Positions 1 to 64,000 of a stretch of DNA of 64,000 nucleotides are shown piece after piece. This stretch comes from Streptomyces sp. NRRL F-2580 (GTDB lineage: Bacteria > Actinomycetota > Actinomycetes > Streptomycetales > Streptomycetaceae): positions 310,001 through 374,000 of the forward strand of contig NZ_JOIR01000005.1 in assembly GCF_000720115.1 (NCBI RefSeq), given 5' to 3'. Made by a program: the position numbers and the translations under genes. The first letter of the stretch is position 1, and every line of letters begins with the position of its first letter. Below the pieces are notes generated by a model that was given only the letters and a program-made list of their open reading frames with translations, was not told the origin of the DNA and made no database searches.

Positions 1-1143
1 CTGCTCGGCGAGTTCTCCCGCAGCGACCTGATGCTGGCCCGCCGCGGCTTCCTCGGGACCTCGCTCGCCCTCTCCGCCGGCCCCGCCCTCATCGAGCCCA
101 TGCAGCGCTGGCTCGTACCGGTCCCGGCCGCCGACCCGGGACCGCGCACGGCGGGGCCGACGGGGGCCCTCGGCGGCCACCGCCCGCCCCGGCTCTCCGA
201 ACCGGAACTCGACCTCCTCGACGCCACCACCGTCATGTTCCGCCAGTGGGACGCCCAGTGCGGGGGCGGGCTGCGCCGCAAGGCCGTCGTCGGCCAGCTC
301 CACGAGGTCACCGACCTGCTCCAGGAGAGCCACCCCGCCCCGGTCATGAAGCGGCTCTTCAAGGTCGCCGCCGAGCTGGCCGAACTGGCGGGCTGGATGA
401 GCTACGACATCGGCCTGCACCCCACCGCGCAGAAGTACTTCGTCCTCGCCCTGCACGCCGCGAAGGAGGCCGGCGACAAGCCGCTCGGCTCGTACATCCT
501 CTCCGGCATGAGCCGCCAGATGATCCACCTGGGCCGTCCCGAGGACGCCCTCGAACTCGTCCACCTCGCGCAGTACGGCAGCCGCGACTGCGCCGGCCCG
601 CGCACCCAGGCCATGCTGTATGCGATGGAGGCCCGCGCGTACGCCAACATGGGCCAGCCCAGCCGCTGCAAGCGGGCCGTGCGGATGGCCGAGGACACCT
701 TCTCCGACGTCGCCTTCGGCGGCGAGCCCGAGCCCGACTGGATCCGCTTCTTCTCCGAGGCCGAGCTGAACGGCGAGAACTCCCACTCGTACCGGGACCT
801 GGCCTACGTGGCCGGGCGCAGCCCCATGTACGCCTCCCTCGCGGAGCCCGTCATGGAGCGGGCCGTCGAGCTCTTCGAGAAGGACGAGGAGCACCAGCGC
901 TCGTACGCCCTCAACCTCATCGGCATGGCCACCGTCCACCTGCTCCAGCGCGAGCCGGAGCAGGCCGCGGCCCTCGTCGACAGGGCCCTCGACGTGGCGG
1001 GAAAGGTGCGGTCCGAACGGGTGAACACGCGCCTGCGCAAGACCGTCGACAGCGCCGCCCGTGAGTACGGCGACGTAGCCGAGGTGGTCCGGCTCACCGA
1101 CCACCTCGCCTCCCGGCTCCCCGAAGCCGCGGAGGCCGTCTGA
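1..1143 (+). CDS. nsdA: NsdA-type developmental regulator, C-terminal part (5' end outside window)
   Basis: The frame is open from base 1, so the gene begins upstream and 380 residues of its C-terminal part are visible. The protein is soluble and mostly helical. Repeated Ala/Leu-rich helical pairs (for example around AMLYAMEARAYANMGQPSRC) look like TPR units. The call rests on this architecture and on position: NsdA, a negative regulator of sporulation and antibiotic production, sits directly upstream of amtB-glnK-glnD in Streptomyces coelicolor. No catalytic motif is seen. The N-terminal region cannot be judged here. The assignment is family and synteny inference; a related TPR-type regulator is the alternative. 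Confidence 0.7.
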   Translation: MLGEFSRSDLMLARRGFLGTSLALSAGPALIEPMQRWLVPVPAADPGPRTAGPTGALGGHRPPRLSEPELDLLDATTVMFRQWDAQCGGGLRRKAVVGQLHEVTDLLQESHPAPVMKRLFKVAAELAELAGWMSYDIGLHPTAQKYFVLALHAAKEAGDKPLGSYILSGMSRQMIHLGRPEDALELVHLAQYGSRDCAGPRTQAMLYAMEARAYANMGQPSRCKRAVRMAEDTFSDVAFGGEPEPDWIRFFSEAELNGENSHSYRDLAYVAGRSPMYASLAEPVMERAVELFEKDEEHQRSYALNLIGMATVHLLQREPEQAAALVDRALDVAGKVRSERVNTRLRKTVDSAAREYGDVAEVVRLTDHLASRLPEAAEAV

Positions 1144-1292
1144 CGGCCCCGGCGGCCGCCCCTCAGGCCCCGGCCGCGGCAGTCACCCCGTGAAGCCCGA
1201 TCAGGCTCCCCCAGCCAGGACGTCCGGGTCACCGCCGCGGCCGGTCGCACCACCCGCACAGTTCATGGACGCGTAACACGCCCGACCTCTTC

Positions 1293-1308
1293 GTCATCGG
1301 CGCGAAAC
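1293..1308 (+). promoter_or_regulatory. candidate GlnR operator upstream of amtB
   Basis: The sequence reads GTCAT-n6-GAAAC, close to the actinobacterial GlnR pattern gTnAc-n6-GaAAc. A further GTAAC lies at 1273-1277, as expected if a second, weaker half-site pair is present. The site is about 130 bp upstream of the amtB start. GlnR activates amtB-glnK-glnD under nitrogen limitation in Streptomyces. The match was made by eye; binding is inferred. Confidence 0.5.
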
Positions 1309-1435
1309 ACCCAGCGGCGCCGCCGGAAACCGGCCTGCGCGAATCTCATGGCCAATAACCGGCCAGTTCCCAATGCCGCCGCTCAGGTTTTCACGATCGC
1401 CCGCACGCGAACGTACCGACGACGAGGAGACGCCG

Positions 1436-3114
<1,679 letters not shown>

Positions 3115-3131
3115 GTGACGGGAGCTCCCGG

Positions 3132-5558
3132 GTGACGAGCGTCGAAGAGACCACGGACAACACGGCCGACTCGGGACCCGGCGGATACGCCGCGGCCCGG
3201 CTGCGACTCCTCCAGGAGGAGTCGCGGTCCGGGCCTTCGCGGCGTTCCGCCCTGGCCGGGCTGACCGACGACTGGCTGAACGCCCTGTTCACGACCGCAG
3301 TACGGGAGACCGGCGTCCGCGGTGCCACCCTGGTCGCCGTCGGCGGCTACGGGCGGGCCGAACTCTCCCCGCGCAGCGACCTCGACCTGGTGCTGCTGCA
3401 CGACGGCAAGGCGGAACCGCGGGCGCTGAGCGCGCTCGCCGACCGCCTCTGGTACCCGGTGTGGGACCTCGGGCTCGCCCTCGACCACTCGGTACGGACC
3501 CCCGGCGAGGCCCGCAAGACCGCCGCCGAGGACCTCAAGGTCCAGCTCGGCCTGCTCGACGCCCGGACCGTCGCCGGCGACGCCGGACTCCTCGCCGGAC
3601 TGCGGACCTCCGTCCTGGCCGACTGGCGCAACCAGGCCGCCAAACGCCTCCCGCAACTGCACGCCCTGTGCCGTGAGCGGGCCGAGCGCGCCGGAGAGCT
3701 CCGCTTCCTGCTCGAACCCGACCTCAAGGAGGCCCGCGGCGGGCTCCGCGACGTCACCGCGCTGCGGGCCGTCGCGGCCTCCTGGCTGGCCGACGCCCCG
3801 CGCGACGGCCTCGCCGAGGCCCGGCGGCGGCTCCTCGACGCGCGGGACGCCCTCCATCTGGTGACCGGCCGGGCCACCGACCGGCTCTCGCTCCAGGAAC
3901 AGGACCAGGTCGCGGCGCAGCTCGGGCTGCTCGACGCGGACGCGCTGCTCCGCGAGGTGTACGAGGCCGCGCGGATCGTCGCGTACGCCGGTGACGTGAC
4001 CTGGCGGGAGGTCGGGCGGGTGCTGCGGGCCCGCGCCGCCCGGCCCCGGCTGCGCGGGCTGCTGGGCGCCCGGGCCGCCGCGGCGGCCGCGCGGGCACCG
4101 CTGGCCGAGGGCGTGGTGGAGTCCGACGGGGAGGCCGTCCTTGCCCTGGCGGCGCGTCCCGACCGCGATCCCGTCCTGCCCCTGCGGTTCGCCGCGGCCG
4201 CCGCGCAGGCGGGACTTCCCGTATCGCTGCATGCCGTACGCAGGCTCGCGGCGCAGGCCAAACCGCTCCCGGTGCCCTGGCCGGCCGAGGCGCGGGAACA
4301 GCTGGTGACCCTGCTCGGCGCGGGGGAGCCCACGGTCGCCGTGTGGGAGGCGCTGGAGGCGGAAGGCCTGATCACGCGGCTGCTCCCCGACTGGGAGCGG
4401 GTGCGGTGCCGCCCGCAGCGCAACCCCGTCCACACCTGGACGGTGGACCGCCACCTCATCGAGACGGCGGTGCGGGCCTCGGCCCTCACCCGCCGGGTCG
4501 GCCGCCCCGACCTGCTGCTGATGGCGGCCCTCCTGCACGACATCGGCAAGGGCTGGCCGGGCGACCACTCGGTGGCCGGCGAGACGATCGCCCGCGACGT
4601 CGCCGCCCGCGTGGGCTTCGACGCGCAGGACGCCGCCGTGCTGGGGGCGCTCGTACGGCACCACCTGCTGCTGATCGACACCGCGACCCGGCGCGACCTG
4701 GACGACCCGGCCACCGTCCGCTCGGTCGCCGAGGCCGTCGGGTCGGTGGGCACGCTGGAGATACTGCACGCCCTGACGGAGGCGGACGCCCTGGCCACCG
4801 GACCCGCGGCGTGGAACGCATGGCGGGGCTCGCTGGTGGCGGACCTGGTCGCGCGGGTCGCCGCCGTGCTGCGCGGCACGGCCCCGGCGGTGCGGGAGGC
4901 GGAGATCCCGACCACGGAACAGGAACGCCTGGCGGTCGAGGCCCTGCGCACCCGGGAGCCGGTGCTCGCGCTCCACGTCCGGCAGGAGGAGGACGCGGTC
5001 GGCGGGGAACTGGTCGTGGCCGTACCCGACCAGCCGGGGGTCCTCCCGGCGGTCGCCGGGGTGCTGGCCCTGCACCGGCTCACCGTACGGGCGGCGGACC
5101 TGCGCTCCATGGAGCTCCCGGACCGGCTGGGCGAGGTCCTGGTGCTGCGGTGGCGGGTGGCGGCGGAGTACGGCGCGCTGCCCGAGGCCGCGCGGCTGCG
5201 CAGCGACCTCGTCCGGGCCCTGGACGGCTCGCTGGACGTCCCGGCGAAGCTGGCGGACCGCGAGGCGGCGTACCCGCGCCGGCGCGGGGTCGTCCCGCCG
5301 CCGCCCCGGGTCACGGTCGTCCCGGAGGTCTCCTCGCTGGCCACGGTCCTGGAGGTGCGGGCTCCCGACGCGGTGGGCCTGCTGCACCGGATCGGGCGGG
5401 TGCTGGAGTCCCGGGGCGTCCGGGTCCGCAGCGCGCACGTCTCCACGCTGGGCGCGAACGCGGTGGACACGCTGTACGTCACCAACTCCGACGGCAAGCC
5501 CCTGGACCCGGCGGAGGCCGCCGCCCTGGCCGGGTCGGTGCAGGCCGCCCTGGCGTAG
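3132..5558 (+). CDS. glnD: PII adenylyl/uridylyltransferase GlnD
   Basis: An 808-residue enzyme that nucleotidylates and de-modifies the PII protein encoded just upstream. The N-terminal nucleotidyltransferase domain carries GGYGRAELSPRSDLDLVLL around residues 65-85. A central HD phosphohydrolase domain carries MAALLHDIGKG. Two C-terminal ACT domains follow, starting at VAVPDQPGVLPAVAGVLAL and VRAPDAVGLLHRIGRVLES. In actinobacteria the enzyme acts as an adenylyltransferase; this is family knowledge and is not visible in the sequence. The start is a GTG at 3132, 17 nt after glnK. Confidence 0.95.
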   Translation: MTSVEETTDNTADSGPGGYAAARLRLLQEESRSGPSRRSALAGLTDDWLNALFTTAVRETGVRGATLVAVGGYGRAELSPRSDLDLVLLHDGKAEPRALSALADRLWYPVWDLGLALDHSVRTPGEARKTAAEDLKVQLGLLDARTVAGDAGLLAGLRTSVLADWRNQAAKRLPQLHALCRERAERAGELRFLLEPDLKEARGGLRDVTALRAVAASWLADAPRDGLAEARRRLLDARDALHLVTGRATDRLSLQEQDQVAAQLGLLDADALLREVYEAARIVAYAGDVTWREVGRVLRARAARPRLRGLLGARAAAAAARAPLAEGVVESDGEAVLALAARPDRDPVLPLRFAAAAAQAGLPVSLHAVRRLAAQAKPLPVPWPAEAREQLVTLLGAGEPTVAVWEALEAEGLITRLLPDWERVRCRPQRNPVHTWTVDRHLIETAVRASALTRRVGRPDLLLMAALLHDIGKGWPGDHSVAGETIARDVAARVGFDAQDAAVLGALVRHHLLLIDTATRRDLDDPATVRSVAEAVGSVGTLEILHALTEADALATGPAAWNAWRGSLVADLVARVAAVLRGTAPAVREAEIPTTEQERLAVEALRTREPVLALHVRQEEDAVGGELVVAVPDQPGVLPAVAGVLALHRLTVRAADLRSMELPDRLGEVLVLRWRVAAEYGALPEAARLRSDLVRALDGSLDVPAKLADREAAYPRRRGVVPPPPRVTVVPEVSSLATVLEVRAPDAVGLLHRIGRVLESRGVRVRSAHVSTLGANAVDTLYVTNSDGKPLDPAEAAALAGSVQAALA

Positions 5559-5781
5559 CCCTGCGGCGCCGCTGCCGGGGGCTCCGCCCCCACACCTCCG
5601 CTCCTCAAACGCCGGAAGGGCCGGCTCTTTCAGCCCGTCGGCGATTGAGGCGCGGGTCCGGACGAGCCCGGTTCCGGGAAGGGGCGGGGAAGGAATGCCG
5701 CCCGCAGGGCCATGCAGGTGGCGCGGCCCGATACCCTGGGGGACGACCACAACGCCCCCGACCCGAGGAATCGCGACCACC
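5559..5781. repeat. glnD-ffh intergenic region with inverted repeats
   Basis: A 223-bp gap with a GC hairpin (GGGGGCTCCGCCCCC, 5576-5590). A longer imperfect inverted repeat follows from CCTCAAAC (5603-5610) to GATTGAGG (5643-5650), with internal GCCGG arms. Elements of this CTCAAACGCCGG type are common between Streptomyces genes. It may terminate glnD transcription. The ffh promoter is probably near 5735-5745 (GATACCCT), but no convincing -35 was seen. Confidence 0.45.
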
Positions 5782-7356
5782 GTGTTCGATACGCTCTCCG
5801 ACCGCTTGGCGAATACCTTCAAGGGCCTGCGCGGCAAAGGCCGGCTGTCCGAGGCTGACATCGACTCCGCGGCCCGGGAAATCCGTATCGCCCTCCTCGA
5901 GGCCGACGTCGCCCTCCCGGTCGTCCGCTCCTTCATCGCGAACGTCAAGGAAAGGGCCCGCGGCGAGGAGGTCAGCAAGGCGCTGAACCCCGGCCAGCAG
6001 GTCCTGAAGATCGTCAACGACGAGCTCGTCACGATCCTCGGCGGCGAGACCCGGCGGCTGCGCTTCGCCAAGACCGCGCCCACCGTGATCATGCTGGCCG
6101 GTCTCCAGGGTGCCGGTAAGACCACCCTCGCCGGAAAGCTCGGCCTCTGGCTCAAGGGGCAGGGCCACACCCCGCTCCTCGTCGCCTGCGACCTCCAGCG
6201 CCCCAACGCCGTCAACCAGCTCTCCGTCGTCGCCGACCGCGCCGGCGTGGCCTTCTACGGCCCCCAGCCGGGCAACGGCGTCGGTGACCCGGTCCAGGTC
6301 GCCAAGGACTCCGTCGAGTACGCGCGGACCAAGCAGCACGACATCGTCATCGTCGACACCGCCGGCCGCCTCGGCATCGACCAGGAGCTGATGCAGCAGG
6401 CCGCAGACATCCGCGACGCCGTCAGCCCCGACGAGATCCTGTTCGTCGTCGACGCCATGATCGGTCAGGACGCGGTCAACACCGCCGAGGCCTTCCGCGA
6501 CGGCGTCGGCTTCGACGGCGTCGTGCTCTCGAAGCTCGACGGCGACGCCCGCGGTGGTGCCGCGCTCTCCATCGCGCACGTCACCGGCAAGCAGATCATG
6601 TTCGCCTCGAACGGTGAGAAGCTCGACGAGTTCGACGCCTTCCACCCGGACCGCATGGCGGGCCGGATCCTCGACATGGGTGACATGCTCACCCTCATCG
6701 AGCAGGCCGAGAAGACCTTCTCGCAGGCCGAGGCCGAGAAGATGGCGGCCAAGCTCGCCAAGGGTCCCAAGGAGTTCACGCTCGACGACTTCCTGGCCCA
6801 GATGGAGCAGGTCCGCAAGATGGGCTCCATCTCGAAGCTGCTCGGCATGCTGCCCGGCATGGGTCAGATCAAGGACCAGATCAACAACATCGACGAGCGC
6901 GACGTGGACCGCACCGCCGCGATCATCAAGTCGATGACCCCGGCCGAGCGCCAGGACCCGACGATCATCAACGGCTCGCGCCGCGCCCGTATCGCCAAGG
7001 GTTCCGGCACCGAGGTCAGCGCCGTCAAGTCGCTCGTCGAGCGGTTCTTCGACGCCCGCAAGATGATGTCCCGCATGGCCCAGGGCGGCGGCATGCCGGG
7101 CATGCCCGGCATCCCCGGGATGGGCGGCGGCCCCGGCCGGCAGAAGAAGCAGGTCAAGCAGGCCAAGGGCAAGCGCAAGAGCGGCAACCCGATGAAGCGC
7201 AAGGAAGAGGAGGCCGCGGCAGCGGCCCGCCGTGAGCAGGGCCCGCAGGCGATCGAGCCCGCGGCCGGCGGCAGCCCCTTCGGCCTTCCCGCCGACGGCG
7301 GCCAGCCGGGCCAGGACTTCGACCTTCCGGACGAGTTCAAGAAGTTCATGAAGTAG
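5782..7356 (+). CDS. ffh: signal recognition particle GTPase Ffh
   Basis: A 524-residue SRP54-family GTPase that binds signal sequences and SRP RNA and delivers ribosomes to FtsY. The start is a GTG at 5782 giving VFDTLSDRLANTFKGLRGKG, typical of the Ffh N domain; GAGGA lies upstream near 5765. The G domain shows GLQGAGKTT, VDTAGR and SKLDGDARGG. The M domain carries the SRP RNA-binding region (PTIINGSRRARIAKGSG). The C-terminal tail is rich in Met and Gly and then Lys and charged residues. The length is usual for actinobacteria. A strong terminator follows. Confidence 0.97.
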   Translation: MFDTLSDRLANTFKGLRGKGRLSEADIDSAAREIRIALLEADVALPVVRSFIANVKERARGEEVSKALNPGQQVLKIVNDELVTILGGETRRLRFAKTAPTVIMLAGLQGAGKTTLAGKLGLWLKGQGHTPLLVACDLQRPNAVNQLSVVADRAGVAFYGPQPGNGVGDPVQVAKDSVEYARTKQHDIVIVDTAGRLGIDQELMQQAADIRDAVSPDEILFVVDAMIGQDAVNTAEAFRDGVGFDGVVLSKLDGDARGGAALSIAHVTGKQIMFASNGEKLDEFDAFHPDRMAGRILDMGDMLTLIEQAEKTFSQAEAEKMAAKLAKGPKEFTLDDFLAQMEQVRKMGSISKLLGMLPGMGQIKDQINNIDERDVDRTAAIIKSMTPAERQDPTIINGSRRARIAKGSGTEVSAVKSLVERFFDARKMMSRMAQGGGMPGMPGIPGMGGGPGRQKKQVKQAKGKRKSGNPMKRKEEEAAAAARREQGPQAIEPAAGGSPFGLPADGGQPGQDFDLPDEFKKFMK

Positions 7357-7377
7357 TACCCGCGCAGGCGGGCAGCG

Positions 7378-7413
7378 GAGGGCCCCGGTCGTGATCCCAC
7401 GGCCGGGGCCCTC
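7378..7413 (+). terminator. ffh terminator hairpin
   Basis: A perfect 11-bp inverted repeat, GAGGGCCCCGG (7378-7388) and CCGGGGCCCTC (7403-7413), with a 14-nt loop. It begins 21 nt after the ffh stop and is followed by a short T/C-rich stretch. Confidence 0.8.
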
Positions 7414-7484
7414 TGTCCTCTGCGGGGCAACGGGTCGATTTGTCGCTTATCGTCGGCCGGGAGGATGGCAGAAGGAGGCGCCCC

Positions 7485-9422
7485 GTGCCCAGCCCCACCC
7501 CCGTACCTCCGCGCGACCGGGCCGACACGCCCTGGCGCTCGGAAGGCGCCCCGCCCACGCCTCCGCCGAAGAAGAGGATGCCGGGCGGCTGGAGGGGACT
7601 GATCCTCGCCGCCCTGATCGTCTACCTGGTGACCAACCTGGTGCTGTCCTTCTTCAACGAGGGGGACGAGCCGACGATCTCGTACACCGAGTTCAGCAAG
7701 CAGGTGGCCAACGGCAACGTCTCGAAGATCTACTCCAAGGGCGACGCGATCCAGGGCGAGCTGAAGGCCGAGCAGCCGCTGCCCGAGGGGGACAAGGGCG
7801 ACTACACCAAATTCGTCACCCAGCGCCCGGCCTTCGCCGACGACGACCTGTGGGCCAACCTCACCAAGCAGAACGTGACCGTGACGGCCTCCCCGGTCGT
7901 CGTGCAGCGCAGCTTCCTCGCCAACCTGCTGCTCTCCCTCGCCCCTATGCTCCTGCTGGTCCTGCTGTGGGTGGTCATCGCCCGCCGGATGGGCTCGGGG
8001 ATGGGCGGCATGGGCGCCCTCGGGCGCAAGGCCCCGCCCAAACCCGTGGAGCTGGAGACGGGCGACAAGCGCACCACCTTCGAGGACGTCGCCGGCATCG
8101 ACGAGGTCGAGGGCGAGCTCAACGACGTCGTCGACTTCCTCAAGAACCCGCAGGCCTACCGGAAGCTGGGCGCCCGGATGCCCGGCGGCGTCCTCCTGTC
8201 CGGCCCGCCCGGCACCGGCAAGACCCTGCTGGCGCGCGCGGTCGCGGGCGAGGCCGGGGTGCCGTTCTTCTCCGCCTCCGCCTCCGAGTTCATCGAGATG
8301 ATCGTCGGCGTCGGCGCCTCCCGCGTCCGCGAGCTCTTCACCGAGGCGCGCAAGGTGGCCCCCGCGATCATCTTCATCGACGAGATCGACACCATCGGCC
8401 GGGTGCGCGGCGGCGGCGCGGCCCTGGGCGGCCACGACGAACGCGAACAGACCCTGAACCAGATCCTCACCGAGATGGACGGCTTCTCCGGCTCGGAGGG
8501 GGTCGTCGTCCTAGCCGCCACCAACCGGGCCGACGTCCTCGACCCCGCCCTGACCCGGCCCGGCCGCTTCGACCGCACGGTGACCGTCTCCCCGCCCGAC
8601 CGGGGCGGCCGCGAGGCCATCCTGCGCATCCACACCCGGGACATCCCGCTCGCCCCGGGCGTCGACCTCGCGCAGGTCGCCCGTACCACCCCCGGAATGA
8701 CCGGCGCCGAACTGGCCAACCTCGCCAACGAGGCCGCGCTGCTCGCCGTGAAGCGCCGGCAGGACCAGGTCACCCAGTCCGACCTCTCCGACGCCCTGGA
8801 AAAGGTCCAGCTCGGCGCGGAGCGGTCCCTGGTGATGCCCTTGGAGGAGCGCCGCCGCACCGCGTACCACGAGAGCGGCCACGCCCTCCTGGGCATGCTC
8901 CAGCCGGGCGCCGACCCGGTCCGCAAGATCACGATCGTGCCCCGCGGCCGCGCCCTCGGTGTCACCCTCTCCACCCCGGACGCCGACCGGTACGCGTACA
9001 CCGAGGAGTACCTGCGCGGCCGCATCATCGGGGCGCTCGGCGGCATGGCCGCCGAACACGTCGTCTACGACGTCATCACCACCGGCGCCGAGAACGACCT
9101 CGAACAGGTCACCAACATCGTCCGAGGCATGGTCGGCCGCTGGGGCATGAGCGACCGCGTCGGCAAGCTCACCGCCATCCCCTCCGACGGAGGCGGCCCG
9201 TACGGCCTGTCCGCCGCCCCCGCCACCCTCGACGCGGTCGACCACGAGATGCGGCGGATCGTCGACGAGTGCTACATGGACGCCTGCCGCCTGCTGCGCG
9301 AACACCGGCCGCAGCTCGACGCCCTGGCCGAGGCGCTGCTCGCCAACGAGACCCTGGACGAGGCGGCCGCTTACGCCGCCGCCGGGATCACCCGCCTGAC
9401 GAAGGCCCACGACGCCGACTGA
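7485..9422 (+). CDS. ftsH: FtsH-family ATP-dependent zinc metalloprotease
   Basis: A membrane-anchored AAA+ protease of 645 residues that degrades membrane and misfolded proteins. The first membrane segment lies around residues 38-57 and the second around 143-165. Between them is the small extracytoplasmic FtsH domain ([20 protein letters not shown]). The AAA module has Walker [14 protein letters not shown] near residue 240, Walker [13 protein letters not shown] and the second region of homology around RPGRFDRTV. The zinc site HESGH is near residue 463. GTG 7485 is preferred because GAAGGAGG sits at 7471-7478; a longer TTG-started frame from 7440 lacks a ribosome site. It lacks the long C-terminal tail of the main Streptomyces FtsH, so it is probably the second paralogue. 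Confidence 0.9.
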
Positions 9423-9434
9423 CTGACGGAGGGC

Positions 9435-9507
9435 CGGCCGCGCCGCGGAGATCAGCCCATCCGGGCGATCTCGGCCGCGCCGCGGAGATCAGCCCATCCG
9501 GGCGATC
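9435..9507. repeat. tandem duplication of a 36-bp segment at a gene end
   Basis: Two identical 36-bp copies, 9435-9470 and 9472-9507, begin CGGCCGCGCCGCGGAGATCA and are separated by a single T. The right copy contains the last codons and stop of the minus-strand methyltransferase. The left copy is a second version of that gene end lying beyond the stop. This looks like a recent slippage or tandem duplication. Confidence 0.9.
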
Positions 9508-10166
9508 ACATACCGGAAGATGTTCGGCAGCCACACGGCGCCGTCGGACCGCTCGAACGGGTGAAGCGCCTCGGCCAGCTCCTTCTCCGCCAGCGCGGGG
9601 TCGGCCGCGCCGTCGTAGAGCCCGGTCGACAGCAGCCCGCGCACCGCGCTGTCCACGTCCGCGTACCCGAAGGGGCAGAACACCCGCCCCGATCCGTCCG
9701 GTGTGAGTCCGGCCCGCTCCACCAGTGCGTCCAGGTCGCGGGGCGAGGGCCCGCCACCCAGGACCGCGGGCACCGTGCAGCGCTCCGCCGGGCCCCAGTC
9801 GGCCAGCACCACCGCCCCGCCGCGGCGCACGGCGGGCAGGGCCGCGGCCAGCTCCGCCGGGGACGGCGAGAAGGCCAGCAGGGCGTCGTACGGGCGCGGC
9901 GCCGACGGCGGGGCCGCCAGTACCTCCAGCAGCCGCTCACGGGCCAGGGCCCGCCGGGCCGGATCCGCCTCCACGCCCGTGGCCACGGCTCCCCGCCCGG
10001 CCGCGAGCAGCAGGGGCAGGCCGGCCCCGCAGTCGAGGCCCAGCAGCCGGTCACCCGGCCCTACCTCCAGTCGGTCGTAGACCGCTTCGTACAGCGGTAC
10101 CAGCATCCGTTCCTGGATCTCCGCCCAGTCCCGGGCGACGAGCGTCGCCGTCGGCGTCGGTGTCAT
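9489..10166 (-). CDS. class I SAM-dependent methyltransferase-like protein
   Basis: A 225-residue protein with the Rossmann SAM-binding motif I GDRLLGLDCGAGLPLLLAAG and the acidic motif II GVEADPARRA. A downstream VLADWG may be motif IV. The start at 10166 gives MTPTPTATLVARDWAEIQERM; in-frame extension upstream runs into the proS promoter region and is less likely. The substrate is unknown; the family includes small-molecule and quinone methyltransferases. It is transcribed divergently from proS, with 131 bp between the start codons. The last codons lie in a tandemly duplicated 36-bp segment. Confidence 0.75.
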   Translation of the reverse strand: MTPTPTATLVARDWAEIQERMLVPLYEAVYDRLEVGPGDRLLGLDCGAGLPLLLAAGRGAVATGVEADPARRALARERLLEVLAAPPSAPRPYDALLAFSPSPAELAAALPAVRRGGAVVLADWGPAERCTVPAVLGGGPSPRDLDALVERAGLTPDGSGRVFCPFGYADVDSAVRGLLSTGLYDGAADPALAEKELAEALHPFERSDGAVWLPNIFRYVIARMG

Positions 10167-10297
10167 CGAAAGAGCGCTCCTGATTCCGTGTCGCCCCCTT
10201 GCCCCCGTTGCCAGAGAACTCCCCATTCGCCCCCGCGTCCAGAGGAGCGCGCCACCCGATTCACGCATCGCGTGCCCGGCGCCGTACGATTCGCGGC

Positions 10298-11710
10298 ATG
10301 GCAAAGGCACCCGTTCTCACCCCGCAGGCGGAGGATTTCCCCCGCTGGTACCAGGATCTGATCAACAAGGCCGAGCTGGCCGACAACGGTCCGGTCCGCG
10401 GCACCATGGTCATCCGACCGTACGGCTACGGCCTGTGGGAGCGGATGCAGCAGGAGATGGACGCGCGCATCAAGGACGCGGGCGCCCAGAACGCGTACTT
10501 CCCGCTCTTCATCCCGCAGTCTTACCTGACGAGGGAAGCCGAGCACGTCGAGGGCTTCGCCCCCGAGCTCGCGGTCGTCACGCACGGCGGCGGCAAGGAG
10601 CTCGAAGAGCCTGTCGTCGTCCGGCCCACGTCCGAGACGATCATCAACGACTACTTCTCCAAGTGGGTCCAGAGCTACCGCGACCTGCCCCTGCTGATCA
10701 ACCAGTGGGCCAACGTGGTCCGCTGGGAGATGCGCCCGCGCGTGTTCCTCCGTACGAGCGAGTTCCTCTGGCAGGAGGGCCACACCGCCCACGCCACCTA
10801 CGAGGAGGCCCGCGACTACGCCGCCCGCATCCACACGGACGTCTACGGCGACTTCATGACGAACGTGCTCGGCATCGACGTCGTGCTCGGCCGCAAGACG
10901 GCCAAGGAGCGCTTCGCCGGCGCCATCAACACCCTCACCCTCGAGGGCATGATGGGCGACGGCAAGGCCCTGCAGCTGGGCACGAGCCACGAGCTCGGCA
11001 CCAACTTCGCCAAGGCCTTCAACACCCAGTACCTGTCGAAGGAAGGCAAGCAGGAGCTCGTCTGGCAGACCTCGTGGGGCGTCTCGACCCGCATGGTCGG
11101 CGGCCTGATCATGTCCCACGGCGACGACAACGGCCTGCGGGTGCCGCCGCGCCTCGCGCACGTCCAGGTCGTCGTCATGGCGATCAAGGGCGACGAGGCC
11201 GTCGCCAAGGTCCGCGAGCTCGGCGCACAGTTGAAGGCGGCCGGCCTCCGCGTCCAGGTCGACGACCGCGTGGACACCCCCTTCGGCCGTCGCGCCGTGG
11301 ACTGGGAGCTCAAGGGCGTACCGGTGCGCATCGAGATCGGCCCCCGCGACCTGGAGGCCGGCACCGCGATGCTGGCCCGCCGGATCCCGGGCGGGAAGAC
11401 CCCGGTGCAGATCGACGCCCTCGCCGACCTGCTGCCCAAGGTGCTCGACGAGGACCAGGCGCAGCTGCTGCGCGAGTCCCGCGAGCGCCGCGAGTCCCGC
11501 ACCTCCGACGTCGCGACCATCGAGGAGGCCGCCGAGGCCGCCATCGCCGGCGGCTGGGCGCGGATCCCGTGGGCGGACCTCGGTCCGGAGGGCGAGGCGA
11601 AGCTGGCCGAGCAGGCCGTCTCCGTGCGCTGCCTGATCGCCGAGGACGGGTCGGTTCCCCAGGCGGACGACGCCCCCGGTACCCTCGCGATCGTCGCGCG
11701 CTCGTACTAG
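10298..11710 (+). CDS. proS: prolyl-tRNA synthetase (short, archaeal/eukaryotic-like type)
   Basis: A class II aminoacyl-tRNA synthetase of 470 residues that charges tRNA-Pro. The sequence shows FPRWYQDLINKAELADNGPV at the N-terminus, motif 2 around VFLRTSEFLWQEGHTAHAT and motif 3 around GGLIMSHGDDNGLRVPPRL. The C-terminal anticodon-binding domain follows. The roughly 180-residue editing insertion of E. coli-type ProS is absent, placing it in the short type 3 group. The ATG at 10298 is chosen as the canonical N-terminus. A hairpin terminator lies just after the stop. Confidence 0.95.
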   Translation: MAKAPVLTPQAEDFPRWYQDLINKAELADNGPVRGTMVIRPYGYGLWERMQQEMDARIKDAGAQNAYFPLFIPQSYLTREAEHVEGFAPELAVVTHGGGKELEEPVVVRPTSETIINDYFSKWVQSYRDLPLLINQWANVVRWEMRPRVFLRTSEFLWQEGHTAHATYEEARDYAARIHTDVYGDFMTNVLGIDVVLGRKTAKERFAGAINTLTLEGMMGDGKALQLGTSHELGTNFAKAFNTQYLSKEGKQELVWQTSWGVSTRMVGGLIMSHGDDNGLRVPPRLAHVQVVVMAIKGDEAVAKVRELGAQLKAAGLRVQVDDRVDTPFGRRAVDWELKGVPVRIEIGPRDLEAGTAMLARRIPGGKTPVQIDALADLLPKVLDEDQAQLLRESRERRESRTSDVATIEEAAEAAIAGGWARIPWADLGPEGEAKLAEQAVSVRCLIAEDGSVPQADDAPGTLAIVARSY

Positions 11711-11730
11711 TCGCGCCCCGAAGGCTCCTG

Positions 11731-11766
11731 CGCCCCGGCGTGCGGCTCGTGCCGCGCGCCGGGGCG
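11731..11766 (+). terminator. proS terminator hairpin
   Basis: A perfect 10-bp inverted repeat, CGCCCCGGCG (11731-11740) and CGCCGGGGCG (11757-11766), starting 20 nt after the proS stop and followed by a T-containing stretch. Confidence 0.75.
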
Positions 11767-11920
11767 GCTTCGTCGGTGGTCCTCGTTAAGTACCGACTCC
11801 TCCTGAGATCGGCGCACCCGTCCTCGTCAGGACGCATGAGACTGAACTGACTGGTACGTGCAAAAAATTTGGAATGGCCCGGAATCGGAACACCCGGGCA
11901 CCCCGGCTCGTTGTCACGAC

Positions 11921-12517
11921 GTGAGCACGACACCACCTGTTCTCGCCGCAGAGCTGGCGCAGGCGTGGGCCGATATTCAGCGGCACCACCCCGAGCTGCC
12001 TGACCTTGCCGCGCCCGAGTCCCTGATCGGAGAGTCCTCGTCCGCCTGCGGCGCCGAGCTCTCCTTCGAGCGACTGCTGCACGAGGCAGTCCACGGCATC
12101 GCCGCCGCCCGCGGAGTCCGAGACACCTCGCGCGCCGGCCGCTACCACAACCGCAGATTCCTCGCGATCGCCGAGGAGCTGGGGCTGGACCACTCCGAGG
12201 AACCGCACGCCAGCAGCGGCTTCTCGCTCGTCACGCTCAATCCGGAGGCGAAGCGGCGCTACCGCCCCACCATCGAACGGCTGCAGCGCGCCCTCAAGGC
12301 GCACACCGCCGCCACGGCCGCCGACACCAAGCGCAGCTTCCGCGGACCGGCCGCCCGGCACGGGTCCTCCGGCGGCGGCGTGCGCGTCAAGGCGGTCTGC
12401 GACTGCGGGCGCAACGTGCGGGTGGTCCCCTCCGTGCTGGCCCAGGCGCCGATCGTGTGCGGCGGGTGCATGAAGCCCTTCCGCATCCCCGAAGTCGCCA
12501 TCGCGGCGGCCTCCTGA
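11921..12517 (+). CDS. SprT-like putative zinc metallopeptidase with C-terminal zinc ribbon
   Basis: A 198-residue protein. Residues 40-110 carry the zinc-peptidase pattern LLHEAVHG (HExxH). This is followed by GRYHNRRFLAIAEELGL, where a third metal ligand is expected, which resembles SprT-like domains. The C-terminus has a zinc ribbon with CDCGRNVRV and CGGC. GTG 11921 gives VSTTPPVLAAELAQAWADIQ; the open frame extends to 11858 without a convincing ribosome site. SprT-like domains occur in DNA-protein crosslink proteases and in mobile-element proteins; the role here is unknown. It stands alone between the proS terminator and the rpsP cluster. Confidence 0.65.
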   Translation: MSTTPPVLAAELAQAWADIQRHHPELPDLAAPESLIGESSSACGAELSFERLLHEAVHGIAAARGVRDTSRAGRYHNRRFLAIAEELGLDHSEEPHASSGFSLVTLNPEAKRRYRPTIERLQRALKAHTAATAADTKRSFRGPAARHGSSGGGVRVKAVCDCGRNVRVVPSVLAQAPIVCGGCMKPFRIPEVAIAAAS

Positions 12518-12835
12518 CCACCGTCACCGCCGCCAACGGGGCCACCGCCCCACGGCGAACCGGCCGCCGGGCCCTCGCCCCCACCGGGGCGACCGCCTAC
12601 GGCGCGCACGCGGGCAGCCCGCACCGCCGCACCACCGGCGGGCCGCCCGCGGGAGCCGGGCCGCCCCGCCCGGCTGAGCGCGCCGCGGGCGTATGGCACA
12701 ATGGCTAGCTGTACTCGACAGTCGCATAGGACCCCTCTCTCCTCCGGCTGACGCGTCCATCGGGCACCCGAGTACCGCAACCCCACGTGGCATCTCATGT
12801 GCCCAACCACGTCAAGTTCAGGAGACACCACTCCA
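12518..12835 (+). promoter_or_regulatory. rpsP upstream region
   Basis: A 318-bp region without a supported gene. It should hold the promoter for the rpsP cluster. The segment TATGGCACAATGGCTAG near 12693-12709 is A/T-richer than its surroundings and could contain a -10 (CACAAT), but no good -35 was found. A ribosome site (CAGGAGA) lies around 12820-12826. Confidence 0.35.
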
Positions 12836-13276
12836 GTGGCAGTCAAGATCAAGCTCAAGCGCCTCGGCAAGATTCGCCAGCCGCACTACCGCATCGTCGT
12901 CGCCGACGCCCGCACCCGCCGGGATGGTCGCGCGATCGAGGAGATCGGTATCTACCACCCGACCTACAACCCGTCGCGCATCGAGGTCAACGCCGAGCGT
13001 GCGCAGTACTGGCTGTCCGTCGGCGCCCAGCCCACCGAGGCTGTGCTCGCCATCCTGAAGCTGACCGGTGACTGGCAGGCCCACAAGGGTCTCCCCGCCC
13101 CCGCGCCGCTCCTGCAGCCGGAGACGAAGGAGAGCAAGCGTCGCTCCTTCGACGAGTTCGCCAAGGCCCTCGAGGGCATCGGCGAGGGCAAGGGCGAGGC
13201 CATCACGCAGAAGGCGAAGAAGGCCGACAAGAAGGCGGACGAGGCTGAGGCCGCCGCCGAGTCGACCGAGGCCTGA
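12836..13276 (+). CDS. rpsP: 30S ribosomal protein S16
   Basis: A 146-residue S16. The N-terminal half is canonical ([20 protein letters not shown], then [19 protein letters not shown]). The C-terminal 60 residues are a charged Lys/Ala/Glu extension, as is usual in actinobacteria. The start is a GTG at 12836 with AGGAGA about 10 nt upstream. It heads a cluster with the KH protein, rimM, trmD and rplS, all concerned with ribosome and tRNA maturation. Confidence 0.97.
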
Positions 13277-13278
13277 GC

Positions 13279-13518
13279 ATGCTCGAGGAGGCTCTTGAGC
13301 ACCTCGTAAAGGGCATTGTGGACAACCCCGACGAAGTGCAGGTCGCCTCGCGCGACCTGCGTCGCGGGCAGGTGCTCGAGGTCCGGGTCCACCCCGACGA
13401 CCTCGGCAAGGTGATCGGCCGCAACGGCCGCACCGCGCGTGCTCTGCGTACCGTCGTGGGCGCCATCGGCGGCCGTGGGATCCGCGTCGACCTCGTCGAC
13501 GTGGACCAGGTCCGCTGA
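13279..13518 (+). CDS. khpA: KH-domain RNA-binding protein KhpA
   Basis: A 79-residue single-KH protein. The KH GxxG loop is IGRNGR within [20 protein letters not shown]. It starts 2 nt after the rpsP stop, so the two are translationally linked. KhpA proteins bind RNA, often with KhpB/Jag, and affect ribosome assembly or cell-size control in other bacteria. The conserved position between rpsP and rimM supports the call. Confidence 0.9.
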
Positions 13519-13535
13519 GCAGTTGAATCACCGGC

Positions 13536-13573
13536 ACGGGCCGGGGAGGGCATTCGTGCCCACCCCGGCCCGT
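13536..13573 (+). terminator. compound hairpin with UUCG loop between khpA and rimM
   Basis: An outer perfect 11-bp stem, ACGGGCCGGGG (13536-13546) with CCCCGGCCCGT (13563-13573), encloses an inner 5-bp GGGCA/TGCCC stem capped by a TTCG tetraloop. It lies 18 nt after khpA and 28 nt before rimM. Since rimM lies in the same cluster, it may attenuate rather than fully terminate, or protect an RNA end. Confidence 0.7.
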
Positions 13574-13600
13574 CGTCGTCTGAACAGGAGAGAGACCACA

Positions 13601-14233
13601 GTGGAGCTGGTAGTCGCGCGGATCGGCCGCGCCCACGGCATCAAGGGTGAGGTCACCGTCGAGGTGCGCACGGACGAGCCGGAGCTGCGGCTCAGCCCCG
13701 GCGCGGTGCTCAAGACGGAGCCCGTCACCGCGGGACCGCTGACCATCGAGACGGGCCGGGTGCACAGCGGCCGGCTGCTGCTCCGCTTCGCCGGCGTCAA
13801 GGACCGCACCGGGGCCGAGGCGCTGCGCAACATCCTGCTGATCGCCGAGGTGGACCCGGCGGAGCTGCCGGAGGAGGAGGACGAGTACTACGACCACCAG
13901 CTGATGGACCTGGACGTGGTACTTGAGGACGGCACCGAGATCGGCCGGATCACCGAGATCTCCCACCTGCCCTCGCAGGACCTCTTCATCGTCGAGCGGC
14001 CGGACGGCTCCGAGGTGATGATCCCCTTCGTTGAGGAGATCGTCGCCGAGATCGACCTGGAGGAGCAGCGCTGCGTCATCACCCCGCCACCGGGGCTGAT
14101 CGACGAGCGCGAAGCCGTCGTCGCCTCGTCCCGTGACGAGGACGCGGCCCCCGACGAGGACGCTGCCCCTGACGAGGACGCTGCCCCTGACGCGGACCCG
14201 GCCCGTGACGCGGACTCCGGGGACAACGCCTGA
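13601..14233 (+). CDS. rimM: 16S rRNA processing protein RimM
   Basis: A 210-residue RimM that binds S19 and helps 30S head maturation. The N-terminal domain begins [20 protein letters not shown]. The C-terminal PRC barrel carries [20 protein letters not shown] and PPGLID. GTG 13601 is preferred, with CAGGAG at 13585-13590. The tail is an acidic low-complexity extension made of 18-bp repeats encoding DEDAAP. The gene overlaps trmD by 1 nt. Confidence 0.95.
14135..14206 (+). repeat. 18-bp tandem repeats in the rimM 3' end
   Basis: Three near-identical 18-bp units (14135-14152, 14153-14170, 14171-14188) of the form GACGAGGACGCTGCCCCT, plus a degenerate fourth to 14206. Each unit encodes DEDAAP. 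Units 2 and 3 are identical, which points to recent slippage. Confidence 0.85.
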
Positions 14234-15054
14234 TGCGACTCGACGTCGTCACGATCTTCCCCGAGTACCTGGAGCCGCTGAACGTCTCCCTCGTCGGCAA
14301 GGCCCGTGCCCGCGGGCAGCTCGACGTGCACGTCCACGACCTGCGGGACTGGACGTACGACCGGCACAACACGGTCGACGACACCCCGTACGGCGGCGGT
14401 CCCGGCATGGTCATGAAGACCGAGCCCTGGGGCGAGGCCCTGGACGCGGCGCTGGCCGACGGCTACGAGGCGGGCGCGCACGGGCCCGTCATGGTCGTCC
14501 CCACGCCCAGCGGCCGGCCCTTCACCCAGGAACTGGCCGTCGAGCTCTCCGAGCGGCCCTGGCTGATCTTCACGCCGGCCCGGTACGAGGGCATCGACCG
14601 CCGGGTCATGGACGAGTACGCCACGCGCATGCCGGTGTACGAGGTCTCCATCGGCGACTACGTCCTGGCGGGCGGCGAGGCAGCCGTCCTGGTCGTCACC
14701 GAGGCCGTGGCCCGGCTGCTGCCCGGGGTCCTCGGCAACGCCGAATCGCACCGCGACGACTCCTTCGCGCCGGGCGAGATGGCCAACCTGCTGGAGGGGC
14801 CCGTCTTCACCAAGCCCCCGGTGTGGCGCGGCCGCGACATCCCCGAGGTGCTGCTCAGCGGTCACCACGGGAAGATCGCCCGCTGGCGCCGGGACGAGGC
14901 CTTCCGCCGCACGGCGCGGAACCGGCCCGACCTGATCGAGCGCTGCGAGGCCTCCGCCTTCGACAAGAAGGACCGGGAGATCCTCTCCGTCCTGGGCTGG
15001 ACGCCGTCCCCGGACGGCCGATTTTGGCGCAGGCCGCAGACCGTGGAAGAATAG
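14233..15054 (+). CDS. trmD: tRNA (guanine37-N1)-methyltransferase TrmD
   Basis: A 273-residue SPOUT methyltransferase that methylates G37 next to the anticodon. It begins [20 protein letters not shown]. The trefoil-knot SAM region is visible as ARYEGIDRRVMDEYATRMP and then SIGDYVLAGGEAAVLV. The ATG overlaps the rimM stop (TGATG), giving translational coupling. The length is slightly above the E. coli protein because of a longer C-terminal domain. Confidence 0.97.
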   Translation: MRLDVVTIFPEYLEPLNVSLVGKARARGQLDVHVHDLRDWTYDRHNTVDDTPYGGGPGMVMKTEPWGEALDAALADGYEAGAHGPVMVVPTPSGRPFTQELAVELSERPWLIFTPARYEGIDRRVMDEYATRMPVYEVSIGDYVLAGGEAAVLVVTEAVARLLPGVLGNAESHRDDSFAPGEMANLLEGPVFTKPPVWRGRDIPEVLLSGHHGKIARWRRDEAFRRTARNRPDLIERCEASAFDKKDREILSVLGWTPSPDGRFWRRPQTVEE

Positions 15055-15186
15055 GCGGCTGCTGTACGCCCGCGAGCGCCCCTGCCACAGGGGGACCGTC
15101 GCCCGCAGGGTGGGACAGCTCCCGAATTCTCTACGGAAACCCGCCCGGCGGCCTGTGGCGTCGTGCGAAGAAAGCAGACGAAGAAC
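15055..15186 (+). promoter_or_regulatory. rplS leader region
   Basis: A 132-nt gap between trmD and rplS. It contains a 6-bp hairpin CCCCTG-CCA-CAGGGG (15079-15093) and further GC-rich self-complementary stretches. It could hold an internal promoter or an L19 feedback leader. No known leader family was recognised. Confidence 0.3.
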
Positions 15187-15537
15187 ATGTCTCACCTGCT
15201 CGATGGCGTCAACGCCGCCACGCTCCGCTCGGACGTCCCGGCCTTCCGCCCGGGTGACACGATCAACGTGCACGTCCGCGTGATCGAGGGCAACCGCTCC
15301 CGTATCCAGCAGTTCAAGGGCGTCGTCATCCGTCGCCAGGGCGCCGGGGTCTCCGAGACCTTCACCGTCCGCAAGGTCTCCTTCAGCGTCGGCGTGGAGC
15401 GTACCTTCCCGGTCCACTCCCCGATCTTCGAGAAGATCGAGCTCATCACCCGCGGTGACGTTCGCCGTGCGAAGCTGTACTACCTCCGTGAGCTCCGCGG
15501 CAAGGCCGCGAAGATCAAGGAGAAGCGCGACAAGTAA
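15187..15537 (+). CDS. rplS: 50S ribosomal protein L19
   Basis: A 116-residue L19 of normal length. Diagnostic segments are [33 protein letters not shown] and [17 protein letters not shown] at the C-terminus. It lies at the subunit interface of the ribosome. The ATG at 15187 matches the canonical N-terminus MSHLLDGVN. Confidence 0.97.
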
Positions 15538-15581
15538 GGTCGCCTCCGGTGTTCCGGGGCGGCCGGATAGGCTCGCCCCCG

Positions 15582-16394
15582 ATGGACACCGAAGCACCTC
15601 ACACGCAGCGCGGCCACTCTTCCCCCGGCGAGGGGGAGGAGCGGCCGCGTTTTGCGTTCTCCACGCCAGGCAGGACCGGCGCGCGAAAGCGGGCTTCCGG
15701 GGGACCCGCGTCCGGGGGTCCCGCGTCCGGGGCGCCCGCGAACGGGCGGGCGTCGTCCCGGGGGCCGCTGACCTGGCGGCGGGCCGGAGTGCTCGGCGTG
15801 ATCTGCACGGTCTTCCTGCTGCTCTTCAGCAACTTCGTGGTCCAGCCCTTCCTGATCCCGAGCCGCTCCATGGAGCCGACCCTCCAGGTCGGGGACCGGG
15901 TACTGGTCAACAAGCTGGCGTACCGTTCCGGCGACCGGCCGGCCCGCGGGGACCTGGTGGTCTTCGACGGCACGGGCTCCTTCGTACCGGAACGCCCGGA
16001 GGGGAATCCGGTCGGCGTGCTGCTGCACGGCGCGGCCTCGGCGCTCGGGCTCGCGGAGCCGTCCGACACCGACTTCGTGAAGCGGGTCGTGGGCGTCGGC
16101 GGTGACGACGTGGTGTGCTGCGACGCCGCCGGGCGGGTCGAGGTCAACGGCGTGCCGCTGGACGAGCCGTACCTGTATCCCGGTGACGTGCCCTCGAAGG
16201 TGCCGTTCCGGATCGTCGTACCCCTGGGGAGCCTGTGGGTGATGGGTGATCATCGGTCCCAGTCCCGGGACTCACGGGACCACCTCGGGGAACCGGGCGG
16301 GGGGATGGTGCCGGTGGACATGGTGATCGGGCGGGCCGACTGGATCGGCTGGCCGGTTTCGCGCTGGGGCGCGGTCGGCGGCGGTCATGGGTAA
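15582..16394 (+). CDS. sipW: type I signal peptidase (first of four)
   Basis: A 270-residue membrane serine protease that removes signal peptides from exported proteins. A low-complexity, Gly/Ala/Ser-rich cytoplasmic N-terminus is followed by one membrane segment (about residues 69-88). Next come the catalytic Ser in IPSRSMEPT (Ser96) and the catalytic Lys in DFVKRVVGVGGDD. Box E reads MGDHRSQSRDSRDH. No C-terminal membrane helix is seen. It overlaps the next signal peptidase gene by 8 nt. The name follows the S. lividans order sipW-X-Y-Z and is inferred from position. Confidence 0.88.
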   Translation: MDTEAPHTQRGHSSPGEGEERPRFAFSTPGRTGARKRASGGPASGGPASGAPANGRASSRGPLTWRRAGVLGVICTVFLLLFSNFVVQPFLIPSRSMEPTLQVGDRVLVNKLAYRSGDRPARGDLVVFDGTGSFVPERPEGNPVGVLLHGAASALGLAEPSDTDFVKRVVGVGGDDVVCCDAAGRVEVNGVPLDEPYLYPGDVPSKVPFRIVVPLGSLWVMGDHRSQSRDSRDHLGEPGGGMVPVDMVIGRADWIGWPVSRWGAVGGGHG

Positions 16395-17244
16395 CCGGGG
16401 ACGGCCGCGCGGCGGCCGGGAGCGGGAGCCCGAACCGGAGCCGGAACCGACACCCGTACCGGTGGTGGAGGGCGGCCGGGCCGAACGGCGCCGGACGGCC
16501 CGCAAGGTGCGCCGGCGCCGCCGCACGCGCCGGGCGGGCGAGCTGCCGCTGCTGGTCGTGGTGGCGCTGTGCATAGCCCTGCTCCTCAAGACCTTCCTGG
16601 TGCAGGCCTTCTTCATCCCTTCGGGCTCGATGGAGCAGACGATCCGGATCGGCGACCGGGTCCTCGTCGACAAGCTGACCCCGTGGTTCGGCTCCAAGGT
16701 CGAGCGCGGCGACGTCGTCGTGTTCAAGGACCCCGGCGGCTGGCTCAAGGGCGAGGCGGCCCGGCCCGCCCAGGATCCGGTCGGCGTCAAACAGATCAAG
16801 CAGACCCTGACCTTCATCGGTCTGCTGCCCTCGGCCGACGAGCAGGACCTCATCAAGCGCGTCATCGGCGTGGGCGGGGACACCGTCCAGTGCTGCGACA
16901 GCCGGGGCCGGGTCACCGTCAACGGCTCCCCGCTCGACGAGCCGTACGTGAACCCGGGCAACGCCCCCTCGGAGATCACTTTCGAGGTCGAGGTACCGCC
17001 CGGCCGGCTCTTCGTCATGGGCGACCACCGGGCGAATTCGGCGGACTCGCGCTTCCACCTCGACGAGGCCTTCGAAGGAACGATCGACGAGAAGGGGGTC
17101 GTCGGCGAAGCCGTGGTGATCGCCTGGCCGTTCGGGCACTGGAAGCGACTGGAACAGCCCGCGACCTTCCGCATGGTGCCCGATCAGGCACGGAGCGAAG
17201 GACGCGGACGGCGTAAGCGCCGTCGGGGCGTGCCGTTCGCATAG
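16387..17244 (+). CDS. sipX: type I signal peptidase (second of four)
   Basis: A 285-residue signal peptidase. An Arg-rich cytoplasmic N-terminus precedes one membrane segment (about residues 52-70). The catalytic Ser is Ser81 in IPSGSMEQT, the Lys lies in DLIKRVIGVGGDT, and box E reads MGDHRANSADSRFH. There is no C-terminal membrane helix; the tail is Arg-rich. The start ATG lies within the end of the previous gene (8-nt overlap), so they are coupled. Confidence 0.88.
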   Translation: MGNRGRPRGGREREPEPEPEPTPVPVVEGGRAERRRTARKVRRRRRTRRAGELPLLVVVALCIALLLKTFLVQAFFIPSGSMEQTIRIGDRVLVDKLTPWFGSKVERGDVVVFKDPGGWLKGEAARPAQDPVGVKQIKQTLTFIGLLPSADEQDLIKRVIGVGGDTVQCCDSRGRVTVNGSPLDEPYVNPGNAPSEITFEVEVPPGRLFVMGDHRANSADSRFHLDEAFEGTIDEKGVVGEAVVIAWPFGHWKRLEQPATFRMVPDQARSEGRGRRKRRRGVPFA

Positions 17245-17347
17245 TGTGTCTTCGGTCTCCCGCGCCTTAGGGAACTCCCGCTCGTTAAGGGAGGGGAGGG
17301 CCCGTGCCTGTTTCGGCGCGGGCGGCGATCGCGAGTGAGGAGTGGAT

Positions 17348-18253
17348 GTGGGGGATGTGGCGGTAGGCGCACGATCCGGACGCGACGAGGGCGAGGAGCG
17401 GCCGGACGATGCAGTCGAGCGCGACGCCGATGAGGACGGTACCGCGGCGCGCGCGCACCGCTCGTTCTGGAAGGAACTTCCGCTCCTCATCGGCATCGCC
17501 CTGCTGCTGGCCCTGCTGATCAAGACCTTCCTGGTGCAGGCGTTCTCGATCCCGTCCGACTCGATGCAGGACACGCTGCAGCGCGGTGACCGGGTGCTGG
17601 TGGACAAGCTGACCCCGTGGTTCGGTTCCGAGCCGGAGCGCGGTGAGGTCGTGGTCTTCCACGACCCCGCGAACTGGCTCTCGGGGGAGCCGACGCCGGA
17701 GCCGAACATCGTGCAGAAGGCCCTCAGCTGGATCGGCCTCATGCCGTCCGCCGAGGAGAAGGACCTGATCAAGCGGACCATCGCCATCGGCGGTGACACG
17801 GTCGAGTGCAAGAAGGGGGGACCGGTCGTCGTCAACGGCAAGGAGCTCGACGAGCCGTACATCTTCCCCGGCAACACCCCTTGTGACGACGCCCCCTTCG
17901 GTCCGATCACCGTGCCCAAGGGCAAGATCTGGGTGATGGGCGACCACCGGCAGAACTCCCAGGACTCCCGCTACCACATGCAGGACTCCACCCAGGGCTT
18001 CGTTCCGGTCGACAAGGTCGTCGGGCGCGCCGTTGTGATCGCGTGGCCGCTCACCCGCTGGTCGACCCTGCCGGTCCCGGCCACCTTCGACCAGCCGGGC
18101 ATCGGCAACCAGGCCGCCGCGACCGCGCTGGGTCTTGGGGCCTCCGGACTGGCGCCGGTCGGGCTCGGCCCGGCCGCGCTGGGCCTCGTCGGGGCTGTTC
18201 CGCTGGTCATGTGGCGCAGGCAGAAGCTGACCGGCGGTCGTACCGCCCGGTAG
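17348..18253 (+). CDS. sipY: type I signal peptidase (third of four)
   Basis: A 301-residue signal peptidase with an acidic N-terminus and a membrane segment around residues 44-62. The catalytic Ser72 is in IPSDSMQDT, the Lys in DLIKRTIAIGGDT, and box E reads MGDHRQNSQDSRYH. Unlike the two genes before it, it has a C-terminal hydrophobic helix followed by WRRQK, so it is probably anchored at both ends. GTG 17348 is chosen because GAGGAG at 17337-17342 is 5 nt upstream; GTG 17342 would overlap that site. Confidence 0.87.
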   Translation: MGDVAVGARSGRDEGEERPDDAVERDADEDGTAARAHRSFWKELPLLIGIALLLALLIKTFLVQAFSIPSDSMQDTLQRGDRVLVDKLTPWFGSEPERGEVVVFHDPANWLSGEPTPEPNIVQKALSWIGLMPSAEEKDLIKRTIAIGGDTVECKKGGPVVVNGKELDEPYIFPGNTPCDDAPFGPITVPKGKIWVMGDHRQNSQDSRYHMQDSTQGFVPVDKVVGRAVVIAWPLTRWSTLPVPATFDQPGIGNQAAATALGLGASGLAPVGLGPAALGLVGAVPLVMWRRQKLTGGRTAR

Positions 18254-18296
18254 GGTGCCGCCCAGGTCGTCGATCCCGGAGTGTGGGGGCGCTGCA

Positions 18297-19079
18297 ATGG
18301 GCGGAACACAAGCGATACGCAGTGGCAAGGATGGCCGCGGCGGTCTCGGCAATGTGCTGTCGGGACTGGCCGTGGCCATCGGCTTTGCGCTCTTCCTCGG
18401 CGGTTTCGTGTGGGGGGCGTTCCTCTACCAGCCCTACACGGTGCCGACCGACTCGATGATGCCGACCGTGCGGCCCGGGGACCGGGTCCTCGCGCAGCGC
18501 ATCGACGGCGAGGAGGTGCGCCGCGGGGACGTGGTCATCTTCACTGATTCCCTGTGGAGCGATTCGCCCATGGTCAAGCGGGTCGTCGGCATCGGCGGCG
18601 ACACCGTGAAGTGCTGCGGCGCGGGCGGCGAACTCACCGTGAACGGCACGCCGCTGGACGAGCCGTACGCCGACACCACCCGGCCGGACACGGGTCTCGC
18701 CACGCCGCCGGGGCAGGCCCCGCCGCCCGGGACCCCCTTCGAGGTGACGGTCCCCGAGGGGAACCTCTTCCTGCTGGGCGACCGGCGGGCCGCGTCCCTG
18801 GACTCCCGGGCCCACCTGCAGGAGGCCGGGCAGGGGACCGTGCCCCGGTCGGCCGTCAGCGCCCGCGTCGACGCCCTGGCCTGGCCCTCCGCGAAGATGC
18901 TGGAGCGGCCGGCGACGTACGCCGCCCTGCCCGGCGGCATCTCGCGGCCCGGGCCGCTGCGGCTCCAGCTGGTGGCGGTGGCCGCCGGCGCCGCCCTGGT
19001 CCTGCTGGGGGCCGCGTACGGCCCCCTGGCGCGGGTCCTGGGGCGCAGGCGGCGGCAGGAGCGGGCCGGTGTCCGCTGA
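18297..19079 (+). CDS. sipZ: type I signal peptidase (fourth of four)
   Basis: A 260-residue signal peptidase. The first membrane segment is about residues 21-42. The catalytic Ser53 lies in VPTDSMMPT and the Lys in PMVKRVVGIGGDT. Box E is LGDRRAASLDSRAH, with Arg in place of the His seen in the other three. A C-terminal membrane helix is followed by an Arg-rich tail. It overlaps the following NUDIX gene by 11 nt. This matches the reported S. lividans arrangement, where the fourth sip gene starts a separate operon with unrelated genes. Confidence 0.87.
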   Translation: MGGTQAIRSGKDGRGGLGNVLSGLAVAIGFALFLGGFVWGAFLYQPYTVPTDSMMPTVRPGDRVLAQRIDGEEVRRGDVVIFTDSLWSDSPMVKRVVGIGGDTVKCCGAGGELTVNGTPLDEPYADTTRPDTGLATPPGQAPPPGTPFEVTVPEGNLFLLGDRRAASLDSRAHLQEAGQGTVPRSAVSARVDALAWPSAKMLERPATYAALPGGISRPGPLRLQLVAVAAGAALVLLGAAYGPLARVLGRRRRQERAGVR

Positions 19080-19572
19080 CCAGGCCGGAACGGGCCACCG
19101 GAAGGTGTCGCGGGTGATCCTGCTGGACCCGGAGGACCGGATCCTGCTGCTGCACGGCTTCGAGCCGGCGGACCCCTCGGACGACTGGTGGTTCACCCCG
19201 GGCGGCGGGCTGGAGGGCAACGAGAGCCGGGAGCAGGCCGCACTGCGCGAGCTGGCGGAGGAGACGGGGATCACAGAGGTGGAGCTGGGGCCGGTGCTGT
19301 GGCACCGCTACTGCTCCTTCCCCTTCGACGGGCGCCGCTGGGAGCAGGACGAGTGGTACTTCCTTGCACGTACCAGCCAGACCGCGACCGAGATGGGCGG
19401 GCTCACCGAGCTGGAGCGGCGCAGCGTCACCGGAGCCAGGTGGTGGACCTCCGAGGAACTTCTCTCGGCCCATGAGACGGTGTACCCGACCAGACTCGCC
19501 GAGCTGCTCCGTACGCTGCTCGACGACGGTCCTCCGGGTGAGCCGGTGGTCCTGGCCCCGGAAATCGTTTAG
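19069..19572 (+). CDS. NUDIX hydrolase
   Basis: A 167-residue NUDIX protein with a full NUDIX box, GGLEGNESREQAALRELAEE followed by TG. The family hydrolyses nucleoside diphosphates linked to another moiety; the substrate here is unknown. The GTG start lies inside sipZ, so translation is coupled to the signal peptidase. The region WWFTPGGG before the box is typical of MutT-like members. Confidence 0.85.
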   Translation: MSADQAGTGHRKVSRVILLDPEDRILLLHGFEPADPSDDWWFTPGGGLEGNESREQAALRELAEETGITEVELGPVLWHRYCSFPFDGRRWEQDEWYFLARTSQTATEMGGLTELERRSVTGARWWTSEELLSAHETVYPTRLAELLRTLLDDGPPGEPVVLAPEIV

Positions 19573-19627
19573 GGGCGCATGGGCCTGGCGCACAATAGGG
19601 GGACGCACGGCTGAAGGGGAACATGCC

Positions 19628-19936
19628 ATGAGTGCCGAGGACCTCGAAAAGTACGAGACCGAGATGGAGCTGAAGCTCTATCGGGAGTACCGCGACGTCG
19701 TCGGGCTGTTCAAGTATGTGATCGAGACCGAACGCCGTTTCTACCTCACCAACGACTACGAGATGCAGGTGCACTCGGTCCAGGGCGAGGTCTTCTTCGA
19801 GGTCTCCATGGCCGACGCGTGGGTCTGGGACATGTACCGGCCGGCCCGCTTCGTGAAGCAGGTCCGGGTGCTGACCTTCAAGGACGTGAACATCGAGGAG
19901 CTCAACAAGAGCGACCTCGAACTGCCCGGCAGCTGA
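19628..19936 (+). CDS. conserved DUF2469 protein
   Basis: A 102-residue protein (MSAEDLEKYETEMELKLYRE) belonging to the small actinobacterial DUF2469 family. It is highly conserved in length and sequence and found near the signal peptidase/yraN region in many actinobacteria. Its function is unknown. A ribosome site GAAGGGGA lies at 19613-19620. A possible -10 (CACAAT) lies upstream at about 19591-19596. A hairpin follows the stop. Confidence 0.85.
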   Translation: MSAEDLEKYETEMELKLYREYRDVVGLFKYVIETERRFYLTNDYEMQVHSVQGEVFFEVSMADAWVWDMYRPARFVKQVRVLTFKDVNIEELNKSDLELPGS

Positions 19937-19939
19937 GTT

Positions 19940-19961
19940 CCCTCACCCGGGAGGGTGAGGG
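19940..19961 (+). terminator. hairpin after the DUF2469 gene
   Basis: A perfect 9-bp stem, CCCTCACCC (19940-19948) and GGGTGAGGG (19953-19961), with a GGGA tetraloop, 3 nt after the stop codon. Confidence 0.75.
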
Positions 19962-19963
19962 GG

Positions 19964-20000
19964 TTGTCCACAACGGCCGGCTTGTCCACCAAGATCCACA
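19964..20000 (+). promoter_or_regulatory. cluster of three DnaA-box-like sequences
   Basis: Within 37 bp the sequence has TTGTCCACA (19964-19972), TTGTCCACC (19982-19990) and AGATCCACA (19992-20000), all in the same orientation. The first is a perfect match to the preferred Streptomyces DnaA box. They lie between the DUF2469 terminator and yraN. They could regulate the yraN-comM-dprA transcripts through DnaA, or titrate it. Function is inference. Confidence 0.45.
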
Positions 20001-20045
20001 AGGTGGGCGGGGACGCGGGACCGTCGGTGCCGGAGGTGGTGCCGG

Positions 20046-20417
20046 ATGAACGCGAAGGGCGTGGCACAGCAGGCATTGGGGCGGTACGGCGAGGAACTCG
20101 CGGCGCGGCGGCTGACCGAGGCCGGGATGACCGTGATCGCGCGGAACTGGCGGTGCCGCGGCGGTGAGATCGACATCGTCGCGCGGGACGGGGACGCCCT
20201 CGTCGTGTGCGAGGTCAAGACCCGCCGGGCGGCTGACTTCGAGCATCCCATGGCCGCCGTGCGGCCTGCCAAGGCCGAGCGCTTACGGGGGCTCGCCGGG
20301 CGGTGGCTCGCCGACCACGGCGGACCGCCCCCGGGCGGCGTGCGCATCGACCTCGTCGGAGTCCTGCTGCCGCGGCGCGGCGCTCCCCTGGTGGAACACG
20401 TCAGGGGGGTGGCCTGA
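20046..20417 (+). CDS. yraN: YraN-family (UPF0102) nuclease-like protein
   Basis: A 123-residue protein with the restriction-endonuclease-like core: [27 protein letters not shown] and VVCEVKTRR. These supply the Glu, Asp and Glu-x-Lys residues of the fold. The cellular role of the family is unclear; links to DNA processing are suggested by its constant association with comM and dprA. It overlaps comM by 1 nt (TGATG). Confidence 0.9.
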
Positions 20418-22051
20418 TGGGCTTCGCGCGAGCCTGCTCGGTGGCCCTGATCGGCGTCGACGGGGTGGTGGTCGAGGTCCAGGCAGATCTGGAGCCCGGG
20501 GTCGCGGCCTTCACCCTGGTGGGGCTGCCGGACAAGACCCTCGTCGAGAGCCGGGACCGGGTGCGGGCGGCCGTGGTCAACTCCGGTGCGGCCTGGCCGC
20601 AGAAGAAGCTCACGGTCGGGCTCAGCCCCGCCTCCGTGCCGAAGTCCGGCGCCGGATTCGACCTGGCCGTCGCCGCGGCCGTGCTCGGGGCCGCCGAGGT
20701 GGTCGACCCGGTCGCCATCGCCGACCTCGTCCTCATCGGTGAGCTGGGACTGGACGGCCGGGTGCGTCCCGTCCGCGGGATCCTGCCCGCGGTCCTCGCC
20801 GCGGCGGAGGCCGGATACCGGCAGGTGGTCGTGCCGCAGCAGTGCGCCGCCGAGGCCGCCCTCGTGCCGGACGTCTCGGTGCTCGGCGTGCGCAGCCTGC
20901 GCCAGCTGATCGCGGTCCTGACCGACGGGGTGGTCCCCGAGGAGGAGCCGCCCGAACCGCCGGGGCGCCCCGATCCGATACTGGCCGGCCTGCTCGTCCC
21001 CGGGGCGGGGCTGGGCACGGGTCTCGCCCCCGGCCGCGGCGGCCGCGGGGACGCCGCGGACTTCCCCGACCTCGCCGACGTGGCCGGGCAGCACACGGCC
21101 CGCCGCGCCCTGGAGGTGGCGGCCGCCGGAGGCCACCACCTGTTCCTCAGCGGACCCCCGGGCGCGGGGAAGACGATGCTGGCCGAGCGGCTGCCCTGGA
21201 TCCTGCCGCCGCTCACCCGCCAGGACTCGGTCGAGGTCACGGCCGTGCACTCGGTCGCGGGAATCCTCCCGCCCGGCGAACCACTGGTCGCCCGGCCGCC
21301 GTACTGCGCACCGCACCATTCGGCGACCATGCAGTCCCTGGTGGGCGGCGGCACCGGCGTCCCCAGGCCCGGGGCGGTCTCCCTGGCCCACCGCGGCGTG
21401 CTCTTCCTGGACGAGGCCGCCGAGTTCCACAGCCGGGCCCTGGACGCGCTGCGCCAGCCCCTCGAATCGGGACACGTGGTCATCGCCCGCGCGGCCGGGG
21501 TGGTGAGGCTGCCGGCCCGGTTCCTGATGGTGCTTGCCGCGAACCCGTGCCCGTGCGGGCGCCACACCCTGCTGGGAGCCGGGTGCGAATGCCCGCCCTC
21601 GGTGATCCGGCGCTACCAGGCGCGGCTGTCCGGGCCGCTGCTCGACCGGGTGGACCTCAGGGTGCAGGTCGAGCCCGTGACCCGCTCCGATCTGCTGGGG
21701 CAGGGCGGGCGGGGAGAAGCCACCGCCGTGGTCGCCGGGCGGGTGCGGGAGGCCCGGGAGCGCGCCGCGGCCCGGCTCGCCGGCACCCCCTGGCGGCTCA
21801 ACTCCGAAGTGCCCGGACAGGAGCTGCGGACCCGGTGGCAGGTGGGCCCGGGGGCACTGGCGCAGGCCGAGCGCGATCTGGAGCGGGGGCTGCTCACCGC
21901 GCGCGGGCTGGACCGGGTCCTGCGGGTCGCCTGGACCGTCGCCGACCTGCGGGGGCGGGACCGGCCCGACGCGCTGGACGTGGCGGTGGCGCTGGAGCTG
22001 CGGACCGGGATCACCCGCGGGGCGATCCCGGTGACGGGAGGCGCGACGTGA
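20417..22051 (+). CDS. comM: ComM/YifB-family AAA+ Mg-chelatase-like ATPase
   Basis: A 544-residue protein. Its N-terminal Lon-protease-like domain carries the conserved VGLPDKTLVESRDRVRAAV. The AAA+ core has Walker A SGPPGAGKTMLAER and Walker B LFLDEAAEF. A C-terminal Mg-chelatase C domain follows. ComM is a hexameric helicase that promotes branch migration during integration of transformed DNA in Vibrio; in Streptomyces the role is unproven. It overlaps yraN by 1 nt and dprA by 4 nt (GTGA), so the three are one translational unit. Confidence 0.93.
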   Translation: MGFARACSVALIGVDGVVVEVQADLEPGVAAFTLVGLPDKTLVESRDRVRAAVVNSGAAWPQKKLTVGLSPASVPKSGAGFDLAVAAAVLGAAEVVDPVAIADLVLIGELGLDGRVRPVRGILPAVLAAAEAGYRQVVVPQQCAAEAALVPDVSVLGVRSLRQLIAVLTDGVVPEEEPPEPPGRPDPILAGLLVPGAGLGTGLAPGRGGRGDAADFPDLADVAGQHTARRALEVAAAGGHHLFLSGPPGAGKTMLAERLPWILPPLTRQDSVEVTAVHSVAGILPPGEPLVARPPYCAPHHSATMQSLVGGGTGVPRPGAVSLAHRGVLFLDEAAEFHSRALDALRQPLESGHVVIARAAGVVRLPARFLMVLAANPCPCGRHTLLGAGCECPPSVIRRYQARLSGPLLDRVDLRVQVEPVTRSDLLGQGGRGEATAVVAGRVREARERAAARLAGTPWRLNSEVPGQELRTRWQVGPGALAQAERDLERGLLTARGLDRVLRVAWTVADLRGRDRPDALDVAVALELRTGITRGAIPVTGGAT

Positions 22052-23223
22052 CCGGCGCCGGCGAAGGGGAACTGCTGGCGCGGGCGGCGCTCACACGGGT
22101 GCTGGAGCCCGGGGACGAGCACGGCGGGCGCTGGCTGCGCGAGCACGGCGCGGTCGGGCTGATGGGGCTGCTCACCGGCCCCGAGGCGGGATCGGAGGCC
22201 CCGGCCGGAGTGGGACCGGAGCGGCTCGCCGGATACCGCAGACGGGCGGCGCTGGCCGATCCGCGCCGCGACCTCGAACAGGCCGCCGCGGCGGGAGGCC
22301 GGTTCGTGTTCCCGGGATCGGCGGAGTGGCCGACCCAGCTCGACGACCTCGGCGACGCCCGCCCCGTCGGGCTGTGGCTGCGGGGCCGGCCGAACTTGCG
22401 GACGTGGGCGCTGCGTTCGGTCGCCGTGGTCGGGGCCCGGGCCTGCACCCCGTACGGCGCGCACATGGCCCAGACTCTGGCCGCCGGGCTCGCCGAGCGG
22501 GGCTGGGTCGTGGTCTCCGGGGCCGCGTTCGGCATCGACGGCGCCGCCCACCGCGGGGCCCTCGCCCCGAGCGGCGCGACCGCGGCGGTGCTCGCCTGCG
22601 GGGTGGACGTCGCCTACCCCCGCGGACACTCCGGGCTGCTCGACCGGATCGCCGGCCAGGGGCTGATCCTCGGGGAGCTGCCGCCCGGCAGCCACCCGAC
22701 CCCCAGCCGGTTCGTCCTGCGCAACCGGGTCATCGCCGCCCTCACCCGGGGCACGGTCGTCGTGGAGGCCGCCCACCGCAGCGGTTCCCTGGTCACCGCC
22801 CGGCGGGCCCAGCAGCTCGGGCGGATCACGATGGGCATCCCGGGGCCCGCCACCAGCGCGCTCTCGGCCGGGGTGCACGAGCTGCTGAGGGGCGAGGCCG
22901 CGCTCGTCACCGACGCGGCGGAAGTCGTCGAACTGGTGGGCGCCATGGGGGAGCTGGCTCCCGAGCGGCGCGGCCCGGTGCTCGCCCGGGACCTGCTGGA
23001 CCGGGACACCGTCCGAGTGCTCGAAGCGCTCCCGGCCGGACGCCCGGCTGACGCGGCGGAGGTGGCACTTGCCTCCGGCACCGGCACCGATGAAGTCATC
23101 GGCAGACTGTACGAACTTCACTCTCTGGGGTTCGTCGAACGGCAGGGCGACGGCTGGCAGTTGAGCAGACACACGGCTGGAGGGGACACACAAACCCGGT
23201 CCGCCCGGCGAGGCGGTCGTTGA
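22048..23223 (+). CDS. dprA: DNA processing protein DprA
   Basis: A 391-residue DprA. The Rossmann core is visible as VVGARACTPYG, VVSGAAFGIDGAAHRGAL, the GVDVAYPRGH segment and RFVLRNRVIAALTRGTVVVE. A C-terminal winged-helix-like domain follows (VRVLEALPAG onward). DprA loads RecA on single-stranded DNA in natural transformation and is widely kept in non-transformable bacteria. The start is a GTG overlapping the comM stop. Confidence 0.93.
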   Translation: MTGAGEGELLARAALTRVLEPGDEHGGRWLREHGAVGLMGLLTGPEAGSEAPAGVGPERLAGYRRRAALADPRRDLEQAAAAGGRFVFPGSAEWPTQLDDLGDARPVGLWLRGRPNLRTWALRSVAVVGARACTPYGAHMAQTLAAGLAERGWVVVSGAAFGIDGAAHRGALAPSGATAAVLACGVDVAYPRGHSGLLDRIAGQGLILGELPPGSHPTPSRFVLRNRVIAALTRGTVVVEAAHRSGSLVTARRAQQLGRITMGIPGPATSALSAGVHELLRGEAALVTDAAEVVELVGAMGELAPERRGPVLARDLLDRDTVRVLEALPAGRPADAAEVALASGTGTDEVIGRLYELHSLGFVERQGDGWQLSRHTAGGDTQTRSARRGGR

Positions 23224-23432
23224 CCTGGGGAGTTCCGGTGAAAGAGTGAAACCGATGAGAGACGCGGTCTTCCCGATGGCAGCCGCCGGGACCGTGCGCG
23301 CGGCGCCGGTCCCGGGCGGCGCGTGCGAGCCGGGGCGCGCCTGTGCCCCCGCGCCATCCCGTACTCTTCGCGCACCGCGACACTTCCGTCACGCTACGCT
23401 CCCAAGGAATCCGGCTCCGGCAAAGGCGAAGC

Positions 23433-24269
23433 ATGCCCCAGCACACCTCAGGGTCTGACCGCGCTGCGGTGCCCCCCGCTGCCCGCGGCAGCGTGCGGTC
23501 CACCGCGCCCTCGTCCCTGGAGGTGCTGTGGCGCTCGTACAAGGAATCGGGTGACGAGCGACTGCGGGAGCAATTGATCCTGCACTACTCGCCCCTGGTG
23601 AAGTACGTCGCCGGCCGCGTCAGCGTGGGGCTGCCGCCCAATGTCGAGCAGGCCGACTTCGTCTCATCCGGGGTCTTCGGACTGATCGACGCCATCGAGA
23701 AGTTCGACATCGACAGGTCGATCAAGTTCGAGACGTACGCGATCACCCGGATCCGCGGCGCCATGATCGACGAACTGCGGGCCCTGGACTGGATCCCCCG
23801 CTCCGTCCGGCAGAAGGCGCGGGCCGTGGAGCGGGCGTACGCCACGCTGGAGGCGCAGCTGCGGCGCACCCCGACGGAGAGCGAGGTCGCCGGGGAGATG
23901 GGCATCGGGGTGGAGGACCTCCACACCGTCTTCAGCCAGTTGTCCCTCGCGAACGTGGTCGCGCTGGAGGAGCTGCTGCACGTCGGCGGCGAGGGCGGCG
24001 ACCGCCTCTCGCTGATGGACACCCTGGAGGACACCGCCGCCGACAACCCGGTCGAGGTGGCGGAGGACCGCGAACTGCGGCGCCTGCTGGCGCGGGCCAT
24101 CAACACACTGCCCGAGCGGGAGAAGACCGTGGTGACCCTCTACTACTACGAGGGCCTCACGCTCGCCGAGATCGGGAACGTGCTGGGCGTCACCGAGAGC
24201 CGGGTCAGTCAGATCCACACCAAGTCCGTCCTGCAGCTGCGCGCGAAGTTGGCGGATGTAGGACGGTGA
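23433..24269 (+). CDS. whiG: RNA polymerase sigma factor WhiG (FliA family)
   Basis: A 278-residue group 3 sigma factor that commits aerial hyphae of Streptomyces to sporulation. Region 2 includes [40 protein letters not shown] and [18 protein letters not shown]. Region 4 includes [19 protein letters not shown] and the helix-turn-helix [19 protein letters not shown]. The ATG at 23433 gives [13 protein letters not shown]; the ribosome site is weak. Its activity is controlled by the anti-sigma factor RsiG with c-di-GMP (family knowledge; that gene is not here). A 209-bp upstream gap from dprA leaves room for its own promoter. Confidence 0.95.
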
Positions 24270-24297
24270 GCTTGCGCCACGTCCGTAGAGTGGATGC

Positions 24298-24879
24298 GTG
24301 CCCAGGATTCGAGCGGCCTCCGTGGCCGAGCACCGGTCGATGCAGCGCGGCGCCCTCTTGGACGCCGCGCGTTCCCTGCTGTCCGAAGGCGGGACGGAGG
24401 CGCTGACCTTCCCAGCCCTGGCGGAGCGGACCGGGCTCGCCCGGTCCTCCGTGTACGAATACTTCCGCTCCCGCGCGGCCGTCGTCGAAGAGCTGTGCGC
24501 GGTGGACTTCCCCGTGTGGGCCGCCGAGATCGAGGCGGCGATGGAGCGGGCCCCGTCGCCGGAGGCGAAGATCGAGGCCTACGTGCGGAGCCAGTTGGGG
24601 CTGGTGGGGGACCAGCGGCACCGGGCGGTGGTGGCCATCTCGGCGAGCGAGCTGGACGCCGGGGCGCGGGAGAAGATCCGTGCGGCGCACGGGGGACTGG
24701 TCGCGATGATCGTCGAGGCGCTCGCCGCCCTCGGGCAGCAGGAGCCCCGGCTCGCGGCGATGCTCCTCCAGGGCGTGGTGGACGCCGCCGTCCGGCGGAT
24801 CGAGCTCGGGGCCGCCGAGGATCCGGCCGTGGTGACGGAGGCGGCCGTGGCCATGGCCCTGCGGGGCGTGCGCGGCTGA
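24298..24879 (+). CDS. TetR-family transcriptional regulator
   Basis: A 193-residue repressor-type protein. The N-terminal helix-turn-helix runs MQRGALLDAARSLLSEGG and then FPALAERTGLARSSVYEYF. The C-terminal ligand domain is Ala/Glu-rich. GTG 24298 is 28 nt after whiG. No adjacent target gene is obvious; the next gene faces the other way. Its ligand and operator are unknown. Confidence 0.88.
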   Translation: MPRIRAASVAEHRSMQRGALLDAARSLLSEGGTEALTFPALAERTGLARSSVYEYFRSRAAVVEELCAVDFPVWAAEIEAAMERAPSPEAKIEAYVRSQLGLVGDQRHRAVVAISASELDAGAREKIRAAHGGLVAMIVEALAALGQQEPRLAAMLLQGVVDAAVRRIELGAAEDPAVVTEAAVAMALRGVRG

Positions 24880-24917
24880 GGCCCTGGGGCTGCGCCCCGG
24901 ACCCCGCGCCCACACGC

Positions 24918-25095
24918 CGGCGGGGCTGAATCTCGCTCCCGCTGGGTGTGCCGGTGCGGCTCAAGGATCGGGGCTCCGCCCCGGGCCCGTGCCTACACGT
25001 CGGCGGGGCTGAATCTCGCTCCCGCTGGGTGTGCCGGTGCGGCTCAAGGGTCTGGGCTCCCCCCTCGGCCCCGCGCCTCAAACGTCGGCGGGGCT
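24918..25095. repeat. 49-bp perfect direct repeat with degenerate third unit
   Basis: A 49-bp segment beginning CGGCGGGGCTGAATCTCGCT occurs identically at 24918-24966 and 25001-25049 (period 83 bp). A third start (CGGCGGGGCTG) lies at 25086. The spacers are similar GGGGCTCCGCCCC-type palindromic stretches. The array lies between the tetR and M23 peptidase stops. It resembles the mobile GC-rich intergenic repeats of Streptomyces. The second copy supplies the C-terminal codons and stop of the peptidase. Confidence 0.9.
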
Positions 25096-25568
25096 GGATT
25101 CGGCAGGAGGCGGGGGGTCGGGTGGGGGGCGAGGGTGAGCGGGTTGAGGTACGTCTCGCCTGACAGGAGGCCCCAGTGGAGGCAGGGCTGCGGGCAGTGG
25201 GAGCCCTCCGTCAGGACCGCCACCACCTGGCCCGCCGTGACCTCCTCGCCCTCCGTGACCAGTGGGCGGACCGGTTCGTAGGTCGTGCGCAGGCCGTTCG
25301 GAAGGGTCAGGGAGAGCACCCCGCGACCCGCGACCAGCCCGGCGTAGTGGACCCGGCCGGGCCCGACCGCGCGGAGCTCCGCGCCCACCGGGGCGGACAG
25401 GTCCACGCCGCGGTGCCCGGCCGCGTACGGGGTCGGCGGCGGGTCCCACCAGCGGGCCACCCTCAGGGGCGCGGGCAGCGGCCGGACGCCGGGAACGGGC
25501 CCGGGAGCGGGTCCCGGAAGGACCGCCTGGGCCAGGACCAGGAGCAGGCTGAGCAGCAAGGTCGTCAT
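25044..25568 (-). CDS. secreted M23-family (LytM-like) peptidase domain protein
   Basis: A 174-residue protein with an N-terminal signal peptide ([20 protein letters not shown]). The M23 core follows: [37 protein letters not shown] and a final HWGLL motif. The usual first HxxxD pair (HRGVD) and the HxG-like HWG are present. The family cleaves peptidoglycan cross-links. The last residues (GRGGSPDP) are encoded by an intergenic repeat, so the native C-terminus may have been changed. It is transcribed away from rpsB. Confidence 0.85.
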
Positions 25569-25627
25569 GGGCCGTAGCGTCCCGCGCCCGCACACGGCCG
25601 AGGGCCGGCCTGTGGACGGGCCGGGCG

Positions 25628-25637
25628 TTGTGGACAA
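25628..25637 (-). promoter_or_regulatory. DnaA box in the rpsB upstream region
   Basis: The minus strand reads TTGTCCACAA, a perfect Streptomyces DnaA box, between the divergent M23 peptidase and rpsB. Possible DnaA control or titration; no function is shown. Confidence 0.35.
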
Positions 25638-25818
25638 CGGCGTCACCCGGCATACCGCCGGGTCCCGTACACTTCTTGTGGCGATCCGGGTCACCGGGTC
25701 GACTTCGCACGCCCCAGCACCAGCCCGAAACGGCCAGGTGGCAGCGTCTCTCGGTCCCTCATGGGGCAGGGCGCGGTGGGGCGTCAGGAACCAAAACCGA
25801 GAAACCAAGGAGATGGCC

Positions 25819-26742
25819 ATGGCCGTCGTCACGATGCGGGAGCTGCTGGAAAGCGGCGTCCACTTCGGTCACCAGACCCGTCGTTGGAACCCGAAGATGA
25901 AGCGCTTCATCTTCACGGAGCGCAACGGCATCTACATCATCGACCTGCTGCAGTCGCTGTCGTACATCGACCGCGCCTACGAGTTCGTGAAGGAGACCGT
26001 CGCGCACGGTGGCTCCATCATGTTCGTCGGTACCAAGAAGCAGGCCCAGGAGGCCATCGCCGAGCAGGCGACGCGCGTTGGTATGCCGTACGTCAACCAG
26101 CGGTGGCTGGGTGGCATGCTCACCAACTTCTCCACCGTCTACAAGCGCCTTCAGCGTCTGAAGGAGCTTGAGGCGATCGACTTCGAGGACGTCGCCGCCT
26201 CGGGTCTCACCAAGAAGGAGCTCCTGGTCCTCTCCCGCGAGAAGACCAAGCTGGAGAAGACCCTCGGTGGTATCCGCGAGATGTCGAAGGTCCCCAGCGC
26301 CGTCTGGATCGTCGACACCAAGAAGGAGCACATCGCCGTCGGTGAGGCGCGCAAGCTGCACATCCCGGTCGTCGCGATCCTCGACACCAACTGCGACCCC
26401 GACGAGGTCGACTACAAGATCCCGGGTAACGACGACGCGATCCGTTCCGTCACCCTGCTCACCCGCGTGATCGCCGACGCCGTCGCCGAGGGCCTCATCG
26501 CCCGCTCCGGCGCTGCGACCGGCGACTCGAAGCCGGGCGAGAAGGCCGCCGCCGAGCCGCTCGCCGAGTGGGAGCGCGACCTGCTCGAGGGTGACAAGAA
26601 GGCCGACGACGCCGAGGCCGCCCCGGCCCCGGCCGCCGAGGCTGAGGCCCCGGCCGCCGACGCCGAGGCCGCCCCGGCCGACGCCGAGGCCGCCCCGGCC
26701 GCCGAGGCTGAGGCCCCGGCCGCCGACGCCGAGCAGGCCTGA
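25819..26742 (+). CDS. rpsB: 30S ribosomal protein S2
   Basis: A 307-residue S2. The core is canonical ([20 protein letters not shown], then [18 protein letters not shown]). The last 50 residues are a low-complexity Ala/Glu/Pro extension built from repeated [13 protein letters not shown] units, as in other streptomycetes. ATG 25819 is chosen because AAGGAG (25807-25812) is 6 nt upstream; an in-frame ATG at 25813 directly abuts that site. The 250-bp upstream region holds a CCCGGC/GCCGGG hairpin and a TACACT -10 candidate at 25668. Confidence 0.97.
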
Positions 26743-26795
26743 CCCACTGAGAGCGCCCGGTGTTCACACGCCGGGCACTCACAGCACGGACGATG

Positions 26796-26836
26796 ACGGC
26801 GGGGGAGCCGCGCCACGAGCGCGGCACCTCCGCCGT
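26796..26836 (+). terminator. compound hairpin between rpsB and tsf
   Basis: An outer ACGGCGG/CCGCCGT stem (26796-26802, 26830-26836) encloses an inner GCCGCGC/GCGCGGC stem (26807-26813, 26819-26825) with a CACGA loop. A smaller GCCCGG/CCGGGC hairpin precedes it at 26755-26776. As tsf follows by 42 nt, this is likely a partial terminator or a processing element. Confidence 0.65.
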
Positions 26837-26877
26837 TCACCCGTAGATCTACGACTTCGAGAGAGAATCACAGACTC

Positions 26878-27714
26878 ATGGCGAACTACACCGCCGCTGA
26901 CGTCAAGAAGCTCCGCGAGCTCACCGGCGCCGGCATGCTGGACTGCAAGAACGCGCTCGTGGACGCCGACGGTGACGTCGACAAGGCCCAGGAAGCGCTC
27001 CGCATCAAGGGTCAGAAGGGCGTCGCCAAGCGCGAAGGCCGTTCTGCCGAGAACGGTGCGGTCGTCTCCCTCATCGCCGACGACAACACCTCCGGTGTCA
27101 TCGTCGAGCTGAAGTGCGAGACCGACTTCGTCGCCAAGGGCGAGAAGTTCCTGGCCGTCGCCAACCAGCTGGCCGCCCACGTGGCCGCCACCTCCCCGGC
27201 CGACATCGAGGCGCTCCTCGCGTCCGAGATCGAGCCCGGCAAGACCGTCACCGCTTTCGTCGACGAGGCCAACGCCAACCTCGGCGAGAAGATCGTCCTG
27301 GACCGCTTCGCGCAGTTCAACGGCGGCTACGTGACCGCGTACATGCACCGCACGATGCCCGACCTGCCGTTCCAGATCGGCGTCCTGGTCGAGCTCGACA
27401 AGGAGAACGCGGAGGTCGCCCGCGGCGTCGCGCAGCACATCGCCGCGTTCGCCCCGCAGTGGCTGTCCGCCGAGGACGTCCCGGCCGAGAAGGTCGAGTC
27501 CGAGCGTCGCATCGCCGAAGAGGTCACCCGCGCGGAGGGCAAGCCCGAGGCTGCCATCGCGAAGATCGTCGAGGGTCGCGTCAACGGCTTCTTCAAGGAC
27601 GCCACGCTGCTCGGCCAGGCGTACGCCCTGGACAACAAGAAGTCCGTCCAGAAGGTTCTGGACGAGGCCGGTGTCACCCTGAAGCGCTTCACCCGCATCA
27701 AGGTCGGCATCTGA
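26878..27714 (+). CDS. tsf: elongation factor Ts
   Basis: A 278-residue EF-Ts, the guanine nucleotide exchange factor for EF-Tu. The N-terminal UBA-like domain reads TAADVKKLRELTGAGMLDCK, and the signature LKCETDFVAKGEKF marks the core. Its pairing with rpsB is conserved. It ends in a strong terminator. Confidence 0.97.
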   Translation: MANYTAADVKKLRELTGAGMLDCKNALVDADGDVDKAQEALRIKGQKGVAKREGRSAENGAVVSLIADDNTSGVIVELKCETDFVAKGEKFLAVANQLAAHVAATSPADIEALLASEIEPGKTVTAFVDEANANLGEKIVLDRFAQFNGGYVTAYMHRTMPDLPFQIGVLVELDKENAEVARGVAQHIAAFAPQWLSAEDVPAEKVESERRIAEEVTRAEGKPEAAIAKIVEGRVNGFFKDATLLGQAYALDNKKSVQKVLDEAGVTLKRFTRIKVGI

Positions 27715-27802
27715 GTCCGTCCGTACGCGACGGACACCGGACCCCGGTAGGGTCTGAAGCAGTCGTCCGCGCTTGCGCGAGGCGACCGCAGATCTGACGA
27801 GG

Positions 27803-27849
27803 AGGCCATTGCCGTAGAGGGAACCGCAAGGACCCACCGGCAATGGCCT
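27803..27849 (+). terminator. tsf terminator
   Basis: A perfect 12-bp stem, AGGCCATTGCCG (27803-27814) and CGGCAATGGCCT (27838-27849), with a 23-nt loop, followed by TCTTCGTATGT. It lies about 90 nt after the tsf stop and just upstream of pyrH. The 23-nt loop is unusually large. Confidence 0.8.
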
Positions 27850-27876
27850 TCTTCGTATGTGCACGAGGAGATCTCC

Positions 27877-28656
27877 ATGAATCAGGGCGTGGACCCCCAC
27901 ACCGCATCCGACGACAAGAGCGACCAGGACAAGAAGGGCCGCCGCTTCATGCTGAAGCTGTCGGGCGAGGCCTTCTCCGGTGGCGGAGGACTGGGCGTCG
28001 ATCCCGACGTCGTCCACGCCATCGCGCGTGAGATCGCCGCGGTGGTCCGCGACGGCGCGGAGATCGCCATCGTGATCGGCGGCGGCAACTTCTTCCGCGG
28101 CGCCGAACTCCAGCAGCGCGGCATGGACCGGGCACGGTCCGACTACATGGGCATGCTCGGCACCGTCATGAACTGCCTCGCGCTCCAGGACTTCCTGGAG
28201 AAGGAGGGCATCGACTCCCGCGTGCAGACCGCCATCACCATGGGCCAGGTCGCGGAGCCGTACATCCCGCTGCGTGCCGTGCGCCACCTGGAGAAGGGCC
28301 GCGTCGTCATCTTCGGCGCGGGCATGGGCATGCCGTACTTCTCCACCGACACCACGGCCGCCCAGCGTGCCCTGGAGATCGACGCCGAGGCCCTGCTCAT
28401 GGGCAAGAACGGCGTCGACGGGGTCTACGACTCCGACCCGAAGAAGAACCCGGACGCGGTCAAGTTCGACGCGCTGGAGTACAGCGAGGTCCTCTCCCGC
28501 GACCTCAAGGTCGCCGACGCCACCGCGATCACGCTCTGCCGCGACAACAAGCTGCCGATCCTCGTGTTCGAGCTGCTCGCCGAGGGCAATATCGCCCGCG
28601 CCGTCAAGGGTGAGAAGATCGGCACGCTCGTCAGCGACCAGGAAACCCGGGTCTGA
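27877..28656 (+). CDS. pyrH: uridylate kinase (UMP kinase)
   Basis: A 259-residue hexameric UMP kinase of the amino-acid-kinase fold that makes UDP from UMP. Diagnostic segments are [40 protein letters not shown] and the ATP-binding region [18 protein letters not shown]. The ATG at 27877 has GAGGAG 6 nt upstream. A 20-residue polar N-terminal extension precedes the core, common in Streptomyces. It is followed by frr and cdsA on the same strand. Confidence 0.96.
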
Positions 28657-28741
28657 GCGGTCCGCTGCCGGACCGAGCCCGGACCGGCCCCGCCGGCCCC
28701 GCCCGCCTGAACCATCCATTCAAGACATGCAGGAGCACGTG

Positions 28742-29299
28742 GTGACCGAAGAGATCCTCCTCGAGGCCGAGGAGAAGATGGAAAAGGCCGTCGTCGTCGC
28801 CAAGGAAGACTTCGCCGCGATTCGCACCGGCCGTGCGCACCCGGCGATGTTCAACAAGATCGTGGCGGACTACTACGGCGCCATCACGCCCATCAACCAG
28901 CTCGCCTCCTTCTCGGTGCCCGAGCCGCGCATGGCGATCGTGACCCCGTTCGACAAGAGCGCCCTGCGCAACATCGAGCAGGCCATCCGCGACTCCGACC
29001 TCGGTGTCAACCCGAGCAACGACGGCAGCATCATCCGGGTGACCTTCCCCGAGCTGACGCAGGACCGACGCAAGGAGTACATCAAGGTCGCCCGCACCAA
29101 GGCGGAGGACTCCAAGGTCTCCATCCGCGCCGTGCGCCGCAAGGCCAAGGACGCCCTCGACAAGCTCGTCAAGGACAAGGAAGCCGGCGAGGACGAGGTC
29201 CGTCGCGCGGAGAAGGAGCTCGACGACACCACCGCGAAGTACGTCGCGCAGGTGGACGACCTCCTCAAGCACAAGGAAGCCGAGCTCCTCGAAGTCTGA
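28742..29299 (+). CDS. frr: ribosome recycling factor
   Basis: A 185-residue RRF, exactly the family length. It begins [20 protein letters not shown] and carries the signature [20 protein letters not shown]. It splits post-termination ribosomes with EF-G. The start is the GTG at 28742, 6 nt after AGGAG (28731-28735); an ATG at 28727 would place that site inside the gene. It overlaps cdsA by 1 nt. Confidence 0.96.
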
Positions 29300-30375
29300 T
29301 GAACGACACTTCCTGGCAGCCGGAGCCGGTTCCGGCGGGTCCCGCATACGATGCGCAGGTGGGCCCGCACACTCGGCCCATGCCCATCGTGCCCGATGCC
29401 GCCGGCCGTGACTTCGACGACCGGGAAGCACGCGATCGGGGGGCCGCCCTGGACGGCGGCCCCCTCTTCCGCGCCGATACGCCGCCGCAGGAGCCCATGC
29501 CCAGCCCCCCGCCTCCGCATGCCCCGCAGCCGCAGGACGCCTCGCCCCCGCCGCCGAAGAAGCGCGCGGGCCGGGATCTGCGCGCCGCCATAGGGGTCGG
29601 CGTCGGTCTCGGCGCGGTGATCTTCGCCTCGCTGCTGATCGTCAAGGCGGTCTTCGTCGGCGTCATCGTCGTCGCGGTCGTCGTGGGCCTGTGGGAGCTC
29701 ACCTCGCGGCTGCAGGAGAAGAAGGGCATCAAGGCCCCGCTGGTCCCGCTCGCGGTCGGCGGCGCGGCCATGGTCATCGCCGGGTACGTCCGGGGGGCCG
29801 AGGGCGCCTGGGTCGCCATGGCCCTGACCGTGCTGGCGGTCCTGGTGTGGCGGATGACCGAACCGCCCGAGGACTACCTCAAGGACGTCACGGCGGGCGC
29901 CTTCGCGGCGTTCTACGTGCCCTTCCTGGCCACCTTCGTCGCGATGCTGCTCACCGCCGACGACGGCCCCCAGCGCGTGATCACCTTCCTGCTCCTGACC
30001 GTGGTCAGCGACACCGGCGCCTACGCGGTCGGCTGGCGCTTCGGGAAGACCAAGCTCGCGCCGCGCATCAGCCCCGGAAAGACCCGCGAGGGACTGTTCG
30101 GCGCGGTGGCCTTCGCGATGGCGGCCGGCGCGCTGTGCATGGAGTTCCTGATCGACGGCGGTGTCTGGTGGCAGGGCCTCCTGCTCGGTCTGGCGGTCGC
30201 GGTCAGCGCCACCCTGGGCGACCTGGGCGAGTCCATGATCAAGCGGGACCTGGGCATCAAGGACATGGGCACCCTCCTTCCGGGCCACGGCGGGATCATG
30301 GACCGGCTCGATTCGCTGCTGCCGACCGCCCCGGTGGTGTGGCTGCTGCTGGCGGCCTTCGTGGGCACCGGCTGA
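29299..30375 (+). CDS. cdsA: phosphatidate cytidylyltransferase CdsA
   Basis: A 358-residue integral membrane enzyme that makes CDP-diacylglycerol from phosphatidic acid and CTP. A proline-rich cytoplasmic N-terminus of about 100 residues precedes roughly eight membrane helices. The CDS signature is in the C-terminal part: GDLGESMIKRDLGIKDMG and LLPGHGGIMDRLDS. The ATG overlaps the frr stop (TGATG). A terminator hairpin lies just after. Confidence 0.95.
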   Translation: MNDTSWQPEPVPAGPAYDAQVGPHTRPMPIVPDAAGRDFDDREARDRGAALDGGPLFRADTPPQEPMPSPPPPHAPQPQDASPPPPKKRAGRDLRAAIGVGVGLGAVIFASLLIVKAVFVGVIVVAVVVGLWELTSRLQEKKGIKAPLVPLAVGGAAMVIAGYVRGAEGAWVAMALTVLAVLVWRMTEPPEDYLKDVTAGAFAAFYVPFLATFVAMLLTADDGPQRVITFLLLTVVSDTGAYAVGWRFGKTKLAPRISPGKTREGLFGAVAFAMAAGALCMEFLIDGGVWWQGLLLGLAVAVSATLGDLGESMIKRDLGIKDMGTLLPGHGGIMDRLDSLLPTAPVVWLLLAAFVGTG

Positions 30376-30393
30376 CCCGTCCGGGTTATCCTG

Positions 30394-30425
30394 GAAAGCG
30401 CGCCACTCATACGTGGTGCGCTTTC
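30394..30425 (+). terminator. cdsA terminator
   Basis: Inverted repeat GAAAGCGC-G-CCAC (30394-30406) with GTGG-T-GCGCTTTC (30413-30425), 12 pairs plus a G-T wobble, ending in a T run. It lies 18 nt after the cdsA stop. Confidence 0.8.
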
Positions 30426-30542
30426 CCGTTTCTACGGGATGGACCCGTGAGCTCTCCGGGCACCGGGCGTGCCACCACGTCGACTCCGCTCCTGTGCGGA
30501 GATCGCCCGCCCAGGGTTCGTCAGATTTGAGGAGTACCACTC

Positions 30543-31658
30543 ATGGCCCCCCGTCCTGTCCCGGGTGAGCTCACTTTCGTCGCCCCCCGCGGGGCCAAGA
30601 AGCCGCCCCGGCACCTCGCCGACATGACCCCGGCCGAGCGCCGTGAGGCGGTCGCCGCGATCGGCGAGAAGCCGTTCCGGGCCAAGCAGCTCTCCCAGCA
30701 CTACTTCGCGCGCTACGCCCACGACCCGGCCGAGTGGACCGACATCCCGGCGGCCTCGCGGGAGAAGCTCCAGCAGGAGCTGCTGCCGGACCTGATGAAC
30801 GTCATCCGGCACATCTCGTGCGACGACGACACCACCCGCAAGACCCTGTGGAAGCTGCACGACGGCACGCTCGTCGAGTCCGTGCTGATGCGCTACCCCG
30901 ACCGCGTCACCATGTGCATCTCCTCGCAGGCCGGCTGCGGCATGAACTGCCCGTTCTGCGCCACCGGCCAGGCGGGCCTCGACCGCAACCTCTCCACCGC
31001 CGAGATCGTGCACCAGATCGTCGACGGCATGCGCGCGCTGCGCGACGGCGAGGTACCCGGCGGCCCGGCCCGGCTGTCGAACATCGTCTTCATGGGCATG
31101 GGCGAGCCGCTCGCCAACTACAACCGCGTGGTCGGCGCCATCCGCCGGCTCACCGACCCCGAGCCCGACGGCCTGGGCCTGTCGCAGCGGGGCATCACCG
31201 TCTCCACCGTCGGCCTGGTCCCGGCCATGCTGCGATTCGCCGACGAGGGCTTCAAGTGCCGCCTCGCCGTCTCGCTGCACGCGCCCGACGACGAGCTGCG
31301 CGACACGCTGGTCCCGGTGAACACCCGCTGGAACGTCCGCGAGGTGCTCGGCGCGGCCTGGGAGTACGCGGAGAAGTCCGGCCGCCGGATCTCCATCGAG
31401 TACGCCCTGATCCGCGACATCAACGACCAGGCCTGGCGCGGTGACCTGCTGGGCAAGCTGCTCAAGGGCAAGCGCGTCCACGTCAACCTGATCCCGCTGA
31501 ACCCCACGCCCGGCTCGAAGTGGACCGCCTCCCGGCCCGAGGACGAGAAGGCCTTCGTGGAGGCGATCGCCCGCCACGGCGTGCCCGTGACCGTACGGGA
31601 CACCCGCGGCCAGGAGATCGACGGCGCGTGCGGCCAGCTGGCGGCCTCGGAGCGCTAG
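30543..31658 (+). CDS. rlmN: dual-specificity 23S rRNA / tRNA adenine-C2 methyltransferase RlmN
   Basis: A 371-residue radical SAM enzyme that methylates A2503 of 23S rRNA and A37 of some tRNAs. The iron-sulfur motif CGMNCPFC (CxxxCxxC) lies in [18 protein letters not shown]. The SAM-binding segment reads [14 protein letters not shown]. The methyl-carrier Cys is expected in the C-terminal GACGQL segment. An RBS (GAGGAG) lies at about 30528-30533. It appears monocistronic, with hairpins on both sides. Confidence 0.96.
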
Positions 31659-31679
31659 GTTCCGGTCAGCGGAGCCCTA

Positions 31680-31707
31680 TTCGGCCACGGGGTACCCTGT
31701 GGCCGAA
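31680..31707 (+). terminator. rlmN terminator
   Basis: A perfect 9-bp inverted repeat, TTCGGCCAC (31680-31688) and GTGGCCGAA (31699-31707), followed by an A/T-rich stretch, 21 nt after the rlmN stop. Confidence 0.8.
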
Positions 31708-31719
31708 CCAATTTCATAT

Positions 31720-31815
31720 TCCGACAGGGGAGCGCCACAGCGCTGAGAGTGCGGTATCCGTCATCCGCAGACCCTCTGAACCTCGCCCCGGTCATTCGGG
31801 GTAGGAAGTTCGGTC
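31720..31815 (+). promoter_or_regulatory. TPP riboswitch (THI element)
   Basis: The aptamer shows the conserved GCGCTGAGAGTGCGG helix and loop (CTGAGA at 31743-31748). It continues with ACCCTCTGAACCT and the closing GGGGTAGGAAG around 31797-31807. It precedes the thiamine transporter genes and should switch them off when thiamine pyrophosphate is plentiful. Exact ends were judged by eye. Confidence 0.93.
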
Positions 31816-31832
31816 ACCACTCAAGCTGTTGC

Positions 31833-31873
31833 GCCCTGCCCGGCGTCCGCTCCCACAGAGCGCCGGGCAGGGC
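31833..31873 (+). terminator. riboswitch expression-platform terminator
   Basis: A perfect 13-bp stem, GCCCTGCCCGGCG (31833-31845) and CGCCGGGCAGGGC (31861-31873), followed by CGCGTCTTCTCC. It lies 18 nt after the TPP aptamer and before thiB, so it is the likely ligand-controlled terminator. Confidence 0.8.
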
Positions 31874-31881
31874 CGCGTCTT

Positions 31882-31900
31882 CTCCTGGACATCCCAGGAG
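31882..31900 (+). promoter_or_regulatory. hairpin covering the thiB ribosome binding site
   Basis: CTCCTGG (31882-31888) can pair with CCAGGAG (31894-31900). The Shine-Dalgarno AGGAGG occupies 31896-31901, 9 nt before the GTG start, so this 7-bp stem would hide it. It may add a translational layer to the riboswitch. Confidence 0.5.
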
Positions 31901-31910
31901 GAATTCACCA

Positions 31911-32993
31911 GTGAGCACCACCAAGAAGATCGCGGGCGCCGCGCTCGCGGCCGCGCTGGGCGTCACCACGCTGAGCGCGTGCGGCGACGCCGGCGACGAG
32001 TCCGCGGGCACGACCGACAAGACCGTCACGCTCGTCTCCCACGACTCCTTCAACGTGACCGACACGGTCCTCAAGGAGTTCGAGCAGCAGAGCGGCTACA
32101 CCGTCAAGGTGCTGAAGTCCGGCGACGCCGGCGCCGCCCTGAACCAGGAGATCCTCACCAAGGGCTCCCCGCGCGGCGACGTGTTCTTCGGCGTGGACAA
32201 CACCCTGCTCTCGCGCGCCCTCGACAACGGCATCTTCACGGCGTACGAGGCCAAGGGCCTGGACACGGTCAAGCCCGAGTACGTGCTCGACAAGGAGCAC
32301 CGGGTCACCCCGATCGACTCCGGCGACATCTGCGTCAACTACGACAAGGCCTACTTCGCCGACAAGAAGATCGCCCCTCCGCAGACGCTGGACGACCTGG
32401 TCAAGCCCGAGTACAAGAACCTGCTGGTCACCGAGAACGCCGCGACCTCCTCGCCCGGTCTCGGCTTCCTGCTCGCCTCCGTCGGCAAGTACGGCGAGGA
32501 GGGCTGGAAGGACTACTGGAGCAAGCTCAAGGCCAACGGCGTCGAGGTCGTCGACGGCTGGGAGCAGGCCTACAACGAGCGGTTCTCCGGCTCCGCGGGC
32601 GGCAAGAAGGCCAAGGGCGACCGCCCGCTGGTCGTCTCCTACGCCTCCAGCCCGCCGGTCGAGGTGCTGTACGGCGAGCCGCAGCCGGCCGAGGCCCCGA
32701 CGGGCGTCGCCACCGGCACCTGCTTCCGCCAGGTCGAGTTCGCGGGCCTGCTCAAGGGAGCGAAGAACGAGGCGGGCGGCAAGGCCCTGCTGGACTTCCT
32801 GATCAGCAAGAAGTTCCAGGAGGACATGCCGCTCCAGATGTTCGTGAACCCGGTGACGAAGGACGCCTCCCTGCCGGAGCTGTTCACGAAGCACGGAGTG
32901 GTGGTCGAGAAGCCGGAGAACGTGGCCCCCGAGACCATCGCCAAGAACCGTGAGCAGTGGGTCAAGGCATGGACCTCGCTGGTCGTGAAGTAG
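31911..32993 (+). CDS. thiB: thiamine ABC transporter substrate-binding lipoprotein
   Basis: A 360-residue binding lipoprotein. The signal peptide ends in the lipobox TLSAC (Cys24). The mature part is a type 2 periplasmic-binding fold of the thiamine/iron family (SHDSFNVTDTVLKEFEQQSG, then GDAGAALNQEILTKG). It captures thiamine or its phosphates for the ThiP/ThiQ transporter. The start is a GTG at 31911 behind AGGAGG. Expression should be governed by the TPP riboswitch upstream. It overlaps thiP by 25 nt. Confidence 0.93.
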   Translation: MSTTKKIAGAALAAALGVTTLSACGDAGDESAGTTDKTVTLVSHDSFNVTDTVLKEFEQQSGYTVKVLKSGDAGAALNQEILTKGSPRGDVFFGVDNTLLSRALDNGIFTAYEAKGLDTVKPEYVLDKEHRVTPIDSGDICVNYDKAYFADKKIAPPQTLDDLVKPEYKNLLVTENAATSSPGLGFLLASVGKYGEEGWKDYWSKLKANGVEVVDGWEQAYNERFSGSAGGKKAKGDRPLVVSYASSPPVEVLYGEPQPAEAPTGVATGTCFRQVEFAGLLKGAKNEAGGKALLDFLISKKFQEDMPLQMFVNPVTKDASLPELFTKHGVVVEKPENVAPETIAKNREQWVKAWTSLVVK

Positions 32994-34704
32994 GCGGTAC
33001 CAAGGGGTCGGGCGCGGCGCCGGGAGGCGCCGCGCCGGGCCCCGGCCCCCGCGAGGGCGGCCGGGCGACCGCCGTACGGCTCGCCCTCATGGCCGTGCCC
33101 CTGGCCTTCTTCGGGCTGTTCTTCGCCTATCCCGTCGCCGCGATCGTCGGCCGCGGCCTCAAGACCGACGAGGGCTGGCAGTTCGGCCGGATCGGCGAGG
33201 TACTGAGCCGGCCCGACATCGCCGACGTGCTGTGGTTCACCACCTGGCAGGCGCTCGCCTCCACCGTGCTCACGCTGCTGATCGCCCTCCCCGGCGCGTA
33301 CGTCTTCGCGCGCTTCGAGTTCCCCGGCAAGCAGCTGCTGCGGGCCGTGGTGACCGTTCCCTTCGTGCTGCCGACCGTGGTCGTCGGCACCGCCTTCCTC
33401 GCACTGCTGGGGCGCGGCGGGCTGATGGACGAAACGATGGGGGTCCGGCTCGACACCACCGTCTGGGCGATCCTCCTCGCGCACGTCTTCTTCAACTACG
33501 CGGTCGTCGTCCGCACCGTCGGCGGGCTGTGGGCCCAGCTCGATCCGCGCCAGGAGGAGGCCGCCCGGGTGCTGGGCGCCGGCCGGTTCGCCGCCTGGCG
33601 GCGCGTGACCCTGCCCGCGCTGGCCCCGTCGGTGGCCGCGGCCTCGCTGATGGTCTTCCTGTTCACCTTCAGCTCCTTCGGCGTCGTGCTGATCCTGGGC
33701 GGGCCCGCGTACTCCACCCTGGAGGTGGAGGTCTACCGGCAGACCGCGCAGCTCCTGGACCTGCCGACGGCCGCCGTGCTGACGATGGTTCAGTTCGCCG
33801 CGATCGGCGGGATCCTCGCCGTGCACGCCCGGACCGTACGCCGGCGCGAGACCGCGCTGCGGCTGGTGGACCCGGGCCGGACCACGCACCGGCCGCGCGG
33901 CTGGGCGCAGCGCACGCTGCTGGGCGCGGTGCTGCTGACCGTGGCGCTGCTGATCGTGCTCCCGCTGGGCGTGCTGGTCGAGCGGTCCTTCGACACCCCC
34001 GGCGGATACGGCCTCGGCTTCTACCGCGCGCTCCAGGACGCGGGCGCCGGCGGCGGGACCTTCCTGGTGCCGCCGCTGGAGGCGATCTGGAACTCCCTGC
34101 GGTACGCGCTCGCCGCCACCGCGATCGCCCTGTTCATCGGGGGACTCGCGGCCGCCGCGCTGACCCGGCGCGCGGGCCGCTTCGTACGCGGCTTCGACGC
34201 GCTGCTGATGCTGCCCCTCGGGGTGTCCGCCGTGACGGTGGGCTTCGGATTCCTGATCACCCTGGACGAGCCGCCGCTGGACCTGCGGACCTCGTGGATC
34301 CTGGTGCCGCTGGCACAGGCGCTGGTGGGCGTGCCCTTCGTCGTACGGACCATGCTGCCGGTGCTGCGCGCGGTCGACGGGCGGCTGCGGGAGGCGGCCG
34401 CCGTGCTCGGCGCGTCGCCGCTGCGGGCCTGGCGGGAGGTGGACCTGCCGCTGGTGCGGCGGGCGCTGCTGATCGCGGCCGGCTTCGCCTTCGCCGTCTC
34501 GCTGGGCGAGTTCGGCGCGACCGTGTTCATCGCGCGGGCGGACCGGCCGACGCTGCCGGTGGCCGTGGCGCGGCTGCTGGGGCGGGCCGGCGAGATGAAC
34601 TACGGGCAGGCGATGGCCCTGAGCACGATCCTGATGCTGGTGTGCGCGGTGTCCCTGCTGGTGCTGGAGCGACTGCGACCCGACAAGACCTCCGGGGAGT
34701 TCTG

Positions 34705-34705
<1 letters not shown>
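32969..34705 (+). CDS. thiP: thiamine ABC transporter permease (two fused domains)
   Basis: A 578-residue permease with two tandem MetI-like domains, about twelve membrane helices. EAA loops appear in each half (EEAARVLGAGRFAAWRRVTL and REAAAVLGASPLRAWREVDL). The fused layout is characteristic of ThiP and related FbpB-type transporters. The ATG at 32969 lies inside the end of thiB; a GTG at 32957 is also possible. It overlaps thiQ by 1 nt (TGATG). Confidence 0.92.
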
Positions 34706-35726
<1,021 letters not shown>

Positions 35727-35730
<4 letters not shown>

Positions 35731-36977
35731 GGACGGATGCCGTCGCAGGCGATCGGCAGGTGGCGCGGGCCGCGCAGGACCGCGTTCTGACGGTAGGGCG
35801 GCGGGTCCTCCAGCAGTCGCGGGTTCTCCAGCCGGCGGGCCAGTTCGCTCAGCGCCAGCTGCGCCTCCTGCCGGGCCAGCGGCGCCCCGAAGCAGCTGTG
35901 GATGCCGCTGCCGAGGCCGAGGTGCTGGATGTCCTTGCGGTCGGGGTCGAAGCGGTCCGGGTTCTCGAACCGCTTCGGGTCACGGTTCCCGGCGGCCAGG
36001 ATCAGCCACAGGGAGGCGCCCTTGGGGATCGTGACGCCAGCGACCTCGATGTCGGAGAGGGTGGTGCGCTGGGGGAGCAGCTGCACGGGCGGCTCGTACC
36101 GCAGCAGCTCCTCGACGATGGGGACGGACAGACCGGGGTCCTCGCGGAGCCTCTTGAGGACGTCCGGGTGGCGCAGCAGGGTCAGCATCCCGTTGGTGAT
36201 CAGGTTGACCGTGGTCTCGTGGCCCGCGATCAGCAGCAACGCGGAGGTGCTGAGCGCCTCCATGGTGGTCATCGACCCGTCCGGGCCGTCGTCGGTCGCC
36301 AGCTGGGACAGCATGTCGGTGCCCGGGTTCTTGCGGCGTTCCTCGATCAACCCGGCCAGGTACATGCCCAGTTCCATGCGGGCGTCCATGGCACCCTTGC
36401 CGTGCTGGGTGGGGTCGGCGTCAGGGTCGGGGTCCAGGCTCGCGGCGAGGGTCTCCGCCCAGACGTGGAACTTCGGCTCGTCCTCGCGGGGCACGCCGAG
36501 CAGCCGGCAGATGACCGTGACCGGGAAGGGGTACGCGAACTGGTCCACCAGGTCGACCCGGTCCAGGTTGCCCGTCTCGGAGATCGAGTCGATGAGCCCG
36601 GTGACGAGGCCGCCGAGTTCGTCGCGCATGTCGTGCACCCGGCGGGGGGTGTGGGGCGGCCCGAACGGCCGGTTCGTCATCCGCCGCAGGCGGTCGTGGT
36701 CCGGCGGGTCGAGCTTGAGGAAGGACGGCGGCAGGGCCGTCCCGGTCCCTTCGTCCTCGGCCTGGCCCAGCGGGTCGTCCCCGGTGGACTTCAGGTTCCT
36801 GGCGTCGGAGCTGATCCGCGGGTCGTGCAGGAGGCTCTGGATCTCGTAGTACGTGCTGACCACGTACGGGCCGTCCCCGTCGTGGGACACCGGGGTCCTG
36901 CGGAGCTCCTCGTACAGCGGATACGGATTCGCGCGGTTCGCGTAGTCGATGATCTCCCGCAGGAGGGCTTGTGTCAT
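35727..36977 (-). CDS. cytochrome P450
   Basis: A 416-residue soluble bacterial P450. The I-helix motif is LLIAGHETTVN, the K-helix ExxR is in VEELLRYEPPV, and the haem ligand is the Cys in LGLGSGIHSCFGAPLARQEA. The Phe at the start of the usual FGxGxHxCxG motif is replaced by Leu here. It is the last gene of a minus-strand operon after its own ferredoxin and ferredoxin reductase, a self-contained electron chain. The layout resembles CYP147-type operons; that family assignment is from memory and uncertain. The substrate is unknown. Confidence 0.93.
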
Positions 36978-37028
36978 GACGGGTCCTCGTGATCCTCGGG
37001 GGAGGGCGCGATGCGGTCTCGGACGCGG

Positions 37029-38435
37029 TCAGGGGCGCCCGGGGACGAAGGTCATCTTCCGGTCGGCCGGCGAGTAGCCGCTGAGGGTGATGGTCGGCCC
37101 GTGCGTCGGCACCGAGGGGTCCGGGAAGTCCGCCGGTACCGGCTTGTGCCCCTCAGGCCTGCGGTCCACCGTGGAGAACTCCGGGGGGAACGGGGCGTTG
37201 GTCTCGATCTGGTGCTCGTAGAAGGGGAGCCACCGGCAGTTGTCGAAGGTCACGGCGGCGATCACGCGCCCCTGGTACCCGTACACGGCCGCGAACCGGC
37301 GCTCCGCGAGCGAGCCCTGCGTGACGAGGAGCTCGGTCCCCATCGGCGGTACCCCGACCGACTTGATGTTCACCCCGAACTGCGAGGACCAGAACGCCGG
37401 GACCCACAGGTGGGGGCGGCGGTCCGCGCTCTCGCTGAGCATGTTGTGCGCGGCGGTGTCGGCCTGCGCGACGGCATTGCCCCAGTGCTCCAGGGAGAGG
37501 AACTGGTAACCGAACAGGGCGTGCGGGGACCGCGCCACGTCACCGGCCACGTAGATGTCATCGGTCACTATGCCGCGGATGTCGAAGGCCCGGCAGCCCG
37601 CGTCACAGGCGATGCCGCGGGGGCCGGCGCCCAGCCCGGACCCGGCGAGCCACTCGGTGTTGCGCTGCGCGCCGAGCCCGACGACCACCACGTCGGCCTC
37701 GACGGTGGACCCGTCGGAGAAGTGGGCGGCGCGGACCCGTCCGGAGGGGTCGCCCTCCAGCCCGGTCACCATGACCCCGGTGCGCAGGTCCACCCCGTTC
37801 TCGCGGTGCATCTCGGCCGCGATCTCGCCGATCACCCCGCCGAGCGCGCCGACCAGCGGCGCCGCGCCCCGCTCGGCGACGGTGACGTCCAGGCCGCGTT
37901 CCCGGCAGGCGGAGGCGATTTCGGACCCGGTGAACCCGGCTCCGATGACGAGCACCCGGCGGGGGCCGGCGGCGAGGGCCTGTTGCAGTGCTTCGCCGTC
38001 GTCGCGGGTGCGCAGGACGAAGACTCCCTTGAGGGCGCCCTCCTCCGGATTGGGCCAGGGCCGCGCCCGGACTCCGGTGGCGATCAGCAGCCGGTCGTAC
38101 TCGACCTGGTCGCCGTTGCCGAGCCGGACCCGGCGGGCGGCCATGTCCAGTCCCGTGGCGGGGACCCCGAGGCGCCAATCGGCGTCGATTGCACGGCGGC
38201 GGGGGAGCGCCGTGTGGTCGGCCACCGCGTTGCCCAGCAGGACCTGCTTGGACAGCGGGGGCCTGTCGTAGGGCTCGTACGGTTCGTCGCCGATCATCGT
38301 GAGCGAGCCGGCGAAGCCCTTCTCGCGCATGGTCTCGGCGGCCCGCAGGCCGGCCAGCGAAGCGCCGACGACGACGATGCGGCCCTCGCGCTTGAGCCGC
38401 TCCAGGGCTCCGTCGCGTGTTCCTTCACCGGTCAC
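37029..38435 (-). CDS. NAD(P)H ferredoxin reductase (putidaredoxin-reductase type)
   Basis: A 468-residue FAD protein. The FAD motif is RIVVVGASLAGLRAAETM, the NAD(P)H motif is VLVIGAGFTGSEIASACRER, and the second FAD motif is DIYVAGDVARSPH. The C-terminal third is an extended reductase domain. It passes electrons from NAD(P)H to the ferredoxin encoded just upstream, which then feeds the P450 downstream. The GTG start overlaps the ferredoxin stop by 3 nt, and the P450 follows after 51 nt. Confidence 0.92.
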   Translation of the reverse strand: MTGEGTRDGALERLKREGRIVVVGASLAGLRAAETMREKGFAGSLTMIGDEPYEPYDRPPLSKQVLLGNAVADHTALPRRRAIDADWRLGVPATGLDMAARRVRLGNGDQVEYDRLLIATGVRARPWPNPEEGALKGVFVLRTRDDGEALQQALAAGPRRVLVIGAGFTGSEIASACRERGLDVTVAERGAAPLVGALGGVIGEIAAEMHRENGVDLRTGVMVTGLEGDPSGRVRAAHFSDGSTVEADVVVVGLGAQRNTEWLAGSGLGAGPRGIACDAGCRAFDIRGIVTDDIYVAGDVARSPHALFGYQFLSLEHWGNAVAQADTAAHNMLSESADRRPHLWVPAFWSSQFGVNIKSVGVPPMGTELLVTQGSLAERRFAAVYGYQGRVIAAVTFDNCRWLPFYEHQIETNAPFPPEFSTVDRRPEGHKPVPADFPDPSVPTHGPTITLSGYSPADRKMTFVPGRP

Positions 38436-38695
38436 CGCGCGCCTCCGGAACGAGAGCCGGCTCCGGCCACGGCATCGGGGGCCGGCACGTTCGCCATGTC
38501 CTCGTCGGTCAGTTCCAGGAGGATCGCACCGACCGGACAGGCGGCCACGGCGCGTTCGATGTTCTCGCGCTGCTCGGCGGCCGCCTCCGGGTTGTAGAGC
38601 AGCGACTCGTCGCCGTGCATGGCGAACACGTCGGGAGCGAGGAACGCGCACTGGGCGTATCCCTGGCATCGGTTGAGGTCGACGACAAGCCTCAT
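38432..38695 (-). CDS. [3Fe-4S] ferredoxin
   Basis: An 87-residue ferredoxin. The cluster ligands are Cys10 and Cys16 in RCQGYAQCAFLAP and the Cys of AACPVGAI. The motif CxxYxxC has Tyr at the position that is Cys in [4Fe-4S] proteins, so a [3Fe-4S] cluster is expected. The C-terminus is Ala/Gly-rich. It is the first gene of the P450 operon and starts with ATG behind AAAGG. Confidence 0.93.
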   Translation of the reverse strand: MRLVVDLNRCQGYAQCAFLAPDVFAMHGDESLLYNPEAAAEQRENIERAVAACPVGAILLELTDEDMANVPAPDAVAGAGSRSGGAR

Positions 38696-38825
38696 GACGG
38701 TTCTGCCTTTCCCTCGGCTGGGTACCCCGTCACCCCCGAAATCCCCGGATCCGCCCTTTCACCCCAGCATGCACGGGGGACCCGCAGGCCGCCTGCCGGA
38801 GTACACATCCCCAGGTCAGCGGGTG

Positions 38826-39458
38826 TCATCCCGGTCTGGACCGGTCCGTCCGGGCGGTGCCGCGCCGGGCGCGCAGGATGTGCACGCTGATGACCAGGGC
38901 CCAGGCCGGGAACAGCATCTCGGACCAGGGCACGCCGGAACCCACCACGATCAGGAGCAGGCCGACGACGGTGCCCAGCAGGGCCAGCGACCGGGGGAAG
39001 ACCCCGAGCAGCCGCCCGATGGTCGAGGTCGCGAGGACGAAGACGGCCGCCATCCGCATGGCGTAGGTCGCGAGGAGCGTATAGGCGTAGTGGCGGCCGA
39101 AGTCGGAGGGCGTGTCCTCGTTCAACACGGTGCCCGCGGCCGCGGCGGAGGCGAACAGCGTGGCCACGAAGACGAATCCGCTGCCGAGGAACACGGTGGC
39201 GACGAACCGGTCCTCGGCGTCACCCGTGTGCGCGCGCAGGGCGCCCATGAACCAGAGGAAGAAGATGCCCGCGAAGGGAACGATCTCCAGGGCCACCTGG
39301 ACCGCCCAGCGTTTGTCCGGGTCGATGGCCGCGTCGGCGGCGTCGCCGGGGACGGCGATCCGCATCAGGACGATCGCCACCCCGAGCAGCAGGGCGAAGC
39401 CGACTCCGGCCATCCCGGCGGCGCGCGGTGTCTTCAGCCGATCGGTCGTGGGCTCCAC
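38826..39458 (-). CDS. integral membrane protein of unknown function
   Basis: A 210-residue protein with about six hydrophobic segments (for example GMAGVGFALLLGVAIVLM and IVPFAGIFFLWFMGAL). It ends in an Arg-rich cytoplasmic tail. No recognised domain. GTG 39458 is chosen because GAGGGG lies just upstream, but the spacing is short and the start is uncertain. It lies 97 nt downstream of the transporter-like gene on the same strand. Confidence 0.65.
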   Translation of the reverse strand: MEPTTDRLKTPRAAGMAGVGFALLLGVAIVLMRIAVPGDAADAAIDPDKRWAVQVALEIVPFAGIFFLWFMGALRAHTGDAEDRFVATVFLGSGFVFVATLFASAAAAGTVLNEDTPSDFGRHYAYTLLATYAMRMAAVFVLATSTIGRLLGVFPRSLALLGTVVGLLLIVVGSGVPWSEMLFPAWALVISVHILRARRGTARTDRSRPG

Positions 39459-39555
39459 AAGCCCCTCGCTCTCTCCCCCGGTCCAGCAAGCGGCAGCCGC
39501 CGCCGCGCCACCACCGGGGGCGGCCGACCGGGTGATGCCCGTCCGGCGGCCCGGG

Positions 39556-40461
39556 TCAGCCGACGGCCTCCGGCACCGGGGCCGGGGCCGCCTCCTCGGC
39601 GGCCTCGTGCTTGCCGTACCAGGCGACGGCCACCGCGCCGGCGACGGCCAGGACGAAGCCGAGGACCGCCAGCCAGGCCAGACCCGGACGGGAGGCGTCA
39701 CCGAGCCAGAGCACGCCGATCGCGCCCGGGAGCACCGTCTCGCCGACGACCAGAGCCGCCGTGGCGCCGTTCACCGAGCCGATCTGGAGGGCGACCGTGT
39801 GCAGGTACATGCCACCGATCCCGGCCACCAGAATGGCGTAGAGGGCCGGGTCGGAGAGGAAGGTGGCGAGGTCGAACGGGTCGACGCCGTCCAGGATTCG
39901 GACGCCGACGCCGAGCGCGCCGAAGCCCAGGCCCGACAGCAGGCCCGCCAGGATCGCCGCCCCGCCGCCGAGGAGGCGTACCGCGACGGTGCCGCCGACC
40001 ATCAGCAGCAAGGTGATCCCCAGCAGCCACCAGTGCGTGGACATCGGTGCGTGGTGGCCGCCCTCGTGGCCCGCAGCCGTCGCGAGCAGCACCAGCGCCG
40101 TGCAGACGACGCCGATCGAGGTCCACTCCTTCCGGCTCAGCCGGATGCCCAGCATCTTCACGCTCAGCACGGCCGTGATCACCAGGTTGGCGCTGATCAC
40201 CGTCTGCGAGAGGAACAGGGGAAGGAGGCGGGCGGCCAGGGCGCCCAGTCCGAAGCCCACGAAGTCCAGGATCGTGCCGACGATGAACTCCCAGGTCATC
40301 GCCGCTTTCGCGGTGGACGACAGATTGGGTCCGCCATGGGCGGTCACCCCGGCGGCGGTGGGGGACATCCGGGCGGCGCGGCGCGATCCGACGGCTTGCA
40401 GCACGGATCCCGTGCCGTAGCAGATGGACGCCGCGACAGCGGTCAGCAGGCCTATGAGCAC
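39556..40461 (-). CDS. DMT-superfamily (EamA-like) membrane transporter
   Basis: A 301-residue membrane protein with nine or ten helices, starting VLIGLLTAVAASICYGTGSV. Two internal EamA-like halves are visible, the second around LSGLGFGALGVGVRI to GAIGVLWLGD. This fits a drug/metabolite transporter; the substrate is unknown. The start is GTG 40461 with GGAG 6 nt upstream. A 12-bp-arm palindrome lies immediately upstream. Confidence 0.8.
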   Translation of the reverse strand: MLIGLLTAVAASICYGTGSVLQAVGSRRAARMSPTAAGVTAHGGPNLSSTAKAAMTWEFIVGTILDFVGFGLGALAARLLPLFLSQTVISANLVITAVLSVKMLGIRLSRKEWTSIGVVCTALVLLATAAGHEGGHHAPMSTHWWLLGITLLLMVGGTVAVRLLGGGAAILAGLLSGLGFGALGVGVRILDGVDPFDLATFLSDPALYAILVAGIGGMYLHTVALQIGSVNGATAALVVGETVLPGAIGVLWLGDASRPGLAWLAVLGFVLAVAGAVAVAWYGKHEAAEEAAPAPVPEAVG

Positions 40462-40474
40462 CAAGGGCTCCGTT

Positions 40475-40512
40475 CACGTCTGGCAGGTTTTGCGGTACCT
40501 CTGCCAGACGTG
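40475..40512. promoter_or_regulatory. long palindrome upstream of the DMT gene
   Basis: CACGTCTGGCAG (40475-40486) and CTGCCAGACGTG (40501-40512) form a perfect 12-bp inverted repeat around a 14-nt A/T-richer loop. Flanking CGTT and AACG extend it with a 2-nt bulge. It may terminate the LOG gene transcript or be an operator for the transporter gene. Confidence 0.6.
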
Positions 40513-40541
40513 CGAACGGGCCGCGAAGTTGCTTCCGGAGC

Positions 40542-41633
40542 TCAGCTCATTGACGCGAGGACCCCGGGGACCTCGTCCACCGAGTCGACCAGCGCGATCC
40601 GGGACTCCATGGCGCGGCCGCGGGCGAGCGCCCGGAGCAGTGGCCAGACCGGGAGGTGCTCGGTCCAGTGGTCGCGGCCGACCAGGACCATCGGCGCCGG
40701 CTCGCCCCGGGACTCGTAGTAGTTCGGCGTGGCGTTGTCGAAGACCTCCTGGACCGTGCCCGCCGCACCGGGCAGGAAGACCACGCCCGCGGTGGAGCGG
40801 GCCAGCAGCCCGTCCTCCCGGGTGGCGTTCGCGAAGTACTTCGCGGTGTGCCCCGCGAAGGCGTTCGGCGGCTCGTGCCCGTAGAACCAGGTCGGGATGC
40901 CCACCGAATCGCCGCCGGCGGGCCAGCGCTCCCGTACGGCGAAGGCCGCGCGCGCCCAGTCGGACACCGACGGGGTGAAGGACGGGGCCTTGGCCAGCAG
41001 CTCCAGGGCCTCCGCGAGGGCATCGTCGGGGGCCGGGGCCAGGTAGGCGCCGAGGTTGGCGGCCTCCATCGCGCCGGGGCCGCCGCCGGTGGCCACGGTC
41101 AGCCCGGACCGGGTCAGGGCCCGGCCCAGCTCCGCCGCGCCGCGGTAGTCCACGCCGCCGCGGGACATGGCGTGGCCGCCCATCACGCCGACGACCCGGG
41201 CGCCGGCGAGGTGCTCGTCGAGGGCGTCGGAGACGGCGTCGTCGTGGATGGAGCGGAGCATGGAGGAGTAGACGTCGCCGTCGGTCTTGGTCTCCAGGAA
41301 CCAGGCGTAGGCCAGGGCGTCCGGGGTGGCCTCGTACCCGTCGGGCAGTCCGGCGAACAGCTCCTCGGGCGTGTAGAGCAGCCCCCGGTACGGGTTGAAC
41401 GGCAGGTCCGGGACGGGCGGGAAGACCAGCGCGCCGTCGGCGCGGACCTTCACCGAGGCATCGGGCTCCATCGCGCAGCCCAGGAACACGGCTGCCGAGG
41501 TGTCGGCGGAGAGCAGCGCGAAGGTCCGCTCCAGCAGGTTGACCGACTGGATCCGGTAGCCGCTGAGCGAGCCGCGTGCCACGACCTGGTCGAATTCGGC
41601 GAGCGTCTCGATCTCGATGTCTGCGTTGACCAT
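40542..41633 (-). CDS. LOG-family Rossmann-fold nucleotide-binding protein
   Basis: A 363-residue protein. The LOG signature is present as VATGGGPGAMEAANLGAYL and VFLPGAAGTVQEVFDNATPN, the latter a variant of the usual PGGxGTxxE. LOG proteins release cytokinin bases from nucleotide monophosphates; the longer bacterial members have unproven substrates. An N-terminal region of about 120 residues precedes the domain. The ATG at 41633 is 26 nt after the ABC permease stop, so it may belong to that operon. Confidence 0.8.
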   Translation of the reverse strand: MVNADIEIETLAEFDQVVARGSLSGYRIQSVNLLERTFALLSADTSAAVFLGCAMEPDASVKVRADGALVFPPVPDLPFNPYRGLLYTPEELFAGLPDGYEATPDALAYAWFLETKTDGDVYSSMLRSIHDDAVSDALDEHLAGARVVGVMGGHAMSRGGVDYRGAAELGRALTRSGLTVATGGGPGAMEAANLGAYLAPAPDDALAEALELLAKAPSFTPSVSDWARAAFAVRERWPAGGDSVGIPTWFYGHEPPNAFAGHTAKYFANATREDGLLARSTAGVVFLPGAAGTVQEVFDNATPNYYESRGEPAPMVLVGRDHWTEHLPVWPLLRALARGRAMESRIALVDSVDEVPGVLASMS

Positions 41634-41659
41634 TCGGCCCACCCTAAGGGCTGCTCGCG

Positions 41660-42733
41660 TCAGCGGGTCAGTGCCAGCGACGTCAGCTGCGCCACACCCC
41701 AGCTGAGCGGAACGCACACCGCCACGAGCGCGCCGGCCCGCAGACTCGCCGCCGTACGCAGGACCTTGGCGGGAGCGCCCAGGTCGAGCAGGGCCTCCCG
41801 CGCGGCGCCCCGGTCGCGGCGCGCCTCCACCGCGGATGTGAGAAGGGTCGCGGCCGCGCACAGGGCCACCAGCGCGGCGGCCGGCCCGGTCAGCGGGCCC
41901 AGCGGGACGAGCGGCCCGCCCTGCTCGCGCAGGGCCACGGCGGTGAGGGCGCCCACGCCGACCGAGCACAGCACGCCGAGCGGCGGGCCGATCCGGGGCG
42001 CCTCCTCCTGGAGGACCCGCCCGGCCAGCAGCCGCAGCGCGCCGGGGCGCACGGCCTGGACCAGGCTCCCGGCGGCGTAGGCGAAGCCCGGCCCGGCGAG
42101 GGCGAGGCCGATCGCGGTCAGTGACCAGCCGGCGAGCATCCCGAGGCCGCTGCGGCCGGCGTAGGCCTCGGCTGCGAACCCGCAGGCGGTCAGCGCGATC
42201 CCCCAGGGCAGGCCGGTCTGCGGGGCGAGCGGCCGGTGCGGGCGCAGGGCGAGAGCGGTGGCTGCCGCGGCGGTCAGCGGGACCAGGGCCAGCAGGGTGA
42301 GGGCGGCGGCCACGGGCAGCGGCTGGTCGGCGTGGAGCAGCTCGGCCCCGGCTCCGTCGAACGGCAGTCCGGCCAGGTCCCCGCGCAGGTGGAGGAAGGC
42401 GGCCAGGGCCAGGGAGCTGCCCAGGGTGCAGGCGAGGGCGGTGGAGATCGCGGCGACGAGGATGAGCCGTACGGGTCCGGGTCCGACGGCGTGCATGCCC
42501 GCGCGGGGGCGGTTCGCCGGGTCGGCGCGGGCCACGGCCACGGCGAAGTGGACGGTGACGGCCACCGGGATCAGGGCCCAGAGCAGGCGAGGGAACGATC
42601 CGGCGGGCCGGGCCACGGCCCCGGCGAGTACGGAGAGCAGCAGGAACCCGGTCCCGGCCGAGGCGGCGGCCACGAGGAGCCGCCGCAGCTGGACGAGTGG
42701 CCGGGAACCGCGGGCTAGGCGGAGAGCGAGCAC
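41660..42733 (-). CDS. ABC exporter membrane subunit
   Basis: A 357-residue protein with seven or eight hydrophobic segments, starting VLALRLARGSRPLVQLRRLL. The layout resembles an FtsX-like or ABC-2 permease that lacks obvious extracellular domains. It overlaps the ATPase gene upstream by 19 nt, so the two are a transporter pair. No substrate clue was found. Confidence 0.75.
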   Translation of the reverse strand: MLALRLARGSRPLVQLRRLLVAAASAGTGFLLLSVLAGAVARPAGSFPRLLWALIPVAVTVHFAVAVARADPANRPRAGMHAVGPGPVRLILVAAISTALACTLGSSLALAAFLHLRGDLAGLPFDGAGAELLHADQPLPVAAALTLLALVPLTAAAATALALRPHRPLAPQTGLPWGIALTACGFAAEAYAGRSGLGMLAGWSLTAIGLALAGPGFAYAAGSLVQAVRPGALRLLAGRVLQEEAPRIGPPLGVLCSVGVGALTAVALREQGGPLVPLGPLTGPAAALVALCAAATLLTSAVEARRDRGAAREALLDLGAPAKVLRTAASLRAGALVAVCVPLSWGVAQLTSLALTR

Positions 42734-43470
42734 GCGGCCTGGCCCTCCGGAGTGTCGTGGGCGGGGGAGGAGGCGGCCGCGGCCCCCGCGAGACGGCCGT
42801 CGAGCAGGGCCAGCCGGCGGTCCGCGACGGCCGCGGTGGCCTCGTCGTGGGTGGCCAGCAGCACGGTGACCTCGTGGGAGCGGGCCGCGGTGGTGAGGGC
42901 CCGGAGCAGCAGGGCCCGCTCGGCGCGGTGCAGCGGGGCCGTGGGCTCGTCGGCGAAGATCACCGCGGGCTCGTTGACCAGGGCGCGGGCCAGGGCGACC
43001 CGCTGGCACTCGGCCCGGGTGAGGGAAGTGGGGCGCTTGCGGGCGAAACCGCCGATGTCGAGGCGGTCCAGCCACTCGCAGGCGGCGCTCTTGGCGGCGC
43101 GGTGGGAGGCGCCGGCGAGGAGCAGCGGCAGGGCGGCGTTCTCCCAGACCTTCAGCTCGGGCAGCAGCTGCGGCTCCGGGCCGATCCAGCCGAAGCGGTC
43201 GCGGCGCAGCCGTTCGCGGGCCGTCGCGCCCATGGTGTGCACGGGGACGCTGTTGAACCAGACCTCGCCCTCGGGCCGCAGCTGCCCGGACAGGCAGCGG
43301 AGCAGGGTGGTCTTGCCGCTGCCGCGGGGACCGGTCAGGGCCAGGATCTCGCCCTGGCGGACTCCCACGGAGACCCCGACTAGGGCGGGGGATCCGTCGT
43401 GGGAGTAATGAAGGGACCGAGCCCAGAGGACGTCATTGTCAGGCGGGGCAGTGTCCGGTGGAGCCACCAT
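42715..43470 (-). CDS. ABC transporter ATPase (LolD/MacB-like)
   Basis: A 251-residue ATPase. Walker A is TGPRGSGKTTLLR and Walker B is VIFADEPTAPLH. The usual LSGGQ signature is degenerate (SLTRAECQRVALARAL), and the switch region reads LLATHDEA. The ATG at 43470 is 8 nt after GGAGG. It heads a three-gene minus-strand unit with the permease and perhaps the LOG protein. Confidence 0.85.
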   Translation of the reverse strand: MVAPPDTAPPDNDVLWARSLHYSHDGSPALVGVSVGVRQGEILALTGPRGSGKTTLLRCLSGQLRPEGEVWFNSVPVHTMGATARERLRRDRFGWIGPEPQLLPELKVWENAALPLLLAGASHRAAKSAACEWLDRLDIGGFARKRPTSLTRAECQRVALARALVNEPAVIFADEPTAPLHRAERALLLRALTTAARSHEVTVLLATHDEATAAVADRRLALLDGRLAGAAAASSPAHDTPEGQAACSLSA

Positions 43471-43565
43471 GGCGTACACCTCCGTCCGGGGGAACGAAGC
43501 GGAACCGGTTCGGTCACTGGCGCCGCACTGAGATGTAAAGAGATGAACGTCTTGGATGGTGACAG

Positions 43566-43618
43566 CACACGGCCCGAACCCCCGCGTTCTCACTCGAACG
43601 AGGGATCCGGGCCGTGTG
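43566..43618 (-). terminator. terminator of the aminotransferase gene
   Basis: A perfect 11-bp inverted repeat, CACACGGCCCG (43566-43576) and CGGGCCGTGTG (43608-43618), with a 31-nt loop that can fold further. It lies 56 nt beyond the minus-strand aminotransferase stop. Confidence 0.7.
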
Positions 43619-43673
43619 ATCGGACTATTGCAGCCTCGGACGATTTACATCCTGGCCGGCCGGGCGGGCCTGT

Positions 43674-45035
43674 TTACAGCTTCGTCCACGCCTCGGTGAG
43701 CACCGAGCGCAGGATGCCCTCGATCTCGTCGAAGGTGCCCTGGTCCGCGATCAGCGGCGGCGCGAGCTGGATGACCGGGTCACCACGGTCGTCGGCCCGG
43801 CAGTACAGGCCGTTCTCGAAGAGCGCCTTGGAGAGGAAGCCGTAGAGCACGCGCTCCGTCTCCTCGTCCGTGAAGGACTCCTTGGTTTCCTTGTCCTTGA
43901 CGAGCTCGATGCCGTAGAAGTAGCCGTTGCCGCGGACGTCGCCGACGATCGGCAGGTCGTGCAGCTTCTTCAGCGTCGAGAAGAAAGCGCCCTCGTTGTC
44001 CAGCACGTGCTGGTTGAGGCCTTCCTTGTCGAAGATGTCGAGGTTGGCCAGCGCGACCGCCGAGGAGACCGGGTGGCCGCCGAAGGTGTAGCCGTGCAGG
44101 AAGGTGTTGTCGCCCTTGTAGAAGGGCTCCGCGAGGCGGTCGGAGATGATGCAGGCGCCGATCGGGGAGTAGCCCGAGGTCATGCCCTTGGCGCAGGTGA
44201 TCATGTCCGGCACGTAGTCGAACTTGTCACAGGCGAACATCGTGCCCAGACGGCCGAAGGCGCAGATCGTCTCGTCGGAGACGAGCAGGACGTCGTACTC
44301 GTCGCAGATCTCGCGGACCCGCTGGAAGTACCCGGGCGGCGGCGGGAAGCAGCCACCGGCGTTCTGCACCGGCTCCAGGAAGACGGCGGCGACGGTGTCG
44401 GCGCCCTCGAAGAGGATCTCCTGCTCGATCTGGTCGGCGCACCAGCGGCCGTAGGCCTCGGGGTCGTCGCCGTAGATCGGGGCGCGGTAGATGTTGGTGT
44501 TCGGCACCTTGTGCGCGCCGGGGACCAGCGGCTCGAAGGGGGCCTTCAGGGCCGGCAGGCCGGTGATGGACAGGGCGCCCTGCGGGGTGCCGTGGTAGGC
44601 GACCGCACGCGAGATGACCTTGTACTTGGTGTGCTTGCCCTGCAGCTTGAAGTACTGCTTGGCGAGCTTCCAGGCGGTTTCGACGGCCTCGCCGCCACCG
44701 GTGGTGAAGAAGACCTTGTTCAGGTCGCCCGGGGCGTAGTGGGCGAGGCGCTCGGCGAGCTCGACGGCCTTGGGGTGCGCGTACGACCAGATGGGGAAGA
44801 ACGCGAGTTCCTGGGCCTGCTTGTACGCGACCTCGGCCAGTTCCTTGCGGCCGTGACCGGCGTTGACCACGAACAGGCCGGCGAGGCCGTCGAGGTAGCG
44901 CTTGCCCTTGTCGTCCCAGATGTAGGTGCCCTCGCCCCGGACGATGGTGGGGACGGGGGAGTTCTCGTAGGACGACATGCGGGTGAAGTGCATCCACAAG
45001 TGGTCGTACGCGGTCTTGGAGAGGTCCTGGCTCAC
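43674..45035 (-). CDS. class III aminotransferase, likely putrescine/GABA aminotransferase
   Basis: A 453-residue PLP enzyme. The class III core is visible as NKVFFTTGGGEAVETAWKLA, VLLVSDETICAFGRLG (PLP-binding Asp) and MITCAKGMTSGYSPIGACI (Schiff-base Lys). Context points to polyamine catabolism: it is downstream of an AsnC regulator and divergent from a gamma-aminobutyraldehyde-type dehydrogenase and a PotD-like protein. The probable reaction is putrescine or GABA with pyruvate or 2-oxoglutarate. The GTG start lies 2 nt beyond the regulator stop, so the genes are coupled. Confidence 0.85.
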   Translation of the reverse strand: MSQDLSKTAYDHLWMHFTRMSSYENSPVPTIVRGEGTYIWDDKGKRYLDGLAGLFVVNAGHGRKELAEVAYKQAQELAFFPIWSYAHPKAVELAERLAHYAPGDLNKVFFTTGGGEAVETAWKLAKQYFKLQGKHTKYKVISRAVAYHGTPQGALSITGLPALKAPFEPLVPGAHKVPNTNIYRAPIYGDDPEAYGRWCADQIEQEILFEGADTVAAVFLEPVQNAGGCFPPPPGYFQRVREICDEYDVLLVSDETICAFGRLGTMFACDKFDYVPDMITCAKGMTSGYSPIGACIISDRLAEPFYKGDNTFLHGYTFGGHPVSSAVALANLDIFDKEGLNQHVLDNEGAFFSTLKKLHDLPIVGDVRGNGYFYGIELVKDKETKESFTDEETERVLYGFLSKALFENGLYCRADDRGDPVIQLAPPLIADQGTFDEIEGILRSVLTEAWTKL

Positions 45036-45037
45036 GG

Positions 45038-45541
45038 TTATCGGGTTCCCCACATGTAGGTCTGCTTCTTCAGCTTCAGGTAAACGAAGCTTTCGGTGGA
45101 TCGCACGCCGGGGAGCGTGCGGATCTTCTTGTTGATCGTTTCGAGCAGGTGGTCGTCGTCCTCGCAGACGATCTCCACCATCAGGTCGAAGGACCCTGCG
45201 GTCATCACCACGTACTCGCACTCGGCCATGGCGGTCAGCGCATCGGCCACCGGGTCGAGGTCGCCCTCGACGTTGATGCCGACCATGGCCTGGCGTCGCA
45301 GACCCACGGTGAGCGGGTCGGTGACGGCGACGATCTGCATGACGCCCTGGTCGAGCAGCTTCTGCACGCGCTGGCGCACGGCAGCTTCGGAGAGGCCGAC
45401 GGCCTTGCCGATCGATGCGTAGGGACGGCGGCCGTCCTCCTGCAGTTGCTCGATGATCGCCAGGGACACAGCATCGACCGAAGGGGACGGTTGTCTGTTC
45501 CTGGAATCTGCGCTTCGACTGACCACGACCTCACTGTGCAC
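45038..45541 (-). CDS. Lrp/AsnC-family transcriptional regulator
   Basis: A 167-residue regulator. The helix-turn-helix is in SIGKAVGLSEAAVRQRVQKL. The RAM ligand domain has VEGDLDPVADALTAM and TAGSFDLMVEIVCEDDDHL. It probably controls the divergent polyamine genes in response to an amino acid or polyamine product. The start is uncertain: GTG 45541 gives VHSEVVVSRSADS, while GTG 45604 and GTG 45526 are also open, and none has a strong ribosome site. Confidence 0.88.
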   Translation of the reverse strand: MHSEVVVSRSADSRNRQPSPSVDAVSLAIIEQLQEDGRRPYASIGKAVGLSEAAVRQRVQKLLDQGVMQIVAVTDPLTVGLRRQAMVGINVEGDLDPVADALTAMAECEYVVMTAGSFDLMVEIVCEDDDHLLETINKKIRTLPGVRSTESFVYLKLKKQTYMWGTR

Positions 45542-45709
45542 GAGGGTCGTCTGTTCCGCAAGACTGAATCGATGAAATCCGTTGTTTGGGAACTCTGATC
45601 TCACTGATTTCGTAGTTGGTGACGTCTGGGTCTGTCGAAAGCCTCCGCCTAGGAGCTAGGCTTGGCTTTTGTCTCAATCGTTGGACATGTGATCAGGAGT
45701 GTGGCTGTA
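45542..45709. promoter_or_regulatory. divergent promoter region, asnC / aldehyde dehydrogenase
   Basis: A 168-bp region between two divergent genes. It contains an inverted repeat GCCTAG-GAG-CTAGGC (45647-45661) with a TAGGCT -10 candidate overlapping its right arm. The AsnC-type regulator may bind here. An AGGAG site at 45695-45699 serves the dehydrogenase. Confidence 0.45.
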
Positions 45710-47149
45710 GTGACCACCGAACTGCGTCGTCTGCGCAACTACATCGGCGGGGAGTTCAAGGACGCCGCCGACGGGCGGACCACCGAGGTGGTCAACCCGG
45801 CCACCGGCGAGGCGTACGCCACGGCCCCCCTGTCGGGCCAGGCCGACGTCGACGCCGCCATGGCCGCCGCCGCGGCGGCCTTCCCGGGCTGGCGCGACAC
45901 CACCCCCGCCGAGCGCCAGAAGGCGCTGCTGAAGATCGCGGACGCCTTCGAGGCGCGCGCGGACGAACTCGTCGCCGCGGAGTCGGAGAACACCGGCAAG
46001 CCGCTGGGCCTCACGGCCAGCGAGGAGCTGCCGCCGATGGTGGACCAGATCCGCTTCTTCGCGGGCGCCGCCCGTCTGCTGGAGGGCCGCTCGGCCGGCG
46101 AGTACATGGAGGGGATGACCTCGATCATCCGCCGTGAGCCGGTCGGCGTCTGCGCCCAGGTCGCGCCGTGGAACTACCCGATGATGATGGCCGTGTGGAA
46201 GTTCGCCCCGGCCATCGCGGCGGGCAACACCGTCGTGCTCAAGCCGTCGGACACCACCCCGGCCTCCACGGTCCTGATGGCGGAGATCATCGACTCGGTC
46301 CTGCCCAAGGGCGTCTTCAACGTCATCTGCGGCGACCGCGAGACCGGCAAGGCCATGGTCGAGCACTCCACCCCGGCGATGGCCTCCATCACCGGCTCGG
46401 TGCGCGCCGGCATGCAGGTCGCCGAGAGCGCCTCGAAGGACGTCAAGCGCGTCCACCTGGAGCTCGGCGGCAAGGCCCCGGTCGTGGTCTTCGAGGACGC
46501 CGACATCCCGAAGGCCGTCGAGGACATCGCGGTCGCCGGCTACTTCAACGCCGGCCAGGACTGCACCGCCGCCACCCGCGTGCTGGTGCACGAGTCGATC
46601 CACGACGAGTTCGTGGCCGCGCTCGCCAAGGCCGCCACGGACACGAAGACCGGCCAGCCGGACGACGAGGACGTGCTCTACGGCCCGCTGAACAACCCGA
46701 ACCAGCTCAAGCAGGTCGCGGGCTTCATCGAGCGGCTCCCCGCCCACGCCAAGGTCGAGGCGGGTGGCCACCAGGTCGGCGAGAAGGGTTTCTTCTACGC
46801 CCCGACCGTGGTCTCCGGCCTCAAGCAGGACGACGAGATCATCCAGAACGAGGTCTTCGGCCCCGTCATCACCGTCCAGTCCTTCACGGACGAGGCCCAG
46901 GCCCTGGAGTACGCGAACGGCGTCGAGTTCGCCCTCGCCTCCTCGGTGTGGACCAAGAACCACGGCCGCGCGATGCGGATGTCCAAGAACCTCGACTTCG
47001 GCTGCGTTTGGATCAACACCCACATCCCGCTCGTCGCCGAGATGCCGCACGGCGGCTTCAAGAAGTCCGGCTACGGCAAGGACCTCTCCGCCTACGGCTT
47101 CGAGGACTACACGCGCATCAAGCACGTGATGACCTCGCTCGACGGCTGA
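45710..47149 (+). CDS. aldehyde dehydrogenase, likely gamma-aminobutyraldehyde dehydrogenase
   Basis: A 479-residue NAD-dependent aldehyde dehydrogenase. The signature Glu is in LELGGKAPVVVF and the catalytic Cys285 is in NAGQDCTAATR. The coenzyme site shows APWNYPMMMAVWK and VVLKPSDTTP. The AGQDCTAATR context is typical of 4-aminobutyraldehyde dehydrogenases of putrescine breakdown. GTG 45710 is preferred, 10 nt after AGGAG; GTG 45701 is too close. A PotD-like lipoprotein follows after a hairpin. Confidence 0.9.
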   Translation: MTTELRRLRNYIGGEFKDAADGRTTEVVNPATGEAYATAPLSGQADVDAAMAAAAAAFPGWRDTTPAERQKALLKIADAFEARADELVAAESENTGKPLGLTASEELPPMVDQIRFFAGAARLLEGRSAGEYMEGMTSIIRREPVGVCAQVAPWNYPMMMAVWKFAPAIAAGNTVVLKPSDTTPASTVLMAEIIDSVLPKGVFNVICGDRETGKAMVEHSTPAMASITGSVRAGMQVAESASKDVKRVHLELGGKAPVVVFEDADIPKAVEDIAVAGYFNAGQDCTAATRVLVHESIHDEFVAALAKAATDTKTGQPDDEDVLYGPLNNPNQLKQVAGFIERLPAHAKVEAGGHQVGEKGFFYAPTVVSGLKQDDEIIQNEVFGPVITVQSFTDEAQALEYANGVEFALASSVWTKNHGRAMRMSKNLDFGCVWINTHIPLVAEMPHGGFKKSGYGKDLSAYGFEDYTRIKHVMTSLDG

Positions 47150-47181
47150 TCGGCCGCATCGATCACAGCACAGCGTTGACG

Positions 47182-47216
47182 GGGCGGGCAGTAGACACCA
47201 TGTCTATTGCCCGCCC
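47182..47216 (+). terminator. aldehyde dehydrogenase terminator
   Basis: Arms GGGCGGGCA-G-TAGACA (47182-47197) and TGTCTA-T-TGCCCGCCC (47201-47216) pair over 15 positions plus one G-T, with a 3-nt loop, followed by TTCCGCGTTCC. An ATG at 47200 falls in the loop, which argues against that start for the next gene. Confidence 0.8.
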
Positions 47217-47241
47217 TTCCGCGTTCCCCGAGGCTGTGCCC

Positions 47242-48420
47242 ATGCCTGAACTCGCCTTCTCCCGCCGTGCGGCGCTGTACGGCCTCGGTGCCGCGGGCCT
47301 GTCGGCCGCGCTCGTCGGCTGTGGTGTGCCGGCCGCCTCCGTTCCCGAGGGGCGGCGTACGGGACCGGACCGGTCCGAGCGGGACCGGAGCGTCGCCTTC
47401 TCCAACTGGCCGCTCTACATCGACACCGACGAGGAGGACGAGGGGCGACGGCCGACGCTGGAGGCCTTCTCGGAGCAGACCGGCATCGAGGTCCGGTACA
47501 CCGAGGAGATCAACGACAACGACGAGTTCTTCGGCAAGGTCAGCCCGGCCCTGATGAACCGCCAGGAGACCGGCCACGACCTCGTCGTGGTCAGCGACTG
47601 GATGGCCGCCCGCTTCGTCCACCTGGGCTGGGCCCAGAAGCTGGACCGCTCGGCGCAGCCCAACGTGTCCAGGCACCTCGACCCGCAACTGCGGTCCCCC
47701 GCCTTCGACGAGGGTCGGCTGCACACCGTGCCCTGGCAGTCGGGGATCACCGGCATCGCCTACAACCGCAAGGCCCTGGGCCGGGAGATCAAGTCGGTCA
47801 AGGACCTGTGGCACCCGGACCTGGCGGGCCGCGTCACCCTCTTCTCCGGCCTCGACGAGTCCTTCTCGCTGCTCATGCAGGGCAACGGCGTGGACGTCAC
47901 CCGCTGGACCGAGTCCGACTTCCACCGGATGTGCGACCAGGTCGAGAGCATGGTGAAGAAGAAGCACATCCGCCGCTTCACCGGCAACGACTACACCTCC
48001 GATCTGAGCAAGGGCGACGTCCTCGCCTGCCAGGCCTACTCCGGTGACGCCATCCAGCTCCACGCCGACAACCCGGACATCGCGTTCGTGGTCCCCGAGG
48101 AGGGGGCCGAACTCTGGGCGGAGAGCCTGCTGGTCCCCAACCTGGCCCGCCACAAGGCCAATGCTGAGGCCCTGATCGACTACTACTACGACCCGGCGGT
48201 GGCCGCGTCACTGGCCGCCTCCGTCAACTACGTCTGCCCGGTCCCGGCCGCCCGCGAGGTCCTGGCCGGCTCCGACGACAAGGAGACCGCCGAACTGGCC
48301 GAGAACCCGCTGATCTTCCCGGACGACGAGATGCGCAAGCGGCTCGTGGTGTCCCGCGACATCTCCTCGGCCGAGCGCCGCTCCCTCGCCCGGCGATGGA
48401 ACGCGATCGTCGGACTCTGA
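47242..48420 (+). CDS. polyamine-type solute-binding lipoprotein (PotD-like, orphan)
   Basis: A 392-residue lipoprotein. A twin-arginine-like start (FSRRAALYGLGAAGL) leads to the lipobox ALVGC (Cys27). The mature domain resembles PotD/PotF (FSNWPLYIDTDEEDEGRRPT, DLVVVSDWMAARFVHLGWAQ, FTGNDYTSDLSKGDV). It is clearly homologous to the PotD of the complete transporter near 60 kb. No permease or ATPase genes follow, so it may share that transporter. ATG 47242 is chosen because GAGG sits 8 nt upstream and the ATG at 47200 is in a hairpin. Confidence 0.87.
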   Translation: MPELAFSRRAALYGLGAAGLSAALVGCGVPAASVPEGRRTGPDRSERDRSVAFSNWPLYIDTDEEDEGRRPTLEAFSEQTGIEVRYTEEINDNDEFFGKVSPALMNRQETGHDLVVVSDWMAARFVHLGWAQKLDRSAQPNVSRHLDPQLRSPAFDEGRLHTVPWQSGITGIAYNRKALGREIKSVKDLWHPDLAGRVTLFSGLDESFSLLMQGNGVDVTRWTESDFHRMCDQVESMVKKKHIRRFTGNDYTSDLSKGDVLACQAYSGDAIQLHADNPDIAFVVPEEGAELWAESLLVPNLARHKANAEALIDYYYDPAVAASLAASVNYVCPVPAAREVLAGSDDKETAELAENPLIFPDDEMRKRLVVSRDISSAERRSLARRWNAIVGL

Positions 48421-48439
48421 TCACGGTCCGGCCACGAAA

Positions 48440-48475
48440 CTGAACGCGTTCAGCAATTTGGCTGAACGTGTTCAG
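48440..48475. promoter_or_regulatory. twin palindromic operators
   Basis: Two 14-bp perfect or near-perfect palindromes, CTGAACGCGTTCAG (48440-48453) and CTGAACGTGTTCAG (48462-48475), have centres 22 bp apart, about two helical turns. The left end of the second (CTGAAC) is 17 bp from a TAGGCT -10 candidate at 48485-48490 and may be the -35. A TetR-type repressor pair is the natural reading. Confidence 0.65.
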
Positions 48476-48497
48476 AAACTTCCGTAGGCTTACTCGC

Positions 48498-48962
48498 ATG
48501 AGCGAGAGAAGCGCCCTTCAGCGGCGGATCCGTGCCTGGTTGACCCTGTTCCTCATCTGCCTGGTGCTCAGCGGCCTCACCGCCTTCCCCCTGGTCACCG
48601 AACTCCATTGGCTCAACTCCCTCGTGGACAACGACTGGGTGCGCCGGGTGGGCGACGGCCTGGACCGGGCCGATGCCGACTACCCCTTCCTCCTCTACGG
48701 AACCGACTGGCTCGCCTTCGCCCACCTCGTCATCGCCGTCTTCTTCTACGGCGTCCACCGCGACCCCGTCCGCAACATCTGGATCGTCGAAGCCGGCATG
48801 ATCGCCTGCGCCGGAGTGATACCCCTGGCCCTGATCTGCGGCCCGATCCGGGGCATCCCCGTCTGGTGGAGCGTCATCGACATGTCGTTCGGCGTCTTCG
48901 GAGTCATCCCCCTGCTGGTGCTCCGCCGCATGATCAAGCGCCTTGAGGCGATGCCCGCCTAG
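48498..48962 (+). CDS. four-helix membrane protein of unknown function
   Basis: A 154-residue protein with four hydrophobic segments (IRAWLTLFLICLVLSGLTAF, AFAHLVIAVFFYGV, AGMIACAGVIPLALICG, SVIDMSFGVFGVIPLLVL). No known domain was recognised. The ATG at 48498 is only 7 nt from the TAGGCT -10 candidate, so the message may be leaderless. Twin palindromes upstream suggest tight repression. The 3' end nearly meets the minus-strand serine hydrolase gene. Confidence 0.75.
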   Translation: MSERSALQRRIRAWLTLFLICLVLSGLTAFPLVTELHWLNSLVDNDWVRRVGDGLDRADADYPFLLYGTDWLAFAHLVIAVFFYGVHRDPVRNIWIVEAGMIACAGVIPLALICGPIRGIPVWWSVIDMSFGVFGVIPLLVLRRMIKRLEAMPA

Positions 48963-48970
48963 TCGGGCGC

Positions 48971-50176
48971 CTACCGTGCGAAGGCCGCCATCACGATGTC
49001 GAAAGCCACCTTGTTCATGTCCTGGCCCTTGGCGTCGGTGGAGTTCACCGAGTACACGAGCGTGCGGGACAGGTCGCGGGTCCCGCCGATCGCGGTGTTG
49101 TAGCCGTGGCGGCCGCCCGTCTTGCCCCAGGCCACCGTGCCGTCGGGCAGGACGAACCTCTTCATCCCGGCGGTCAGTTCGGCAGGGGCCCCCGTGGTGA
49201 AGTCCGCCACCGCCGGCACCGTGAACATCTCCTCCAGCTGGGCCTTCGGCACGAGCCGCCCGGCGAACAGGGCCGTGGTGAAGCGCTCCAGGTCTGCCGT
49301 GGTCGATATGAGGTCGCCGGCGGCCCACTCCCGCGAGGATCCCCACTCGGTCACATCGACCAGCGTCCGGCCGCCGTCGGCCTGCGGCACCGCCTGGTAA
49401 CCACGGTTGTGCGGACCCGGTATGCGCGTCTGTCCGGGACCCGGCAGCGAGGTGTGACGCAGGCCGAGGGGTTTGAATATCCGGGTGGCCAGCGCCTTCT
49501 CGTACGAGGTGCCCGTCACCTTCTCGATCAGTACGCCCAGGATCGTGTAGTCGATGTTGAGGTAGTGCTGCCTGGTCCCGGGGTCGAACTCCGGCCCCTT
49601 CGCCACCGCGTTGGCGATCAGGGCGCGCGGATCCTCCACGTCGAACCGGTGGGCGTACGCCTCAGCGAAGGAATCACCCGGACCGTCGGCCGGCTGGATG
49701 CCGCTCGTGTAGTTCAGCAACTGCCGCACGCTGACCGGCTTGAACGTCGCCGGCAGCAGACCCGGCAGGTACTCCTGCACCGGACGGTCCAGATCCACCG
49801 AGCCCTCTGCGGCCAGCTGGAGCACCACCGCCGAAGTGAAGGTCTTGGTCACCGACCCCGCCCGGAACCGGCCCTGCTCCAGGGCCTCGCGCCCCGTACG
49901 GACATCGGCGACACCGGAACTCCCCTGCCAGGTACCGCTCCTGCCGCCCACGCGGACCAGCGCGGCGGTCGCGTCCCGGTGCTCCGGACCCAGCCCGGTG
50001 ATCGCCTTCTCCAGCGCCGCCGCGTCGGGCGGCGTCGGGATCTCCGGCGCGACCCGCGTGGAGGAGACCGGCGCCGGGGCCGGGGCCGGGGCCGGCGCGG
50101 CGTGGGCGACGGCCGGGCCGGACGCGATCCCCAGGACCAGTGCGGCGGCGATCAGCGTGCGCGTACGTGCGTTCAT
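48971..50176 (-). CDS. secreted beta-lactamase-fold serine hydrolase (DD-carboxypeptidase-like)
   Basis: A 401-residue exported protein with signal peptide MNARTRTLIAAALVLGIASG and an Ala/Pro linker. The serine beta-lactamase/DD-peptidase fold shows SxxK as SVTK, YxN as YLN (in RQHYLNIDY) and a KTG-like WGKTGGRHGYN. This is the class C / S12 arrangement. It may be a D-alanyl-D-alanine carboxypeptidase or an esterase; substrate unknown. It has an ATG start and its own promoter region upstream. Confidence 0.88.
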   Translation of the reverse strand: MNARTRTLIAAALVLGIASGPAVAHAAPAPAPAPAPVSSTRVAPEIPTPPDAAALEKAITGLGPEHRDATAALVRVGGRSGTWQGSSGVADVRTGREALEQGRFRAGSVTKTFTSAVVLQLAAEGSVDLDRPVQEYLPGLLPATFKPVSVRQLLNYTSGIQPADGPGDSFAEAYAHRFDVEDPRALIANAVAKGPEFDPGTRQHYLNIDYTILGVLIEKVTGTSYEKALATRIFKPLGLRHTSLPGPGQTRIPGPHNRGYQAVPQADGGRTLVDVTEWGSSREWAAGDLISTTADLERFTTALFAGRLVPKAQLEEMFTVPAVADFTTGAPAELTAGMKRFVLPDGTVAWGKTGGRHGYNTAIGGTRDLSRTLVYSVNSTDAKGQDMNKVAFDIVMAAFAR

Positions 50177-50327
50177 GGTGGTGTGGCTCCCCCTGTGAGA
50201 TCACCGGGACCGTGCGCCCCGATGACCTCAATGCTCCAGGTCAGAGGGGTAGTTGCGGATCACCATCAAGAGGGGTCTTCACCGGTACGACAACTCACCT
50301 CCGGGAGGGAGGCGACACGCCGTCCTC

Positions 50328-51008
50328 TCACTCCCCAGAGGGAGAACCCGTGGGAGTACCCACCGCGATCAGCCCCGTCTCGTACGCGCAGATCACCGCC
50401 TGGATCCGGTCCCGCAGCCCCAGCTTCGCCAGCACGTTCCCCACGTGCGACTTCACCGTGTGCTCGCTCACCACCAGCGCCGCCGCGATCTCGGCGTTCG
50501 ACAGCCCTCGCCCCAGGTGCAGCAGCGTCTCCCGCTCCCGCGCCGTCAGCACCTCCAGCCGGTCCGCCGGCAGGGAGGGCCGCGCCGTCGCCGCCGTGTA
50601 CTCCTCGATCAGCCGCCGCGCCACCGAAGGCGCCAGCAGGGACTCGCCCGCCGCCACCACCCGTACCGCGTGCACCAGATCGTCCCGCCGCACGTCCTTC
50701 AGTAGGAAGCCGCTCGCCCCGGCGTGCAGCGCCTCGTACACGTACTCGTCCGAATCGAAGGTCGTCAGCATCACCGTCCGGCACGCGCTCCGCGCCGAGA
50801 TCGTCCGGCACGCCTCGATCCCGTCCAGCACCGGCATCCGGATGTCGAGCAGCGCCACGTCCGGGGCGAGCCGGGCCACCGCCTCCACCGCTGCCGCGCC
50901 GTCGCCCACCTCCGCCACGACCTCGATGTCCTCCTGCACGTCCAGGATCATCGCGAACCCGCTGCGCACCAGCTCCTGGTCGTCGGCCACCACCACACGG
51001 ATCGTCAC
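50328..51008 (-). CDS. NarL/LuxR-family response regulator
   Basis: A 226-residue regulator. The receiver domain starts VTIRVVVADDQELVRSGFAM, with the phosphoacceptor Asp in VALLDIRMPVLDG. The C-terminal LuxR helix-turn-helix reads LSNAEIAAALVVSEHTVKSH. The GTG start follows GGAGG by 7 nt and overlaps the kinase stop by 4 nt. Target genes are unknown; candidates are the neighbouring serine hydrolase or its own operon. Confidence 0.93.
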   Translation of the reverse strand: MTIRVVVADDQELVRSGFAMILDVQEDIEVVAEVGDGAAAVEAVARLAPDVALLDIRMPVLDGIEACRTISARSACRTVMLTTFDSDEYVYEALHAGASGFLLKDVRRDDLVHAVRVVAAGESLLAPSVARRLIEEYTAATARPSLPADRLEVLTARERETLLHLGRGLSNAEIAAALVVSEHTVKSHVGNVLAKLGLRDRIQAVICAYETGLIAVGTPTGSPSGE

Positions 51009-52171
51009 ATCCCCACCTCCAGCGGCGAGGTTACAAGGACGACCCGCACAGAGAACCCGCGCCCGTCCGGCCCCGGCCCCGTCCGCGCCGTCCCGCCGTG
51101 CGCCGCCGCCCGCTCGCGGATCCCGATCAGACCGTGGCCGCCCGAGCCCGGCCCGGGCCCCCGGCCGTCGTCCGTCACCGACACGGTGAGCGTCCGTGGC
51201 CCGTACTCCAGCCGGACCTCCACCGCCGAGGCGCCGGCGTGCTTCACCACGTTCGTCAGCGCCTCCTGCACCACGCGGTGCACCGTCGCCTCCAGCGCGG
51301 CCGCGAGCTCGCGCACCTCGCCCGACCGCTCGTACGACACCCGGATCCCGCCGGCCCGCACCCGGTCCAGGAGCGCCGGCAGCGCCCCGAGCCCGGGCTG
51401 CGGCGCACGCGGAGCCGCCTCGTCCGTACGGAGCACCCCCAGCATCGTGCGCAGCTGCGCCATCGCGTCCCGGCCGGTCTCGGCGATCGCCTCGAAGGCC
51501 GCCTCGGCCCGGGCCGGCGCCCTGCGCACGGCCACCGGACCGGCCTCCGCCTGCACGATCATGATGCTGACCGCGTGCGAGAGGACGTCGTGCATCTCCC
51601 GCGCGATCCGGGCCCGTTCGCGCGCCGCCGCCTGCTCCGCCTCGATCCGGTTCGCCCGCTCCAGCTGAGCCGCCCGGTCCTCGACGGCCGCCGTGTAGGC
51701 CTGCCGGGTCGCCTGCAGCCGGCCCAGTGCGACCGCCGCCCCGAAGACGAACAGTGCGAACAGCAACTCCTTGGCCGTCGTGGTGTTGAGCGCCACGGAG
51801 CCCACGATGGCCACCGTCACGACCACCCACATCACGAGCCGCACCCGCGGCTCGCAGATCAGCGCGATCGTGTAGACGGAGATCAGCGCCGCGTACGGGA
51901 GCGGCTGCCCGGGACCGTCCAGCGAGAGCTGGTACACCGATCCCGCCGCGATCATGCCGAACACCACCCGCACCGGAGCCCGCCGGCGCCAGACCAGCGG
52001 CACGTTGATCAGCGTGGTCAGCAGGTACGCCGGCCAGTCGGCCGGCGATTCGCCCGGGTCCCGCGGCACGACGAACGGGATCGTCGTCGCCACCTGCACC
52101 AGCAGCATCAGCCCCGCGTCCTGCCAGCGCGGATCCGCCTGCCGGACCCGCTCCGCCAGCTCGCGTATCAC
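51005..52171 (-). CDS. sensor histidine kinase (HisKA_3 / NarX type)
   Basis: A 388-residue kinase. Around five membrane segments in the first 160 residues form the sensor. The dimerisation/phosphoacceptor helix reads ARIAREMHDVLSHAVSIMIV with the conserved His. The ATPase domain shows VVQEALTNVVKHA (N box) and DDGRGPGPGSGGHGLIGIRE (G boxes). The GTG start overlaps the GDPD stop, and the end overlaps the response regulator, so the three genes are coupled. Confidence 0.92.
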   Translation of the reverse strand: MIRELAERVRQADPRWQDAGLMLLVQVATTIPFVVPRDPGESPADWPAYLLTTLINVPLVWRRRAPVRVVFGMIAAGSVYQLSLDGPGQPLPYAALISVYTIALICEPRVRLVMWVVVTVAIVGSVALNTTTAKELLFALFVFGAAVALGRLQATRQAYTAAVEDRAAQLERANRIEAEQAAARERARIAREMHDVLSHAVSIMIVQAEAGPVAVRRAPARAEAAFEAIAETGRDAMAQLRTMLGVLRTDEAAPRAPQPGLGALPALLDRVRAGGIRVSYERSGEVRELAAALEATVHRVVQEALTNVVKHAGASAVEVRLEYGPRTLTVSVTDDGRGPGPGSGGHGLIGIRERAAAHGGTARTGPGPDGRGFSVRVVLVTSPLEVGM

Positions 52172-52857
52172 CGCCCGGACTCGGCCCGTACGGCCGCGAG
52201 CGCGCTCATCCGGTTCGTGGTGATCGAGTCGACCCCCGCCTTGACGAGCCGCTTCATCGCCCACTTGGTGTCCGCGGTCCAGGCCGAGACCAGCAGGCCG
52301 TCCCGGTGGAGCGCGTCCGTCAGCTCCCGGCTCACCAGCCCGAAACGGTAATTGAGCCAGCGCGGCGCCACGGCATCGATCAGCACCCGCCGCGGCGGCG
52401 ACAGCGTGGTCCAGGTCAGCGCGATCTCGGCGCCCGGATCGGCGGCGCGGACCGCCAGCATGCTGTTCGGGCCCGCGCAGTAGTACGTCCGCTCGCGCGC
52501 GCCGCACTCGCGGACCAGGCCCACCACGGTGCGCACCGCCTCGGGCGTGGCGCCCGGGAGGTCGAGCATCAGCCGGCCCGCCCCCGCGGCCATCAGGGCG
52601 TCGCGCAGCGTGGGAACGCCGTCCTCCGTCAGCTCCTTGAGCTGCGGGGCCGTGACGTCGTCGAGGCGTACGTCGTGGCCCCACAGCCGCTGGAGCGTGT
52701 CGTCGTGGAGCAGGACCGGCACCCCGTCACGGGTCAGCCGTACGTCGATCTCCACCGCGTCCGCCCCGCGGGCGAAGGCGGAGCGGATCGACGGCAGGGT
52801 GTTCTCAGGGACACGGTAGGGATCGCCGCGGTGGCCGACGGCAGTCAGGGTGCGCAT
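52168..52857 (-). CDS. glycerophosphodiester phosphodiesterase
   Basis: A 229-residue GDPD. The metal and catalytic residues lie in VGHRGDPYRVPENTLPSIRS, VEIDVRLTRDG and VLLHDDTL. It hydrolyses glycerophosphodiesters to glycerol 3-phosphate and an alcohol. There is no signal peptide, so it is cytoplasmic. It heads a minus-strand unit that runs by overlaps into the histidine kinase and regulator. Confidence 0.92.
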   Translation of the reverse strand: MRTLTAVGHRGDPYRVPENTLPSIRSAFARGADAVEIDVRLTRDGVPVLLHDDTLQRLWGHDVRLDDVTAPQLKELTEDGVPTLRDALMAAGAGRLMLDLPGATPEAVRTVVGLVRECGARERTYYCAGPNSMLAVRAADPGAEIALTWTTLSPPRRVLIDAVAPRWLNYRFGLVSRELTDALHRDGLLVSAWTADTKWAMKRLVKAGVDSITTNRMSALAAVRAESGR

Positions 52858-52893
52858 GGCCCCATTCTCCGTGCCGCGGACGTCAATTGGACG

Positions 52894-53919
52894 TCAGCGC
52901 GCCAGCCATTCGGCGGTGTACGCGTCGATCTCCGCGATGATCCGCGCCTTGCCGGCCGGGTCAAGGAAGGAGGCCTCGACGGCGTTCTTGGCGAGCTGCG
53001 CGAGACCGCGCTCGTCGAGGTCCAGCAGACGGGCGGCCACCGCGTACTCGTTGTTGAGGTCGGAACCGAACATCGGCGGGTCGTCGCTGTTGATGGTGAC
53101 GAGCACGCCCGCCGCGACCATCTCCTTGACGGGGTGCTGGTCGAGGTCGGTGACCGCGCGGGTGGCGATGTTCGAGGTCGGGCAGACCTCCAGCGCGATG
53201 CGGTGCTCGGCGAGGTACGCGAGGAGCTCCGGGTCCTGCGTGGAGCTGGTGCCGTGGCCGATGCGCTCGGCGCCGAGCTCGCGGATGGCGTCCCAGACGG
53301 TCTCCGGGCCGGTGGTCTCGCCGGCGTGCGGCACGCTGTGCAGGCCGGCGGCGCGCGCCGCGTCGAAGTACGGCTTGAACTGCGGGCGCGGGACGCCGAT
53401 CTCGGGCCCGCCCAGGCCGAAGGAGACCAGGCCCTCGGGGCGCAGGTCGACGGCGAGCCGGGCGGTCTCGGCGGCGGCTTCGAGGCCGGCCTCGCCGGGG
53501 ATGTCGAAGCACCAGCGCAGGATGACGCCGAGTTCGGCCTCGGCGGCCTTGCGGGCGTCCTCGATGGCCTCCATGAACGCCCGCTCGTCGATGCCGCGGC
53601 GGGTGGAGGAGTACGGGGTGATGGTCAGCTCGGCGTAGCGGATGTTCTGCCGGGCCATGTCACGGGCGACTTCGAAGGTGAGGGTGCGTACGTCGTCCGG
53701 GGTGCGGACCAGGTCGACGACCGACAGGTAGACCTCGATGAAGTGGGCGAAGTCGGTGAAGGTGAAGTAGTCGGCGAGGGCCTCGGGGTCGGTGGGGACC
53801 TTCGAGTCGGGGTGCCGGGAGGCGAGCTCGGCCACGATGCGGGGGGATGCCGAGCCGACGTGGTGGACGTGGAGTTCGGCCTTCGGCAGCCCCGCGATGA
53901 AGGGGTGCAGGTCGGTCAT
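52894..53919 (-). CDS. add: adenosine deaminase
   Basis: A 341-residue zinc enzyme that deaminates adenosine to inosine. Metal ligands and catalytic residues are visible: KAELHVHHVGS (the HxH pair), VPHAGETTGPETV, IGHGTSS and TINSDDPPMF. The HVHHVGS form of the first motif differs from the E. coli-type HLHLDG but is, from memory, usual for one Streptomyces Add group. It stands alone, with a 110-bp gap to the divergent DUF4190 gene. Confidence 0.92.
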   Translation of the reverse strand: MTDLHPFIAGLPKAELHVHHVGSASPRIVAELASRHPDSKVPTDPEALADYFTFTDFAHFIEVYLSVVDLVRTPDDVRTLTFEVARDMARQNIRYAELTITPYSSTRRGIDERAFMEAIEDARKAAEAELGVILRWCFDIPGEAGLEAAAETARLAVDLRPEGLVSFGLGGPEIGVPRPQFKPYFDAARAAGLHSVPHAGETTGPETVWDAIRELGAERIGHGTSSTQDPELLAYLAEHRIALEVCPTSNIATRAVTDLDQHPVKEMVAAGVLVTINSDDPPMFGSDLNNEYAVAARLLDLDERGLAQLAKNAVEASFLDPAGKARIIAEIDAYTAEWLAR

Positions 53920-54029
53920 GGGGTTGCCTCCGGGAGGACGCGGTTGCGGGCAGGTCGGGATTCATCGTAGGCAGGCCCGTGACTGTCGGTGCCAGCGCTT
54001 AGCATGGCTGTACGAGAGGGGGGCGCCGT

Positions 54030-54719
54030 ATGAACGACAGCAGTCCCGAGCCGGGCGACCCGTGGGCGCCGCCGGAGCGGCCCGCGGTGGATCTGGGCAA
54101 GCCGCAGGGCACGCAGGACACCAGCGGCACGCCGGGAGTGTCGGGCCCGCCGTCCGTGCACGACCAGCCGACGCTCGCGGGAATGCCGGAAGACCGGCTG
54201 CCGCCGACCGCTCCGGCGCCGGAGCCGGCGTCCGCGCCGCCGGCCGGCCCCGCGCCCGCGGCGTACGGATATCCCGTCCAGCCCGGCTACGGATACCCCG
54301 GCGACGCGGGTTACCCCGGCCCCGGCGGCTACCAGGGCTACCAGGGCTACCCGGGCCCGCAGGGGTACCCGGGCCACGGCCCCTACACGCCGTACGGGCC
54401 GCAGCCCAGCAACGGCTTCGGCATAGCCGCGCTCGTCCTCGGCATCATCTCGGTCCTCGGCTGCTTCCTGAGCTTCGCGGGCGTGGCCATCGGGATCGCC
54501 GCGGTCGTCTTCGGCGCCCTCGGCAAGGGCAAGGCGAACCGCGGCGAGGCCGACAACGGCGGGATGGCGCTCGCGGGCATCATCCTCGGCGCGGTGGGCA
54601 TCCTGCTGGGCGTGCTGGTGCTCCTGGCCGTGTTCGCCAGTTTCATGGACCTGGGGCCGATCGACGATTCCCCGTACGACAGCCCGTACGACAACTCCCA
54701 GGTCCACGAGAAGGTCTGA
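54030..54719 (+). CDS. DUF4190 membrane protein with Gly/Tyr/Pro-rich N-terminus
   Basis: A 229-residue protein. The first 125 residues are low-complexity, rich in Pro, Gly and Tyr (repeats such as GYQGYQGYPGPQGYPG). Two membrane helices follow (FGIAALVLGIISVLGCFLSF and AGIILGAVGILLGVLVLLAV) in the DUF4190 arrangement. The role is unknown; such proteins are common in actinobacteria. It converges on the Ro60 gene. Confidence 0.85.
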   Translation: MNDSSPEPGDPWAPPERPAVDLGKPQGTQDTSGTPGVSGPPSVHDQPTLAGMPEDRLPPTAPAPEPASAPPAGPAPAAYGYPVQPGYGYPGDAGYPGPGGYQGYQGYPGPQGYPGHGPYTPYGPQPSNGFGIAALVLGIISVLGCFLSFAGVAIGIAAVVFGALGKGKANRGEADNGGMALAGIILGAVGILLGVLVLLAVFASFMDLGPIDDSPYDSPYDNSQVHEKV

Positions 54720-54746
54720 CCAGGGGACCCCGGGGCGCGGACGGCC

Positions 54747-56354
54747 TCAGGAGGCCCAGGGCCAGTCCGCGTTCCGGCCGTCCTCGATCAGGGGGACCAT
54801 CCGGAAGGCCGCGTCGGTGAGCCCGCCGAAGGTGTGCCGGTTCCCGCCGCCGGAGGGGGCGTGCCCGACCCGGTGGCCGGCCAGGTTCCAGGTGTAGACG
54901 GGAACCGCGTCCGGCACCTCCGCCGTCGGGTCACCGCCGTGGCCGTACGAGGCGGCCTGCTCGTCGGTGACGATCAGTACCCGGTCGTGGTCCCGGTAGT
55001 GCTCCCTCACGGCCTGGGCCGTGTAGGTGCCGCCGAGGTCCCCGAAGCGCTCCAGCACCTTCAGCACGGACTCGCCCCGGCCGTACCGGACCGCCTGGCT
55101 CGTCGTACCGAACTGCACCAGGTCGGCGTGTTCGGCCCGCAGTGCCAGCGCGGCCCCGAACACGGCCGCCGCATCCGCCCGGTTGAGCTTCGAGCGGTCC
55201 GACAGCGGGGACCACATCGACCCGGACCGGTCGACGAGGACCAGCGTCCGGCCGGGCAGCGCCGGTACGTTGGCCAGCGAGTGGCCGAGCGCCTGCTCCA
55301 GCGGGTACGCCCAGCGCAGCGAGGGCGCGTGCTGATGGGCGGCCAGGTAGCGGAAGGGGAACTGCCGGGACCGGGCGACGACTTCCGGGTCGGAGATCCT
55401 CGCCGCGACCTGCGCGGCCACCGTGTCCGAGACCCCGGCCTGGTCGAAGTTGCGCAGGTTGCGCAGCAGCGCCATCGCGCCCATCGACGGGATGACCGCC
55501 TCCCAGGCCGCCGCGTCCATCGGTCCCTGCAGCCAGCCGGCCAGCGCCTCCCAGGTCATGCCGGCCTCCGCGAGCCGCTCCGCGCCGTCCGGGGCGAGGA
55601 CCACACCGCGCCGCTCGGAGACCGGCAGCTCCATCAGCGCCCGGTGGGCGGTGAGGGTGCGGTTGCCGGCCGGGACCCGCGCGCCGTCCGGGTTGTGCCG
55701 GCGGTCGAGGGCGTGGCGGAACAGCTCACCCTGCCAAGGCTTGTCCGGGTCGGGGGAGGCGTGCACGAGGTTGAGGACGTCGCCGAAGCGGTAGGCCTTG
55801 GAATCCGTGTCGTACTTCAGCAGCGAGGTGCCGGAGTAGAGCCGGCGCACGGCGTCGGCGATGCCGCGCTTGACGGGCTTGGGCACGCTCCGGCCGTACG
55901 TCGCCGTCCAGTACGCCAGCAGCTCACCGGGCTCGTCCGCGCGGCGCAGCACGGAGTCCACGACCTGGCGGTTCGAAGGCCCGTCGGTGGCGCCCGCGTC
56001 GAGCCGGGCCTTGACGTACTCGGCGGCGCCGACGAGGGAGGCGGTGCGCATGTTCGCGTCCCCGCGGAGCCAGCCCAGCAGACCGGCCGTCCACGCGGGA
56101 TCCTCGACGGCGAGGGTGCGCACGAGCGCGGCGAAGCGCTCGTCGCGGGCCTCGCCGCTCTCGTACGCGGTGCGCTGCGTCACGAAGTTGGCGACGGCGA
56201 GCAGGAACAGCTCGGAGCGGGGATCGCGCAGGTGGCCGGGGCCGCCCTGGCCGGTGCGGGCCCGGCCGGCCGAGCGTACGGGCGACGTGGGCGACGTGGC
56301 CGAAGCGGGCGACGCGGGCACGGACTTGGACGCCCGCAGGTTGAAACGAGCCAT
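54747..56354 (-). CDS. rsr: Ro60 / Rsr protein (TROVE domain plus vWA domain)
   Basis: A 535-residue Ro60 orthologue. After a Ser/Ala-rich leader, the TROVE HEAT-repeat ring starts near residue 47 (RSELFLLAVANFVTQRTAYE) and includes SVLRRADEPGELLAYWTATY. The C-terminal von Willebrand A domain carries the MIDAS motif LVLVDRSGSM (residues 371-380). Ro60 rings bind Y RNAs on the outer surface and misfolded RNA ends in the hole, and in bacteria they tether PNPase for RNA decay. ATG 56354 follows GGGGGGA. Three Y-RNA-like genes lie directly upstream on the same strand, as expected for an Ro60 locus. Confidence 0.93.
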   Translation of the reverse strand: MARFNLRASKSVPASPASATSPTSPVRSAGRARTGQGGPGHLRDPRSELFLLAVANFVTQRTAYESGEARDERFAALVRTLAVEDPAWTAGLLGWLRGDANMRTASLVGAAEYVKARLDAGATDGPSNRQVVDSVLRRADEPGELLAYWTATYGRSVPKPVKRGIADAVRRLYSGTSLLKYDTDSKAYRFGDVLNLVHASPDPDKPWQGELFRHALDRRHNPDGARVPAGNRTLTAHRALMELPVSERRGVVLAPDGAERLAEAGMTWEALAGWLQGPMDAAAWEAVIPSMGAMALLRNLRNFDQAGVSDTVAAQVAARISDPEVVARSRQFPFRYLAAHQHAPSLRWAYPLEQALGHSLANVPALPGRTLVLVDRSGSMWSPLSDRSKLNRADAAAVFGAALALRAEHADLVQFGTTSQAVRYGRGESVLKVLERFGDLGGTYTAQAVREHYRDHDRVLIVTDEQAASYGHGGDPTAEVPDAVPVYTWNLAGHRVGHAPSGGGNRHTFGGLTDAAFRMVPLIEDGRNADWPWAS

Positions 56355-56395
56355 GGTGAATCCCCCCGAATTCAAAGGAAGCGGGGGAGGCGTGA

Positions 56396-56543
56396 CGTGC
56401 GGGATGCCCGAGATCAGAGGTCGGCGACGGACAAAGTCAGGTGCTCTGTCCAGCTGAGCTACCGGCCTGAGCCGGGCGGGATTCGAACCCGCCACCTCCT
56501 GATCCGGAAGGAGCCGTCGCCTGCGCACCGGGCATCCCGCACG
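56396..56543 (-). ncRNA. Y RNA with permuted tRNA-like module (third in the array)
   Basis: On the minus strand the ends form a perfect 15-bp stem (56529-56543 with 56396-56410). An internal loop follows with GTGCGCA on one side and GACCTCTGATCT on the other. A second perfect 8-bp stem GGCGACGG/CCGTCGCC then closes (56514-56521, 56423-56430). Inside are an anticodon-like arm (56496-56513, 8-nt loop), a perfect T arm with TTCGAAT loop (56475-56493), an acceptor-like hairpin closed by TCAG (56462-56475) and a D arm (56443-56459). This order is a circularly permuted tRNA, as in bacterial YrlA RNAs. It ends 42 nt before the Ro60 start. Confidence 0.85.
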
Positions 56544-56546
56544 CGG

Positions 56547-56619
56547 CCTCCCGAGATCAAGGGGGCGGCGGCCTGGAGATCTTCGCAAAAGAAGGAGCCG
56601 CAGCCCGCGCACCGGGAGG
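56547..56619 (-). ncRNA. short Y-like RNA without tRNA module (second in the array)
   Basis: On the minus strand a 7-bp closing stem CCTCCCG/CGGGAGG (56613-56619 with 56547-56553) is followed by the same internal loop as its neighbours, GTGCGC opposite CCTTGATCT. An inner stem GGGC-T-GCGGC/GCCGC-C-GCCC comes next. The apical part is a small hairpin around TTCTTTTGCGAAGA and contains no T-arm or D-arm sequence. It is 3 nt from the third RNA and 14 nt from the first. Confidence 0.7.
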
Positions 56620-56633
56620 TGCGTGACGTAGGT

Positions 56634-56767
56634 GTCCAGAGAACAAGGCCGGCGAAACCACAAGGTGCTCTGCCAGCTGAGCTACACCGGCACGATGCCG
56701 GTGACGGGACTCGAACCCGCGGCCGCCCGATTATGAGTCGAAGGAGGTCTCGCCTTCGCACCTGGAC
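56634..56767 (-). ncRNA. Y RNA with permuted tRNA-like module, CAU anticodon-type loop (first in the array)
   Basis: On the minus strand the closing stem GTCCAG/CTGGAC (56762-56767 with 56634-56639) leads to an internal loop GTGCGAA opposite GGCCTTGTTCT and an inner GGCGA/TCGCC stem. Then come an anticodon arm with loop CTCATAA (56726-56742), a T arm with TTCGAGT loop (56704-56720), an 8-bp acceptor stem closed by a TCG loop (56685-56703) and a D arm (56667-56682). The natural 5' and 3' tRNA ends are thus joined. It starts 10 nt after the NUDIX stop. Confidence 0.85.
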
Positions 56768-56777
56768 GAGGATCACG

Positions 56778-57209
56778 TTAGGCGGCGGGGCCGGGATCCA
56801 CCACGCAATTACTGAGCAGCGTCGGCACCATGACCGACGCGCCGTCCGTACCGCGCGAGAGCGGGACCCAGATCAGCCCGACCATCCGCGGGCAGTCGCA
56901 CTCCAGGTCCGCGTCGACGCCCAGGACCGGCTCGCCGGGCGCCACCTCCACGCGGAAGCAGGAGGTCCAGCCCGAGGGGTAGGGCGTTTCGTACGCGTAC
57001 CGCACGCCCAGGGCGCGCAGGCCGGTCTCCTCGGCCACCTCCCGCCGGACCGCCTCCTCGGGCTCCTCGCCGGCCTCCAGCCCGCCGCCGGGCAGGGTCC
57101 AGTACTCCGGCCCGTCGTGCCGCCCCGTGGCCCCCCTGCCGCGCTCGCGCACCATCAGCACGCAGCCGTCGCGGACGATGACCGCGGCGACCCGGCGCCG
57201 CTCCGTCAC
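56778..57209 (-). CDS. NUDIX hydrolase in the NADAR-Y RNA-Ro60 locus
   Basis: A 143-residue NUDIX protein, [20 protein letters not shown] at the start. The NUDIX box is [20 protein letters not shown] followed by TG. Substrates of this group include ADP-ribose, nucleoside diphosphate derivatives and sometimes capped RNA; none can be picked from sequence. The GTG start overlaps the NADAR stop by 4 nt. The Y RNA array begins 10 nt after its stop, so it is probably on the same transcript as the RNAs and Ro60. Confidence 0.87.
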
Positions 57210-57760
57210 GCGCCGTCCCCGCGCAGCCGCTCCCGGGCCTCCATCAGGGCGAAGCCCAGCAGGTTCAGCCCGCGCCAGCGCGCCGGGTCCAGGGCGCGCC
57301 CGTCGTCGGCGGCCAGACCGATGCCCCAGATCCGGTCCATCGGGCTCGCCTCCACCAGCACCCGGCTCCCGGTGCCCAGCAGGTACGAGCGCAGCGCCGG
57401 GTCGGAGCCGAACTTGTGCACGCTGCCCTCCACGACCAGGGCGAAGCGCTCCCGCTCCCATATCGCGTTGTCGAAGCCGCGCACGAGCCGCCCGGCCTTC
57501 TTCGCCTCCGCGGGGCTCTTCGCCGCGAGCGCGGCCCGCTCCCCCTCGGCGTCCCCGAACAGCCGGGCCTTGCCGGCCATCATCCAGTGCTCGGCCGTGG
57601 CATACCGGACGTCACCGACAGTGAAAGCGGACGGCCACCACTGGCTCAGGCAGCTCGGACCGAGCCTGCCGTCGGGCAGCGGCCGGTGCCCCCAGAAGGG
57701 CAGGTACTTCACCCGTTCACCGCGGCTGACCTGCTTGATCAGGTCCTCGATCATCTCCAT
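57206..57760 (-). CDS. NADAR-family protein (YbiA/DUF1768-like)
   Basis: A 184-residue protein of the NADAR family. Typical segments are [36 protein letters not shown] and [14 protein letters not shown] proteins are N-glycosidases or ADP-ribosyl-removing enzymes acting on NAD- or ADP-ribose-derived groups, and on riboflavin intermediates in fused forms. It is the first gene of the minus-strand NADAR-NUDIX-Y RNA-Ro60 unit. Its start is uncertain: ATG 57760 or ATG 57754. Confidence 0.85.
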
Positions 57761-57869
57761 GCACGCGAGTCTGGCAGTCGCCACTGACACTTCGTACGGG
57801 ATTTTCGGTGTGCCTCGACACATGGTCGACCGATTCCGTCGCGTAATCAAAAGGAAACAACGGAATCAC

Positions 57870-57898
57870 TTGGCCGAGGGCACCACCTCTGTCAGGAT
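57870..57898 (+). promoter_or_regulatory. promoter of the second polyamine operon
   Basis: A -35 TTGGCC (57870-57875) and -10 CAGGAT (57893-57898) are separated by 17 bp, a good match to Streptomyces housekeeping promoters. Transcription should begin near 57905. Confidence 0.6.
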
Positions 57899-57908
57899 CG
57901 GCACTCAA

Positions 57909-57926
57909 TTCGAGCTGTAGCTCGAA
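57909..57926. promoter_or_regulatory. palindromic operator candidate just after the promoter
   Basis: TTCGAGCT-GT-AGCTCGAA is a palindrome with perfect 8-bp arms. CTGTAGCT recurs 14 bp downstream. It sits at about +4 to +21 relative to the predicted start of transcription, the position of a roadblock operator. Confidence 0.6.
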
Positions 57927-57954
57927 CTGTAGCTACGGAGAGCGTGAGAGCGTG

Positions 57955-59469
57955 ATGGGCAACCGCTTCCAGGTCAAGGACCGCTTCGCAGACGGCGCGC
58001 AGTACATCGACGGGCAGCTCAGGCCCGGCACCTCCGGACAGTCACACACGGTGGTCGATCCGGCGAGCGGCGACGAGGTCCTCACCTACGAACTGGCGAG
58101 TACCGCGGACGTCGACGAGGCGGTCGCCGCTGCCAAGCGTGCCTTCCCGGCATGGTCCGGCGCCACCCCCGGCGAGCGTTCGGACGCCCTGCACCGGCTG
58201 GCCGCCGTGCTGGCCGAGCAGGCGGAGGACTTCGCGTACGCCGAGTCCCTCCAGTGCGGCAAGCCGATCAAGCTGTCCACGGAGTTCGACGTGCCGGGGA
58301 CCATCGACAACACCGCCTTCTTCGCGGGAGCCGCCCGCCACCTCCAGGGGCAGGCCGCCGGCGAGTACTCGGGCGACCACACCTCCTACGTACGTCGTGA
58401 GGCCATCGGGGTGGTCGGCTCCATCGCGCCTTGGAACTATCCGCTCCAGATGGCCGCCTGGAAGATCCTCCCGGCGATCGCCGCGGGCAACACGATCGTC
58501 CTCAAGCCCGCCGAGCTCACCCCGCTGACCTCCCTGATGTTCGCGCAGGCGGCCAAGGAGGCGGGCCTGCCCGACGGCGTGATCAACATCGTCACCGGCG
58601 CCGGCCGCGTGGCCGGCGAGCACCTGGTCGGCCACCCCGACGTGGTGATGACCTCCTTCACCGGCTCCACCGCCGTCGGCAAGCGGGTCGCGGAGATCGC
58701 CACCGCCACCGTCAAGCGGCTCCACCTGGAGCTCGGCGGCAAGGCCCCCTTCCTCGTCTTCGACGACGCGGACCTGGAGGCCGCCGCACACGGCGCCGTC
58801 GCCGCCTCCCTCATCAACACCGGCCAGGACTGCACCGCTGCCACCCGCGCCTACGTGCAGCGCCCCCTCCACGACGCCTTCGTCGCCCGGGTGGCCGAGC
58901 TGATGGAGACCGTGCGCCTCGGCGACCCGTTCGCGCCCACCACCGACCTCGGCCCGCTGGTCTCGCACGCCCAGCGCGACCGGGTCGCCGGCTTCGTCGA
59001 GCGGGCCCGCGCCTACGCCACCGTCGTCACCGGCGGCGAGATCCCGGCGGGCGAGCTGGCCGACGGCGCCTACTACCGGCCCACCCTCATCTCCGGCGCG
59101 GCCCAGGACAGCGAGGTGGTCCAGTCCGAGATCTTCGGCCCGGTCCTCGTGGTCCTGCCCTTCGACACCGACGACGAGGGCATCGCGCTGGCCAACGACA
59201 CCCCGTACGGGCTCGCGGCCTCGGCCTGGAGCCGCGACCTCTACCGGGCGAACCGCGCCACCCGTGAGATCCAGGCGGGCTGCGTCTGGGTCAACGACCA
59301 CATCCCGATCATCAGCGAGATGCCCCACGGGGGCTACAAGGCGAGCGGCTTCGGAAAGGACATGTCCGCCTACTCCTTCGAGGAGTACACGCAGGTCAAG
59401 CACGTGATGTACGACAACAGCGCGGTGGCCGCGAAGGACTGGCACCGCACGATCTTCGGGGACCGATAA
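57955..59469 (+). CDS. aldehyde dehydrogenase (gamma-aminobutyraldehyde dehydrogenase-like, second copy)
   Basis: A 504-residue aldehyde dehydrogenase. The conserved Glu is in LELGGKAPFLVFDDADLE and the catalytic Cys293 in NTGQDCTAATRAYV. The coenzyme region shows APWNYPLQMAAWKI and VLKPAELTP. It is a paralogue of the enzyme at 45.7 kb and opens the operon with the PotDABC transporter, so it likely oxidises an aminoaldehyde from imported polyamine. ATG 57955 is preferred over GTG 57952. Confidence 0.9.
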   Translation: MGNRFQVKDRFADGAQYIDGQLRPGTSGQSHTVVDPASGDEVLTYELASTADVDEAVAAAKRAFPAWSGATPGERSDALHRLAAVLAEQAEDFAYAESLQCGKPIKLSTEFDVPGTIDNTAFFAGAARHLQGQAAGEYSGDHTSYVRREAIGVVGSIAPWNYPLQMAAWKILPAIAAGNTIVLKPAELTPLTSLMFAQAAKEAGLPDGVINIVTGAGRVAGEHLVGHPDVVMTSFTGSTAVGKRVAEIATATVKRLHLELGGKAPFLVFDDADLEAAAHGAVAASLINTGQDCTAATRAYVQRPLHDAFVARVAELMETVRLGDPFAPTTDLGPLVSHAQRDRVAGFVERARAYATVVTGGEIPAGELADGAYYRPTLISGAAQDSEVVQSEIFGPVLVVLPFDTDDEGIALANDTPYGLAASAWSRDLYRANRATREIQAGCVWVNDHIPIISEMPHGGYKASGFGKDMSAYSFEEYTQVKHVMYDNSAVAAKDWHRTIFGDR

Positions 59470-59516
59470 GAAACCACCGCCCGACCAGCGGTACACCTCC
59501 CGAAAGGGCACAGCGC

Positions 59517-60767
59517 ATGGAGCAGTTCGAGCCCGACCGCCTCTCGGCGGCGCAACTCGCCGCGATGCGGCGCAGCCTCACCAGCGGGCGCGGCGCCCTC
59601 ACCCGCCGCTCACTGCTGCGCGCCTCCGGAGTCGGAGCGCTCACCCTCGGCGGCCTGTCCACCCTCGCCGGGTGCGGCATCCCGCCCGCCAAGCGCGCGG
59701 GCGACGCGGCGGTGGCCTCCGATGACCACTCGGCCCAGGAGAAGGAGATCAACTTCTCCAACTGGACCGAGTACATGGACACCAGCGAGGACGAGAAGTC
59801 CCGTCCCACGCTGGAGGAGTTCACCAAACGGACCGGGATCAACGTCAAGTACACCGAGGACATCAACGACAACGTCGAGTTCTTCGGCAAGATCAGACCG
59901 CAGCTCGCGGCCGGCCAGGACACCGGCCGCGACCTGATCGTCGTCACCGACTGGCTCGCCGCCCGCATCATCCGGCTCGGCTGGGCCCAGCGGCTGGACC
60001 CCTCGCACCTCCCGCACGCCTACGCCAACCTGATCCCGCAGTTCCGCACCCCGGACTGGGACCCGGGACGGGCGTACAGCTATCCCTGGACCGGCATCGA
60101 CACCGTCATCGCCTACAACGAGAAGGCGACGGGCGGCAAGAAGGTCGACTCCGTCACGCAGCTGCTCGACGACCCCACCCTCAAGGGCCGCGTCGGCTTC
60201 CTCACCGAGATGCGCGACAGCGTCGGCATGACCCTGCTCGACCAGGGCAAGGACCCCGCCAACTTCACCACCGCGGACTTCGACGGGGCGATCGGCCGCC
60301 TCCAGAAGGGCGTGGACACCAAGCAGATCCGCCGCTTCACCGGCAACGACTACACGGCGGACCTCGACAAGGGAGACCTCGCCGCCTGTCTCGCCTGGGC
60401 CGGTGACGTCATCCAGCTGCAGGCCGGCAACCCGGACATCAAGTACGCCATCCCCGCCCCCGGCTACATCACCTCCAGCGACAACCTCCTGGTCCCCGCC
60501 CGGGCCCGGCACAAGGCCAACGCGGAGAAGCTCATCGACTACTACTACGAGCCCGCGGTCGCCGCCCAGCTGGCCGCCTTCATCAGCTACGTCTGCCCGG
60601 TCGAGGGCGTCAAGGACGAGCTGGCCAAGATCGATCCCGAACTCGCGGACAACCCCCTGATCGTCCCGGACAAGGCGATGGCCGCCAAGGCCCGCGCCTT
60701 CCGCTCCCTCACCAGCGAGGAAGAGACCGCGTACGAAGAGAAGTTCGCCAAGCTGATCGGCGCGTAG
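59517..60767 (+). CDS. potD: spermidine/putrescine-binding lipoprotein PotD
   Basis: A 416-residue lipoprotein. A Tat-type signal (GALTRRSLLRASGVGALTLG) leads to the lipobox TLAGC (Cys53). The mature domain has PotD features (FSNWTEYMDTSEDEKSRPT, DLIVVTDWLAARIIRLGWAQ, FTGNDYTADLDKGDL, LIDYYYEPAVAAQLA). It precedes the ATPase and two permeases of the same system. The orphan copy at 47.2 kb is very similar. Confidence 0.92.
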   Translation: MEQFEPDRLSAAQLAAMRRSLTSGRGALTRRSLLRASGVGALTLGGLSTLAGCGIPPAKRAGDAAVASDDHSAQEKEINFSNWTEYMDTSEDEKSRPTLEEFTKRTGINVKYTEDINDNVEFFGKIRPQLAAGQDTGRDLIVVTDWLAARIIRLGWAQRLDPSHLPHAYANLIPQFRTPDWDPGRAYSYPWTGIDTVIAYNEKATGGKKVDSVTQLLDDPTLKGRVGFLTEMRDSVGMTLLDQGKDPANFTTADFDGAIGRLQKGVDTKQIRRFTGNDYTADLDKGDLAACLAWAGDVIQLQAGNPDIKYAIPAPGYITSSDNLLVPARARHKANAEKLIDYYYEPAVAAQLAAFISYVCPVEGVKDELAKIDPELADNPLIVPDKAMAAKARAFRSLTSEEETAYEEKFAKLIGA

Positions 60768-60831
60768 CCGTACGCGCCCCGCCGCGAACCCTCCCTTGCC
60801 CGCTCCGCCCACCCACCCCCGGGACCCATCC

Positions 60832-61980
60832 ATGACTGACAAGACCGCGGGCGGCGACGTCCGCCTCTCCGGGATCAGCAAGCACTACGGCACCTTCACC
60901 GCCGTGCACCCGCTGGATCTCACCATCCCCCAGGGCTCCTTCTTCGCCCTGCTCGGCGCCTCCGGCTGCGGGAAGACCACCACCCTGCGCATGATCGCCG
61001 GCCTGGAGGAGCCCTCCACCGGCACGGTCCACCTCGGCGACCGGGAGGTCACCGACCTGCCGCCGTACAAGCGCCCGGTCAACACGGTCTTCCAGAGCTA
61101 CGCGCTGTTCCCGCACCTGAACATCTACGAGAACATCGCCTTCGGACTGCGCCGCCGCGGCATCAAGTCGGTCAAGAAGCAGGTCGACGAGATGCTGGAG
61201 CTCGTCCAGCTCGGTCAGTTCGCCCAGCGCAAGCCGCACCAGCTCTCCGGCGGCCAGCAGCAGCGCGTCGCCGTCGCCCGCGCGCTGATCAACCACCCGC
61301 AGGTGCTGCTCCTCGACGAGCCGCTCGGCGCCCTCGACCTCAAGCTGCGCCGCCAGATGCAGCTGGAGCTCAAGCGGATCCAGACCGAGGTCGGCATCAC
61401 CTTCGTGCACGTCACGCACGACCAGGAGGAGGCCATGACCATGGCCGACACGGTCGCCGTGATGAACGGCGGCCGCGTCGAGCAGCTGGGCGCCCCCGCC
61501 GAGCTGTACGAGAACCCGGGCACCACCTTCGTCGCCAACTTCCTCGGCACCTCGAACCTCATCGAGGCGAACGTGGAGTCCGCCGGGTCCGACGTGGTCG
61601 TCTCGGCCTCCGGCACCACCCTCCGGCTGCCCGCCGCCCGATGTTCCACCACGCCCCGCGCTGGCGGAAAGCTGCTGGTCGGCGTGCGCCCGGAGAAGAT
61701 CTCCCTGGTCCCGGCCGCGGACGAGCACACCATCGCCGGCGGCCGCAACAAGGTCGCCGGCAAGATAGCCGACTCCTCCTTCATCGGGGTCTCCACCCAG
61801 TTCGTCATCGACAGCCAGGTCTGCCCGGAGCTGGAGGTGTACGCGCAGAACATCGAGCGCGACTCCCGCCTGGTCCCGGGCGCCGAGGTGATCCTGCACT
61901 GGAACCCGGAGCACACCTTCGGCCTCGACGCAGCCCAGGACATCGACGCGGGCATCGAGACCGTCGAGGAGAGCGCATGA
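60832..61980 (+). CDS. potA: spermidine/putrescine ABC transporter ATPase PotA
   Basis: A 382-residue ATPase with Walker A GASGCGKTTTLR, Q-loop FQSYALFPHLN, signature LSGGQQQRVAVARAL, Walker B LLLDEPLGALD and switch HVTHDQEEAM. A C-terminal TOBE domain (GVRPEKISLVPA onward) completes the PotA layout. It overlaps potB by 4 nt (ATGA). Confidence 0.94.
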   Translation: MTDKTAGGDVRLSGISKHYGTFTAVHPLDLTIPQGSFFALLGASGCGKTTTLRMIAGLEEPSTGTVHLGDREVTDLPPYKRPVNTVFQSYALFPHLNIYENIAFGLRRRGIKSVKKQVDEMLELVQLGQFAQRKPHQLSGGQQQRVAVARALINHPQVLLLDEPLGALDLKLRRQMQLELKRIQTEVGITFVHVTHDQEEAMTMADTVAVMNGGRVEQLGAPAELYENPGTTFVANFLGTSNLIEANVESAGSDVVVSASGTTLRLPAARCSTTPRAGGKLLVGVRPEKISLVPAADEHTIAGGRNKVAGKIADSSFIGVSTQFVIDSQVCPELEVYAQNIERDSRLVPGAEVILHWNPEHTFGLDAAQDIDAGIETVEESA

Positions 61981-62906
61981 CCACCACAGCGGCGCCGCCC
62001 GAGGTGCCCGCCGCCACCGAACCCCCGGTGCACAAGCCGTCCGTGCGCAAGCGGCTGATCCCCTACTGGCTGCTGCTCCCGGGCATCGTGTGGCTGCTGG
62101 TCTTCTTCGTGCTGCCGATGGTCTACCAGGCCTCCACCTCGGTGCAGACCGGCTCCCTCGAAGAGGGCTTCCAGGTCACCTGGCACTTCGGGACCTACTG
62201 GGACGCCTTCACCGAGTACTACCCGCAGTTCCTGCGCTCCCTGCTCTACGCCGGCACCGCGACCGCGCTGTGCCTGCTGCTCGGGTACCCGCTGGCCTAC
62301 CTGATCGCCTTCAAGGCGGGCCGCTGGCGCAACCTGCTGCTGGTCCTGGTCATCGCCCCCTTCTTCACCAGCTTCCTGATCCGCACGCTGGCCTGGAAGA
62401 CGATCCTGGCCGACGGCGGCCCGGTGGTCGCCGTCCTCAACGACATCGGCTTCCTCGACGTCACCAGCTGGCTCGGCATGACCGAGGGGGACCGGGTGCT
62501 GGCCACGCCCCTGGCGGTCGTCTGCGGTCTGACGTACAACTTCCTCCCCTTCATGATCCTGCCGCTGTACTCCTCGCTGGAGCGCATCGACACCCGCCTC
62601 CACGAGGCGGCCGGGGACCTGTACGCCCACCCCGCCACGGTCTTCCGGAAGGTGACCTTCCCGCTCTCCATGCCGGGCGTGGTCTCCGGGACCCTGCTCA
62701 CCTTCATCCCGGCGAGCGGCGACTACGTCAACGCCGAACTGCTCGGCTCCACGGACACCCGGATGATCGGCAACGTCATCCAGTCGCAGTACCTGCGGAT
62801 CCTCGACTACCCGACGGCGGCCGCGCTGTCCTTCATCCTCATGGCCATCGTGCTGATCATGGTCACCATCTACATCCGCCGAGCGGGGACGGAGGACCTG
62901 GTCTGA
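61977..62906 (+). CDS. potB: spermidine/putrescine ABC transporter permease PotB
   Basis: A 309-residue permease with six membrane helices and the EAA loop HEAAGDLYAHPATVFRKVTF. It begins MTTTAAPPEVPAATEPPVHK. The ATG overlaps the potA stop, and its own stop overlaps potC by 1 nt, so the transporter genes are tightly coupled. Confidence 0.93.
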   Translation: MTTTAAPPEVPAATEPPVHKPSVRKRLIPYWLLLPGIVWLLVFFVLPMVYQASTSVQTGSLEEGFQVTWHFGTYWDAFTEYYPQFLRSLLYAGTATALCLLLGYPLAYLIAFKAGRWRNLLLVLVIAPFFTSFLIRTLAWKTILADGGPVVAVLNDIGFLDVTSWLGMTEGDRVLATPLAVVCGLTYNFLPFMILPLYSSLERIDTRLHEAAGDLYAHPATVFRKVTFPLSMPGVVSGTLLTFIPASGDYVNAELLGSTDTRMIGNVIQSQYLRILDYPTAAALSFILMAIVLIMVTIYIRRAGTEDLV

Positions 62907-63712
62907 TGCGCAATCCCCTCACGTGGCTCCGCCGCAATCTGGTCGTCATCGCGGGCCTCGGCACGCTCGCGTACATGATCCTGCCGAACGTCGTCGTCAC
63001 CGTCTTCTCCTTCAACAACCCCACCGGGCGGTTCAACTACGCCTGGCAGGAGTTCTCGCTCGACGCCTGGACTGACCCCTGCGGCGTCGCCGACATGTGC
63101 GGCTCGCTCTCGCTGTCGCTCCAGATCGCCCTGTGGTCCACCCTCGCCGCGACCGCCCTGGGCACTGCCATCGCCTTCGCGATGGTCCGCTACCGATTCC
63201 GGGGACGCAGCGCGGTCAACTCGCTGATCTTCCTGCCCATGGCCATGCCCGAGATCGTGATGGCGGCCTCGCTGCTCGCGCTCTTCCTCAACATGGGCAT
63301 CCAGCTGGGCTTCTGGACGATCCTGATCGCCCACATCATGTTCTGCCTCAGCTTCGTCGTCGCCGCCGTCAAGGCGCGTGTCCTGTCCATGGACCCGCGG
63401 CTGGAGGAGGCCGCCCGGGACCTCTACGCGGGCCCGGTGCAGACCTTCGTACGGGTCACCCTGCCGATCGCGGCCCCCGGCATCGCGGCCGGCGCGCTGC
63501 TCTCCTTCGCGCTGTCGTTCGACGACTTCATCATCACCAACTTCAACTCGGGCAACACCGTCACCTTCCCCATGTTCGTGTGGGGATCGGCCCAGCGCGG
63601 TACGCCCGTGCAGATCAACGTCATCGGCACGGCGATGTTCGTCATCGCGGTGCTGGTGGTCCTCGTCGGCCAGATGGCCGGCAACCGCCGCAAGAAGGCA
63701 CAACCGAAGTAG
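62906..63712 (+). CDS. potC: spermidine/putrescine ABC transporter permease PotC
   Basis: A 268-residue permease with six membrane helices and the EAA loop EEAARDLYAGPVQTFVRVTL. The family segment ALSFDDFIITNFNSG, typical of PotC, is present. It is the second permease of the PotDABC system, with the ATG overlapping the potB stop (TGATG). A FAD oxidase gene begins 24 nt later. Confidence 0.93.
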   Translation: MRNPLTWLRRNLVVIAGLGTLAYMILPNVVVTVFSFNNPTGRFNYAWQEFSLDAWTDPCGVADMCGSLSLSLQIALWSTLAATALGTAIAFAMVRYRFRGRSAVNSLIFLPMAMPEIVMAASLLALFLNMGIQLGFWTILIAHIMFCLSFVVAAVKARVLSMDPRLEEAARDLYAGPVQTFVRVTLPIAAPGIAAGALLSFALSFDDFIITNFNSGNTVTFPMFVWGSAQRGTPVQINVIGTAMFVIAVLVVLVGQMAGNRRKKAQPK

Positions 63713-63735
63713 ACCCCTGTAGGGAGTTGGAAGCC

Positions 63736-64000
63736 ATGGCCCCAGTCGCCATGCGTAGTGTTGCGAAATCCCTTTCCGAAGCGAAGCCGGTCTCGTACTG
63801 GCTGGACGACCCCGGCAAGCCCGCGCCGCAGCCGGCGCTGACCGCGGACGAGCGCTGCGACCTGCTGGTCATCGGCGGCGGCTACAGCGGGCTGTGGACC
63901 GCGCTGCTCGCCAAGGAGCGCGACCCCGAGCGGGACGTCGTCCTCATCGAGAGCAAGGAGGCGGGCTGGGCCGCCTCCGGGCGCAACGGCGGTTTCTGCG
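63736..64000 (+). CDS. FAD-dependent oxidoreductase, 5' part (cut by window end)
   Basis: The first 88 codons are visible, starting at ATG 63736 behind AGGGAG. The FAD-binding motif VIGGGYSGLWTALLAKE is followed by VVLIESKEAGWAASGRNGGF, typical of DAO-type oxidases such as gamma-glutamylputrescine oxidase (PuuB). Position after potC fits an oxidase of imported polyamines. The rest lies outside the window. Confidence 0.85.
   Translation, partial: MAPVAMRSVAKSLSEAKPVSYWLDDPGKPAPQPALTADERCDLLVIGGGYSGLWTALLAKERDPERDVVLIESKEAGWAASGRNGGFC

Follow-up and report, generated by a model that had tools for sequence, protein, structure and literature searches.

The 64,000-nt stretch of Streptomyces sp. 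NRRL F-2580 DNA analysed here (the window; G000:C5:310001-374000, within an 8.45 Mb genome) very probably contains an operon in which three Y RNAs with interchangeable heads, Y1, Y2 and Y3, precede rsr, the gene for the Ro60 orthologue. By their anatomy and their linkage to rsr, the predicted RNAs of this array are bacterial Y RNAs. All three would be built on a common chassis, consisting of a closing helix, an internal loop (GGUGCG/UGAUCU), an inner GC helix and the motif U-N-CUUC, and would differ in the head mounted on it: a complete permuted tRNA with an anticodon arm in Y1, a plain loop in Y2 and a permuted tRNA fused to the stem in Y3. Y1 and Y3 are predicted to be circularly permuted tRNA mimics on an Ro60-type chassis, and Y2 to be that chassis alone. 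Y1 appears to be a new YrlA-type variant, with a complete anticodon arm.

The genes are arranged on the minus strand in the transcription order NADAR, Nudix, Y1, Y2, Y3, rsr (Table 1). A sequence-only reading of this DNA had proposed three tandem minus-strand RNAs with gaps of 14 and 3 nt and closing stems of 6, 7 and 15 bp (Y1, Y2 and Y3, respectively), and the stems read from the sequence bear this out. The GGTGCG element facing TGTTCT or TGATCT and the inner GC stem that it described are seen in Y1, Y2 and Y3. It also placed Ro60 just beyond the array, correctly, but at 42 nt; we count 41 nt between the end of Y3 and the ATG of Rsr (56354). Finally, it sorted the RNAs into two kinds, whereas the inner domains are of three kinds. 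A PDB search returned two TROVE chains, 9kop and 9l5y (E 5.7e-29).

Table 1 Features of the Y RNA–rsr locus (window coordinates; tRNA numbering in brackets)
Feature	Position	Strand	Details
NADAR gene	57206-57850	-	
Nudix gene	56778-57209	-	overlaps NADAR gene by 4 nt
Promoter-like stretch	56775..56803	-	-10-like block TAACGT, 56775-56780, 7 nt before Y1 stem
Y1	56634-56767	-	6 bp closing stem
Y1 anticodon arm	56726..56740	-	stem CGA/UCG (29-31/39-41); loop CUCAUAA, 56731-56737
Y1 triplet CAU	56733-56735	-	within anticodon loop
Y1 GG (42-43)	56726-56727	-	pairs with CC, 56664-56665 (27-28)
Y1 T arm	56704..56720	-	loop UUCGAGU; covariation, unguided fold
Y1 acceptor-like hairpin	56685..56703	-	7 bp; tRNA 3' end joined to 5' end (permutation joint)
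Y1 D arm	56667..56682	-	covariation, unguided fold
Y2, short Y RNA with Ro60-type chassis	56547-56619	-	7 bp closing stem; 85.3 bits with own model
Y3	56396-56543	-	15 bp closing stem
Y3 anticodon stem	UCAGG 56498-56502 / CCUGA 56437-56441	-	continues into Ro60-type stem; no anticodon loop
rsr, Ro60 orthologue	54747..56354	-	535 aa; Pfam TROVE E 2.7e-15

The chassis is conserved. A protein search with Rsr gave 298 relatives, of which the best 80, all named Streptomyces loci, were used; the 67 Y1 sequences discussed below are those of the window and of 66 of these loci. GGTGCG is retained in 66 of 67 Y1, 74 of 74 Y2 and 71 of 73 Y3. The motif U-N-CUUC, 3' of the inner stem, is present in every copy (67/67 Y1, 74/74 Y2 and 73/73 Y3) and is a second conserved site beside the Ro60-type internal loop. 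U-N-CUUC also occurs in the listed phage and plasmid Y RNA modules, which were selected partly by that motif.

In an Rfam search at E ≤ 10, the YrlA family (RF02553) matched Y3 (50.6 bits, E 1.9e-10) and Y1 (34.9 bits, E 6.4e-6), each aligning to the entire model (1-114). At Rfam gathering thresholds no match is found in the window, the RF02553 cut-off of 69 bits lying above both scores, and none to RF02553 in six related loci either. Further models were built from the relatives, the window copies included: in a scan of the window, the Y3 model scores Y3 at 148.4, Y1 at 70.4 and the next match at 15.0 bits, and the Y2 model scores Y2 at 85.3, Y3 at 36.7 and then 19.2 bits. Together, the YrlA matches and these scores argue that the array is not due to chance. 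A further YrlA match in the same genome, C11:253374, was rejected, as it covers two ordinary tandem tRNA genes.

The head of Y1 begins with the anticodon arm, followed by a 5-nt variable region ending with C48, the T arm and the 3' strand of the acceptor; a short loop then leads to the acceptor 5' strand, U8, A9, the D arm, A26, C27 and C28. Judging from this geometry and from the pairing, the chain would be opened between tRNA positions 28 and 29. The arm is what sets Y1 apart from YrlA as modelled in RF02553: relative to the model, Y1 has a 15-nt insertion, which forms part of it.

Folding of single sequences is of little help here. Minimum-energy folding of the window copies gives z values of -0.36 (Y1), -1.91 (Y2) and -4.43 (Y3), the proposed folds lie above the minimum-energy folds by 8 (Y1) and 11.5 (Y3) kcal/mol, and the anticodon-arm pieces in isolation fold weakly or not at all. 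As structural proof, this approach was discarded as uninformative for Y1, and covariation was therefore used. Compensatory changes across other Streptomyces, whose absence would have refuted the sequence-only reading, were checked for and are present in the stems of Y1, Y2 and Y3. The Y1 alignment comprised 40 sequences, the window's and 39 retained on thinning the other 66; in it, 99.3% of cells pair, compared with 29.9-43.4% when slid, and 7 of 27 pairs show double changes. Within the arm, pair 30-40 is C-G in 27, G-C in 11 and gapped in 2 of the 40 sequences, pair 31-39 is A-U in 35, G-C in 2 and gapped in 3, and pair 43-27 is G-C in 37, C-G in 1 and gapped in 2. The Y1 inner stem was omitted from this count because MAFFT shifted its 3' side; taking the best-fitting 3' piece, its complementarity is 9/9 in 19 and 8/9 in 48 of the 67 Y1. 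Pairing reaches 94.3% in Y2, with double changes in 5 of 16 pairs (53 sequences, the window plus 52 of 73), and 96.0% in Y3 with a standard D arm (42 sequences), with double changes in 20 of 42 pairs and 126 cells. Unguided RNAalifold on Y1 recovered the outer stem plus the anticodon, T, acceptor and D arms; it did not return the inner stem, placing a three-pair hairpin there.

Evolution of the Y1 head was followed on an rsr tree (79 rows, quick method, SH-aLRT support only), where, because of recombination, counts of changes are not strict mutation counts. The anticodon loop has the consensus C-U-NNN-A/C-A. Position 32 changed once and positions 33 and 38 never, compared with at least 19 changes at 34, at least 16 at 35, four at 36 and ten at 37. 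The T loop is invariant over 66 tree rows save at one site (nine changes) and another (one change).

One rival holds that this is an ordinary YrlA array and that the additional Y1 hairpin arose by chance or is neutral, with no link to an anticodon arm. Position 37 of a tRNA is normally a purine, and 12 of 63 Y1 loops carry C37; the arm is lost or altered in the 4 of 67 Y1 that fail our text test for a tRNA-spaced arm; and YrlA, in the parts of PMC8394870 drawn on here, is described with D, T and acceptor arms only. This rival is nevertheless unlikely. The tRNA spacing (a 7-nt loop, 42-43 and a 5-nt variable region) is found in 63 of 67 Y1 and in 0 of 73 Y3, and position 33 never changes in the Y1 alignment, which was not selected for it.

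A second rival takes the opposite view, that Y1 is a true permuted tRNA gene matured to a working tRNA. It would account for the four arms, for the near-constancy of U8, A14, U33, C48 and most T-loop sites, and for the N-CCA found at the joint, immediately 3' of position 72, in 7 of 67 Y1. We regard it as very improbable. CCA is absent from the joint in the other 60, the window's Y1 included; the acceptor hairpin, of 7 bp in 65 of 67 Y1, is closed by a loop of 4-8 nt in all 65 measured; ARAGORN calls no tRNA in the window, where RF00005 reaches only 20 bits against a cut-off of 29; the rsr tree implies at least 29 changes of the triplet (a count of the triplet alone); and the module is fused to a conserved Ro60-type stem. 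The preferred reading remains that of a tRNA mimic carried by a Y RNA. The seven loci with N-CCA (L057, L059, L090, L092, L095, L098 and L106) have a joint resembling a fossil or mimic of a tRNA 3' end. A single parent tRNA for Y1 was sought and rejected, as the head is a mosaic (in the window, tRNA-His 94 and tRNA-Met 83), and none is claimed. An enrichment of natural anticodons (17 of 18 triplet types, P 0.011, kinship uncorrected) is not relied on.

Y3 is predicted to be a classic YrlA, and a new member of that class. Its anticodon stem pairs across the ends of the module, and all five pairs show double changes. A feature of Y3 is the turnover of its head. Over 72 tree rows, 47 D arms are of the standard type, 18 resemble that of tRNA-Leu and 7 that of initiator Met (the last being the count used, since a bin of 9 labelled 'fMet/Asp' includes standard D arms, for example L035), and the rsr tree shows at least 14 changes of type; array makeup changed at least 18 times. 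When compared with the 44 isoacceptor labels of the genome that holds the window, all 19 Leu-type D arms have a tRNA-Leu as their best match; a long variable region is found in 12 of 19 Leu-type Y3 compared with 0 of 54 others (P 2.7e-9, kinship uncorrected). Parentage is clear for the Leu-type and Met-type D arms only; the rankings of parent tRNAs for Y3 are rough, because in some Y3, including that of the window, the acceptor finder put the hairpin in the wrong place.

The head of Y3 changes while its chassis is kept. In the close relatives L031 and L033, the Y3 module is 55% alike, compared with 96% for the chassis, 99% for Y1 and 96% for Y2. Among 15 hand-picked Y3 pairs, the 7 of the same type are 79-96% alike in the chassis and 79-98% in the module, and the 8 of different type are 68-96% alike in the chassis and 23-68% in the module (a truncated match spoils L072/L092, and the cut is misplaced in L077/L088 and L035/L043). 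The simplest explanation would be that strains exchange cassettes; copying of the heads from tRNA genes is possible. In one locus (L072:1643-1845), Y3 has the joint between acceptor and D arm repeated several times.

Y2 is the shortest of the three, at 73 nt. T, D and acceptor arms were sought in it and none was found, and no Rfam family matched its minus strand at E ≤ 10. We therefore class Y2, by its predicted anatomy, as a short Y RNA rather than a YrlA.

The triple array is common in the genus Streptomyces and no peculiarity of NRRL F-2580; S. avidinii (L032) is among the other species with the array. Counting profile matches of at least 40 bits, the best 80 of the 298 rsr loci comprise 55 with Y1-Y2-Y3, 12 with Y2-Y3, 5 with Y1-Y2, 5 with Y1-Y3, and one each with Y1 alone, Y2 alone or none, so that Y1 is present in 66 and at least one Y element in 79 of these 80; in the exception, L079, the contig begins at rsr. 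The genes around the window's array are less constant: its NADAR, aldehyde dehydrogenase, DUF4190 and adenosine deaminase neighbours are present in 18 of the same 80 loci, a few of which are incomplete. Array and rsr thus stay together while the neighbourhood changes. The upstream genes were considered and rejected as general members of the system, NADAR being found at 18 and Nudix at 5 of the best 80 of 298 loci.

Linkage to Rsr extends to whole genomes. Most of the 295 genomes of the genus give a weak match to model R2 (about 1e-6 to 1e-9), probably often from tandem tRNAs, and the line for a positive was therefore drawn far below, at a Y3-model match of E ≤ 2e-10; one genome, G165, was scored positive at 1.1e-10. 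With Rsr counted at E ≤ 1e-100, 147 genomes are Rsr-positive and 139 Y-positive: both are found in 134, Rsr without Y in 13, Y without Rsr in 5 and neither in 143. Three of the five Y-only genomes show, respectively, an Rsr C-terminal remnant (last codons, judged by eye), an Rsr broken into two pieces and no match. Together with the YrlA matches, the 55 triple arrays among 80 loci and the covariation, this co-occurrence upholds the original proposal of Y-RNA-like genes upstream of Ro60. In a sample of the phylum (396 genomes), an Rsr match at E ≤ 1e-20 occurs in 9 genomes, covering 2 of 236 genera, and the sole match outside the genus is accompanied by two YrlA-type matches.

As would be expected of an operon, the three Y genes and rsr all read in the same direction behind a single promoter-like site, which lies before Y1. 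A -35-like block, judged by eye, lies about 17 nt upstream of the -10-like block. A TANNNT block is found 7-9 nt 5' of the Y1 stem in 66 of 67 Y1, at exactly 7 nt in 62, compared with a background rate of 0.0014 for such a match; the sole Y1 without it is that of L100. Of 13 arrays beginning with Y2, 12 have a comparable block no more than 60 nt ahead of Y2. The NADAR and Nudix genes run up to the promoter-like site, and the Nudix stop codon lies inside the -10-like block. The single site, the common strand and the 41 nt to the rsr start would also suit an array that is not a set of separate RNAs but a cis-acting leader controlling rsr. This is the least probable of the alternatives, and a highly improbable one: the stems are three and separately closed, in some viral loci the Y matches come after the Ro60 gene (see below), and in eight loci whose Rsr relative is 64-75% identical, one short Y RNA (40.7-50.8 bits with the Y2 model) takes the place of the array, the Y3 model giving no match above 41 bits in them.

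Y1-type RNAs with a predicted anticodon arm are also found around Ro60 in phages and plasmids. Rsr relatives (E ≤ 1e-5) occur in 79 of 50,697 phage and 56 of 72,556 plasmid records, and each of the six phage and three plasmid stretches inspected has a Y-model match (E ≤ 0.1) near rsr. In two phages, an annotated tRNA-Ser(gct) (L238:1196-1269) and tRNA-Arg(tct) (L240:1129-1200) lie inside YrlA matches, and ARAGORN makes the same two calls there, a point that would speak for working tRNAs. Given the Ro-like gene beside them, these two, at least, of the annotated phage 'tRNAs' are probably misannotated parts of Y RNAs. In Streptomyces phage Kela (L242:669-1421), an annotated RNA ligase lies directly 5' of the Ro-like gene, an arrangement that recalls RNA-repair operons.

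Among loci around Ro60 in viral contigs (best 80 of 254, a few of which look duplicate), 65 contain tRNA-like modules by a text search, 85 in total, and 43 of these modules, in 39 loci, carry an anticodon arm, compared with 0.96% of shuffled segments; the rule for an arm requires pairing, U33 and A38, the controls for this being the shuffles and the Y3 set only. Of twelve stem forms listed, ten are entirely Watson-Crick. In the loops, every A37 (34 of 34) is preceded by U36, and 6 of 7 G37 are preceded by G36; for the 9 and 3 distinct loops this gives P 0.0045 (kinship uncorrected). The same identities go together in real tRNAs. Both the frequency of the arm and this association count further against a chance loop. 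Position 37 is less strict in the Streptomyces Y1 than in the viral loops. The order is reversed in some viral loci (for example L264-L267, L279, L291 and L316), with the Ro60 gene ahead of the Y matches.

How might such an operon work? In YrlA, a large stem serves Rsr and another domain resembles D, T and acceptor arms; DusA and TruB modify the RNA, which tethers PNPase, according to the portion of PMC8394870 used here, where a YrlA crystal structure (PDB 6CU1) is also named. In the present array, the Y RNAs would be made and Rsr would bind their common stem. By analogy with YrlA, the heads would recruit different partners, such as PNPase and tRNA-modifying enzymes, and Ro60 would thereby gain several interchangeable effectors. 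Dihydrouridine and pseudouridine are tRNA modifications that a YrlA would carry; T- and D-loop sequences are present in Y1 and Y3. As for the anticodon arm, most likely it would let readers of anticodon loops, that is, modification enzymes and anticodon nucleases, see Y1, as a decoy or a sensor. In the part of PMC7790460 used here, Salmonella YrlA fragments were not seen when tRNAs were cut by an induced anticodon nuclease, and YrlA might inhibit the nuclease. We put forward, tentatively and as something more likely wrong than right, that Y1-type RNAs are tethered anticodon-loop decoys or sensors displayed by Ro60 to enzymes that cut or modify such loops, that in phages, where this device sits next to the tRNA genes, it serves to weaken defences based on tRNA cleavage, and that the turnover of Y1 triplets and Y3 heads (Leu-like, initiator-Met-like and standard) reflects an arms race. 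Y1-type RNAs sharpen the question of what Ro60 tethers a tRNA mimic to, and anticodon-arm Y RNAs with varying triplets beside Ro60 in bacteria, plasmids and phages make it testable.

Y RNAs have been reviewed (PMC4726728, seen in part), and in mycobacteria yrlA is named a candidate acquired RNA in the section of PMC9569102 used here. The array had been thought not described for Streptomyces; searches of titles and abstracts returned no publication on a Streptomyces Y array, and the survey of Chen et al. 2014 (cited in PMC7790460), which lies outside their coverage, may contain it. With YrlA, Y1 and Y3 share the Ro60 linkage, the stem and the permuted T, acceptor and D arms; the present locus differs in having three RNAs with three heads in one array, scoring under the gathering cut-off. 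Y2 resembles the short bacterial Y RNAs in its Ro60-type stem and internal loop without a tRNA domain, a likeness of anatomy rather than of direct comparison with YrlB or the Deinococcus RNA, Y2 having no Rfam family. The Deinococcus Y RNA is such a short form. Circularly permuted tRNA genes occur in archaea and red algae. Like them, Y1 and Y3 have the tRNA 3' half ahead of the 5' half; unlike them, they are fused to an Ro60-type stem, have their acceptor ends joined by a short loop and show no sign of maturation into a tRNA.

Finally, two tandem permuted tRNA-like modules (29.5 and 28.1 bits with RF02553) lie elsewhere in the same genome (L168:3749-4036; G000:C18:191748-192035), just 3' of a DUF7873 gene (PF25283, E 1.2e-121) and away from the genome's only Rsr match. 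This locus is possibly another system employing permuted tRNA mimics.
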